34,115 bases of DNA from NCBI GenBank assembly GCA_944326725.1, contig CALVFA010000002.1:1-34115 (forward strand), written 5' to 3'. The notes beneath the pieces were generated by a model, which ran no database searches, was not told the DNA's origin, and saw only the letters and a program-made list of their open reading frames with translations. A program made the position numbers and the translations under genes. Positions 1-34,115 of the stretch are shown here, one piece after another (positions within the stretch are counted from its first letter, which is position 1; each line of letters begins with the position of its first letter). This DNA is from an uncultured Elusimicrobiales bacterium. Its GTDB lineage: Bacteria > Elusimicrobiota > Elusimicrobia > Elusimicrobiales > Elusimicrobiaceae.

Positions 1-111
1 GCCAAAATGGCCGCTACGGGCAATTTAGGTGATATTGCCGTGACCGTCTTGCAGGTAATGGGTCTTAAAAAACCGGCTGACATGACGGCCAAAAGCCTGA
101 TTGAAAAATAG
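1..111 (+). CDS. gpmI: 2,3-bisphosphoglycerate-independent phosphoglycerate mutase, C-terminal end (partial)
   Basis: Only the last 36 codons lie in the window, in frame 1, ending in TAG. The tail reads [16 protein letters not shown] followed by [12 protein letters not shown], which matches the conserved C-terminus of the cofactor-independent phosphoglycerate mutase family (GpmI: 'L.DVAPTLL.L.G...P.EMTGKSLI'). That enzyme interconverts 3- and 2-phosphoglycerate in glycolysis in the cytosol. Another member of the alkaline-phosphatase superfamily could have a similar tail, so the call rests on this short segment only. A strong terminator follows 20 bases after the stop. Confidence 0.7.
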
Positions 112-130
112 TTCTATATAGTATATGAGA

Positions 131-162
131 AAGCGGGGGCGTACAGAACGCCCCCGCTTTTT
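131..162 (+). terminator. Rho-independent terminator of gpmI
   Basis: A perfect 11-bp stem (131-141 with 149-159), 7-nt loop, followed by a T run. The stem is GGGGGC-rich. The T run overlaps the -35 element of the next promoter. Confidence 0.9.
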
Positions 163-189
163 GCGTACCGGGTAGGGAAAAAGTAAAAT
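161..189 (+). promoter_or_regulatory. Promoter of the DUF167 gene, leaderless type
   Basis: TTGCGT at 161-166, a 17-nt spacer and TAAAAT at 184-189. Six bases (190-195) separate the -10 box from the ATG at 196, so transcription should start on or next to the start codon. This is one of eight such arrangements in the window. Confidence 0.6.
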
Positions 190-195
190 AAACGT

Positions 196-423
196 ATGGA
201 AAAGTACCTAAAAGTAAAAGTGCACGCAGGCGAGAAAAAAGAAAAACTTTTGCGGAAATCTGCCGACACTTTTGAAATTTGGGTCAAAGCCCCTGCCGAG
301 CGCGGCCTGGCCAATGCCGCTGTGCGCCTTGCGCTGGCGGCGCATTTTGGCGTGGCGGAAAATAAACTCTCTTTAATAAAAGGAGCGACCTCTCCTGCCA
401 AAATCTTTCTATTGCGGGATTAA
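196..423 (+). CDS. DUF167 / YggU family protein
   Basis: 75 aa, the usual size of the DUF167 (YggU) family of small cytosolic proteins whose function is not settled. The signature is seen around residues 29-45, where VKAPAERGLANAAV corresponds to the family's 'v.apP.dGkANaal', followed by a short helix-turn region and a GATSPAKIF segment corresponding to the family's 'G.tSr.K.v.i'. The start at 196 gives the family-standard N-terminus (charged beta strand 'YLKVKVHAGEKKEK'). There is no Shine-Dalgarno at normal distance; instead a -10 box lies 6 nt upstream. The gene sits between the gpmI terminator and a structured intergenic region. Confidence 0.8.
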   Translation: MEKYLKVKVHAGEKKEKLLRKSADTFEIWVKAPAERGLANAAVRLALAAHFGVAENKLSLIKGATSPAKIFLLRD

Positions 424-427
424 GTTC

Positions 428-512
428 GGATCGCCTCTAGGGGCCGGGACGCAGTACTATAGCCTTTGTATCCACGCCTCGGCAGCAAGTGGTAGGGGCA
501 ATATCCTTTTTT
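428..512 (+). ncRNA. Candidate structured RNA ending in a T run
   Basis: The region just after the DUF167 stop folds into a closed element. GGAT-C-GCCTCT (428-438) pairs with AGGGGC-AAT-ATCC (494-506), and a T run follows at 507-512. Inside, GCCG (443-446) pairs with CGGC (480-483), GGA (447-449) with TCC (471-473), and TAC (455-457) with GTA (468-470). I do not recognise it as 6S, SRP, tmRNA, RNase P or a common riboswitch. It could be a processed 3' UTR, an elaborate terminator or a small RNA. Folding was done by eye. Confidence 0.35.
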
Positions 513-537
513 ATTGTTTGATTGGTCGTTAGCAGTT

Positions 538-560
538 TCCCGGCGAATGCCGGGATTTTT
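538..560 (+). terminator. Rho-independent terminator
   Basis: Perfect 7-bp hairpin TCCCGGC-GAAT-GCCGGGA followed by TTTTT. It lies 115 nt after the DUF167 stop and would end any transcript that passes the structured element at 428-512. Confidence 0.8.
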
Positions 561-684
561 ATGGGCTATTTTTGCCCAATATTCCTTGGCTCTTATTCCA
601 GCGATTTTATGTCAGAGGCCCTCGTGATGCAGCTTAGTTTATGCCGTATTGTGTTTGGTGATTTTTGGGTTGGAAGGTAAATTA
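561..684. other. Intergenic, no gene seen
   Basis: A small TGGGC/GCCCA hairpin lies near 562-577. Short open frames in this stretch (including one running 649-837) cross the promoter at 685-714, have no ribosome binding site and resemble no protein I know. Confidence 0.4.
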
Positions 685-714
685 TTGTTTTTCGCAGTTA
701 TTTTTTGTTATAAT
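685..714 (+). promoter_or_regulatory. Promoter upstream of the rpsF leader
   Basis: TTGTTT (685-690), 18-nt spacer, TATAAT (709-714) preceded by TGT, an extended -10. Predicted start near 721, giving either a separate small RNA or a 134-nt leader in front of rpsF. Confidence 0.55.
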
Positions 715-720
715 AAATCT

Positions 721-816
721 AAGGAAAGAATCGCCCGGGCCGCAGGTGAGTTAGTGCCCAAAAGAGATTCAATAAACCTATGCGAGGCGGTAGGATACGC
801 CTTGTGGGGTTTTTTG
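721..816 (+). ncRNA. Structured leader or small RNA upstream of rpsF
   Basis: About 96 nt from the predicted start to a T run. Possible pairings: GAATC (728-732) with GATTC (766-770), GGGC (737-740) with GCCC (757-760), and a final hairpin AGGCG (785-789) with CGCCT (799-803), followed after about 7 nt by TTTTTT (811-816 region). Known S6 or S6:S18 autoregulatory leaders occur in front of rpsF operons in several bacteria, but I cannot match this sequence to that consensus. It may be an attenuator, an S6-binding leader or an independent small RNA, because rpsF has its own -10 box further downstream. Confidence 0.35.
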
Positions 817-842
817 TCTGGAAAATCAGAGAAATAAAATAG

Positions 843-848
843 TATAAT
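843..848 (+). promoter_or_regulatory. -10 box of rpsF, leaderless type
   Basis: A consensus TATAAT exactly 6 nt before the rpsF ATG at 855. The -35 region is weak. rpsF has no Shine-Dalgarno, which supports a leaderless start from this box. Confidence 0.5.
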
Positions 849-854
849 AAATCT

Positions 855-1172
855 ATGAGAACCTACGAAACTGTAACAATTGTAAAACCGCAGCTGTCCG
901 ATTCGGAAGTGGCGGAATTTGTGACCAAAGTAAAAGAATTGGTCGCCAAAAACGGTGGCGAAGTCACCAGCGAAGAAAAACTGGGCAGACGGAAATTCAC
1001 CCACGACATTAACCATGTCCGTGACGGCTTTTACCTGTACTTGAAATTCAAAGCCCAGCCGGCTTTCATCAAAGTATGGGACGAAACGATGAAGCTCAAC
1101 GAAAAAGTGTTGCGCTCTATGGTCATGCTCTCCAGCGAAATCAAAGCCAAACCGGCTCCGGTGGCCAAATAA
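855..1172 (+). CDS. rpsF: 30S ribosomal protein S6
   Basis: 105 aa, normal for S6. The N-terminus MRTYETVTIVKPQLSDSEV is the classic S6 'mr.YE.m.Il.p.l.....' strand, and the middle GRRKFTHDINHVRDGFYLYL fits the conserved 'lGkr.la..I.....G.Y.l..f' block that contacts S18. S6 binds S18 and 16S rRNA in the 30S platform. It is the first gene of rpsF-ssb-rpsR-rplI, a conserved bacterial cluster. There is no ribosome binding site before the ATG; a TATAAT lies 6 nt upstream. Confidence 0.95.
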   Translation: MRTYETVTIVKPQLSDSEVAEFVTKVKELVAKNGGEVTSEEKLGRRKFTHDINHVRDGFYLYLKFKAQPAFIKVWDETMKLNEKVLRSMVMLSSEIKAKPAPVAK

Positions 1173-1181
1173 GAGGCGCTT

Positions 1182-1634
1182 ATGGCAGGCCAAATCAGAC
1201 TTCCGGAACAGAACCAAGTCCTTATCGCGGGCCGCTTAACGCGTGACCCCAATGTGGCCTTTACCCAAAAAGGGCAGGCGGTGTGCCGCTTTGACGTGGC
1301 CGTCAACCGCCGCTATATGGACCAGACCACAAATGAATGGAAGGACGACACCGTGTTCGTGCCCGTCGTAGTCTGGGGGACCGCCGCCGAACGGGCCAAA
1401 GACCGCCTGAAAAAAGGCACCCCCGTTTATGTGGAAGGCCGCCTGACCAGCAGCGAATATACCGATAAAAACACGGGCCAAACCCGCAAATCGCTGCAGA
1501 TTACCTGCCGCCGCCTGCAAATTTTGGAGAGCAATTTCTCCGGCGGGGCCGATTATGCCCAGCCGGCCGCTAAAGACGACGTGCCTTCCGTAGACGTGGA
1601 CCAGCCCGTTATGGAAGACGATGTGCCGTTTTAA
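1182..1634 (+). CDS. ssb: Single-stranded DNA-binding protein
   Basis: 150 aa with an N-terminal OB fold (about residues 1-112) and a flexible tail. Visible SSB signatures are NQVLIAGRLTRDPN, the FDVAVNRRY strand, and VYVEGRLTSSEYTDKNTGQ. The C-terminus ends MEDDVPF, the acidic tip ('DDDIPF' type) through which SSB recruits replication and repair partners. SSB coats single-stranded DNA during replication, recombination and repair. It sits 9 nt after rpsF and before rpsR, its usual place in this operon. Confidence 0.95.
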   Translation: MAGQIRLPEQNQVLIAGRLTRDPNVAFTQKGQAVCRFDVAVNRRYMDQTTNEWKDDTVFVPVVVWGTAAERAKDRLKKGTPVYVEGRLTSSEYTDKNTGQTRKSLQITCRRLQILESNFSGGADYAQPAAKDDVPSVDVDQPVMEDDVPF

Positions 1635-1662
1635 ATTTTCAAATTAAGAGGGAAGTGAAAAA

Positions 1663-1977
1663 ATGTCCGAAGAAATTAAAACTAATGCTGCACCTGCCGC
1701 CGCTCCCGCCGCGGCTGCCAGACCGGAAAGACCGGCCAGACCGTTTGCCAAAAAGCGCTTTGAAAGCCGCCGCAAGGTCTGCAAAGTCTGCGCTGAAAAA
1801 ATTGACAACGTAGATTATAAAAATTTCCAATTCGTTAAATCTTTCACGATGGAAAGCGGGAAAATTCTCTCCCGCCGCATCACCGGTACCTGCGCCAAAC
1901 ACCAGCGCCAGATTACCAAAGCAATTAAACGCGACCGCAATTTGGCTATTTTGCCGTATTCGCTGCCGAAGAAATAA
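1663..1977 (+). CDS. rpsR: 30S ribosomal protein S18
   Basis: 104 aa. The S18 core starts near residue 27 (FAKKRFESRRKVCKVCAEK) and continues to RRITGTCAKHQRQITKAIKR and an ILPY end, all diagnostic. The protein carries an N-terminal Ala/Pro/Arg-rich extension of about 25 residues that typical 75-80-aa S18 proteins lack; it is probably disordered. Cysteines in VCKVC and GTC suggest the zinc-binding (C+) form. A good ribosome binding site (AGAGGGAAG, 1648-1656) precedes the ATG. S18 partners with S6, encoded two genes upstream. Confidence 0.95.
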   Translation: MSEEIKTNAAPAAAPAAAARPERPARPFAKKRFESRRKVCKVCAEKIDNVDYKNFQFVKSFTMESGKILSRRITGTCAKHQRQITKAIKRDRNLAILPYSLPKK

Positions 1978-1997
1978 GTGTTTAGGGAGAATTCGAA

Positions 1998-2510
1998 ATG
2001 AAAGTTATTTTGAGAGAAAACGTAAAGAACTTGGGTATGGCCGGCGATATCGTGGAAGTAAAAAACGGCTATGCCAGAAACTTCTTGGTGCCGCAGAACT
2101 TGGCTGAAGTAGCCACCCCGGGCGCCGTGAAAAATTGGCAGCTGGGCGCTGAACGCCGCGCCAAAAAGATTGAAGCCGAACTGAAAGAGGCCCGCGCTAT
2201 CGCTGAAAAGCTGGAAGGCGTGGTGTTGCCCTTTACCAAAACCGTCAACAGCGACGGCGTGGTGTTTGGCTCTGTCAACAAAGCCGATATTTTTAAAGCT
2301 TTGACCGCGTTGGGTCACAAAATCACCAAAGATAACATTGAACTTAACATGCCGGTAAAAGCTTTGGGTGAAACCGAAGTGGGCATCTATTTAAAACCCA
2401 CCGTTACGGCTAAAATTAAAGTGAAAATTGAAGCCTTGACCGAAGTGGAACCCACCATTCCCGACGCCAAAGCCGAAACCAAAGCTGAAGCTGCCGCTGA
2501 AGGAAAATAA
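1998..2510 (+). CDS. rplI: 50S ribosomal protein L9
   Basis: 170 aa. The N-terminal L9 domain is clear: MKVILRENVKNLGMAGDIVEVKNGYARNFLVP (in pieces: MKVILRENV, GDIVEVKNGYARNFLVP) matches the family signature. A connecting helix (residues about 50-75, rich in Glu/Lys/Ala) leads to the C-terminal domain. The last 20 or so residues are an Ala/Glu/Lys tail absent from E. coli L9 (149 aa). L9 binds domain V of 23S rRNA at the base of the L1 stalk. It closes the operon; a ribosome binding site AGGGAGAA precedes it. Confidence 0.95.
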   Translation: MKVILRENVKNLGMAGDIVEVKNGYARNFLVPQNLAEVATPGAVKNWQLGAERRAKKIEAELKEARAIAEKLEGVVLPFTKTVNSDGVVFGSVNKADIFKALTALGHKITKDNIELNMPVKALGETEVGIYLKPTVTAKIKVKIEALTEVEPTIPDAKAETKAEAAAEGK

Positions 2511-2604
2511 GTCTGCCGGCCTGTGCCGTGCAGAAACAAGGTTGCCGCGGTTAACCCGCCCAACCGGGACCGAGTAGGTTCTCTGATGAGCAGTTCACTT
2601 TCCG
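2511..2604 (+). other. Structured 3' untranslated region of the rpsF operon
   Basis: 94 nt between the rplI stop and the terminator with several potential stems: CTGC/GCAG at about 2512-2533, and GGTTG...CAACC (about 2541-2566) enclosing GCGG/CCGC. No ORF or known RNA family is recognised. Confidence 0.3.
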
Positions 2605-2636
2605 CCCCGCACAACAAAAGTTGTGCGGGGTTTTTT
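2605..2636 (+). terminator. Rho-independent terminator of the rpsF-rplI operon
   Basis: Perfect 11-bp stem CCCCGCACAAC/GTTGTGCGGGG with an AAAA loop and six Ts. Confidence 0.95.
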
Positions 2637-2653
2637 CCATATCCTAGTTTTGC

Positions 2654-2659
2654 TAAAAT
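2654..2659 (+). promoter_or_regulatory. Extended -10 box of the pilin-like gene
   Basis: TGC-TAAAAT. Start expected near 2666, leaving a leader of about 15 nt that holds the ribosome binding site AGAAGGGGG before the ATG at 2681. Confidence 0.45.
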
Positions 2660-2680
2660 AGCATAGTAGAAGGGGGCAAT

Positions 2681-3199
2681 ATGACAAATAACTTTTTAAA
2701 TAAATGTATTACTAAGAAAGGGTTTACTCTTATAGAACTGCTGGTAGTGGTCTTAATTATTGGTATATTGTCTTCTATTGCCTTGCCTCAATATACGACT
2801 GCCGTAGAAAAGGCGCGTGCCACAGAAGCGGTAATGAATATAAAAACGATTACCGATGCGGCTGATTTATTTATATTGGAGAATCCGGCCTCTTCTTCTA
2901 CCTGTTTTTCTGATTTTGGAGCTACAGCCCTCTCAGGGGGGACGTGGAGCGGTGGAGACTATACTACAAAAAATTTTACCTACGATGATTTATGTATAGC
3001 CAATGGAAAAGGCCGGATAGATATCCATAGAAATACGGGGGAATATTCTTTTTGGATTACTAATGAAGGAGACGGCGTTTGTGATGGGCGGGAAGGCAAG
3101 TGATGTAAAGTTTGTGTTACCCAGGATACGGATTTAGGTAGAAAGATTTGCCGCGGGTTGGAGAGCCAAGGATTTACATATCTAGATTCGGAGATATAG
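2681..3199 (+). pseudogene. Type IV pilin-like protein interrupted by an in-frame TGA
   Basis: The N-terminus is a class III signal: a short basic leader ending KKG, cleavage before FTLIELLVVV, Glu at mature position 5, then a hydrophobic helix and a TEAVMNIKTI segment. This is the type IV pilin / pseudopilin fold, exported and assembled by the prepilin peptidase and pilus machinery. The frame stops at TGA (3101-3103) after 140 codons. The same frame then stays open for 31 codons to TAG at 3197-3199 and encodes a typical pilin tail with CKVCVTQD and RKICRGLESQGF. If the TGA replaced TGG the protein would read GK-W-CKV. It is therefore either a nonsense-mutated gene, a truncated but working pilin, or a readthrough case. 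A good ribosome binding site and promoter are intact, which suggests recent damage. Confidence 0.8.
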
Positions 3200-3222
3200 C
3201 TGAATTGAATTGAGTATGAATT

Positions 3223-3252
3223 AAAAACCGCTTCTAACAGAGCGGTTTTTTT
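3223..3252 (+). terminator. Rho-independent terminator after the pilin gene
   Basis: Stem AAAAACCGCT/AGCGGTTTTT with an 8-nt loop, then Ts. It lies 24 nt after the TAG at 3199, not after the TGA at 3103, which supports the longer reading as the ancestral gene. Confidence 0.85.
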
Positions 3253-3337
3253 GTATAAGGTGTTGTTTGACGCACGGGGCGTAGTTTTATACCATATAAC
3301 AAAGGTGTTTTATCACGAAAAACGAAGAGAGGATTTT

Positions 3338-3715
3338 ATGAAAAAAATTATCAACTCGCCCCAAGCTCCCAAAGCCATTGGGCCTTATTCCCAAGCGGTG
3401 GAAGAGGGCGGTTTTATTTTTACTTCCGGCGTGCTGCCGGTGGACCCGGTAACGGGGGAAATCTTTGGCGGGGACGTCAAAGGCCAGACGGAGCTGGTGC
3501 TGAAAAATTTGGAAAATGTGCTTAAGGCCGCCGGCGCCCAGCTAAAACATGTGGTCAAAACCACCGTTTATATGACTGATTTGACGGCGTTTGCTGAAAT
3601 GAACGAAGTATACGCCACCTTTTTTAAGGAAAATCCGCCCGCCCGCACGACGGTGCAGGTAGCGGCTCTTCCTAAAGGCAGCTGCATTGAAATAGAAGCC
3701 ATTGTGCGCAAATAA
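3338..3715 (+). CDS. ridA: RidA family enamine/imine deaminase
   Basis: 125 aa, the standard RidA (YjgF/YER057c/UK114) length. RidA hydrolyses reactive 2-aminoacrylate and related enamines made by PLP enzymes. Family motifs: KAIGPYSQAV near the N-terminus, FTSGVLPVDP, then NVLKAAGAQLKHVVKTTVYM, and the ligand-binding Arg in NPPARTTVQVAALP, ending IEIEAIV. The frame is open upstream to 3251, but the ATG at 3338 is preceded by AGAGAGGA and gives the family N-terminus. malQ follows after 9 nt, so the two are co-transcribed. Upstream, TTGACG (3267) and TATACC (3288) form a possible but poorly spaced promoter. Confidence 0.93.
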   Translation: MKKIINSPQAPKAIGPYSQAVEEGGFIFTSGVLPVDPVTGEIFGGDVKGQTELVLKNLENVLKAAGAQLKHVVKTTVYMTDLTAFAEMNEVYATFFKENPPARTTVQVAALPKGSCIEIEAIVRK

Positions 3716-3724
3716 AGGAAAACT

Positions 3725-5305
3725 ATGGCAAGTGTGCACGAAGAATTGTTAGCCAGCCGCAGCAACGGTATTTTAATGCCGCTGGCGGCGATGAAAACGG
3801 AAAGTGACTGGGGCGTGGGGGATTTCTCTTCGCTAAACCAGTGGGTCCGTTTTTTGGGCGGGCTGGGAGCAAGCATAGTGCAGATTTTACCTCTGCAGGA
3901 AACCGCCCCCGGGCAGACCTGCCCGTATTCCGCTTTAAGCGCTTTTGCCATAGACCCGGTATATATTGATGTAAACGCAGTGCGGGAAGTATCTTTAAGC
4001 CGCCGCGCCCAAGAGGAAATACAAAATTTACAGGGTGATATTACCGCTTGGCGTCTAAGCCGCAAAGCTCCGTTCAATGCAGTCAAACAAGCTAAAATGA
4101 AAGTGCTTTGGCAGGCCTATCAGTTCTTTTTAGAAAATGAACTGGCCTATCAATCCCCGCAGGCCCAGGCTTTTGCTGCTTACTGCGCCGCCAAAAAAGA
4201 ATGGCTGCGCCCGTACAGCATTTTCCGCGCGCTGAAAGAATTTTACCGCTGGCAGACCTGGACGCAATGGCCGCAGGATTTGGCCTTGTTTAAAAAAGAG
4301 GCGGTAGACGCTTTTGAAGCGCAATACCGCGAATATGTGGATTTCTTTTCTTATGTGCAGTGGCAGGCTGATTTGCAGCTGCGCACCGCTAAAGTGCAGG
4401 CGCAGGCCGCCGGGGTGCATTTGTTTGGGGACATTCCGTTTGGTACCAATTTAGACAGCGCCGAAGTGTGGAGCGAGCGGGACAATTTCCGCCTGGAGTG
4501 CTCCGTCGGCGCGCCGCCAGACCAGTTTTCAAAGGACGGCCAATGCTGGGGGCTGCCTGCCTATAATTGGGAGCATATTCAAGCAGAAGGGTTTGGCCTG
4601 TGGAAGCGCAAAATCCGCCGCGCGGTGGAATTGTATGATTTGTTCCGGCTGGACCATTTAGTCGGGTTTTTCCGCACATATATTTTCAAATCAGGCGATA
4701 ACCAGGGCGGATTTGATATTTTGGTGGAGCAGCAGCAAATTGACCGCGGATACGGATTTCTGAGTATGGTGCTTGACAGTGCCCGCGGCGCTATGCCGGT
4801 GGGGGAGGATTTGGGCGTCATTCCCACTTTTGTGCGCCGTATGCTGGTGGAAATGAAAATCCCCGGGTATAAAGTGTTGCGCTGGGAGCGTGAAGATAAC
4901 GGCTATTACCGCGAACCGCGCAATTTCCCGGTGGTGTCTTTGTGCACCACTTCTACCCACGATACCGAAACCGTGCGCGGCTGGTGGGAAACCATGCCCC
5001 AGCAGGAACGGGCCAATATTTGGGAAATGATTTCCGCCCAAAAGACCGATGGCAACGTTCCGTTTAATTTAGACACTCAGCGCGCTATCTTGCGCCGGGT
5101 GCTGACTTCCGGCTCGGCCCTGACGATGTTCTCCTGGCAGGACATTATCGGCACGTTAGACCGCGTCAATGTGCCCGGTACGGTGTCTGATGAAAACTGG
5201 ACCTACCGCAGTGAATATACCCCGCAGGAAGCCGCCAGCGTGTATAAAGAGCAGCTGGACAGCTACCGCTCTTTGCTGGAAGAGACGGGCCGCTTAAAAA
5301 AATAA
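3725..5305 (+). CDS. malQ: 4-alpha-glucanotransferase (amylomaltase, GH77)
   Basis: 526 aa, the short Thermus/plant DPE1-like form rather than the ~690-aa E. coli MalQ. It transfers maltodextrin segments between alpha-1,4-glucans in the cytosol. N-terminal RSNGILMPLAAMKTESDWGVGDF and CPYSALSAFAIDPVYID are diagnostic. Catalytic residues are all present: the nucleophile Asp310 in FRLDHLVGFFR, the acid/base Glu361 in GEDLGVI, and Asp413 in STHDTETVRGWW. Ribosome binding site AAAGGAAAA. The function fits glycogen turnover together with glgA (32189) and the CBM48 protein (19347) in this window. Confidence 0.95.
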   Translation: MASVHEELLASRSNGILMPLAAMKTESDWGVGDFSSLNQWVRFLGGLGASIVQILPLQETAPGQTCPYSALSAFAIDPVYIDVNAVREVSLSRRAQEEIQNLQGDITAWRLSRKAPFNAVKQAKMKVLWQAYQFFLENELAYQSPQAQAFAAYCAAKKEWLRPYSIFRALKEFYRWQTWTQWPQDLALFKKEAVDAFEAQYREYVDFFSYVQWQADLQLRTAKVQAQAAGVHLFGDIPFGTNLDSAEVWSERDNFRLECSVGAPPDQFSKDGQCWGLPAYNWEHIQAEGFGLWKRKIRRAVELYDLFRLDHLVGFFRTYIFKSGDNQGGFDILVEQQQIDRGYGFLSMVLDSARGAMPVGEDLGVIPTFVRRMLVEMKIPGYKVLRWEREDNGYYREPRNFPVVSLCTTSTHDTETVRGWWETMPQQERANIWEMISAQKTDGNVPFNLDTQRAILRRVLTSGSALTMFSWQDIIGTLDRVNVPGTVSDENWTYRSEYTPQEAASVYKEQLDSYRSLLEETGRLKK

Positions 5306-5317
5306 TAGAAATTATCG

Positions 5318-5350
5318 GCGGTGCCGGGCATTAAGCCGGCACCGCTTTTT
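5318..5350 (+). terminator. Rho-independent terminator of ridA-malQ
   Basis: Perfect 10-bp stem GCGGTGCCGG/CCGGCACCGC, 8-nt loop, TTTTT. Confidence 0.93.
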
Positions 5351-5382
5351 ATTTTTAGGTGCAAAATAATCTGTTGTGGATT

Positions 5383-5410
5383 TTGTTTTTATGGGGGCTT
5401 TTGTTATACT
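5383..5410 (+). promoter_or_regulatory. Promoter of the nucleotidyltransferase gene, leaderless type
   Basis: TTGTTT (5383-5388), 16-nt spacer, TATACT (5405-5410) with an extended TGT. Six bases then the ATG at 5417. Confidence 0.6.
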
Positions 5411-5416
5411 CTTTTT

Positions 5417-6349
5417 ATGAAAGAATATACAGCGATTATTCCGGTGGCCGGAAAAGGGGTGCGCTTGCTGCCTTTTACGCAGCATTGTCCTAAGACGATG
5501 CTCAGCGTGGCGGGAAAGCCTATTATTGCGCATATTTTGCAGCAAGTAGAGCAATGTGGTATCCGCAAAGTAGTGTTTGTGGTGGGGTATCAAAAAGAAC
5601 CCTTGATAGCGTATGTGCGCAGCCACTACCCGCATTTGGAAACGATTTTTGTAGAGCAAAAAGAGCCTAAAGGGTTGGGGCATGCCATTTATATGGCAAA
5701 AAACGCCGTCACGGGGCCGTGCTTTATTGTGCTGGGCGATACGATTATTGACGGGGATTTGCGCCCGCTGGTGGCGTGCGGCAAGAACGCCGTTGGGGTA
5801 AAAACCGTAGAGGACCCGCGCCGCTTTGGCGTGGTGGAAATGAAAGGGGATTTGATTGTCGGTTTTGAAGAAAAACCGCAACAGCCCAAAAGCAACTTGG
5901 CTTTAATTGGGGCTTATTCATTTTTAGAGGCGGGACAATTGTTCTCTTGTTTAGAAGAAGTAATAGCGTCTGGAAAGACTATTAAAAATGAAATCCAGCT
6001 GACCGATGCGCTCTCTTGCCTTTTGCAGCGGGGGGTAGAGATTGTGCCCGTAAAAATGAATGACTGGTTTGACTGCGGCACGTTAGAGATTATGCTGCAA
6101 ACTAACCGAGTTTTACTGGAGCGGCATAGCCATATCCCAGAGAAATTCCAAACAAATAACCACATAATACCGCCCTGTTGGATAGATGAAAGCGCTGTGC
6201 TGGAAAATTGTGTATTGGGACCGCATGTATCTGTAGGGGAAGGAGCGGTGCTTAAAAACTGCCGGTTAGAGGACACCATCATTTCCTCACAAACAGAACT
6301 GGAGGGAAAAAGTGCCCAACATTTTATAGCGGATAAATATACAAAATAG
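5417..6349 (+). CDS. Sugar-phosphate nucleotidyltransferase with a left-handed beta-helix tail
   Basis: 310 aa from the ATG at 5417; the frame is open upstream to 5321, but the -10 box 6 nt before 5417 and the conserved start (YTAIIPVAGKGVRLLPFT) decide the start. The first two thirds are an NTP_transferase Rossmann domain: the nucleotide loop AGKGVRLLPFT...PKTMLSVAGKP, the metal site LGDTIIDGD, and FEEKPQQP. Residues from about 250 carry hexapeptide-like turns (AVLENCVLGPHVSVGEGAVLK). This is the RmlA/GalU/GlmU-like architecture, making an NDP-sugar from a sugar 1-phosphate; which sugar and nucleotide cannot be told. Monocistronic between two terminators. Confidence 0.85.
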   Translation: MKEYTAIIPVAGKGVRLLPFTQHCPKTMLSVAGKPIIAHILQQVEQCGIRKVVFVVGYQKEPLIAYVRSHYPHLETIFVEQKEPKGLGHAIYMAKNAVTGPCFIVLGDTIIDGDLRPLVACGKNAVGVKTVEDPRRFGVVEMKGDLIVGFEEKPQQPKSNLALIGAYSFLEAGQLFSCLEEVIASGKTIKNEIQLTDALSCLLQRGVEIVPVKMNDWFDCGTLEIMLQTNRVLLERHSHIPEKFQTNNHIIPPCWIDESAVLENCVLGPHVSVGEGAVLKNCRLEDTIISSQTELEGKSAQHFIADKYTK

Positions 6350-6362
6350 AAAATCTTTTGTT

Positions 6363-6393
6363 AAAACCTCCGATGAAAAATCGGAGGTTTTTT
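6363..6393 (+). terminator. Rho-independent terminator
   Basis: AAAACCTCCGA/TCGGAGGTTTT stem with a 7-nt loop and T run, 14 nt after the nucleotidyltransferase stop. The following 100 bases (6394-6495) hold no feature I can support. Confidence 0.92.
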
Positions 6394-6495
6394 GTTTTAA
6401 GATTTTGGGTGTCTGTCTGCTGTGTCCCAGATGAAACCCCTACCGCAAAGAGCAGTAAGCGGCGAAATATAAGGTTTGCTGTGTAGTTAAGATTT

Positions 6496-6524
6496 AAAAA
6501 CCCCGGCGGGTTGCCGGGGTTTTT
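6496..6524. terminator. Bidirectional Rho-independent terminator
   Basis: AAAAACCCCGGC / GCCGGGGTTTTT, 12-bp stem with a GGGTT loop. It ends the minus-strand gene that stops at 6534 and can act on plus-strand read-through too. Confidence 0.9.
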
Positions 6525-6533
6525 ATACAAAAA

Positions 6534-7115
6534 TTATTTGGTTGTTGCCGGGGCGGTTTTTGCGGTGTCTTTTCCCAAACCTCCGCTTGCTGTGGCAGAG
6601 GAAGGGGCCGTCGGCTCCGTGGCCGCGGTTTCCGTTTGCACCGCTTCTTGGACGGTGGCGGTAGAGGGTTGGGTTGGCTGCGGGGCCGGCATGGGGAAAA
6701 GCTCGTCCGCTAATTGCTCAGTTTGTTTTTTGGCAGTGGCATATTGCTCCGCCGCTTGCAAAAATTGGGAAGTGGGGCGGCTGTTAACAGTATTTTTGGC
6801 TATTTCCGCTTCATAAACAGCTTTTTTAAGTTCAAAATCTTGCAAGGAAAAAAATAAAGAAAGTTCCTTAAATAGGCGGTCCCGCTCCGCCTCTACCACG
6901 ACAGGGCAGGAGCTTAAAGCTTGCGTCAGAGCGGAGATATTGCGTTGGGCTTGCTCTAGGGTGGCCAAATCCAGCGCGGGGTTTAAGCGGTCCAAATCCG
7001 GCACGGACACCGCGGCGGCCAAAGAGGTGTTTTTGGCCGGCACATAGAAATGCCCTACCATCATGCCAGCAGTGAAAATCAAACCAATGGTAAAGATATA
7101 TAAAATATAGCGCAT
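6534..7115 (-). CDS. Membrane-anchored protein of unknown function with a Thr/Ala/Pro-rich tail
   Basis: 193 aa from the ATG at 7115. I do not recognise a family. It has one N-terminal membrane segment (about residues 2-22, MRYILYIFTIGLIFTAGMMV) and then a mostly helical, charged region (about 45-140) with alternating Glu/Lys/Gln that could form a coiled coil. The last 55 residues are low-complexity Pro/Thr/Ala/Gln. This looks like a signal-anchored periplasmic protein. An ATG lies 6 nt upstream at 7121, but a TAGAAT -10 box with exactly 6 nt before the second ATG favours 7115. Monocistronic. Confidence 0.7.
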   Translation of the reverse strand: MRYILYIFTIGLIFTAGMMVGHFYVPAKNTSLAAAVSVPDLDRLNPALDLATLEQAQRNISALTQALSSCPVVVEAERDRLFKELSLFFSLQDFELKKAVYEAEIAKNTVNSRPTSQFLQAAEQYATAKKQTEQLADELFPMPAPQPTQPSTATVQEAVQTETAATEPTAPSSATASGGLGKDTAKTAPATTK

Positions 7116-7121
7116 ATACAT

Positions 7122-7127
7122 ATTCTA
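7122..7127 (-). promoter_or_regulatory. Extended -10 box, leaderless type
   Basis: On the minus strand TGC-TAGAAT, 6 nt before the ATG at 7115. A TTGACA lies upstream but only 11 nt away, too close for a -35. Confidence 0.5.
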
Positions 7128-7413
7128 GCACAATCCGTTGTCAAAAGACTGGAAGAAGCAAAAGCGGACATGTACGGCCCGGTGCAAAAGAAGCGCAATA
7201 TGTTTTTATTTCATGGTTTGATATGGGGCAACGTCAGGGCCCCTTGCCTTGGAGAACTGGCCGTAGTGTCAAAGAGAGAAAAATTTGCTATAATAAATAT
7301 AGAAATTCCAACAGAAGAAATAAAAACTTTTCTTGCGGATTAAATTTTAGTATAATATTTATGTTGAGGGTTTGAGCAGCCCACAGACCCTCGTAGTTCC
7401 TTGACCGTTTTTA
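7128..7413. other. Intergenic region before the tRNA genes, possible gene remnant
   Basis: No supported gene. A 57-codon plus-strand frame (7170-7343) has no ribosome binding site and contains an extended -10 (TGC-TATAAT, 7289-7294). A second TATAAT at 7351-7356 is the likeliest tRNA promoter. After it, GAGGGT/ACCCTC can form a hairpin (about 7366-7392) in the tRNA precursor leader. Confidence 0.4.
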
Positions 7414-7485
7414 GCGCTCGTAGCTCAGTGGTAGAGCATCCGCCTTTTAAGCGGGGGGCCGTGAGTTCAAGTCTCACCGGGCGCA
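7414..7485 (+). tRNA. tRNA-Lys (UUU)
   Basis: Complete cloverleaf. Acceptor GCGCTCG/CGGGCGC, D arm GCTC...GAGC, anticodon stem TCCGC/GCGGG with loop CTTTTAA (anticodon TTT), T arm GTGAG-TTCAAGT-CTCAC, discriminator A. CCA is not encoded. Confidence 0.95.
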
Positions 7486-7493
7486 CTTTTTTA

Positions 7494-7568
7494 GCCCTCT
7501 TCGTCTATCGGTTAGGACGTCGGATTTTCAATCCGAAAAGAGGAGTTCGATTCTCCTAGAGGGCGCCA
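7494..7568 (+). tRNA. tRNA-Glu (UUC)
   Basis: Acceptor GCCCTCT/AGAGGGC, anticodon stem TCGGA/TCCGA with loop TTTTCAA (anticodon TTC), T arm GAGGAGTTCGATTCTCC type, discriminator G. CCA is encoded, unlike the tRNA-Lys 8 nt upstream with which it shares a transcript. Confidence 0.95.
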
Positions 7569-7576
7569 TTTTAAAT

Positions 7577-7606
7577 AAAAACCCCGGTTTTCGCCGGGGT
7601 TTTTTA
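7577..7606 (+). terminator. Rho-independent terminator of the tRNA pair
   Basis: AACCCCGG/CCGGGGTT stem with a 6-nt loop and TTTTTT. Confidence 0.92.
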
Positions 7607-7653
7607 TTTTTTCTTATCAGATGACGCTCTAGAGGATATGGATTTATTTGTGT

Positions 7654-7700
7654 TTTTGTATAGTAAGATAAGAAATAGAGGATCTGTTTACTATACAAAA
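7654..7700. repeat. 13-bp perfect inverted repeat
   Basis: TTTTGTATAGTAA (7654-7666) and TTACTATACAAAA (7688-7700) separated by 21 nt, between the tRNA-Glu terminator and a decayed integrase tail. It could be an operator, a recombination site core or a transcribed hairpin. Nothing else decides. Confidence 0.6.
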
Positions 7701-7752
7701 TACTTCTTTTGTTTCCTGCCGCGTTCCTCTCTGCTGATTTAAAACATTATTT

Positions 7753-7775
7753 TTTTTACTACAATTTTTACTACA
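7753..7775. repeat. 11-bp direct repeat
   Basis: TTTTTACTACA at 7753-7763 and again at 7765-7775 (period 12). It overlaps the stop of the integrase remnant and may be a tandem slip or an arm-type site. Confidence 0.5.
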
Positions 7776-7980
7776 GCACCGGTAGTTTGGCCACAGCCCC
7801 CGCCAAAGTGACAGGGGACAGGTGAGTGTATATGTCTGTTGTTTTTTTCCCTTTTATATCAAGTCCGTATTGTATATTTTCCTTAATAAATAGCCTGTCT
7901 TGAAACGGCAGGTAGTGCCTGCGCAAAAGCGCATGGATAATAGCAGCTCTCAGAGCGGGCCAACCGGTCAACCGGGTCAA
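7771..7980 (-). pseudogene. Tyrosine recombinase (integrase) C-terminal remnant
   Basis: A 69-codon frame with no proper start (TTG overlapping the msrA stop, no ribosome binding site). Its last third reads KGKKTTDIYTHLSPVTLAG, the C-terminal signature of XerC/D-type tyrosine recombinases ('HSS.KTT.IYTHlS...L..av'), including the catalytic Tyr. The sequence before it only loosely follows the family (FIKENIQYGLDI) and the catalytic R..HxxR boxes are missing. It is therefore a truncated relic. Its position about 200 nt from two tRNA genes, a favourite target of such integrases, suggests a lost genomic island or prophage. Confidence 0.6.
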
Positions 7981-8468
7981 TCAAAACGTTTCATTCGGCG
8001 GTGGCAGTAAGGCTGGGTGCCTGTACGCTGGTAATAATGTTGGTGGTAATCTTCAGCGGGCCAAAAATGCTCCAGCGGCAAAAGCTGGGTAACGACAGGG
8101 TAGCCTCTGCTTTTTAGAATCTCTATTAAGTTTTGGGCAGTGTTTTTTTGTGTTTGGCTGGTATAGAATATGGCGGAGCGGTACTGAGCTCCGACGTCGG
8201 GCCCCTGCCCGTCGGATTGGGTCGGGTCGTGAATCTCAAAAAACAGTTTCGCCAGCGTTTCATAGCTGACGGTTTGTGGATCAAACAAAATGCGTACCGC
8301 TTCATAATGTCCGGTGTGCCCGGAGCAGACTTGTTCGTAGTTGGGCTGTGGCACGTGGCCGCCGGTATAACCGCATTGAATATCCAGTACGCCGTTTTGC
8401 TGCGCCATCAAATGCTCCACGCCCCAAAAGCAGCCTCCAGCAAACACTGCAATTTCCGTTCTTTTCAC
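7977..8468 (-). CDS. msrA: Peptide-methionine (S)-S-oxide reductase
   Basis: 163 aa, a compact MsrA. It reduces methionine-S-sulfoxide in proteins. The active-site motif AGGCFWGVEHLM (catalytic Cys at residue 13) is present, with the family blocks CGYTGGHVPQPNYEQVCSG, GHYEAV, and DPTQSDGQGPDVGAQYRS. The start is GTG (8466-8468 on the plus strand), preceded by a strong AGGGAGGGG. Cys residues for recycling near the C-terminus may be in TQPYCHRR. No MsrB is in the window. The stop runs into the integrase relic. Confidence 0.95.
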   Translation of the reverse strand: MKRTEIAVFAGGCFWGVEHLMAQQNGVLDIQCGYTGGHVPQPNYEQVCSGHTGHYEAVRILFDPQTVSYETLAKLFFEIHDPTQSDGQGPDVGAQYRSAIFYTSQTQKNTAQNLIEILKSRGYPVVTQLLPLEHFWPAEDYHQHYYQRTGTQPYCHRRMKRFD

Positions 8469-8869
8469 GGCCCCTCCCTATATTAAAAATCCAGATTTTT
8501 GGCACAAAAAGATATTTTACTGTCAGAAACAAACTTACCCACCCGATTAGAGTATAGGATAAAGCAGTTATATCGTAACAATTGCAGAGGGTAAGGTCAA
8601 TGTACAAAGAGTTTGTAGCAAACGATAGCGTGGGGATATTAAGACACAAAAGCCGGATTGCGAAAAGTTGTTAAAAAGAAAGTGTAACGCTGTGGAACAG
8701 GCGGCGATGTTTGTTTTAATTACCGGGACTTTTTGTTTGATTTAAAGAGGCGTTTCTGTTGACGGGTGGGATTTTATTGAACGTATTCGATAAGAGGGCA
8801 GGGCGTATTATGAGTAGACAATAAAAAGCCGCCAGTTAGGGCGGCTTTTTATTGCTTGCTTGGCACGAA
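8469..8869. other. 400-nt intergenic region, mostly unexplained
   Basis: Near the msrA side is a perfect inverted repeat AAAAATC-CA-GATTTTT (8485-8500). The middle contains only short frames with no ribosome binding site; one stretch around 8570-8650 could be the tail of a lost gene but is too degraded to name. The region ends in a terminator (8823-8850). Confidence 0.4.
8823..8850. terminator. Bidirectional Rho-independent terminator
   Basis: AAAAAGCCGCC/GGCGGCTTTTT, 11-bp stem, loop AGTTAG. It ends the minus-strand unit that stops at 8870. Confidence 0.92.
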
Positions 8870-10003
8870 TCAGATATTGCCTGCCAGTAAAATAAATAAT
8901 CCTAAAAAGACCACGCAGAGCAACAGTTTAGTCAGCCCCAGATGTTTTTTAAGAAAATCATTGAATCCGCGGGATTCATATCCCGCCACCGCCAGCGCAA
9001 AGACCGCCAGCAACGGCACAATAAACATAAAGTTATATAAGAGCAAATAAATAACGGCCTTGACCCGGTAGGCCGGGTCTTGCATAATCAGTACCACTGT
9101 GGGCAGATAAACCTGCCCGGTGCATACGGCTTCCACCAAGGACACACAAAACCCCACCGCCAGCGCTGCCAGCGTCAGCCGCCACATGCTTTCATGTTTG
9201 TCGCGCAGGAAAAAGCCCATGATTTTGTGAATACGCACTTTAAGGTTTTGCGGTAGTTGCAAAAGCATTTTGTCCGCTTTTTTAGTTTTTTTGTAAACCC
9301 AAAAGTCATATATGCTTAAGGCAAAGAAAACCAAACAGACCAACGCCGTCAAAATGTAAAAAGCCTTAATTACCCAGTAGAAACCTTGCATGGCGTATAA
9401 GAAGCGGAAAAGCCCCAGCCCGATGAGTACGTACGCCGCAAATACCGCTGCACAGTAGGAAAGCCCCACTACAATAATTTCCCGGCGGGTGTATTTATAT
9501 ACGGTCAAGAACGAGATAAAGAAAACGATTACCGCAAAAGCGCAGGGATTGATACCGTCTACCAGTCCGGCCCCAATAATAGCCCAAAATGTAATTTGGC
9601 TAAACGCAGTTTCTGTATCAGGCGTTTGGGTTTGGATATCCGTTTCTTGGTCCAGCAGCATGGCTTTTTCAATGGCGCTTTCTGCATATGTTTTTATTTC
9701 ATGCGGGTAGCCTACCATGTAGGTATCGCCGACAACTGCTGTAGGATAAGCGGGGCTTTGTCCATACGCTTCTGCCGTTTGCTGTAAGATCAAATTGTTT
9801 CCGTCTTTGGAAACGTCGTAAATAATGAAATTTACGCTGTCATTATATTTTTCCTGCAATACGGGCAGATATTCGTTTTCAAAATGTTTGCAATGCACGC
9901 AGGTCGGGCTGACAAAAACGGCAAAATCTACTTTTTGGTTGGGGGCTGCAAAAGAGACAACAGCAGAGCAAAGAACAATTGCAAAAAGCGCTAATTTTTT
10001 CAT
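8870..10003 (-). CDS. Secreted thioredoxin-like domain fused to a CcdA/DsbD-type membrane domain
   Basis: 377 aa. Residues 1-19 are a signal peptide (MKKLALFAIVLCSAVVSFA). Residues 25-125 form a thioredoxin-like domain with the active site SPTCVHCKHF (Cys35, Cys38) and a cis-Pro segment YPTAVVG. From about residue 137 there are six or so membrane helices of the CcdA/DsbD-beta family, with conserved cysteines in DGINPCAF and LVEAVCTGQVYLP. By family, the membrane Cys pair carries electrons from cytosolic thioredoxin to the periplasm, and the fused domain would be the acceptor. The order (Trx first, CcdA second) differs from E. coli DsbD. It is 2 nt downstream of the MarC gene; ribosome binding site AAGGAAG. 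Confidence 0.85.
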   Translation of the reverse strand: MKKLALFAIVLCSAVVSFAAPNQKVDFAVFVSPTCVHCKHFENEYLPVLQEKYNDSVNFIIYDVSKDGNNLILQQTAEAYGQSPAYPTAVVGDTYMVGYPHEIKTYAESAIEKAMLLDQETDIQTQTPDTETAFSQITFWAIIGAGLVDGINPCAFAVIVFFISFLTVYKYTRREIIVVGLSYCAAVFAAYVLIGLGLFRFLYAMQGFYWVIKAFYILTALVCLVFFALSIYDFWVYKKTKKADKMLLQLPQNLKVRIHKIMGFFLRDKHESMWRLTLAALAVGFCVSLVEAVCTGQVYLPTVVLIMQDPAYRVKAVIYLLLYNFMFIVPLLAVFALAVAGYESRGFNDFLKKHLGLTKLLLCVVFLGLFILLAGNI

Positions 10004-10005
10004 AT

Positions 10006-10599
10006 TTATAAACTTCCTTTCATAAATTCAGAAATACCGCCCATCACCATATCTACCGACATAAGCACCAAAATCATACCCGTCAAACGCTCAATAGCCA
10101 CCAACCCTTTTTTGCCCAAGAGGTTGCTGATGGGAAAAGAGAGCATCAATACCGCGGAATTGATGATAGAGGCGGTCAGCAGGGCTGAAAGCGTGAGCAG
10201 CTTATTCGGTTGCTGGGCCGATAAAATCATGATAATAGACAATACGGCCGGTCCTGCCACCAACGGAATAGCCAAAGGGACGATGAAGGGCTCTTCTTCT
10301 TTGGGGTTGGTGTGGGGCTCGTCGTTATTATTAAAAACCAATTTCATGGAAATAATGAATAAAATAATGCCGCCTGCGATACTCATGGAGAAAGAATGAA
10401 TGCCAAACATGCGTAAAAACCACTTTCCCAGAAATAAGAAAGCCACTGAAATAGCCAAAGCGATAACCAACTCACGAATGAGTACAGCTTTGCGGCGTTC
10501 GGGTGCTACTTTTTTAAGGGCGGAAATGAAGAGGGGAATATTGCCAAACGGGTCCATTACCAAACACAATGTGATGACGGAAGACAAGAAAAAATCCAT
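10006..10599 (-). CDS. MarC family integral membrane protein
   Basis: 197 aa, six predicted membrane helices, no signal peptide. Matches MarC/UPF0056: an N-terminal LCLVMDPFGNIPLFISALK, the middle 'IPLVAGPAVLSIIMIL' block and a C-terminal RLTGMILVLMSVDMVMGGI. The family's biochemical role is unknown; it was once thought linked to multiple antibiotic resistance, which has not held up. The frame is open up to 10650, but the ATG at 10599 has AAGGAG 8 nt before it and gives the family start. First gene of a two-gene unit. Confidence 0.9.
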   Translation of the reverse strand: MDFFLSSVITLCLVMDPFGNIPLFISALKKVAPERRKAVLIRELVIALAISVAFLFLGKWFLRMFGIHSFSMSIAGGIILFIISMKLVFNNNDEPHTNPKEEEPFIVPLAIPLVAGPAVLSIIMILSAQQPNKLLTLSALLTASIINSAVLMLSFPISNLLGKKGLVAIERLTGMILVLMSVDMVMGGISEFMKGSL

Positions 10600-10735
10600 A
10601 AAACAGCTCCTTTTGAATACAAAAAACATCTTGCGGCCGAAGACCGCCATTTTCTATAGTATAGCAATTTCATACTGGGAATGTGAGGCCCGTAATGTAA
10701 CCTAAAATACACTATTCCACAGTATGGGGATTTAG

Positions 10736-10741
10736 TACAAT
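10736..10741 (+). promoter_or_regulatory. -10 box of the CLC gene, leaderless type
   Basis: TACAAT with exactly 6 nt to the ATG at 10748. The gene has no Shine-Dalgarno. The only -35 candidate (TTCCAC at 10715) is poorly spaced. Confidence 0.5.
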
Positions 10742-10747
10742 ACATTT

Positions 10748-12121
10748 ATGCTTAATTATCGGACCCCCCGTAGTTTTTGGAACATTATTAAATGGTTTTT
10801 TCTCTCTACGCTTATTGGCGTGATCGTGGGCGTGGTGGACGCTATTTTCCTAAAAACGCTGGACGCGGCCATTGGCTGGCGTTCGCGCTGGCCGCTTTAT
10901 TTTGTGGGACTTCCTTTTTTCCTCTACATTATTTGGCTTTTGGCGCGCAAGGCGGCCCCGCAGGCGCAGGATTATTCCACCGACGCCGTCATTAATAAAA
11001 TCAACTCTTACAGGCCTATCGGCCTGCTCTCGGCCCTGAAATCTTTGGTATTGAGTATTTTTACTATGACGGTGGGCGGGTCTGCCGGTAAAGAAGCCCC
11101 CTGCGCCGACGCCGGGGCTGGGTTGGGCTCTGCGGTGGGGCGGTTGTTTCGCATGAGCTCGGAAGACCAGCGCAAAATGATGATTTGCGGCGTCAGCGCC
11201 GGGTTTGCCGGGGTATTTGGAGTGCCGATATCGGGGGCGCTGTTTGGGTTGGAAGTGCTGTGGGTGGGACACATTTTTTATGATGTGATGTTTCCGGCGT
11301 TTATTGCCGGGATTACCGCCTTTCAGGTAACCACATGGCTGGGGGTGGATTATATTTACCACCCGATGAATTTTGCTCCGGTGTTTGCGGAACAGTTTTT
11401 CCTAAAAGTATTAATTGCGGGGTTGTTTTTTGGCGTAGTGTCTATTATGTTTACGGAAGTGATGAAATTTATGAAGGTGGTATTCCGTTATATTTCACTG
11501 CGTACGTCTGCTTTTTGGCGCTGTTTTATTGGCGGGGCTGTTTTGGTGGCGGTGGGACTTTTGACTTCTCCGCTGTATTTGGGCCTGGGATTGGACGGAT
11601 TTAACGGCGTATTGGCCGGGGGGGATTTGCAGTCTCCGTTTGGTTTTTTAATTAAAACGTTTACCACAGCAGTAACTTTTGCCGCCGGCGGCGTAGGCGG
11701 TATTGTAACACCTATTTTCTTTGTAGGTGCGCAGGCCGGGGCGGTGGTGGCCCCGCTCTTGGGAACAGACGCTACCACCATGGCGGCTTTAGGTTTAGTG
11801 GCGGTGCTGGCCGGGGCGGCCAATACTCCGCTGTCGGCCAGTATTATGGCGATAGAGCTGTTTGGCGCAGAGATTGCCCCATATGCGGCGGTGGCCTGTG
11901 TGGTCAGCTTTTTGTTGACAGGCCAAAAAAGTGTGTTTGGCAGTCAGCGTATTTCTTTTGACAAAGACCAGCAAGATGTGGTTTTGCCTTCCGATTATGA
12001 CAGGCCGGATAAAGCGCGGCGTATGTCTAGGCGGAAAGGATTGTTGTTAAGAACGTTTAAAGAAATGTCTAAACACTTGATTCCCAACCCGAAAGGATTT
12101 GATGACGATAACAATAAATAA
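10748..12121 (+). CDS. CLC family chloride channel / anion:proton antiporter
   Basis: 457 aa with about ten hydrophobic helices. The second CLC signature is seen as GGSAGKEAPCADAGAGLG (normally G.GKEGP), so the gating Glu is kept but the next Gly is Ala. The third is GGIVTPIFFVGAQAG (normally GGxFxP), with Val for Phe. The first signature (GSGIP) is not recognisable; the equivalent segment is DYSTDAVINKI. The divergent selectivity motifs place it away from E. coli ClcA, closer to the atypical bacterial branches, and its anion may not be chloride. The C-terminus (last 60 residues) is basic and cytosolic, with no CBS domains. Confidence 0.85.
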   Translation: MLNYRTPRSFWNIIKWFFLSTLIGVIVGVVDAIFLKTLDAAIGWRSRWPLYFVGLPFFLYIIWLLARKAAPQAQDYSTDAVINKINSYRPIGLLSALKSLVLSIFTMTVGGSAGKEAPCADAGAGLGSAVGRLFRMSSEDQRKMMICGVSAGFAGVFGVPISGALFGLEVLWVGHIFYDVMFPAFIAGITAFQVTTWLGVDYIYHPMNFAPVFAEQFFLKVLIAGLFFGVVSIMFTEVMKFMKVVFRYISLRTSAFWRCFIGGAVLVAVGLLTSPLYLGLGLDGFNGVLAGGDLQSPFGFLIKTFTTAVTFAAGGVGGIVTPIFFVGAQAGAVVAPLLGTDATTMAALGLVAVLAGAANTPLSASIMAIELFGAEIAPYAAVACVVSFLLTGQKSVFGSQRISFDKDQQDVVLPSDYDRPDKARRMSRRKGLLLRTFKEMSKHLIPNPKGFDDDNNK

Positions 12122-12122
12122 T

Positions 12123-12148
12123 AAAACGGGCCTTTCTGGCCCGTTTTT
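12123..12148. terminator. Bidirectional Rho-independent terminator
   Basis: AAAACGGGCC/GGCCCGTTTT, loop TTTCT. It sits between the converging CLC gene and the minus-strand gene at 12260. Confidence 0.88.
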
Positions 12149-12180
12149 AATACAACTAATTTCTTCTAAGTTTTTGTACA

Positions 12181-12205
12181 AAGGCCCCCGTAAACCGGGG
12201 GCCTT
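12181..12205. repeat. Second GC-rich hairpin between converging genes
   Basis: AAGGCCCCCG/CGGGGGCCTT, 10-bp perfect stem with a 5-nt loop. There is no T run on either side, so it may protect 3' ends rather than terminate. Confidence 0.6.
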
Positions 12206-12259
12206 CCGATATAGCTGTTACGGCGCAAAATGGAAACGGCGATTTTAAGGGAAGAAGGG

Positions 12260-12748
12260 TTAATCTTCAAAATCGGTTTCTTCCGCTTCCAAATCTCTGG
12301 CGAAATCTCCCCATTGTTCGCGGGAAGCCTCTAATTTCAAAGACAATCCTGTATCTGAATATTCCGCATAGGGTTTGTCGGCCAAAATATTTTGGTCTAA
12401 TTTAATTTCCATGAAAAAAGGAGTTTGGCCCGGCATTTCCCCGCGGCAGGCGCAGCCCAAGACGGATTTGGGGGCCATAAAGATGGACACTTTCGGCTCC
12501 AACATAATCCAGTTGTCGGCTTGTCCGTTGGCCAGCACATTTAAAATAAAGGCGGAAAGATAGGGAGCTTGGGCGTCTTTTAAGGCGACGAATTTTTCAG
12601 CAAATTCATCAGAAAAAAGCGGTGTGTTTTTATAATAGAGCCCAATTTCATATTCCACGCAGGGCTCGCTGCTGCCTTCGTCATACCAGCGGGAAACGGG
12701 GGTAATGTCAAGTTCTAAGCCTTCTTTGCCGTATTTGATGTGTGCCAT
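12260..12748 (-). CDS. Hypothetical acidic cytosolic protein
   Basis: 162 aa, no signal peptide or membrane segment. I recognise no family. It is acidic, especially at the end (last 20 residues contain ten Asp/Glu), rich in beta-type segments, with a CACRG pair of cysteines near residue 100. A ribosome binding site (AGAGGC) precedes the ATG. Codon use is like that of its neighbours, so it is likely a real gene. Monocistronic, converging on the CLC gene. Confidence 0.65.
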   Translation of the reverse strand: MAHIKYGKEGLELDITPVSRWYDEGSSEPCVEYEIGLYYKNTPLFSDEFAEKFVALKDAQAPYLSAFILNVLANGQADNWIMLEPKVSIFMAPKSVLGCACRGEMPGQTPFFMEIKLDQNILADKPYAEYSDTGLSLKLEASREQWGDFARDLEAEETDFED

Positions 12749-12920
12749 AAGTGCCTCTATAAATAAAGTTTTCTATATTATGGCAAATTTGGCGAAATGA
12801 AATGAAAAAATCTGCTCGGCGCTCTTTTTATTATGAAATAAATGAGCCGGATTTGACCTGAAAATATGTTACTCAAAGCCCGTTTGTTTGCTTAGCTCTA
12901 TGAGGAAAGCAAAAATATAT

Positions 12921-12949
12921 TTGACAAAGAAACAATTTATTAGTAAACT
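12921..12949 (+). promoter_or_regulatory. Strong sigma-70 type promoter
   Basis: TTGACA (12921-12926), 17-nt spacer, TAAACT (12944-12949). Start expected near 12956, giving a leader of about 255 nt before the Aas-like gene or a separate small RNA. Confidence 0.7.
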
Positions 12950-13026
12950 GTTTCTGTAAAAAGTATTTAACTAAATCCGTCTCTAGGCGTCATAAACGGA
13001 GACACCGGGCGTAAGTTTGAAAAGAT

Positions 13027-13055
13027 TGCCTATATGGCGCTACTGGTATATAATA
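13027..13055 (+). promoter_or_regulatory. Second promoter of the Aas-like gene
   Basis: TTGCCT (13027-13032), 17-nt spacer, TATAAT (13050-13055). Start near 13062, leader about 150 nt. Confidence 0.65.
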
Positions 13056-13210
13056 TTTTGCAGGTGAGGATTTAGTTTGCTGTGAGAAGTGGTATTTGAT
13101 TGGCTGGTATGGGTTTTGCATGCCAAAATGCAAGAAGAGTGCCACAGCAGAGTCCAAATATGGAGAAAATTTAAATCGTCAGTTTGTTTGTTTACAACAG
13201 GAGAAAGAAT

Positions 13211-16200
13211 ATGTTTGCTTTGCTTAAAACATTTTTTAACCGTTCGTTTTTGGCTTTGTTTTGTACGCAATATTTAGGTGCGTTTAATGATAATTTCTTC
13301 CGTACTGCCATGGCTACGTTTGTGACATATAAGGTCACCACGATGTCTGCGCAGGGCAAATCGGTCATAGTGTCTTTGGCAGTGGCTTTATTTATGCTGC
13401 CGTTTTTCCTCTTCTCTGCCTTAGCCGGTGAAATGGCCGATAAATTCCGCAAAGACCTGCTTATTAAAGCTACCAAAGCGCTGGAAGTGGTGATTGCGCT
13501 GTTGGCGGGGGTGGGGTTTTTAACGGCCAATGTGCCGCTTCTGCTGGGGGTGCTTTTTTTAATGGGGGCCCAATCGGCTTTTTTCGGGCCGGTGAAATAC
13601 AGTATTTTGCCGGATATATTAGATGAAAAACAGCTGATTGCCGGCAACGGTATTATTGAAGCGGGTACCTACGGCTCTATTTTGCAGGGCACTATTTTCG
13701 GCGGGATTATCATTACGATTAATGAAATGTGGCTGCCGGGCATTATTTTAATGGTGGCCGCGGCCGGGCTGCTGAGCAGCCTGTTTATTCCGGCGCAGAA
13801 ACCGGCCAATGCCCAGTTAAAAATAGATAAAAATTTTATCCGAAGCACTTGGAAAAATATGTCTTTTGCCAAACAAAACCATAATATTTTTCTTTGTATA
13901 TTAGGTATTTCGTGGTTTTGGATGTTGGGCACGGCGCTGATTGCCCAAATGCCGTCTTTGGCGCATGATATTTTAAACGGCACGCCCGGCTTGTTTACCT
14001 TTTTGCTGACGCTGTTTTCTTGTGGTATTGGGCTGGGCTCTTTACTTTGCCAATTTTTAGTAAAAGGGGAAATTACCAGCAAATATGTGCCTATAAGCGC
14101 CCTTTTAATGACGGTGTTTTTGGCGGATTTGGCCTTTGCCGTGGCAGGCTATAGCCCCAGCGCAATGCCGGTGGACTACAAAGGGTTTTTAATGACCTTT
14201 GCAGGCAAGCGCATTACGGCGGATTTGTTGGGCTTTGCGGTGTGCGGCGGGTTGTATATTGTGCCGCTTAATTCCATGCTTCAGTTTTTGGCGGAGGGGG
14301 ACAGCCGCTCCCGCGTCATAGCCACTAACAATATTGTCAATTCCCTCTTTATGGTGTTGGGCAGCGGGCTGTGTATGCTGCTGCTTGCCATGAACTTCAG
14401 CATTGCTTGCGTCTTTGGGGTCATTGCTTTTATCAATGCGCTGGCGGCGGTTTACATTTGCGGTCTGCTGCCGCACCATATTATCCGCATGGTCATGACG
14501 CGGGTGCTCAATTTTGTATATGGCGTCAAAGTAAAGGGATTGGAACATTGGAAAAACCTGCAGGGCAATGCCTTAATTATTGCTAACCATACCTCTTTTT
14601 TGGACGCTGTTTTGCTGTGGGTGTATTTGCCGGGACATTTGTATTTTGCTATTGATACCTATGTCAGCCAAAAATGGTGGGTGCGGCCCTTTTTGCATTT
14701 GGTCAACTACTTCCCTATAGATCCGACTAGCCCCATGGCCGTCAAATCTATTATTGAAGAGGTAAAGGCCGGCAAGCGGGTGGTTATTTTTCCCGAGGGG
14801 CGTATAACGACTACGGGCGGACTAATGAAAATCTATCCCGGCCCGGCTATGATTGCTGATAAAAGTAATGCCCAATTGCTGCCTATTTGTTTGGAGGGGA
14901 GCCAATACTCCTTATTCTCCCGTTTTGGCACCCAGCTGAAAACGCGGCCCCAAAGCAAAATCACTATGACTATTTTGCCGCCCAAAAGCCTGAAACTGCC
15001 GGCGGACATAAAAGGCAAAACCCGTCGTTTGGCGGCGGCGCGGGCGCTGTATGACATTATGGTAAACATGAAGTATGAGGCGGCAGAAACGCAGGATACG
15101 CTGTTTGATTCTTTGTTAGATGCGTTTAAACTGGTGGGGCGCAGAAAAAAAATTATTAATGACGCCACCCGAAAGCCTTTGTCTTTCGGGCAGTTTTTAA
15201 CGGCGGTATTTGTGCTGGGCAAACAAATGGCCAAACACCAAAAGCCGGGTGAATTTGCCGGGTTTTTGCTGCCCAATATGACTGCCAGCGTGGTGGCTTT
15301 CTTTGGGCTGAGGGCTTTTAATATTACGCCGTGTATGCTCAATTTTTCCACCGGCGTTAAAAATATGCTTTCTTGCTGTAAAGCGGCTAACATTTCCACC
15401 GTGTTTACTTCCAGGGCGTTTTTGGAACAGGGTGGCCTGTTGGAAACGGCAGACGCACTTAAAAAAGCCGGCTTAAAGCTGGTGTATTTGGAAGATTTAA
15501 AAAAGGATATTACTCGGTGGAACAAGGCAGTTGGTTTGCTGGCCTCTTATTTCCCGCGCAGCTATTATAAACAGGTGCGCGGCAGCGTAACGCCGAAAGA
15601 CCCAGCGGTGGTTTTGTTTACCTCCGGCAGCGAAGGCGCCCCCAAAGGCGTGGTGTTAAGCCATGAAAATATCCAGGCCAACCGCTTGCAGATGCAAAGT
15701 GTGCTGGACTTTGGGCTCAAAGACCGCGTGTTCAATGCTATGCCTATTTTCCACTCGTTTGGGCTGACGGTGGGGACATTGTTGCCCTTGCTGAGCGGCG
15801 TGCCGGTGTTTTTCTATCCGTCCCCGCTGCATTACCGTATTGTGCCGGAATTGATTTATGACAGCAACGCTACCATTATTTTCGGTACGGACACCTTTTT
15901 CAACGGATATGCCAAAATGGCGCACCCATATGATTTCTACTCCGTACGTTTGGCGGTGGTGGGAGCGGAGAAATTAAAAGAGGAAACAATCCGTAAATAC
16001 TATGACCAATTTGGTCTGCGCGTTATGGAAGGGTATGGCGCTACGGAAACTTCCCCTGTTATGGCGGTCAATACTCCTATGTATTTTAGACGCGGCAGTG
16101 TGGGGCGTCTGCTGCCGGGCATGGAATACCGCTTAGAGCCGGTGCCCGGCGTGGAAGAAGGGGGCAAACTGTTGGTCAAAGGCCATAATATTATGGCAGG

Positions 16201-16621
16201 TTATTTGCGGGAAAGCAACCCCGGCGTGTTGGAGCCACCGTCAGACGGCTGGTATGATACAGGCGATATCGTGCGGGTGGACGCGGACGGCTTTATGTTT
16301 ATTTTGGGCCGCGCCAAACGCTTTGCCAAAATTGCCGGGGAGATGATTTCTTTGGCGGCAGTGGAAACGGAAATCAATATGCTTTGGCCCGGCAAAATGC
16401 ATGCGGTGGTAAATGTCCCGGATGAGAAAAAAGGAGAACAGCTTATCCTGTTTACTACGCAGCCGGACGCGCAGAGAGCGGCCCTGTTAAGTGAGTTTAA
16501 AAAGAAAGGGCTTAGCGAGCTGGCTGTGCCCAAAACCATACGCATTATGGAGGAAATACCGCTTATGGGGACCGGCAAAGTAGATTATGTGAAGCTAAAA
16601 GAGATGGCTTTAAACAGCTAA
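13211..16621 (+). CDS. LplT-PlsC-acyl-ACP synthetase fusion (Aas-type lysophospholipid transporter/acyltransferase)
   Basis: 1136 aa in three parts. Residues 1 to about 420 form an MFS transporter (LplT type) starting FALLKTFFNRSFLALFCTQYLGAFNDNFF. Residues about 440-640 are a PlsC acyltransferase with NHTSFLDAV (the HX4D box) and FPEGRITTTGG. Residues about 660-1136 are an AMP-binding acyl-ACP/acyl-CoA synthetase with FTSGSEGAPKGVVLSHEN, MEGYGATETSPV and YDTGD. Family knowledge: such proteins flip lysophospholipid inward, activate fatty acid and re-acylate it, repairing membrane lipids. In E. coli LplT and Aas are separate; here they are one chain, as in several other phyla. The ATG at 13211 has AGGAG before it. 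Confidence 0.92.
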   Translation: MFALLKTFFNRSFLALFCTQYLGAFNDNFFRTAMATFVTYKVTTMSAQGKSVIVSLAVALFMLPFFLFSALAGEMADKFRKDLLIKATKALEVVIALLAGVGFLTANVPLLLGVLFLMGAQSAFFGPVKYSILPDILDEKQLIAGNGIIEAGTYGSILQGTIFGGIIITINEMWLPGIILMVAAAGLLSSLFIPAQKPANAQLKIDKNFIRSTWKNMSFAKQNHNIFLCILGISWFWMLGTALIAQMPSLAHDILNGTPGLFTFLLTLFSCGIGLGSLLCQFLVKGEITSKYVPISALLMTVFLADLAFAVAGYSPSAMPVDYKGFLMTFAGKRITADLLGFAVCGGLYIVPLNSMLQFLAEGDSRSRVIATNNIVNSLFMVLGSGLCMLLLAMNFSIACVFGVIAFINALAAVYICGLLPHHIIRMVMTRVLNFVYGVKVKGLEHWKNLQGNALIIANHTSFLDAVLLWVYLPGHLYFAIDTYVSQKWWVRPFLHLVNYFPIDPTSPMAVKSIIEEVKAGKRVVIFPEGRITTTGGLMKIYPGPAMIADKSNAQLLPICLEGSQYSLFSRFGTQLKTRPQSKITMTILPPKSLKLPADIKGKTRRLAAARALYDIMVNMKYEAAETQDTLFDSLLDAFKLVGRRKKIINDATRKPLSFGQFLTAVFVLGKQMAKHQKPGEFAGFLLPNMTASVVAFFGLRAFNITPCMLNFSTGVKNMLSCCKAANISTVFTSRAFLEQGGLLETADALKKAGLKLVYLEDLKKDITRWNKAVGLLASYFPRSYYKQVRGSVTPKDPAVVLFTSGSEGAPKGVVLSHENIQANRLQMQSVLDFGLKDRVFNAMPIFHSFGLTVGTLLPLLSGVPVFFYPSPLHYRIVPELIYDSNATIIFGTDTFFNGYAKMAHPYDFYSVRLAVVGAEKLKEETIRKYYDQFGLRVMEGYGATETSPVMAVNTPMYFRRGSVGRLLPGMEYRLEPVPGVEEGGKLLVKGHNIMAGYLRESNPGVLEPPSDGWYDTGDIVRVDADGFMFILGRAKRFAKIAGEMISLAAVETEINMLWPGKMHAVVNVPDEKKGEQLILFTTQPDAQRAALLSEFKKKGLSELAVPKTIRIMEEIPLMGTGKVDYVKLKEMALNS

Positions 16622-16652
16622 ACCGATGAATGCCATTGGACTTAGTAAAAGG

Positions 16653-16679
16653 GACGGGGCGCATACCCCCGTCTTTTTT
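16653..16679 (+). terminator. Rho-independent terminator of the Aas-like gene
   Basis: GACGGGG/CCCCGTC stem, 7-nt loop, TTTTTT. Confidence 0.9.
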
Positions 16680-16748
16680 GCATAAAAATTCGGCAGGAGA
16701 GAACTTGGGCGGTTTTTGGGCTGCACGCCCATGAGGGACCGTGCGCGG

Positions 16749-16776
16749 AAAAAATAAGAGCCTGCTTCTTGCAGGC
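16749..16776 (-). terminator. Likely terminator of tRNA-Ser
   Basis: On the minus strand GCCTGC-AAGAA-GCAGGC followed by TCTTATTTTTT, 79 nt beyond the tRNA-Ser 3' end. Confidence 0.65.
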
Positions 16777-16854
16777 GGAGCAAAATGTATAACAGCCCGA
16801 CAGAAAAACCGTCCAAACCCCTTTCTTTCCTGGAAAAAGGGCTATATAAAGAAA

Positions 16855-16941
16855 CGGAAGGGGAGGGATTCGAACCCTCGGTGGAGTTGCCCCCACATCA
16901 GTTTTCAAGACTGACGCCTTAAACCACTCGGCCACCCTTCC
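16855..16941 (-). tRNA. tRNA-Ser (UGA)
   Basis: 87 nt with the long variable arm of class II tRNAs. Acceptor GGAAGGG/CCCTTCC, anticodon stem TCAGT/ACTGA with loop CTTGAAA (anticodon TGA), T arm GAGGGTTCGAATCCCTC, discriminator G. CCA is not encoded. Confidence 0.95.
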
Positions 16942-17105
16942 AATACTTTTATTTTATTAATTTTACCGGTACTTGGGGAAGTATTTTGAGATATCGCAAA
17001 TGATAAACAATATAAAAACAGGGGAGGAAACTATTTGCTGAAATATAATATAAAAAGGTAATAATTTTTTGCTAAATAAATTGTACCAGAGAGAAAGATT
17101 TGTGC

Positions 17106-17111
17106 TACAAT
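17106..17111 (+). promoter_or_regulatory. Extended -10 box of the L,D-transpeptidase pair
   Basis: TGC-TACAAT. TTGTAC at 17081 is a loose -35 (19-nt spacer). Start near 17118 gives an 80-nt leader. Confidence 0.45.
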
Positions 17112-17125
17112 AAAGATAGCAGTAA

Positions 17126-17170
17126 GGCCGGGAAAGATATGGGGGAAGAAGGGAAATCGTCTGCCCGGCC
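17126..17170 (+). promoter_or_regulatory. Leader hairpin upstream of the L,D-transpeptidase pair
   Basis: GGCCGGG (17126-17132) pairs perfectly with CCCGGCC (17164-17170), with a 31-nt purine-rich loop. It ends 29 nt before the ATG. No T run follows, so it is not a terminator; it may stabilise the mRNA or bind a regulator. Confidence 0.4.
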
Positions 17171-17199
17171 GGGTGAATTAAACCAAAAGGATATGTAAT

Positions 17200-17832
17200 A
17201 TGAATAAAAAGATAGGAACCCTGGCGTTTCTAGTTTGTTTAATTGCCTCTGTTTTTACAGGCTTGTGGGCGCAAACAGATTCCCCTGTTGAACGCAAAGT
17301 AGTGGTGCAAGCCTGGGGTACGAGTGCCCGAATTTCCGCTTGGGAAAAACGTGGGGACCAGTGGGAAGAAGTGTTCCGCGCCAAAGAAGGCTATGTGGGC
17401 CGCAACGGTGTAACGGATCAGAAAATGGAAGGAGATGGATGCACCCCGGTTGGAGAGTTTGAGGTGCGCCGCGCTTTCGGCATTGCCCCGGCTCCAAAAA
17501 CGGCTTTGCCTTATACCCAGGTACAAGAAGGAGATGAATGGGTGGATGATTCTTCTTCCAAATATTATAACCAATATGTGAAGGCGGGCAGCGTAGATAA
17601 AGACTGGTTCTCCTCTGAAAAGCTAATTACTGAAGACGTAGCCTACCAATATGCTCTGGTGGTGGAATATAATACTGATCCGGCTGTTCCTGGCAGAGGC
17701 TCTGCTATTTTCTTCCACTGTTCCTTAAACCGTCCGACTTCTGGCTGTGTCAGCACACCGCAGGACGACATGATTAAATTCTTAGAATTTTTGCGCCCGG
17801 GAGATAAAATCATCATTGAGGAAGCTAAATAA
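17200..17832 (+). CDS. L,D-transpeptidase (YkuD / COG3786-like), active-site residues present
   Basis: 210 aa. Residues 1-24 are a signal peptide ending in LWAQ. The mature part contains GYVGRNGVTDQKMEGDGCTP (residues about 65-85), the region of the family that reads 'G.nG...K.EGDG.TP.G.f', and the catalytic motif at the end: GSAIFFH (His173) ... PTSGCVSTP (Cys183). This short His-to-Cys spacing is typical of the COG3786 branch rather than of E. coli YbiS. By family the enzyme forms 3-3 peptidoglycan cross-links or attaches proteins, in the periplasm. A ribosome binding site AAAGGAT is present. A paralogue follows after 26 nt. Confidence 0.82.
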   Translation: MNKKIGTLAFLVCLIASVFTGLWAQTDSPVERKVVVQAWGTSARISAWEKRGDQWEEVFRAKEGYVGRNGVTDQKMEGDGCTPVGEFEVRRAFGIAPAPKTALPYTQVQEGDEWVDDSSSKYYNQYVKAGSVDKDWFSSEKLITEDVAYQYALVVEYNTDPAVPGRGSAIFFHCSLNRPTSGCVSTPQDDMIKFLEFLRPGDKIIIEEAK

Positions 17833-17858
17833 AATTAGCGCACCGGCAGGAGCCCGCG

Positions 17859-18509
17859 ATGAGTAAAAGCATGATGTTTAGTATAAAAAGAATCATCTTT
17901 TGGCTTTGCCTGCTCTGTGTGGTTGTTGTTATATTGTTTTTGGTTCACAGGGAGCCGGTATCAGAGCGTAAAGTAGTGGTAGAGGCCCGAGGGCAGAGGG
18001 CTTCGGTGTCTGCTTGGCAGCGGCGGGGGGACAAATGGACCGAAGTGTTTCGCACGGATGACGGCTATGTGGGCCGAAATGGTGTGACTGAAAATAAAGT
18101 GGAAGGGGACCAGGCCGTTCCTATTGGGGAATTTGAGTTGCGCCGCGCGTTTGGCGTGGTGGACAACCCGGATACCAATTTGGCCTATACCCGCATTAAA
18201 GTGGATGACGTTTGGGTAGATGACCCGGACTCTAAATATTATAATCAGTACATTCACAGCGGCTCTGGCATAAAACGGGATTGGAAAACAGCGGAAGAGC
18301 TTTCCCGCCTGGATATGGCATATAAATACGCCATTGTGGTGGAATATAATACAAACCCGGTTATTCCCGGCAAAGGTTCTGCCATTTTCTTTAATCTCTC
18401 TAATGACCATGCCACCGGCGGGGATATTGCTGTACCGGAAAAATACCTCAAACGCTTCCTGAAGTTTGTACAGCCTGGAGATAAGATAGTCATCAAACGG
18501 GCTGAGTAG
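17859..18509 (+). CDS. L,D-transpeptidase paralogue lacking the catalytic His and Cys (predicted pseudoenzyme)
   Basis: 216 aa, colinear with the gene just upstream and about half identical by eye over the whole mature region (GYVGRNGVTENKVEGD, SKYYNQY, YAIVVEYNTNPVIPG). The N-terminus differs: it is an uncleaved-looking membrane anchor (residues about 8-29) rather than a signal peptide. At the active site FFHCSLNRPTSGCVSTP of the paralogue becomes FFNLSNDHATGGDIAVP, so His is Asn179 and Cys is Asp189. The fold-forming residues around them are kept, and the frame is intact with a good ribosome binding site (GCAGGAG), so it is not simply a decaying gene. A membrane-tethered peptidoglycan-binding or regulatory role for its partner is an inference. 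Confidence 0.78.
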   Translation: MSKSMMFSIKRIIFWLCLLCVVVVILFLVHREPVSERKVVVEARGQRASVSAWQRRGDKWTEVFRTDDGYVGRNGVTENKVEGDQAVPIGEFELRRAFGVVDNPDTNLAYTRIKVDDVWVDDPDSKYYNQYIHSGSGIKRDWKTAEELSRLDMAYKYAIVVEYNTNPVIPGKGSAIFFNLSNDHATGGDIAVPEKYLKRFLKFVQPGDKIVIKRAE

Positions 18510-18523
18510 GAAATATCTTCTTT

Positions 18524-18553
18524 AAAAATCCCCCCGATAGGGGGATTTTTTTT
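18524..18553 (+). terminator. Rho-independent terminator of the L,D-transpeptidase pair
   Basis: AAAATCCCCC/GGGGGATTTT with a CGATA loop and a T run. Confidence 0.92.
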
Positions 18554-18691
18554 ATTGTTTTTTGATACGCAAACATAAGGCGGGTGTCTTGGTTAAAAGG
18601 ACCCTGTCTAGTTATGAAAACGGCGTGCGCATTGGATTGTTTTGGAGCCCGCCTGGCTGGGAGAATGCCTCTAGCTGGGGTATGAAACTGG

Positions 18692-18697
18692 TATAAT
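18692..18697 (+). promoter_or_regulatory. Extended -10 box of the radical SAM operon
   Basis: TGG-TATAAT. Start near 18704, with a short leader carrying AGAGGTG before the ATG at 18716. Likely promoter for genes up to the terminator at 25544. Confidence 0.5.
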
Positions 18698-18715
18698 AAA
18701 TATAAGAGGTGTCGT

Positions 18716-19357
18716 ATGAATGAGCCAACCATTGTATACCGTTTCAAAAACGGTTTGTATATTAATTTAACCAACCGCTGTCCCAATCTGTGTGCTTTTT
18801 GTATTAAAACAAAATGGCATATGCAGTTTGACGGGCATAATTTGGATTTGCAGGGACAGGAGCCCACGGTGCAAGAGGTGCTGGCTTTGTTAGATAAAGA
18901 GCTTCGTGCCGCACCTGTACAAGAAGTGGTGTTCTGCGGATATGGGGAGCCTACCATGCGCTTAGACGCTGTACTGGCTATAGGCCGGGCGTTGAAGCAA
19001 GCCCAGGCGCAGGGTAAATATCCCGCTTTTAAAATCCGTCTTAATACCAACGGGCTGGGCAATTTAATCAACCACTGTGACATTGTGCCTCAGCTGCGCA
19101 GCGCGGTAGATGTGGTGTATGTCAGTTTAAACGCGCAAAACGAAGAATTGTGGCGCAAACTGCTGCGCCCGGCGCCGGGGTATGAAAACGGCTTTGCGTC
19201 GGTATTAGAGTTTTTAAAAGGCTGCGCCAGTGCCGGTTTTGACCGGGTGGCCGCCAGCTGTGTGGAGAATACCGGAGCCGACCCTGCCGCTGTGCGTGCG
19301 TTGGCGGCGTCCTGCGGGGCTGATTTTAATGAGCGGGAGTATTTAAATGAACAGTAA
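18716..19357 (+). CDS. Radical SAM protein, TatD-associated type
   Basis: 213 aa. The 4Fe-4S motif is CPNLCAFC (CxxxCxxC, residues about 22-29) in the context YINLTNRCPNLCAFC, followed by FCGYGEPTMRL (the GGE-type SAM site) and IRLNTNGLGN. The small size and this N-terminus match the TatD-linked radical SAM family (TIGR04038-like), whose reaction is unknown. No tatD gene is in the window. The stop overlaps the start of the next gene by 11 nt, so it is the first gene of the long operon that contains tsaE-tsaB-rimI. Confidence 0.82.
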   Translation: MNEPTIVYRFKNGLYINLTNRCPNLCAFCIKTKWHMQFDGHNLDLQGQEPTVQEVLALLDKELRAAPVQEVVFCGYGEPTMRLDAVLAIGRALKQAQAQGKYPAFKIRLNTNGLGNLINHCDIVPQLRSAVDVVYVSLNAQNEELWRKLLRPAPGYENGFASVLEFLKGCASAGFDRVAASCVENTGADPAAVRALAASCGADFNEREYLNEQ

Positions 19358-19802
19358 AAAACCCGGCGCGCTGTTTGTACTGTTTTTATTGTTGATGTGT
19401 GCTGCGCTGACTTGGTTTTTCACCGCGGGGGAAGATTATTACGACTATACTTCCGGCACGGTGGAAGGGGCGGCACAGACGGTCCCGCTGGAAAAAGACG
19501 ACTTGTCTGCCTTAACCAAAAAGCCCAAAGAGAAATTTAACACAGAAATTAAATTCCGCAATTTTTTTCTCACCGCTCCCAATGCCCAGCAAGTGGAATT
19601 GCAGGCGGATTTCAATGGCTGGGGCAAAACCCCGATTAAACTGAAAAAATATGCACGCGGTTATTTTGAAACGTCGCTGGCCTTGCCCGCCGGGGAATAC
19701 AAATATGTGTTTGTGGCCGATGGCAAAGACGTGCTGGACCCAACCAATATGGACCGCGTGGAGGAAAACGGCCGTACCGTATGCATAAAAACAATCCGAT
19801 GA
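19347..19802 (+). CDS. Membrane-anchored glycogen-binding (CBM48 / AMPK-beta-like) protein
   Basis: 151 aa. Residues 7-27 form a single membrane segment (ALFVLFLLLMCAALTWFF). A spacer of about 40 charged residues leads to a C-terminal CBM48-like domain (about residues 70-150) with VELQADFNGWGKTPIKL, GYFETSLALPAGEYKYVFVADG and DPTN, closely following the AMPK-beta glycogen-binding module ('v.l.GsFN.W....pl......f...l.LppG.y.YkF.vDG....Dp.n'). No catalytic domain is attached. It probably holds a glucan, or binds one, at the membrane; which face is not clear. It overlaps the radical SAM gene and the tsaE gene (ATGA). Confidence 0.8.
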   Translation: MNSKKPGALFVLFLLLMCAALTWFFTAGEDYYDYTSGTVEGAAQTVPLEKDDLSALTKKPKEKFNTEIKFRNFFLTAPNAQQVELQADFNGWGKTPIKLKKYARGYFETSLALPAGEYKYVFVADGKDVLDPTNMDRVEENGRTVCIKTIR

Positions 19803-20278
19803 GTAGCGAAAAAGTTTTATACACTTCTTCTGCTCAGCAAACCCGCCAAATTGCGCGGGATTTTGCCGCTTTGTTGCGCGGGGGGGAAATTGTATTTTTG
19901 CGTGGGCCGATTGGTGCGGGGAAAACCGTTTTTGTCAAAGGCGTGGCGGAAGCACTGGGTATGAGGAGCTCCCCCACCAGCGCCAGCTTTAGTTTAATGA
20001 AGCGTTACCAAAAAGGAAAGAAAACACTCTTTCATATTGATTTATTCCGCTTAAGTGAAGGGGAAGTGTTTAATTTGGGATTTGAAGAAATGCTGGAAGA
20101 TGAAAAAGCGGTCATCTTGGCGGAATGGCCTGACCCGCTGGCTTCTATGATGCCGCAGGACCGGCTGGAAATGGATTTTACCTTATGCGGCGGGGACGAG
20201 CGGCGCATTGCGCTGCGCGCTTTTGGCCCTGTTTCACATGCATTGGCGGAGGGATTATGGAAAAGCCAAAACAAATAA
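19799..20278 (+). CDS. tsaE: tRNA threonylcarbamoyladenosine biosynthesis ATPase TsaE
   Basis: 159 aa from the ATG at 19799, which overlaps the stop of the CBM48 gene as ATGA; an ATG 18 nt upstream is also in frame. P-loop LRGPIGAGKTVFVKG (Walker A), SPTSASFSLMKRY, and FHIDLFRL (Walker B-like) with EWPD are TsaE hallmarks. TsaE works with TsaB and TsaD to attach threonylcarbamoyl to A37 of ANN-decoding tRNAs. tsaB follows with a 22-nt overlap and rimI after that, the common bacterial order. tsaD is not in the window. Confidence 0.93.
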   Translation: MSSEKVLYTSSAQQTRQIARDFAALLRGGEIVFLRGPIGAGKTVFVKGVAEALGMRSSPTSASFSLMKRYQKGKKTLFHIDLFRLSEGEVFNLGFEEMLEDEKAVILAEWPDPLASMMPQDRLEMDFTLCGGDERRIALRAFGPVSHALAEGLWKSQNK

Positions 20279-20946
20279 CGCTGGGTATGGACAGCTCCGG
20301 CCCGACATTGGCCGTCTGCGCCAGCGACGGGGCGAAAATAACCGCCTTGCATCATACGGGGATTAAACAAGAACAGTTTCTGCTGCCGCTGGTGCAGCGC
20401 CTGCTGCAAAAAGCGGGGGCGGAATTGACGGATGTGAAAAAAGTTTTTATCGTGCGCGGACCGGGCCGTTTTACGGGGATACGCATTTCGTTGACATTTG
20501 CCTCTATGCTTAAATATTTAAACGGCGCGTCTGTTTCCGGGGCGACTTTGTTTGATATCTTGTATTACCAAAGCTGCCAGTCCCGCTCTTTTGCTACGTG
20601 GAAGAAAGAAAATCCTTCCGGCGTGCTGGCGGTGGTATTGCATGCGTTTAGGGAAGAATATTTTCTGCAAATTTTTGACGGAACCGGCGCCGGCCCCGTT
20701 TGGCTGGGCAAAGAAGAGCTCTTAGCCCGCCTGGCAGAGCGTTCGGAGCCTTTGTATTGCGCCGGGGTGGATAAAGACGGCGCCTCTTTGGCGGCTCTTT
20801 TGGGGGACAAATACCGCTTGGCCCCGTTGGCGGAATGTCGTGTACAGCCGCAAACGTTGATAGCGCTCAGCGCTGACCCGGCCTATGAAAAAGACGCGCT
20901 GGAGCCGCTGTATTTAAAGCCGGCGCGCTTTGAGTTGGGCCAATGA
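20257..20946 (+). CDS. tsaB: tRNA threonylcarbamoyladenosine biosynthesis protein TsaB
   Basis: 229 aa. The start at 20257 is preceded by GGAGGG and lies inside the tsaE end. The N-terminus LGMDSSGPTLAVCASDG corresponds to the actin-like 'lLaIDTS....val', with Gln/His changes usual for TsaB, and VFIVRGPGRFTGIRISLTFA is the family's most conserved stretch ('GPGSFTGlRIG'). TsaB is a catalytically inactive paralogue of TsaD that forms the TsaB-TsaD heterodimer. Confidence 0.93.
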   Translation: MEKPKQITLGMDSSGPTLAVCASDGAKITALHHTGIKQEQFLLPLVQRLLQKAGAELTDVKKVFIVRGPGRFTGIRISLTFASMLKYLNGASVSGATLFDILYYQSCQSRSFATWKKENPSGVLAVVLHAFREEYFLQIFDGTGAGPVWLGKEELLARLAERSEPLYCAGVDKDGASLAALLGDKYRLAPLAECRVQPQTLIALSADPAYEKDALEPLYLKPARFELGQ

Positions 20947-21377
20947 AATTGCGCCGCGCGCTGTTGGCAGATGCGCCTTTTTTGGCGGTGGTGGAAGCCA
21001 CCCGCCCGCAGGCGGCCGGTTGGAAGGAAGAAGGTTTTGCCGCTGAGCTGCAGCAGCCTTGCGCCCGGATTTGGTGTAGTATAGAAGAAGAGAAAATAAC
21101 CGGTTTTTTGGCCTTGCGCGTGACGGACGGTTTTTGTGAAATACTGAATGTGGCGGTATTGCCGCAGCGGGCCAACCGCGGTATAGGAAAAGCGCTGGTG
21201 GCGCAGGCGTTGGCTGAGTTGAAACAAGAGGGTCCCTGCCGTGTGACGCTGGAAGTGGCGCAGGATAATTTGCCGGCGCGCGCTTTATATGCCCAAGCCG
21301 GCTTTCAGCCGCTGGGCCGGCGCAAGGATTTCTACGGGGCGGGGCGGGACGCTTTGATTTTAGGAATGGACGTATGA
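20943..21377 (+). CDS. rimI: GNAT acetyltransferase, RimI-like
   Basis: 144 aa, a GNAT fold with the acetyl-CoA binding motif VLPQRANRGIGKALVAQAL (Q/R-x-x-G-x-G/A) preceded by CEILNVAV and followed by LEVAQDNLPARALYAQAGF. RimI acetylates the N-terminus of ribosomal protein S18 in E. coli; here the assignment relies on the family match and on the tsaE-tsaB-rimI neighbourhood. Start overlaps the tsaB stop (ATGA). Confidence 0.88.
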   Translation: MKLRRALLADAPFLAVVEATRPQAAGWKEEGFAAELQQPCARIWCSIEEEKITGFLALRVTDGFCEILNVAVLPQRANRGIGKALVAQALAELKQEGPCRVTLEVAQDNLPARALYAQAGFQPLGRRKDFYGAGRDALILGMDV

Positions 21378-22939
21378 TAAAAAAACTGTGTGTATGTTTG
21401 GCGGTGCTGTGCGGATACGGCGTTTTGCAAGCCAAAACCCTGCCGCTGAGCGCGCAGGGTAAAGAAGAGGCCGCCTTTTATTTGGATTTTCTTGAGGCCG
21501 CCCAAGCCGAGGTGCGCCAGGATAAAGATTATTGTGATAAATACCGCCAGCTGCTGCCGCGCGCACCAAAAGACAAATACCTGCTGCGTTTGCTGACCAT
21601 ATGCGCGCTGGCGCAGGATAATACCGAAGAAGCGGAGCAATATATCTCTTACATGGACGAGGGGGAAAACACCAGCGAAGACTGGTCCGTCTATGCTTTT
21701 TATAAATGGCGCAAAGGCCAACTCAAAGAAGCCCAGGAAGCCTATGAAAAAGCCATGTCTCTGGCGCCGGACGATGTGAGGGTGTTATACCAATATGTCT
21801 TACTGCTTACTTTTATAGACCCGGACCGCGCCGCAGAAGAGCTGCAAGCTTATCAAGAAGAAAATCCCGCTATGGCCCATGTGATTGATTATGAAATAGG
21901 CAATATTTACCGCCGTAAACGCCAGCCTCTTAAAGCGTTGGAATTTTACCAAAAAGCCACCCAGCGCGACCCCGCCTATCCGGAGCCGTATTTGGCCCGC
22001 GCGGAGATGTATGAGAGGGCTTCCCAATTCTTTTTGATGTTGCGGGAGCTGGAATTGCTGGAAAGCGTTGGTTATGAAAGTGCCTCCATGTATGCGCGCA
22101 TGGGCTCTGTATACGTCATCGTGCGTGATGATGAGCGGGCGCAGGCGTATTTTTTAAAAGCCAAAGCTTTGGACCCGGCGGAAGTGACGGCAGGATATTT
22201 TTTGGCTCTGTATGCCGAGCAAGAAGGGGACTTTGAAGCCGCGGCGCAATATTTGCGCGAAACGGCGGATTTCCAAACCAACGGAAGCAAATGGCTGCAG
22301 GTGGCTTTTTATGAACAGCGCGCCGGGAATTCAGATAAAGCATTGGACACGCTAAAGCTGGCGTATAAACAATTCAAAGCCAATGTGGAAATAGGTTACT
22401 TTTATGCCTTGGCTTTGCAGGACGCCGGGCAAAGCCGCCGCGCCGCGCGTATTTTACAGGGGGTTTTGCAAACAAACCCCAATTACGAGCAAGCCCGGCT
22501 GGCTTATGCTTTTGTATTGGAAGAACTGCATAAATACAAAGAAATGGAAACCCAGCTGCGTTTGGTGTGGGAGCAAAACCCCCAAAATGCCGCAGCCTAT
22601 AATTTGCTGGGGTTTAGCCTGGCGGACCGTAACGAGCGGCTGGACGAAGCGCAACAGCTGATAACCAAAGCCTTGGAGCTGCAACCCCAAGACCGGGCGT
22701 TTATTGATTCGTTGGCGTGGGTGTATTACCGGCGAGGGGAATATGAAAAAGCGTTGGAGCTGATGGAAAGTTTGGACGAAGAATTTATCAACGCTGATGC
22801 AGACGTGGCCTATCATATGGGGGCTGTCTATGCGGCCTTGGGGCAAGCGGAGCAGGCCCGCGTGTACTTGGAGCAAGCCGCCCCGCAGGTAAAAGAGGCT
22901 AAGCGCCTGCTTAAAAAACTGCCCCCGTCCCACAAATAA
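21374..22939 (+). CDS. Secreted TPR-repeat protein
   Basis: 521 aa with a signal peptide (residues 1-20, MIKKLCVCLAVLCGYGVLQA). It then contains about ten tetratricopeptide repeats from residue 30 to near the end, for example WRKGQLKEAQEAYEKAMSLA, KPLKALEFY-type, YNLLGFSLADRNERLDEAQQ and YYRRGEYEKALELMESL. Such proteins act as scaffolds in the periplasm or outer membrane, often in envelope assembly; no specific partner can be told. Start overlaps the rimI stop (ATGA). Confidence 0.85.
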   Translation: MIKKLCVCLAVLCGYGVLQAKTLPLSAQGKEEAAFYLDFLEAAQAEVRQDKDYCDKYRQLLPRAPKDKYLLRLLTICALAQDNTEEAEQYISYMDEGENTSEDWSVYAFYKWRKGQLKEAQEAYEKAMSLAPDDVRVLYQYVLLLTFIDPDRAAEELQAYQEENPAMAHVIDYEIGNIYRRKRQPLKALEFYQKATQRDPAYPEPYLARAEMYERASQFFLMLRELELLESVGYESASMYARMGSVYVIVRDDERAQAYFLKAKALDPAEVTAGYFLALYAEQEGDFEAAAQYLRETADFQTNGSKWLQVAFYEQRAGNSDKALDTLKLAYKQFKANVEIGYFYALALQDAGQSRRAARILQGVLQTNPNYEQARLAYAFVLEELHKYKEMETQLRLVWEQNPQNAAAYNLLGFSLADRNERLDEAQQLITKALELQPQDRAFIDSLAWVYYRRGEYEKALELMESLDEEFINADADVAYHMGAVYAALGQAEQARVYLEQAAPQVKEAKRLLKKLPPSHK

Positions 22940-22979
22940 ACCCGGGCGGCGGTTGCGGGCGGCAAACAGATTTGCTAAT

Positions 22980-23474
22980 ATGGAATTTCACGAAAATATG
23001 GATGCAAATACAACTAGTAAGTTTAAAATAAGCAGTTTGTTGCCTTCAGACAGGATTTTTTTGGTGGAAGGCAAACCCGCCAAAGCGGAAGTAATCGGAC
23101 GCTTGACGCAGACCGTATGCCGGGGCGCGGATAATTTGGACGCGTCGGACGTGTTGGCCCAGGTGCTCAAGCGCGAAGAAGGTATCAGCACCACGCTGGA
23201 TACGGGGCTGAGCATTCCGCATGCGCGCTTAGAAGAGCTAGACGGCTTTAAAGCCGCGCTGGCTGTCTTGCCGCAGGGGATAGAAGACCCTTCCGGCCCG
23301 CATTTGGAAATAAAAGCCATGTTTTTATTTCTCTCTCCGGCAAAGCAGGCGTTTTTTCAGCAGCATTTGCAAGTTTTGGCCTCTTTGGCTGAAGTATTTA
23401 AGCCGGATTTTATTGCTGAGCTGACCGCCTGCAAAGACGCCAAAGAAGTGGCTGCTAAAATAGCGGGTGAATGA
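22980..23474 (+). CDS. PTS EIIA-like (PtsN/fructose-type) domain protein
   Basis: 164 aa from the ATG at 22980. It is a single PTS_EIIA_2 domain: SLLPSDRIFLVEGKPAKAEVIGRL at the start in pieces, the active-site His in LSIPHARLEEL (GIPHA.. motif), and an end FFQQHLQVLASLAEVF. No EIIB, EIIC, HPr or EI is nearby, so a regulatory role like that of PtsN is more likely than sugar uptake. Start uncertain: the frame extends to a TTG at 22953 and another ATG lies at 22998; none has a good ribosome binding site. Overlaps the permease start by 8 nt. Confidence 0.82.
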   Translation: MEFHENMDANTTSKFKISSLLPSDRIFLVEGKPAKAEVIGRLTQTVCRGADNLDASDVLAQVLKREEGISTTLDTGLSIPHARLEELDGFKAALAVLPQGIEDPSGPHLEIKAMFLFLSPAKQAFFQQHLQVLASLAEVFKPDFIAELTACKDAKEVAAKIAGE

Positions 23475-25521
23475 TTTTTCAACAGACATGACCCCATCTC
23501 CTAACTCATCAGAAGCCAAAAGCCCGCTGCGTGTCAAAAAAGTCATTGTATTGACTACCGCCATGCTGACGTTTATTCCGTTTTGGAAAGCGGCGGCTAT
23601 TGTGCTGTGCGACTTTGGCTCCAGCGCTTTTTACGCCGGCGGTATCGCCATGCGCGCTTTTGGGCCGGCTTTCCCTTGGTTTATTTTGGCGGTCATGCTT
23701 TTTGCCGGGGTATTGCTGGCAGTATATATAGAGTCCTGTTCTTTGTTCGTGCGCGGCGGGGTGTATAAGGTGGTGCGCGACGGGTTGGGGGACAATTCGG
23801 CCAAGTTTGCCGCTTCTGCCATGGCCTTTGACTTTTTGCTCACGGGGCCTATCAGCGCGGTAACGGCAGGGCATTATCTGTCGGGGCTGATCAATTCCTT
23901 TCTATTGCAGTTTGGCGCGGGGTTTGTTATCCCAGAGAAAGGGTTTTCTGTGTTATTTGGCTTGTTGGTAACGGCCTATTTTTGGCGCCAGAATGTAAAA
24001 GGGATAGAAGAGTCCAGCGGCAAAAGCGCCAAAATTATTGCATTTTCGCTGGCGGTGTGTTTCCTTTTAGCTATTTGGGCTTTTATTACAATGGGCATAC
24101 GCGGGGTGCAAATGCCGCCCATGACCCTGCAGTTTACGCCGGAAGCCTTGGGCTGGCTGAAAGAGTTGGATTGGCATAAAGCCATTGGCGTATTGGGCAT
24201 GATGATTGCTTTTGGGCATAGCGTGTTGGCACTGTCTGGGTTGGAAACGCTGTCCCAGGTGTACCGCGAAATTGAATATCCCAAACCGCAAAACCTCAAA
24301 AAAGCCGCCATTTTAATTTTTGTGTTTGCCATGGTGTTTACCGGCGGGCTGACTTTCTTGTCTGCCTTGATTATTCCGCAGGATCTGATTGCCGGCAAAT
24401 ATAATGAAAATCTGCTCTCTGGGCTGGCCATGTCTATGGCGGGGCCGAACTTCTTAAAGCTGTTAATGCAGACCTTAGTGGTGGTGGCGGGCGTGGTGAT
24501 GCTTTCCGGTGCGGTTAATACGGCGCTGATTGGCTCCAACGCACTTTTAAACCGCGTGGCGGAAGATGGAATTTTGACCGATTGGTTCCGCAAAATCCAC
24601 CGCAAATACGGCACCACCTATCATATCATTAACATTGTGGCTTTTTGCCAGGCCGTCGTGATTATCCTCTCCCGCGGCAATGTGTATCTGCTGGGCGAAG
24701 CGTATGCGTTTGGTGTGATATGGTGCTTTGTGCTGGAAACGGGGTCTATTATTATGCTGCGTTTTAAACGTGCGGCGGAAAAGCGCGACTTTATGTTTCC
24801 GCTGAATATTAAATACGAAAACTATTATATCCCGGTGGGTATGACGCTGGTGTTTTTGTTTCTCTTGGCGGTGGCGCTGGTGAACTTGTTTACCAAGCAA
24901 ATCTCTACCATATCGGGTATTTGTTTTACGGTATTTTTGTTTACGGTATTTAAAATTTCGGAGCGTCTGAACGCCAAAAAAGCCAATACCATGTTTGAAG
25001 AGGGCTACCGCGAAACGATGAATACCGCCGCCGCATCTGATTTGCAGGCTGTGGTACAGGAGATAGACAAACCCAACCGCGTGTTGGTGGCGGTCAAAGA
25101 CCCGGATAATTTGTACCACTTGGAAGATGTGCTCAGCACAGTAAATGTGGAAGACACGGAAGTGATTGTGCTCTACGCCAAACCGGTGGAAAACGTACTG
25201 CTTCGCCAAGATATGCGCAGTAACGCCGCAGACGAGCGGGAGCTGTTTACACAGGTTATTTTCCTGGCGGAAAAATACGGCGTGCCGGTGGTGCCGGTAA
25301 TGGTGCAATCCAACGACGCTTTCTATGCGATGGTGCAGGTGTCTGCCGCAACGGACGCCAAAGAAATCGTGATGGGGGTGTCCGGGCGGCATGGCTCCAA
25401 TGTGCAGATGGAACGCGTGGTAATGGCTTTCAGTGCCCTTAAAGATGCGGAATTAAAACACCCCGTTACGGCGCGCATTGTGTGGGAAGGACGCGAAGTC
25501 AGCTACCGCTTTAATAGATAG
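23467..25521 (+). CDS. APC superfamily permease with a C-terminal USP-like domain
   Basis: 684 aa, start GTG at 23467 overlapping the EIIA stop. About twelve membrane helices (residues about 28-500) of the amino acid/polyamine/organocation type, starting VIVLTTAMLTFIPFWKAAAIVL. A soluble part from residue about 520 (NRVLVAVKDPDNLYHLEDVL, TEVIVLYAKPVENVL, EIVMGVSGRHGSNVQMERV) resembles a universal stress protein fold, including a G-2x-G-like nucleotide loop. The substrate is unknown. Translational coupling to an EIIA-like protein suggests phosphorylation-linked control of transport, which is inference. Confidence 0.85.
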   Translation: MNDFSTDMTPSPNSSEAKSPLRVKKVIVLTTAMLTFIPFWKAAAIVLCDFGSSAFYAGGIAMRAFGPAFPWFILAVMLFAGVLLAVYIESCSLFVRGGVYKVVRDGLGDNSAKFAASAMAFDFLLTGPISAVTAGHYLSGLINSFLLQFGAGFVIPEKGFSVLFGLLVTAYFWRQNVKGIEESSGKSAKIIAFSLAVCFLLAIWAFITMGIRGVQMPPMTLQFTPEALGWLKELDWHKAIGVLGMMIAFGHSVLALSGLETLSQVYREIEYPKPQNLKKAAILIFVFAMVFTGGLTFLSALIIPQDLIAGKYNENLLSGLAMSMAGPNFLKLLMQTLVVVAGVVMLSGAVNTALIGSNALLNRVAEDGILTDWFRKIHRKYGTTYHIINIVAFCQAVVIILSRGNVYLLGEAYAFGVIWCFVLETGSIIMLRFKRAAEKRDFMFPLNIKYENYYIPVGMTLVFLFLLAVALVNLFTKQISTISGICFTVFLFTVFKISERLNAKKANTMFEEGYRETMNTAAASDLQAVVQEIDKPNRVLVAVKDPDNLYHLEDVLSTVNVEDTEVIVLYAKPVENVLLRQDMRSNAADERELFTQVIFLAEKYGVPVVPVMVQSNDAFYAMVQVSAATDAKEIVMGVSGRHGSNVQMERVVMAFSALKDAELKHPVTARIVWEGREVSYRFNR

Positions 25522-25543
25522 CATTTCTTAAACCAGTTTACAT

Positions 25544-25573
25544 AAAGCCGCCCGGTAGAAAGGGCGGCTTTTT
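25544..25573 (+). terminator. Rho-independent terminator of the radical SAM-to-permease operon
   Basis: AAAGCCGCCC/GGGCGGCTTT, loop of 8 nt, T run. Confidence 0.92.
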
Positions 25574-25699
25574 GATAGGAGCATTCTGGTGGGGAGCATT
25601 TGGCTGTGCGTTTTAGCCTATTTGCTGCGCAGTCAAAGCGGGGTTGACTTTAGGTGAGGGAGCGTTTGAGGGGGCATTTTTTGCGGCGGCGGGAAATGC

Positions 25700-25705
25700 T
25701 ATAAT
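25700..25705 (+). promoter_or_regulatory. Extended -10 box of def, leaderless type
   Basis: TGC-TATAAT with exactly 6 nt to the ATG at 25712. The -35 position is only T-rich (around 25677-25682). Confidence 0.55.
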
Positions 25706-25711
25706 AGCTAT

Positions 25712-26236
25712 ATGGCTCTACGCAAAATTGTAAAATACGGCGACCCTATTCTTCGCCAAAAACTTAAACCGACGGATTTTGAAGTATTGCGCCCGTTGCT
25801 GCCGCAGTTGCTGGAGGATATGGAAGAAACCTGCCTGTCCGTGCGAGGGGTGGGGCTCTCTGCCAACCAAATTGGCCTAGACTACCGCATGGCGGTGATT
25901 TTAATCCCGGAGTCGGATAAAAAGAACGCGCCGCTTAAGAGAATTGTCATTATTAATCCGGAGATTGTGGAAAAACATGGCGATATCGTAGAGGAAGAGG
26001 GGTGCCTTTCCCTGCCGGGGCTGTGGGTGGAAATCCCGCGGGCCAGTGATGTGACGGTGCGCTTTACAGATGAAAATGGCCAAGAGAAAAAAGTGCGCGC
26101 GCGCGGGCTTTTGGCTAAGGCTTTCCAACACGAAATAGACCACTTGGACGGCAAACTCTTTATTGACTATGCAGAGCCGGCTTTAAAACCCGCCATTAAA
26201 AAAGAGATTAAAAAGCTGCGCCCGGGCTGGGACTGA
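25712..26236 (+). CDS. def: Peptide deformylase
   Basis: 174 aa with all three metal-site motifs in order: GVGLSANQIG, EEGCLSLPG (metal Cys) and QHEIDHLDG (two metal His and catalytic Glu). It removes the formyl group from nascent N-terminal methionine in the cytosol. The basic C-terminal tail (KKEIKKLRPG) is short. No ribosome binding site; start set by the family N-terminus (MALRKIVKYGDPILR) and by the -10 box 6 nt upstream. Confidence 0.95.
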   Translation: MALRKIVKYGDPILRQKLKPTDFEVLRPLLPQLLEDMEETCLSVRGVGLSANQIGLDYRMAVILIPESDKKNAPLKRIVIINPEIVEKHGDIVEEEGCLSLPGLWVEIPRASDVTVRFTDENGQEKKVRARGLLAKAFQHEIDHLDGKLFIDYAEPALKPAIKKEIKKLRPGWD

Positions 26237-26255
26237 TAAGCTTTTTATAAGAAAA

Positions 26256-26281
26256 AACCCGCCTGTTTGGGCGGATTTTTT
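26256..26281 (+). terminator. Rho-independent terminator of def
   Basis: CCGCC-TGTTTG-GGCGG followed by ATTTTTT; short stem but good T run. Confidence 0.8.
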
Positions 26282-26391
26282 ATGCGGCGGAGAAGGGGGT
26301 GCCTATCAGGAGATTGCTTTTGTTTAGCAAGGCCAAAAACAAAACCGTCTGCGCTTTTGAGAAACGCCCCCAACCTTTTTGTAAAAAATGA

Positions 26392-26420
26392 TTGCACTGC
26401 AGCAAAATTTTTATTATACT
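26392..26420 (+). promoter_or_regulatory. Promoter of the lysine leader-lysA-lysC unit
   Basis: TTGCAC (26392-26397), 17-nt spacer, TATACT (26415-26420). The ATG of the leader ORF is 6 nt further on, so it is leaderless. The best matched promoter of this type in the window. Confidence 0.75.
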
Positions 26421-26426
26421 AAACCC

Positions 26427-26522
26427 ATGGTACTGATTCTTTCCGTTAAACGTGTAAGCAAACAGAACAAGGGCAAGAAATGCTCTTGCGCTTTTGCTTG
26501 CAATTTGGCGGAAACGGATTAG
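26427..26522 (+). CDS. Lysine-rich leader peptide (candidate attenuator peptide for lysA)
   Basis: 31 codons from ATG 26427 to TAG 26520-26522. Codons 8, 12, 15, 17 and 18 are Lys (AAA, AAA, AAG, AAG, AAA); the region reads VKRVSKQNKGKK, followed by a Cys-containing SCAFACN. It has no ribosome binding site; a -10 box sits 6 nt upstream, so translation would begin at the mRNA's 5' end. The next features are a strong terminator (26553) and lysA (26599). A run of the end-product's codons, position and promoter all fit a ribosome-mediated attenuator. No family is known to me, as leader peptides are not conserved in sequence. Confidence 0.65.
   Translation: MVLILSVKRVSKQNKGKKCSCAFACNLAETD
26473..26489 (+). 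promoter_or_regulatory. Leader RNA hairpin over the Lys codons
   Basis: GCAAGA (26473-26478) pairs with TCTTGC (26484-26489) with a 5-nt loop. It overlaps the last Lys codons and would be blocked by a ribosome stalled there. It could act as the pause hairpin of the attenuator. Confidence 0.5.
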
Positions 26523-26571
26523 CCGTATTTTAATTTAACAGACCGATTTGAACCCCCGCTTGATTGCAAGC
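26496..26571 (+). promoter_or_regulatory. Candidate antiterminator pairing of the lysA attenuator
   Basis: GCTTGCAAT (26496-26504, inside the leader ORF) is the exact reverse complement of ATTGCAAGC (26563-26571, loop plus 3' arm of the terminator). With G-U pairs it extends to 13 pairs. A ribosome at the leader stop would cover the first segment and let the terminator form; one stalled at the Lys codons would leave it free. Confidence 0.5.
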
Positions 26572-26581
26572 GGGGGTTTTT
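26553..26581 (+). terminator. Attenuator terminator between the leader ORF and lysA
   Basis: Perfect 10-bp stem CCCCCGCTTG/CAAGCGGGGG, loop ATTG, then TTTTT. It lies 30 nt after the leader stop and 17 nt before the lysA ATG, upstream of the gene it would control. Confidence 0.9.
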
Positions 26582-26598
26582 ATTGGAGAGGAGAGCCT

Positions 26599-27861
26599 AT
26601 GTGTTTCCATTATGAAAACGGAGAATTATACGCAGAGGGGGTAGCGCTGGAGAAAATAGCGCAGGAGGTGGGCACGCCCTTTTATTGCTATTCTTACAGC
26701 AAACTGGCGGCTAATATCGCCGCGTACCGCCGTGCGCTGGAGCCTTTTCACAGTGAGGTGTGCTATTCTGTCAAAGCTAATTCTAATTTGGCTGTCGTGT
26801 CTGCGGTGGCGGCACTGGGCGGCGGGGCGGACGTAGTGTCCGGCGGGGAGCTGTTTTTGGCGCTAAAAGCGGGGATTTCTCCGGACAAAATTGTATTCTC
26901 CGGCGTAGGCAAAACAGAACAAGAGCTGGAGCAAGCCTTGCGCCACGGCATACGGCAGATTAATGTGGAGTCGGCAGAAGAGCTGCAGCTTTTGGCGCGC
27001 GTGGCCCAGCGCACCGGTACGCGGGCCAATGTGGCGCTGCGCGTCAACCCGGATGTGGACGCCTTGACCCACGTCAAAATTACCACCGGCAAAAAAGAAA
27101 ATAAATTCGGCGTGCCCTGGCCGGAAGCGCATGAACTCTACCACGCGGCGGCGCAGATGCCTTCTTTGCGGGTGTGCGGGATTGCGGTGCATATCGGTTC
27201 ACAGCTGTTGGATTTGGAGCCGTTCCGCCTGGCCTTTACCCGCATAGCGGCTATGGTGCGCGCACTGGAAGAAGACGGCCTGAGTATTGAAAACATTGAT
27301 TTGGGCGGCGGTTTGGGGATAAATTACAATGTGGAGCTTCCGCCCACCTGCGAGGCGTATGCCCAGGTGGTGCGCGAAACATTGGGCGAGTTGGACAAAC
27401 ATATCATCGTGGAGCCGGGCCGTTCGGTGGTGGGCAATGCCGGCGTGCTGGTTACTCAGGTGCTGTATACCAAACAAACCGAGCAGAAACGTTTTGTCAT
27501 TGTGGACGCGGGTATGAACGACTTAATCCGCCCCGCCATGTATGACGCCTGGCACAGCATTTTGCCGGTGCACCGTGCGGGTACGGCCCCGGTGGTGGCC
27601 GATATTGTGGGGCCGATTTGCGAATCGGGCGATGTGTTTGCCAAAGAGCGCATTATTGAGCCTGTGCAGTCAGGCCGTCTATTAGCTATAATGTGTGCTG
27701 GAGCGTATGGCGCGGCGATGGCTTCGCAGTATAATTTCCGGCCGCTTCCGGCTGAAGTGATGGTGCGCGGCAACGAATATGCCATAGTGCGCCGCAGAAG
27801 CAGTTATGAAGAAATGCTGGAAGGCCAAAGCGTGCCTTCTTGGACAGGTGAACAACAATGA
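26599..27861 (+). CDS. lysA: Diaminopimelate decarboxylase
   Basis: 420 aa from the ATG at 26599, preceded by GGAGAGGAG; the frame runs upstream to 26548 across the terminator, so the upstream start is not used. Fold type III PLP enzyme: the PLP Lys is in CYSVKANSNL, the phosphate-binding parts are VHIGSQ, LGGGLGINY and EPGRSVVGNAG, and the active-site Cys is in GPICESGDVFAKER. It turns meso-diaminopimelate into lysine, the last step of the pathway, and also affects the peptidoglycan precursor pool. The TGA overlaps the lysC ATG. Confidence 0.96.
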   Translation: MCFHYENGELYAEGVALEKIAQEVGTPFYCYSYSKLAANIAAYRRALEPFHSEVCYSVKANSNLAVVSAVAALGGGADVVSGGELFLALKAGISPDKIVFSGVGKTEQELEQALRHGIRQINVESAEELQLLARVAQRTGTRANVALRVNPDVDALTHVKITTGKKENKFGVPWPEAHELYHAAAQMPSLRVCGIAVHIGSQLLDLEPFRLAFTRIAAMVRALEEDGLSIENIDLGGGLGINYNVELPPTCEAYAQVVRETLGELDKHIIVEPGRSVVGNAGVLVTQVLYTKQTEQKRFVIVDAGMNDLIRPAMYDAWHSILPVHRAGTAPVVADIVGPICESGDVFAKERIIEPVQSGRLLAIMCAGAYGAAMASQYNFRPLPAEVMVRGNEYAIVRRRSSYEEMLEGQSVPSWTGEQQ

Positions 27862-28589
27862 GCAAACAGATTTGCATTATGAAATTCGGCGGCAATACGC
27901 TGGCCAATAAACAAAAACTTCTGATGGCGGCCCAGTTAATAAAATCCCGCTATGACAAAAATTTCCTGCCGGTGATTGTGGCTTCCGCCAACGGCAACTT
28001 GACCGATGTGCTTTTGGACCATGCCTACAGCATCAGCCGCAACCCCGATAAAAGAGAGCTGGATATGCTGGTAACGACCGGGGAGCGGGTCAGCGTGGCG
28101 CTTCTGTCTATTGCCTTGCGCGATATTGGGGTGCCTTCTGTGTCTTTGACCGGCAGCCAAATCGGCCTGATTACCACTTGCGCCCATACCGGGGCGGATA
28201 TTTTGACGCTTAAAGGCGACCGCCTGGTGCGTGAGCTGGAAGCGGGGCACGTGCCCGTGGTGGCGGGGTTTCAGGGAATAGGGGAGAATAAAGAAATTAC
28301 CACGCTTAAGCGCGGCGGGTCGGACGTGTCTGCGGTGTTTTTAGCCAGCCAGCTGGGTGCTACGCATGTGGAAATGATTAAAGATGTGGACGGCGTCTAC
28401 AGCGCAGACCCCAACAAAGACCTCAAAGCCCAAAAATACGAAGTGCTGGATTTTGATGAAATGTATAAGCTGGCCTTAAACGGCGCCAATGTGCTGCACC
28501 CGGACGCGGTGCGCCTGGCTAAAGAGAAAGGCATAGAAATACGCATTGTTCATTACCAAACCGGGCAGACCGGAACGGTGATTAAATAA
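27858..28589 (+). CDS. lysC: Aspartate kinase, catalytic domain only
   Basis: 243 aa, the amino acid kinase domain only. Motifs: MKFGGNTLANKQKL (usually KFGGTSV), LVTTGERVSVALL, LKRGGSDVSAVFLA and EMIKDVDGVYSADPN. Ordinary aspartate kinases run to 400 aa or more with two ACT domains that bind lysine or threonine; here the chain ends right after the kinase core (IRIVHYQTGQTGTVIK). The enzyme would phosphorylate aspartate, the first step towards lysine, DAP, threonine and methionine. It overlaps lysA by 4 nt and shares its leader. With no ACT domain, feedback by lysine would have to come from elsewhere. Another member of the kinase family with a different acid substrate cannot be excluded. Confidence 0.82.
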   Translation: MSKQICIMKFGGNTLANKQKLLMAAQLIKSRYDKNFLPVIVASANGNLTDVLLDHAYSISRNPDKRELDMLVTTGERVSVALLSIALRDIGVPSVSLTGSQIGLITTCAHTGADILTLKGDRLVRELEAGHVPVVAGFQGIGENKEITTLKRGGSDVSAVFLASQLGATHVEMIKDVDGVYSADPNKDLKAQKYEVLDFDEMYKLALNGANVLHPDAVRLAKEKGIEIRIVHYQTGQTGTVIK

Positions 28590-28599
28590 ACCAACTTTC

Positions 28600-28626
28600 A
28601 GACCCCGCCCAAAGGCGGGGTCTTTT
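28600..28626 (+). terminator. Rho-independent terminator of lysA-lysC
   Basis: AGACCCCGCC/GGCGGGGTCT with a 4-nt loop, then TTTT. Confidence 0.92.
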
Positions 28627-28667
28627 GTATGGGGGAAGATAGCTGTCCGAACGCGCGAATATTTTAG

Positions 28668-28673
28668 TAAAAT
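28668..28673 (+). promoter_or_regulatory. -10 box of the M50 protease operon, leaderless type
   Basis: TAAAAT with exactly 6 nt to the ATG at 28680. No clear -35. Confidence 0.5.
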
Positions 28674-28679
28674 ACCCAT

Positions 28680-29315
28680 ATGGACTTATTTATCGTTTTG
28701 CCGATTTTATTTTTCTCCATTGTGCTGCATGAGTTTGCACACGGATACGTAGCATACCGCATGGGGGACGATACGGCCTATTTGATGGGCCGTCTGACGC
28801 TCAACCCGCTTAAGCATATAGACCTTATCGGCACCATAGCGGTGCCGGGGCTGTGTTATCTTTTGGGGGTGCCGATGTTCGGCTGGGCCAAGCCGGTGCC
28901 GGTAAACGCCATGCGCCTCTCTTCCCCGCGCAAAAGCATGGGCAAAGTGGGGCTGGCGGGTCCGTCTGCCAATTTACTGTTGGCTGTATTGTGCGCGTTT
29001 TTAATTAAGCTGACGCTGGTGACGGGAATCCTTTCCCCGCAGGGTACGGCACAGACGGTAAAATTTTTAATATACGGCCTGCAGATTAATGTGCTGCTTG
29101 CCGTGTTTAACCTAATGCCCATTCCGCCGCTGGACGGGGGACACATTGTAGAGGCCCTGTTGCCGCTTAACGCCGCCTTGGCTTATGCGCGCTTTTTTGG
29201 GCGGTGGGGAATGTATGTGGTGTTTGGGCTGATTTTGACGGGTGTTTTCCGTTATATTTTATATCCGCCGATGTATTTTGTAGTCAGCTTACTGGCTAAA
29301 ATATTCGGCATTTAA
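28680..29315 (+). CDS. Site-2 protease family (M50) membrane metalloprotease
   Basis: 211 aa, about five to six membrane helices. The zinc motif VLHEFAHGYVA (HExxH) lies near residue 18, with the third zinc ligand in NLMPIPPLDGGHI (NPxPxLDG motif). It lacks a PDZ domain, so it belongs with the small SpoIVFB/YwhC-like type rather than RseP. By family it cuts membrane-embedded substrates, often releasing regulators; the substrate here is unknown. First gene of the run to glgA. Confidence 0.9.
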   Translation: MDLFIVLPILFFSIVLHEFAHGYVAYRMGDDTAYLMGRLTLNPLKHIDLIGTIAVPGLCYLLGVPMFGWAKPVPVNAMRLSSPRKSMGKVGLAGPSANLLLAVLCAFLIKLTLVTGILSPQGTAQTVKFLIYGLQINVLLAVFNLMPIPPLDGGHIVEALLPLNAALAYARFFGRWGMYVVFGLILTGVFRYILYPPMYFVVSLLAKIFGI

Positions 29316-29324
29316 AGAGGACTC

Positions 29325-30386
29325 ATGAGTACAGACATTATCGTATCCGGCATGCGCCCGACGGGCAAATTACATTTGGGCAATTACCACGGCGCGCTGA
29401 AAAACTGGGTGGAGCTGCAAAACAAATACAAATGCTTTTTCTTTGTGGCGGATTTGCACGCGCTGACTACCGCTTACGAACATACCGAAAATTTGGCCCA
29501 AAACAGCGAACAAATGCTGGTGGACTGGCTCTCTGCCGGGCTAGACCCGCAGAAATGCACTATTTTTATTCAATCTGATGTGCCGCAGGTAAGCGAGCTA
29601 AACACCCTGCTGGGTATGATTACCCCGCTGGGCTGGCTATTGCGCAACCCGACTTATAAAGAGCAAATCCAGGAGCTGCTGGCCCGCAAATACGCCGGGC
29701 AGCTGCAGGGAGATGAAAACACCCCGCTGGCAGAGCGCGTCAAAGGGCTGGCAGATGAAGATATTTCCGTTTATGGCTTTTTGGGTTACCCGGTGCTGAT
29801 GGCGACGGATATTTTAATCCATAAAGCCGCCCTGGTGCCGGTGGGGCAAGACCAAACCGCGCATTTGGAAATAGCGCGGGATTTGGTGCGCCGCTTTAAT
29901 GAAATTTACGGCACGGACAAGGTGTTTGTGGAGCCCAAGCCGCTGTTTACCAAAATAGCCAAAGTGCCGGGGCTGGACGGGCACAAAATGTCCAAATCCT
30001 ACAACAACACCATTGACCTGGGAGAAGACTTGGACAGCGTGCGCAAAAAAGTCATGTCCATGTACACAGACCCCAACAAAAAGAAAGCCAACGACCCCGC
30101 CGACCCGGAAGGGTGCGTGGTGTTTGCTTTCCACAAAATTTATAATCCGGATTGGCAAAAACGCTGTGAAGAATGCAAGGCCGGCGCCTTGGGGTGTGTG
30201 GCGTGCAAGAAACAGCTCTTTGCCCTCATGGAGCCGGAGCTGAAAGCGTTTTTGGACAGACGCAAAATTTTTGAAAATGACAAAGCCCAGCTGCAGGCCA
30301 TTTTGCACAGCGGCAAAGAAGCCGCGCGCGCTTCGGCGGAAGTGACGTTGCAAGAGGCCAGACGGGCCATGAAAGTGATTAAATGA
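29325..30386 (+). CDS. trpS: Tryptophanyl-tRNA synthetase
   Basis: 353 aa, class I synthetase. SGMRPTGKLHLGNYHGALK holds the HIGH-like motif, VGQDQTAHLEIARDL the tryptophan-recognition region, and GHKMSKSYNNTIDL the KMSKS motif. The sequence CEECKAGALGCVACKKQL near residue 285 adds a four-Cys cluster that might bind zinc or iron-sulfur, as seen in some bacterial TrpS. It charges tRNA-Trp in the cytosol. Ribosome binding site AGAGGA; 9 nt after the M50 gene; its TGA overlaps the scpA start. Confidence 0.95.
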   Translation: MSTDIIVSGMRPTGKLHLGNYHGALKNWVELQNKYKCFFFVADLHALTTAYEHTENLAQNSEQMLVDWLSAGLDPQKCTIFIQSDVPQVSELNTLLGMITPLGWLLRNPTYKEQIQELLARKYAGQLQGDENTPLAERVKGLADEDISVYGFLGYPVLMATDILIHKAALVPVGQDQTAHLEIARDLVRRFNEIYGTDKVFVEPKPLFTKIAKVPGLDGHKMSKSYNNTIDLGEDLDSVRKKVMSMYTDPNKKKANDPADPEGCVVFAFHKIYNPDWQKRCEECKAGALGCVACKKQLFALMEPELKAFLDRRKIFENDKAQLQAILHSGKEAARASAEVTLQEARRAMKVIK

Positions 30387-31144
30387 TAAACACCGCGCCT
30401 ATTAACGTTCACATCAATGTCTTTGAAGGCCCCATGGACCTTCTGCTTCACCTTATCAAAAAAGACAATTTGGACGTGACGGACGTGACTATTTCCGAAA
30501 TCACGAAGCAGTATTTGGACTACTTAAACGTGATGAAGGAGCTGAATTTGGAAATTGCGGGCGAGTTTTTGGTCATGGCCAGCACGCTGATGCAGATTAA
30601 AGCCAAAAGCTTGCTGCCCTCCCAGGTGCCCACGAGCGAAAACGAAGGGCCGGACCCGGCCAAAGAGCTTATTGCCAAGCTGCTTGAATATCAAAAATAC
30701 AAAGAAGCCGGCAAATTTCTGGAAGGCAAACTGGAAGAAAACAAAGACAATTTTTATAAATCCGCCCCCATTTTTGACAATGGCGAGAAAGTGCTTAATT
30801 TGCAGCTGTTTGATTTGCTTTCCGCCGTCAAGCGCGCCTTTGACCGCTTAGACGAGCGCAAACGCGTGGAGCTGCTGAAAATAGAAGAGTTCCCCATTGA
30901 AAGCAAAATGGAAAAAGTGGTGCAGCTGCTTAAAACGCGCCAATGGATATTGTTGGACGATATTTTTGTAGGGGAAACCAAAAAGCGCGGCATTATTACC
31001 TGCTTTATGGCGGTGCTGGAGCTGATGAAAATTAAAAAACTGCTGGCCCGGCAAGATGAGCAAGACGGGCAAATACGCATTTATTTAAACCCCGACAACA
31101 AAGATACGGACTTCCGCGAACTCATGCATGGGGACGCGGCTTAA
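30383..31144 (+). CDS. scpA: Segregation and condensation protein A
   Basis: 253 aa. The N-terminus INVHINVFEGPMDLLLHLI is the ScpA signature ('F.GPLDLLL.LI'), followed by the DVTDVTISEITKQYL helix region and the winged-helix C-terminal kleisin segment (RKRVELLKIEEFPIESKM...TCFMAVLELMKI). ScpA is the kleisin that bridges the SMC heads and ScpB in the chromosome condensation complex. The smc gene is not in the window. Overlaps trpS as ATGA. Confidence 0.95.
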   Translation: MINTAPINVHINVFEGPMDLLLHLIKKDNLDVTDVTISEITKQYLDYLNVMKELNLEIAGEFLVMASTLMQIKAKSLLPSQVPTSENEGPDPAKELIAKLLEYQKYKEAGKFLEGKLEENKDNFYKSAPIFDNGEKVLNLQLFDLLSAVKRAFDRLDERKRVELLKIEEFPIESKMEKVVQLLKTRQWILLDDIFVGETKKRGIITCFMAVLELMKIKKLLARQDEQDGQIRIYLNPDNKDTDFRELMHGDAA

Positions 31145-31154
31145 CGGAGATTTT

Positions 31155-32192
31155 ATGGAAGAAACTTTGCAAACGGCCCCCGAGGCTGACACCAATTTAA
31201 CCCAACAGCAAACTGCGCCTGCTGAGGGGCAGACATCGGCTGCCGAAGCTGCCGCCGCTCCGGAGTCAAACCAGGGCCATGCCGCTTCTTCCGCTTTAAA
31301 CAGTACTGCCCAAGTGCAAGAGGCTGATAAAGCAGAATTGCTCAGCAGTGATGAGGCCAAACAAATTATTGAGAATTTGCTTTTTATTACGGACCGCCCT
31401 TTAAAACCCTCCCGCATTGCCGAGGTGGTGGAAACAGTCAACGCCAAGCGCGTATTAGAAATTATTGAAGAGCTTTCTAAAGAATACGCCGATACGGGCC
31501 GCGCCATTCGCATTTTGGAAATTGGCGGCGGCTACCAAATGTGCACTAAGCCGGAATACGGCCGCTGGGTGCGCCGGCTCTACAATGAAAAAATGACGAC
31601 GCGCCTGTCCAACGCCGCGCTGGAAACCCTGGCTATTATTGCGTATAAACAGCCGGTTACCCGTGCGGAAATGGAGATGATACGCGGCGTAGATGTGGCG
31701 GCCCCGCTGGAGCGTTTGCTGGAGCGCGGGCTGGTGCGCGTGCTGGGAAAGCGCGACACCATAGGCCGGCCGATGGTGTATGGCACAACGGACGAATTTT
31801 TGCGTTTGTTTGGGTTAAATAAAATTTCGGAATTGCCGGACTTGCAAGTATTTGCCGCCAAACAGCTGCAGGAAAAACAGGAAGATTTGCCGTTTGATGA
31901 GAAACTGCCGCCTTTGGGCGAGCCTGCTATTTGGGCTTTGGAAGAAGAAACAGGCGATGCGGCAGATTCCTTTTTTAAACGCCCCAAAAATATGTTTGAG
32001 CCGCAAGAGCAACCCGCGGAAGCACCCTCTACTCAGAGTGAGGCGAACGCTTTAACACCCACGTCTGACTCGGACGCGCCGCAAGAGGCGCCGCAGCCCG
32101 ATACGCCCCAGCAGCCTGCCGTACAAGCGCAAGAAGCGCCCCAGGCCCAAACGCTGGAGCCGGAAAAACCACAACAGGAGGAAGAAGCATGA
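31155..32192 (+). CDS. scpB: Segregation and condensation protein B, with long low-complexity ends
   Basis: 345 aa, far longer than the usual ~190-aa ScpB. The winged-helix core is residues about 70-250: KQIIENLLFITDRPLKPSRI, LEIGGGYQMCTKPEYG, then NAALETLAIIAYKQPVTRAEM, and TDEFLRLFGLNKISELPDL. Residues 1-65 are a Gln/Ala/Glu-rich segment and the last 75 a Pro/Gln/Glu/Ala tail, both probably disordered. It dimerises on ScpA. Start at 31155 (ribosome binding site GGAG); stop overlaps the glgA ATG. Confidence 0.93.
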   Translation: MEETLQTAPEADTNLTQQQTAPAEGQTSAAEAAAAPESNQGHAASSALNSTAQVQEADKAELLSSDEAKQIIENLLFITDRPLKPSRIAEVVETVNAKRVLEIIEELSKEYADTGRAIRILEIGGGYQMCTKPEYGRWVRRLYNEKMTTRLSNAALETLAIIAYKQPVTRAEMEMIRGVDVAAPLERLLERGLVRVLGKRDTIGRPMVYGTTDEFLRLFGLNKISELPDLQVFAAKQLQEKQEDLPFDEKLPPLGEPAIWALEEETGDAADSFFKRPKNMFEPQEQPAEAPSTQSEANALTPTSDSDAPQEAPQPDTPQQPAVQAQEAPQAQTLEPEKPQQEEEA

Positions 32193-33643
32193 ATATCGTT
32201 TTAGCCGCCAGTGAGGCATTTCCGTTTTGTAAAACAGGAGGACTAGCTGACGTTGTCGGCGCACTGAGCCAGCAGCTGGCCGGGCGCAAAGGAAACAAGG
32301 TACTTTTGTTTCTGCCGCATTACCGCAATATACGGCGGGTGTCTTCTTTAAAGGTGGTGCCGGGCGTATATTTAATTCCTGTTGGAGATAAAATAGAGCA
32401 GGTTTCCCTTTCCTATATCAACTGGGGCAATGTACTGGTGTTTTTCGTAGGCAACCGCAAGTATTTTGACCGCCCGGAGCTTTACCGCACCAAACTGGGC
32501 GATTATGTGGATAACGACGAGCGCTTTATTTTGTTCAGCCGCGCCGTGCTGGAAGGGTGCAAATTTGTGGGCTTCCGCCCCGATTTAATCCATTGCCATG
32601 ACTGGCAGACCGCGCTTCTGCCGGCTTACCTCAAAACGGTGTATAAACTGGACGCTTTCTATACCCGCACGCGCAGCTTGCTGACAATACATAATATCGC
32701 CTACCAGGGGCATTATCCGTATTCCACCTTTGAAAAGGCGGGTTTTCACCCGGTGGATTTTACCTCAGACAAATTTGAATATTACGGCGGCATCAGCTTC
32801 TTAAAAAGCGGCATCGTATTTGCCGACCAAGTCAGCACCGTCAGCCCCAACTATGCCAAAGAAGTGCAGACGGACCCCTCTATGGGGTTTGGTCTGGAAG
32901 GGCTTTTGAAGTACCGCAGTAAAAACTTCTGCGGTATTGTGAACGGCATTGACACCGAAATTTGGGACCCGGAAATTGATACATTGCTGCCGGTGGGCTA
33001 TGACGCGGTGACTTTTGCCAAAAACAAGCCTGTTTCCAAGCAGGCCTTGCAGCAAGAGCTCAATTTGGAAGAAAACCCGCAAAAGCCGCTGGTGGGTATT
33101 GTGTCGCGCCTGGACTACCAAAAAGGGTTGGATATCGCTGCCGGTGTGGTGGAGCGCATGCACGGCAAAGCCCAGTTTGTGGTGCTGGGCTGCGGGGACC
33201 CAGTGCTGGAAAAACAATACCGAGAGTTAGCCAAAAAATATCCAGCCGATGTGGCTTACGCCGCTAAACTAGATGAAGAGCTGGCCCATAAAATTTACGC
33301 CGGGGCGGATTTGTTTTTAATGCCTTCGCGCTTTGAGCCGTGCGGCCTCTCGCAGATGATTTCCATGAAATACGGCACTCTGCCCGTAGTAAGCAAAGTG
33401 GGCGGTTTGGTGGATACTGTGACCGGCTACAGAGAAGGAACCGACAACAACAATGCCACTGGCTTCTTTATTAACACATTCAGCGAAAACGGCATCTACA
33501 ATGCGCTGGAGAAAGCCTTGACTGTGTTTGAAGATAAGAAAACATGGAATAAGCTGGTTAAAAATGCCATGCAGCAGGATCATTCCTGGGATAAGTCGGC
33601 CCGGGACTATATGGCTTTATATCAAAAAACGGTAACTTATTAA
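32189..33643 (+). CDS. glgA: Glycogen synthase (ADP-glucose type)
   Basis: 484 aa, GT5 family, GT-B fold. N-terminal IVLAASEAFPFCKTGGLADVVG contains the KTGGL ADP-glucose site; IHCHDWQTALLPAYL and IVSRLDYQKGLD are conserved, and RFEPCGLSQMISMKYGTLPVV holds the catalytic-domain EX7E-like motif. It elongates alpha-1,4-glucan in the cytosol. It overlaps the scpB stop by 4 nt (ATGA), an unexpected partner but a tight coupling. Fits a glycogen pathway with malQ. Confidence 0.95.
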   Translation: MNIVLAASEAFPFCKTGGLADVVGALSQQLAGRKGNKVLLFLPHYRNIRRVSSLKVVPGVYLIPVGDKIEQVSLSYINWGNVLVFFVGNRKYFDRPELYRTKLGDYVDNDERFILFSRAVLEGCKFVGFRPDLIHCHDWQTALLPAYLKTVYKLDAFYTRTRSLLTIHNIAYQGHYPYSTFEKAGFHPVDFTSDKFEYYGGISFLKSGIVFADQVSTVSPNYAKEVQTDPSMGFGLEGLLKYRSKNFCGIVNGIDTEIWDPEIDTLLPVGYDAVTFAKNKPVSKQALQQELNLEENPQKPLVGIVSRLDYQKGLDIAAGVVERMHGKAQFVVLGCGDPVLEKQYRELAKKYPADVAYAAKLDEELAHKIYAGADLFLMPSRFEPCGLSQMISMKYGTLPVVSKVGGLVDTVTGYREGTDNNNATGFFINTFSENGIYNALEKALTVFEDKKTWNKLVKNAMQQDHSWDKSARDYMALYQKTVTY

Positions 33644-33653
33644 AGGAAAATGT

Positions 33654-34115
33654 ATGCGTAAAGTGCGTTTCTTCTTATTGTTTGTTTGTTTGGGAGTTGC
33701 ACCTTTTTTATGGGGGCAGACGGAGGGACAAGCCGCCCCAGAACCCGCCGGCGCTAAAAATGTCATTTGGGTCATTGGCGATGGCATGGGGCCCGGCACT
33801 ATGGGTATGTTTATGCAAGGGGTCCGTCTGACGCCGTTGCCGCAGTATCCAGACAAGCAATCTACATTGGAAAAGTTTATTAACGCTTCTGTTACGGGTA
33901 TGTACTTTAATCATACCTACGACACGATTGTTACCGATTCTGCCTGTTCTGCCACCCAAATGGCCACGGGTTCTTTTTCCCGCCCGGAATATGTGGGGGT
34001 GGATTTTGACCAAAAAGCAGTAGTAAGTTTGTTGGAAGAAGCATTGAAAAAAGGAAAGTCGGTGGGCGTGATTAGCGATTCTTATGTAACAGACGCCACG
34101 CCGGCGGGCTTTTTG
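33654..34115 (+). CDS. Alkaline phosphatase, N-terminal part (cut by window end)
   Basis: 154 codons, open at the window end. Residues 1-22 are a signal peptide (MRKVRFFLLFVCLGVAPFLWGQ). AKNVIWVIGDGMGPGTMG carries the metal Asp of the alkaline phosphatase fold and TDSACSATQMATG the nucleophile Ser ('TDSAaSATA.atG'). The mature protein is periplasmic or outer-surface and would release phosphate from monoesters. Ribosome binding site AAAGGAAA, 10 nt after glgA. Confidence 0.9.
   Translation, partial: MRKVRFFLLFVCLGVAPFLWGQTEGQAAPEPAGAKNVIWVIGDGMGPGTMGMFMQGVRLTPLPQYPDKQSTLEKFINASVTGMYFNHTYDTIVTDSACSATQMATGSFSRPEYVGVDFDQKAVVSLLEEALKKGKSVGVISDSYVTDATPAGFL

Follow-up and report, generated by a model that had tools for sequence, protein, structure and literature searches.

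The tandem pair

The window analyzed here, a stretch of 34,115 nucleotides placed by its named relatives in or beside Candidatus Avelusimicrobium (phylum Elusimicrobiota), carries on its forward strand two tandem homologs of YkuD-type L,D-transpeptidases. The first, here termed the C copy (17200–17832), follows a ribosome-binding-like AAGGA read from the sequence at 17187–17191 and encodes a 210-aa protein with the catalytic residues His173 (CAC, 17716–17718) and Cys183 (TGT, 17746–17748). By eye it begins with a Sec-type signal peptide (17200–17271), a hydrophobic stretch ending in TGLWA, after which cleavage before Q would be expected. The second, the D copy (17859–18509), encodes a predicted YkuD-type pseudoenzyme of 216 aa in which Asn179 (AAT, 18393–18395) occupies the catalytic His position and Asp189 (GAT, 18423–18425) that of the catalytic Cys. 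A hairpin and T run resembling an intrinsic terminator (18524–18550, forward strand; fold -15.6 kcal/mol, z -2.73) would end the two-gene unit.

A first-pass annotation of this DNA had described a colinear tandem pair whose second gene retained an intact frame and ribosome binding site, and both descriptions are borne out. The two frames (210 and 216 codons) are open and separated by 26 bases, their products align end to end with 51% identity over 212 columns (E 4e-77), and the D copy is preceded by a ribosome-binding-like AGGAG, again read from the sequence, at 17848–17852. These are the sole YkuD genes found in the window's genome, which is 85% complete.

Distribution and genomic site

The pair occurs in four of 66 genomes of the genus, always with both copies and in the order C then D: the window's own (G000), G078 (locus L009, CALUVB010000003.1), G001 (locus L010, Ca. 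A. excrementipullorum) and G012. Another four genus genomes have a YkuD match of a different, classical type and the remaining 58 have none. Since 62 of the 66 genomes do without it, the pair is dispensable. Across the phylum, a profile built from the eight pair sequences matched 23 of 340 genomes, comprising the four pairs, 18 single copies and one probably spurious partial match, which was not counted (in G083, where it covers only a short N-terminal part of a 287-aa frame that looks unrelated). The same profile found no relatives of the pair in 129 stretches of viral contigs. A pattern scan of genome contigs returned two loci, both within the four pair-bearing genomes; its patterns were drawn from the window D copy alone, so that distant relatives would be missed. 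The available sequences point to a genuine, selected pseudo-L,D-transpeptidase beside a presumably active paralog, limited to a few species of gut bacteria. Among the more distant YkuD proteins, the same-class relative L030 has its YkuD domain fused behind a D-Ala-D-Ala dipeptidase (Peptidase_M15) domain, as confirmed by Pfam, and L025, L033 and L035 resemble such Peptidase_M15-YkuD fusions by eye.

Three of the four pairs, those of the window, G078 and G001, share one site, bordered on the left by a tRNA-Ser(TGA) gene (16854–16942, reverse strand, in the window) and on the right by a radical SAM gene (18716–19357, forward strand). Four close relatives that lack the pair (G015, G086, G087 and G079) have a short gap between these two genes. 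The radical SAM gene itself was matched at E <= 0.001 in 58 of the 66 genus genomes, weakly so in one of these. In G012 the pair adjoins DUF2207-like and MAQIKYG-type genes, identified by eye; a MAHIKYG-type gene also lies next to the site in G001, G015 and G079, and a DUF2207-like gene in G001. The empty site in the four relatives could suggest a recent mobile insertion, a reading disfavored by the neighbors of the pair in G012, by the lack of any integrase noticed and by the division of the sequences into C and D groups, which fits an old duplication. A tree of two neighboring genes, used to represent the species (25 of 30 genomes, with sequences obtained by pattern-based extraction) did not group the pair-bearing species and required four changes for the pair, with weak support. 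The neighbors of G012, the missing integrase and a single old duplication together favor an old presence followed by several losses; repeated loss from a common ancestor is the history that we prefer for the pair, transfer within the genus being the less likely alternative.

Several other genes of the window were also noted. The radical SAM gene, itself short, overlaps a gene (19347–19802) for a small protein that is anchored in the membrane and has a CBM48-like, glycogen-binding domain, and the two form a conserved neighbor pair in the genus. A 4-alpha-glucanotransferase (GH77) gene lies at 3725–5305, which, together with the CBM48-like protein, hints at glycogen metabolism. At 13184–16621, a single frame of 1145 aa looks, by eye, as if it combined a lysophospholipid transporter, an acyltransferase and an acyl-ACP synthetase in one protein.

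Replacement of the catalytic dyad

The replacements reported by the first-pass annotation, His173/Cys183 in the first copy to Asn179/Asp189 in the second, proved exact in their numbering when the codons were read in the window, and they extend to the relatives. His and Cys are present in each of the four C copies, and at the corresponding positions each of the four D copies has Asn and Asp; a second copy with His/Cys, one of the results that the first-pass annotation had named as refuting its reading, was found in none of the three other species. The codons vary among the four species, with AAT in three and AAC in one for the Asn, and GAT in three and GAC in one for the Asp. In an outgroup of 16 single copies from the phylum and five of 51 matching plasmid records, the His is found in all 21 sequences and the Cys in 20 of them. 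The phylum sequences were 16 of the 18 single-copy matches, L026 and L039 being omitted since their contigs end before the Cys. The outgroup indicates that His and Cys are ancestral and that both were changed in the D lineage.

Sixty-two alignment columns are invariant within both groups, and 58 of these are identical between C and D. C and D differ at the other four, Gly111/Asp116, His173/Asn179, Cys183/Asp189 and Leu198/Val204 (C/D), so that both catalytic positions fall among them, with a chance of 0.003 under a simple random draw. Residues near the active site (GSAIF, T.G., YNQ and EYNT) are mostly common to the two groups. Elsewhere in the phylum, the single-copy gene L038 (G175) encodes a YkuD-like domain that keeps the His and reads TERGTAF around the site of the catalytic Cys, with Gly in its place, which may represent either a separate loss of the nucleophile or a sequencing fault; as it lacks the Cys and retains the His, it would indicate that loss of Cys alone has happened elsewhere too. 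L038 also belongs with the Peptidase_M15-YkuD fusions described above, but by Pfam only its Peptidase_M15 and VanY matches pass.

Selection and duplication history

Loss of a catalytic dyad may mark a gene in decay, or an artefact of assembly or sequencing, and this reading would be in keeping with the sub-threshold Pfam scores of the window and G078 D copies (see below) and with the patchy distribution of the pair. We consider it hardly credible, as the D copy is intact in four species from separate genomes, shows synonymous changes at the dyad codons and is more conserved than the active copy. Between species, D copies share 57.5–75.6% identity and C copies 51.9–67.6%, the D value being the higher in all six species pairs. 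Nonsynonymous divergence (dN) is lower for D than for C in six of six pairs by the NG86 method and in five of six by maximum likelihood, the D value being higher in the other. Estimates of dN/dS for the D copies are 0.07–0.19 by NG86 (the five of six pairs where defined; across both copies dS was undefined in three of 12) and 0.02–0.08 by maximum likelihood (six pairs); these values are rough, since fourfold sites differ by 52–69% and dS is saturated.

Neutral evolution simulated at the observed fourfold-site divergence left a mean amino-acid identity of 16%; in none of 2000 runs did all four reading frames stay open, and in none were both Asn and Asp retained. Purifying selection is shown for both copies. 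Such selection, with the Asn and Asp fixed, is what the first-pass annotation had proposed to look for: dN/dS lies far below 1 despite the saturated dS, both residues are fixed in the four species, and the random decay that it had named as the opposing outcome is not seen. The Asn and Asp of the relatives, the constraint and the low dN/dS exclude decay and assembly error, and a pseudogene, frameshift or assembly error was accordingly rejected on the strength of the three further species and the constraint. That the D copy is a pseudoenzyme under selection is, as read from the sequences, well supported.

In a maximum-likelihood tree with 11 of the 18 single-copy phylum sequences as outgroup, one branch splits the C group from the D group (support 92/88), which fits one duplication preceding the separation of the four species. 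The branch orders within the two groups are not identical, and several of the supports are low.

Fold and active site

The C copy scores 43.4 bits against YkuD (PF03734), above the Pfam cut-off of 23.4, and the window D copy falls just under it at 20.8 bits. Among the D copies of relatives, those of G012 (31.2 bits) and G001 (29.1 bits) pass and that of G078 is below the cut-off. A search of NCBIfam gave no useful family for the pair, and sequence searches of the PDB yielded no match with a single protein and, with the profile of the pair sequences, only weak matches to Pgp2 (E 0.016). AlphaFold models built on six-sequence alignments reached a mean pLDDT of 76.1 for the D copy and 74.2 for the C copy; the loop preceding the catalytic His position is below 50 and the loops beside the active site are weak. 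The best solved-structure match of the D-copy model by Foldseek is Csd6/Pgp2 (E 1.2e-4), and its alignment with Csd6 (4xzz) covers 126 residues at 2.9 Å with a Z of 12.4. Many YkuD structures match this model at Z 10–12, entries within about one Z unit being tied. Pgp2 is likewise the best structure match of the C-copy model. On the evidence of these models, the D copy keeps the YkuD fold.

A retained fold with both replaced residues strictly kept raises the question of whether the Asn/Asp pair constitutes a new active site, the D copy having remained an enzyme whose chemistry is altered. The replacements are chemically specific and present in four of four species, where a merely emptied site might drift, and the change of Gly111 to Asp116 is a third group-specific substitution. 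The YkuD superfamily is also catalytically plastic: a YafK protein hydrolyzes beta-lactam via a serine outside the Cys site (PMC13400389). Against this, no YkuD protein was seen in the literature surveyed in which an Asp serves as nucleophile unaided by a general base, and the models are locally too weak to judge geometry. We regard a new active site as quite improbable, and its more specific form, in which the Asn-Asp pair would be a re-made YkuD-fold site acting, by chemistry undescribed for the family, on the stem peptides that the twin also uses, as more improbable still.

Membrane attachment

The four C copies begin, by eye, with ordinary cleavable-looking signal peptides. The window D copy begins instead with a long hydrophobic helix (residues 12–29, 17892–17945), whose mean hydropathy of 3.47 is the highest among the eight sequences, and it has no lipobox. 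The D copies of G001 and G012 match a lipobox pattern, and in that of G078 the equivalent position also holds a Cys, whose surroundings fit the pattern poorly; a signal peptidase II gene is present in the genome. With Cys at the helix end in all three relatives, the window helix is the exception among the four. The first-pass annotation, which saw a membrane anchor in place of the signal peptide, was therefore right about the window D copy, but the helix is specific to the window and does not describe the lineage. The theme common to the four is attachment to the membrane by lipid or helix, and what can most safely be said of the D lineage is that it carries a membrane-attachment segment of changing kind.

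An anchored protein with an intact fold could act alone, as a tether between membrane and wall, if its emptied cleft bound stem peptides without cutting them and thereby gripped the sacculus. Membrane attachment with fold and cleft residues retained is what such a role would need, and a lysA-like gene in the window fits a diaminopimelate wall. The dyad mutants C174S and H157A of Pgp2, on the other hand, bound peptidoglycan minimally (PMC8038945), which argues against a tether of this kind. Moreover, an uncleaved-looking helix lacking a lipobox makes an outer-membrane tether inapplicable to the window D copy, and a lone tether does not account for the invariable presence of a C copy next to it. 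We consider a stand-alone tether possible, if unlikely.

A proposed role for the pair

The retained fold and cleft residues, the replaced dyad, the membrane attachment and the constant presence of a soluble catalytic twin are best fitted by a D copy that arose by duplication and serves the soluble C copy as a non-catalytic partner held at the membrane, a reading to which we assign a probability of roughly 0.5. A gene for an L,D-transpeptidase would have duplicated to give the pair, the first protein remaining a secreted and presumably active enzyme, and the second becoming a membrane-attached pseudoenzyme that preserved the fold and, in large part, the conserved sequence of the cleft, with Asn and Asp for His and Cys. 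Presumably deprived of thiol chemistry, the D copy might bind the C copy, the same peptidoglycan stem peptide or both, and so either retain the soluble enzyme at the membrane face or act as a switch on its activity. Such control may be likened to that exerted by inactive LytM proteins on cell-wall hydrolases. The suggestion of the first-pass annotation, a tethered partner that may position or inhibit the active copy, is compatible with all of the observations. The steps beyond a selected pseudoenzyme are ones that we infer. Adjacent genes travel together, so the co-occurrence of C and D in four of four genomes is weak evidence of physical partnership, and the variation in attachment (a helix in the window, probably lipid in two relatives and unclear in one) fits general tethering and not one fixed geometry. 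L,D-transpeptidase activity of the C copy is itself presumed, carboxypeptidase or amidase activity being equally possible.

The D copy might instead be an inhibitor or antitoxin-like guard, either by blocking its neighbor, the C copy, or by acting as a sink for beta-lactams or for foreign effectors of L,D-transpeptidase type. The two-gene unit with its terminator and the retained fold are compatible with this, and an interaction surface could conceivably derive from an ancestral homodimer, but the C copy is not known to form homodimers. Covalent capture of beta-lactams by YkuD enzymes uses the Cys that is missing here (PMC12729407), and nothing in the neighborhood of the pair suggests secretion systems or resistance. 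A guard function thus appears improbable. Should the D copy prove to be a membrane-held partner that controls its active twin, it would mean that L,D-crosslinking or trimming enzymes can own built-in non-catalytic partners, and the pair would offer a small two-gene system for testing enzyme placement at the membrane. A dyad that was swapped and then kept suggests that the job of the twin is other than the usual catalysis.

Comparison with known systems

Both copies share the domain of the YkuD L,D-transpeptidases (PF03734), and the C copy also their fold, length and C-terminal motif. The pair differs from them in its D copy, where the catalytic Cys and His are missing, and in the motif, which is T.GC here and lacks the Arg of the classical SxGC-phi-R (PMC12729407). 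The closest sequences outside the phylum, among plasmid records, are single-copy L,D-transpeptidase-family proteins of Bacillota and Actinomycetota with at most 37% identity; unlike the D copy, these have His and Cys in all five read of the 51 records. The L,D-carboxypeptidases Csd6 and Pgp2 of Helicobacter and Campylobacter, the best solved-structure matches, share only the fold: the pair lacks the NTF2 domain that follows their YkuD domain (a Pfam scan of the pair found no NTF2-type domain, the proteins stopping at YkuD), and the D copy lacks the dyad. LDTGo, a 1,3-L,D-transpeptidase, is YkuD-like with a lipobox, but it is active, larger and equipped with a self-inhibiting belt segment (PMC10864386); its structure matches the C-copy model weakly.

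That proteins of this kind can have non-enzymatic roles is supported by LdtJ, an L,D-transpeptidase of A. baumannii with a role that survives mutation of the Cys or deletion of the YkuD domain (PMC12548408). The YkuD proteins called catalytically inactive in the excerpts surveyed are engineered mutants (PMC12548408, PMC8038945), and our search of paper listings and abstracts, with excerpts of the papers cited here, found no description of a natural, conserved inactive L,D-transpeptidase, an absence that is not proof. The natural inactive protein named in the excerpts is of the LytM type, DipM, a member of the catalytically inactive LytM proteins that control cell-wall hydrolases. Like these, the D copy would be an envelope pseudoenzyme derived from the fold of a cell-wall enzyme, a resemblance of role only. 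The folds are unrelated (no M23/LytM domain was found in the Pfam scan of the pair), and the presumed target here would be the pseudoenzyme's own tandem paralog.

What the first reader, a model, noticed from the sequence alone, without database searches (positions are those of the whole stretch)
26392..26601. Lysine attenuator with a leaderless leader peptide upstream of lysA
Seen: TTGCAC-17-TATACT, six bases, then a 31-codon ORF with five Lys codons at positions 8-18, a stop, then a perfect 10-bp terminator with T run, then the lysA Shine-Dalgarno. GCTTGCAAT inside the ORF is the exact complement of ATTGCAAGC in the terminator, giving a mutually exclusive fold, and a small hairpin (26473-26489) sits on the Lys codons. 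Known: leader-peptide attenuation controls trp, his, leu and others in Proteobacteria; lysine genes elsewhere mostly use the L-box riboswitch or T-box. Inferred: lysine shortage stalls the ribosome, frees GCTTGCAAT, breaks the terminator and allows lysA-lysC transcription. That the leader peptide begins at the 5' end of the RNA would be unusual. I know of no described lysine leader peptide of this kind, but I could not search.
Basis: partly seen in the sequence, partly recalled or inferred. Interest (0 to 1): 0.88.

Follow-up and report, generated by a model that had tools for sequence, protein, structure and literature searches.

The report
Lysine-sensing leader peptide before lysA
In gut bacteria of the phylum Elusimicrobiota, the lysine-making genes sit behind a tiny lysine-rich reading frame that starts at the very tip of the RNA and very probably lets a starved, stalled ribosome switch the genes on, a kind of switch that has not been reported for lysine in the literature I could search.

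Summary
Confirmed and extended. The window belongs to an Elusimicrobiaceae genome ("Candidatus Avelusimicrobium"). Upstream of lysA and an ACT-less aspartate kinase lies a 31-codon ORF, 26427-26522, with Lys at codons 8, 12, 15, 17 and 18. The ATG sits exactly 6 nt after TATACT. The leader is present in 30/30 same-genus genomes with lysA, in a divergent form in E. minutum (MLKNAKKTDSVKKGSKKTLGA), and strong matches are essentially confined to lysA. Lys17/18 are invariant in 36/36 leaders while switching freely between AAA and AAG. Of 32 leaders, 30 keep the 6-nt promoter spacing and none has a Shine-Dalgarno. The antiterminator also captures the terminator's 5' arm (GCGG:CCGC). Folding with ribosome masks gives antiterminator for stalls at Lys8/12/15 and protector plus terminator with no ribosome or one at stop. 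Best reading: ribosome-mediated lysine attenuation from a leaderless leader, a new variant of a known kind. The same family carries an analogous leaderless methionine leader before metY. Transcription start, translation and lysine response are untested.

The parts
26392..26397 (+). -35-like element TTGCAC, 17 bp from the -10
   Evidence: sequence; TTGC found at about this place in nearly all leaders
26415..26420 (+). -10 element TATACT, exactly 6 nt before the leader ATG
   Evidence: 30/32 leaders have a -10-like hexamer ending exactly 6 nt before ATG (4 of these TAAACT/TACACT, read by eye from the listing), 2/32 have 7 nt; no Shine-Dalgarno in any
26427..26522 (+). leaderless leader-peptide ORF MVLILSVKRVSKQNKGKKCSCAFACNLAETD*, Lys at codons 8 (26448), 12 (26460), 15 (26469), 17 (26475), 18 (26478)
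   Evidence: conserved in all relatives with the element; Lys17 and Lys18 36/36 with AAA/AAG swaps, Lys12 35/36, Lys15 34/36
26440..26461 (+). region 1, pairs with region 2 (protector, 1:2 hairpin)
   Evidence: fold of the window leader z -9.3; per-relative ORF folds z -2 to -7; 1:2 pairs 86.6% formed, 35-48% when slid, U-A to A-U swaps
26468..26488 (+). P1 apical hairpin whose loop is the Lys17-Lys18 codons
   Evidence: 94.9% of cells paired, 3 pairs with changes on both sides
26496..26511 (+). region 2 (GCTTGCAATTTGGCGG), 5' strand of the antiterminator
   Evidence: unprompted RNAalifold consensus; pairs with 26562-26571: 96% paired, 5 pairs with both sides changed
26553..26581 (+). intrinsic terminator: CCCCCGCTTG-ATTG-CAAGCGGGGG-TTTTT; CCGC 26556-26559 and GATTGCAAGC 26562-26571 are the antiterminator targets
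   Evidence: covarying stem; alternative pairing with region 2
26599..27861 (+). lysA, diaminopimelate decarboxylase, with its own AGGAG (26589-26593)
   Evidence: TIGR01048 503.8 bits
27858..28589 (+). aspartate kinase, 243 aa, catalytic domain only (no ACT region), overlapping the lysA stop

Best explanation
This is a ribosome-mediated transcription attenuator that senses lysine through a leaderless leader peptide. Transcription starts at or next to the A of the leader ATG, and a ribosome loads on the 5' end without a Shine-Dalgarno. When lysine is plentiful the ribosome runs to the stop codon; then either it masks part of region 2 or region 2 re-pairs with region 1, and the terminator stops RNA polymerase before lysA. 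When charged tRNA-Lys is scarce the ribosome stalls at Lys8, Lys12 or Lys15, covers region 1 and leaves region 2 free. Region 2 then pairs with the nascent terminator: GCGG with CCGC of its 5' arm and GCUUGCAAUU with its loop and the first half of its 3' arm. The terminator does not form in time and lysA plus aspartate kinase are transcribed. Shown here: the elements, their conservation and covariation, and the model energetics. Inferred: transcription start at the ATG, translation of the ORF, stalling, and the response to lysine.
For: Leader present upstream of lysA in 30/30 lysA-bearing genomes of the genus sampled, and none of the sampled genus genomes without lysA has a match near the strength of the lysA leaders. 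Divergent Lys-rich leaders in the same architecture in the genome taken as E. minutum (L112), G249 and G305. Lys17/18 are 36/36 Lys while the codon alternates AAA/AAG. Region 2:3/4 covaries, as do the terminator, P1 and 1:2; RNAalifold chose the antiterminator unprompted. L111 reads region 2 in another frame and L156 and E. minutum place it after the stop, so the RNA rather than the C-terminal peptide is conserved. With the first half of the terminator's 3' arm out, stalls at codons 3-16 give mean antiterminator probability 0.91-1.00, codons 24-31 at most 0.06; no ribosome or a ribosome at stop gives protector in most relatives. Promoter spacing of exactly 6 nt in 30/32 leaders and no SD. The target genes fit: the only aspartate kinase found in each searched genome lacks the ACT feedback region.
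Against: At equilibrium with the full terminator arm transcribed, the terminator wins in most relatives even with a stalled ribosome, so antitermination must be kinetic. Stalls at the best-conserved tandem Lys17-18 give only about 0.5/0.3 antiterminator. E. minutum, L087 and L089 do not cleanly favour the protector without a ribosome at the partial stage, and L086 and L112 give antiterminator 0.79 and 0.69 even with a ribosome at stop. There are no transcript ends, ribosome profiles or expression data. Transcription-translation coupling in this phylum is unknown.
Confidence: 0.9

Rival explanations
1. A lysine-binding riboswitch: the long leader hairpin itself is an aptamer and the ORF is incidental.
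For: The leader RNA folds far more stably than shuffles (z -9.3) and controls a gene class that often uses the L-box.
Against: No L-box or T-box match in Rfam at gathering, nor at E up to 1. Lys identity is kept through AAA/AAG swaps, frame is kept through 3-nt indels, and E. minutum keeps Lys density but almost no primary sequence.
Confidence: 0.04
2. The released leader RNA or peptide has a function in trans, as reported for S. meliloti rnTrpL/peTrpL, in addition to or instead of cis attenuation.
For: The C-terminal half (CSCxFAxNFAD) is well conserved, and one genome keeps a leader plus terminator with no lysA behind it (L157/L196).
Against: C-terminal conservation is explained by the antiterminator and 1:2 pairing; L111 (frame change), L156 (early stop) and E. 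minutum lack that peptide end. The orphan is in an assembly with 6% contamination.
Confidence: 0.1
3. A constitutive terminator of the upstream gene with a chance ORF; no regulation.
For: Five Lys in 31 codons alone is only P = 0.035, and terminators are common in this genome.
Against: Peptide deformylase has its own terminator at about 26255-26283. The element is conserved with covariation in two mutually exclusive folds across genera and with different upstream genes.
Confidence: 0.01
4. Leader-peptide control that acts on lysA translation or Rho access rather than on an intrinsic terminator.
For: Some relatives have an outer stem around the terminator that reaches towards the lysA Shine-Dalgarno (e.g. 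TTTGCAACGC...GCGTTGCAAA in L093).
Against: A GC-rich stem with a T run is present in all relatives and its stem covaries; the outer stem is limited to a subgroup.
Confidence: 0.04

Closest known systems
Ribosome-mediated (leader-peptide) transcription attenuators: trp, his, leu, thr, ilv, phe of Proteobacteria; trp, leuS of Actinobacteria; his of some Firmicutes
   Same: Short ORF with codons for the regulated amino acid, 1:2 protector, region 2 antiterminator, 3:4 intrinsic terminator, biosynthetic gene behind it.
   Different: Amino acid is lysine; phylum is Elusimicrobiota (Naville and Gautheret, PMC2965389, knew leader peptides only in Proteobacteria and Actinobacteria before adding Firmicutes); the ORF has no Shine-Dalgarno; region 2 grips the 5' arm, loop and half of the 3' arm of the terminator.
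Leaderless leader ORFs: S. meliloti trpL (PMC10117765, PMC7298713) and poly-Cys sORFs of mycobacteria (Canestrari 2020, cited in PMC9094748)
   Same: Regulatory ORF begins at the 5' end of the RNA.
   Different: Other amino acids and phyla; the mycobacterial cys leaders lack an obvious intrinsic terminator (PMC1262725). Here the 5' end is inferred, not mapped.
L-box lysine riboswitch and lysine T-box
   Same: RNA control of lysine genes in cis.
   Different: No Rfam match here; sensing is by codons.
S. meliloti SEP5, a sORF with Thr and Lys codons before an aspartate dehydrogenase gene (PMC10117765)
   Same: Candidate leader peptide with Lys codons in the aspartate pathway.
   Different: Six Thr and three Lys codons; suggested only; no terminator/antiterminator analysis there.
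Lysine leader peptide of the alpha-aminoadipate gene cluster of Thermus thermophilus (recalled from memory; not found in the library)
   Same: If the recollection is right, leader-peptide control of lysine genes.
   Different: Different pathway and phylum; could not be verified here.

Membership tests
Ribosome-mediated leader-peptide transcription attenuator | Short ORF with clustered codons of the regulated amino acid | tested here: met
   Lys17/18 36/36, Lys12 35/36, Lys15 34/36 with synonymous swaps
Ribosome-mediated leader-peptide transcription attenuator | Intrinsic terminator between the ORF and the biosynthetic gene | tested here: met
   Stem and T run in all relatives, stem covaries
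Ribosome-mediated leader-peptide transcription attenuator | Mutually exclusive antiterminator | tested here: met
   96% of cells paired, 33-52% when slid; 5 pairs with both sides changed
Ribosome-mediated leader-peptide transcription attenuator | Protector hairpin (1:2) that yields the terminator when no ribosome stalls | tested here: met
Ribosome-mediated leader-peptide transcription attenuator | Stalling at the regulatory codons frees region 2 | tested here: inconclusive
   Model: Lys8/12/15 yes, Lys17/18 partly; antiterminator favoured only before the whole 3' arm is out in most relatives
Ribosome-mediated leader-peptide transcription attenuator | Read-through rises when the amino acid is scarce | not testable with these tools
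   Needs expression data
Leaderless mRNA | Transcription starts at the initiation codon | tested here: inconclusive
   -10 exactly 6 nt before ATG in 30/32, 7 nt in 2/32, no SD; no 5'-end mapping
L-box lysine riboswitch | Match to the Rfam Lysine family | tested here: not met
   No match at gathering or at E up to 1
T-box | Match to the Rfam T-box family | tested here: not met
Rfam His_leader / Trp_leader | Gathering score | tested here: not met
   23.4 of 49 and 20.2 of 41 bits

The most novel reading that the evidence does not exclude
Elusimicrobiaceae run a general amino-acid control system built on leaderless leader peptides: at least lysine (lysA) and methionine (metY) attenuators of one design, translated by ribosomes that start directly on the 5' AUG, in a phylum where leader-peptide attenuation had not been described, and with two amino acids otherwise known mainly from riboswitch or T-box control.
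Probability: 0.7. Interest if true: 0.8.

Novelty: new variant of a known kind. Interest (0 to 1): 0.72.

Why it matters
It would add lysine, and probably methionine, to the amino acids sensed by stalled ribosomes. It would extend leader-peptide attenuation to a deep-branching, mostly uncultured phylum and show leaderless initiation built into a regulatory switch. It also explains how lysine can feed back on a pathway whose aspartate kinase lacks the usual allosteric domain. The genome that matches E. minutum, which I recall as cultured, carries both attenuators, so the idea can be tested directly.

Tried and rejected
Equilibrium folding of the complete leader with a 29-nt ribosome mask did not show a switch; it became clear only after the 1:2 hairpin was recognised and the nascent 3' arm modelled. 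A covariance model of the Lys leader gave many weak hits below 40 bits elsewhere in the family; of the 19 inspected none is a Lys leader and nearly all are ordinary terminators. Alphaproteobacterial lysA genes (about 50-56% identical proteins) have no comparable leader: 7 of 71 upstream regions held a K-rich short ORF, several of them lipoprotein-like. Other amino-acid operons as targets: trpE absent from 8 genomes, hisG only in E. minutum, ilvB and thrC present in some but without a leaderless leader plus terminator in the scan. Most other lysA genes of the sister genus g2 follow an ABC-transporter ATPase gene with no leader. My first automatic terminator finder failed on the Met leaders and was redone with stated stems.

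Full report
Where it is. The window is contig C2 of a 1.44 Mb genome. Its closest LysA relatives are Elusimicrobiota, including Candidatus Avelusimicrobium excrementipullorum (lineage). lysA (26599-27861, TIGR01048, 503.8 bits) overlaps a 243-aa aspartate kinase that matches only the catalytic part of the family. In 12 genomes of the family the only clear aspartate kinase is this short form, without the ACT region.

The observation. All listed elements are present at the stated places. Leader ORF 26427-26522, Lys codons 8, 12, 15, 17 and 18, TATACT ending six bases before ATG, and a perfect 10-bp terminator 26553-26576 with TTTTT. Lys enrichment by itself is weak (P = 0.035). The fold of the leader is not: -69.1 kcal/mol, z = -9.3, 0 of 200 shuffles as good.

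Conservation. Of 295 sampled genomes in the phylum, 30 of the same genus have lysA, and all 30 carry the element (G174 split over two contigs). The strong covariance-model matches precede lysA in all cases where I looked, except one orphan copy (G298:C23) and the contig-broken G174. Sampled genus genomes without lysA have nothing above about 37 bits, against 98-186 bits for nearly all the intact lysA leaders. Divergent versions occur in G249 and G305 (MVNLISLKKAGIKIMGIKKSPYLSACDFVGK, MLTATVLKKAGKMTMGLKKAPYTFACDFADR) and in a genome whose single contig is 1,643,562 bp, which from memory is Elusimicrobium minutum Pei191 (MLKNAKKTDSVKKGSKKTLGA). In 36 leaders Lys17 and Lys18 are invariant while the codon is AAA 24 times and AAG 12 times at each; Lys12 is 35/36 and Lys15 34/36. 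Length changes in the Lys-codon part are multiples of three. L111 has a 1-nt shift after the Lys codons, so region 2 is read in another frame yet its RNA is unchanged; L156 stops before region 2; in E. minutum region 2 follows the stop. Thus the Lys codons are conserved as codons and the downstream half as RNA.

Leaderless start. A -10-like hexamer ends exactly 6 nt before ATG in 30 of 32 leaders (26 called by script; four TAAACT/TACACT cases read from the printed sequences) and 7 nt in two; no Shine-Dalgarno precedes the ATG in any. This places the expected start at the A of the ATG; it is inference from promoter geometry.

Two exclusive folds. Region 2 with terminator loop and 3' arm: 96.0% of cells paired against 33-52% for slid controls, 5 pairs changed on both sides, 21 such cells against 5.2 in shuffles. 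Examples: GCUUGCAAUU/GAUUGCAAGC, GCUUACAAUU/AAUUGUAAGC, GCUUGUGCUU/AAGUACAAGC. The terminator stem covaries as well. RNAalifold on the whole alignment chose P1 plus this antiterminator unprompted, and added GCGG (26508-26511) with CCGC (26556-26559) in the terminator 5' arm. The antiterminator can therefore nucleate on the 5' arm before the 3' arm exists. In E. minutum the same strand pairs as 13 contiguous pairs, UGUAAUUUUGCGA with UCGUAAAAUUACA (read).

The protector. Region 1 (26440-26461) pairs with region 2; helices 86.6% formed against 35-48% slid, including U-A to A-U swaps. The long hairpin, with the P1 loop holding Lys17-Lys18 in nearly all, is the predicted fold of the leaders examined.

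Switching model. Ribosome footprints were modelled as 29 unpaired bases, with the RNA cut after the first bases of the terminator 3' arm. Stalls at codons 3-16 give mean antiterminator probability 0.91-1.00 over 25 leaders, codons 17-18 give 0.53 and 0.30, codons 24-31 at most 0.06. No ribosome or one at stop gives the protector in most leaders; E. minutum, L087, L089, L086 are partial exceptions. Once the whole 3' arm is out the terminator usually wins at equilibrium, so the decision must be made during transcription. This is a limit of the model and the main untested step.

What is known. Rfam has no matching family: no riboswitch or T-box match; His_leader and Trp_leader score below half their cut-offs. 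In the library, no paper reports a lysine leader-peptide attenuator. PMC1262725 found no RNA structures at lysine or methionine operons of Actinobacteria. PMC2965389 states that leader-peptide systems had not been shown outside Proteobacteria and Actinobacteria before its Firmicutes case. E. minutum his genes are under HisR (PMC9413887). Leaderless leader ORFs exist elsewhere: S. meliloti trpL and mycobacterial poly-Cys sORFs. I recall a report on a lysine leader peptide in Thermus thermophilus but could not find it, so 'first for lysine' is not claimed.

A second case. In G305 a weak match lies upstream of metY (O-acetylhomoserine sulfhydrylase). The leader is MNRNLSTAMMINASAMMNMMRPPSFAFRINF, again 6 nt after a -10. 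E. minutum (MQKNLSNKAMMMSMSAMMSMMRMHSFAFRINF) and three more genomes have Met-rich leaders of the same design; stalls at the first Met codons free the antiterminator in the same model. This argues that leaderless leader-peptide attenuation is a family-wide habit.

Verdict. Real, conserved and best explained as ribosome-mediated lysine attenuation with a leaderless leader peptide; a new variant of a known kind. No experiment has tested it.

Noticed in passing
   Followed up: partly
L157 / L196 (G298:C23:12279-12433): An orphan lysine leader with terminator but no lysA behind it; a convergent gene follows. Either a relic of lysA loss or a free-standing attenuator RNA; the assembly has 6% contamination.
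   Followed up: partly
window 27858-28589: Aspartate kinase reduced to the catalytic domain in the 12 family genomes searched, with no longer copy found, so ACT-type lysine feedback seems absent.
   Followed up: partly
genus g1 genomes: lysA is patchy: at least 20 same-genus genomes lack it together with the leader, suggesting repeated loss and lysine auxotrophy.
   Followed up: no
L093, L091, L092, L100, L102, L109, L005 between terminator and lysA: A subgroup has an outer stem around the terminator (e.g. TTTGCAACGC...GCGTTGCAAA) of unknown role.
   Followed up: no
window 26599-27861: LysA of this genus is about as close to alphaproteobacterial LysA (up to 56%) as to that of sister genus g2 (51-55%), hinting at horizontal transfer; no tree was made.
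   Followed up: no
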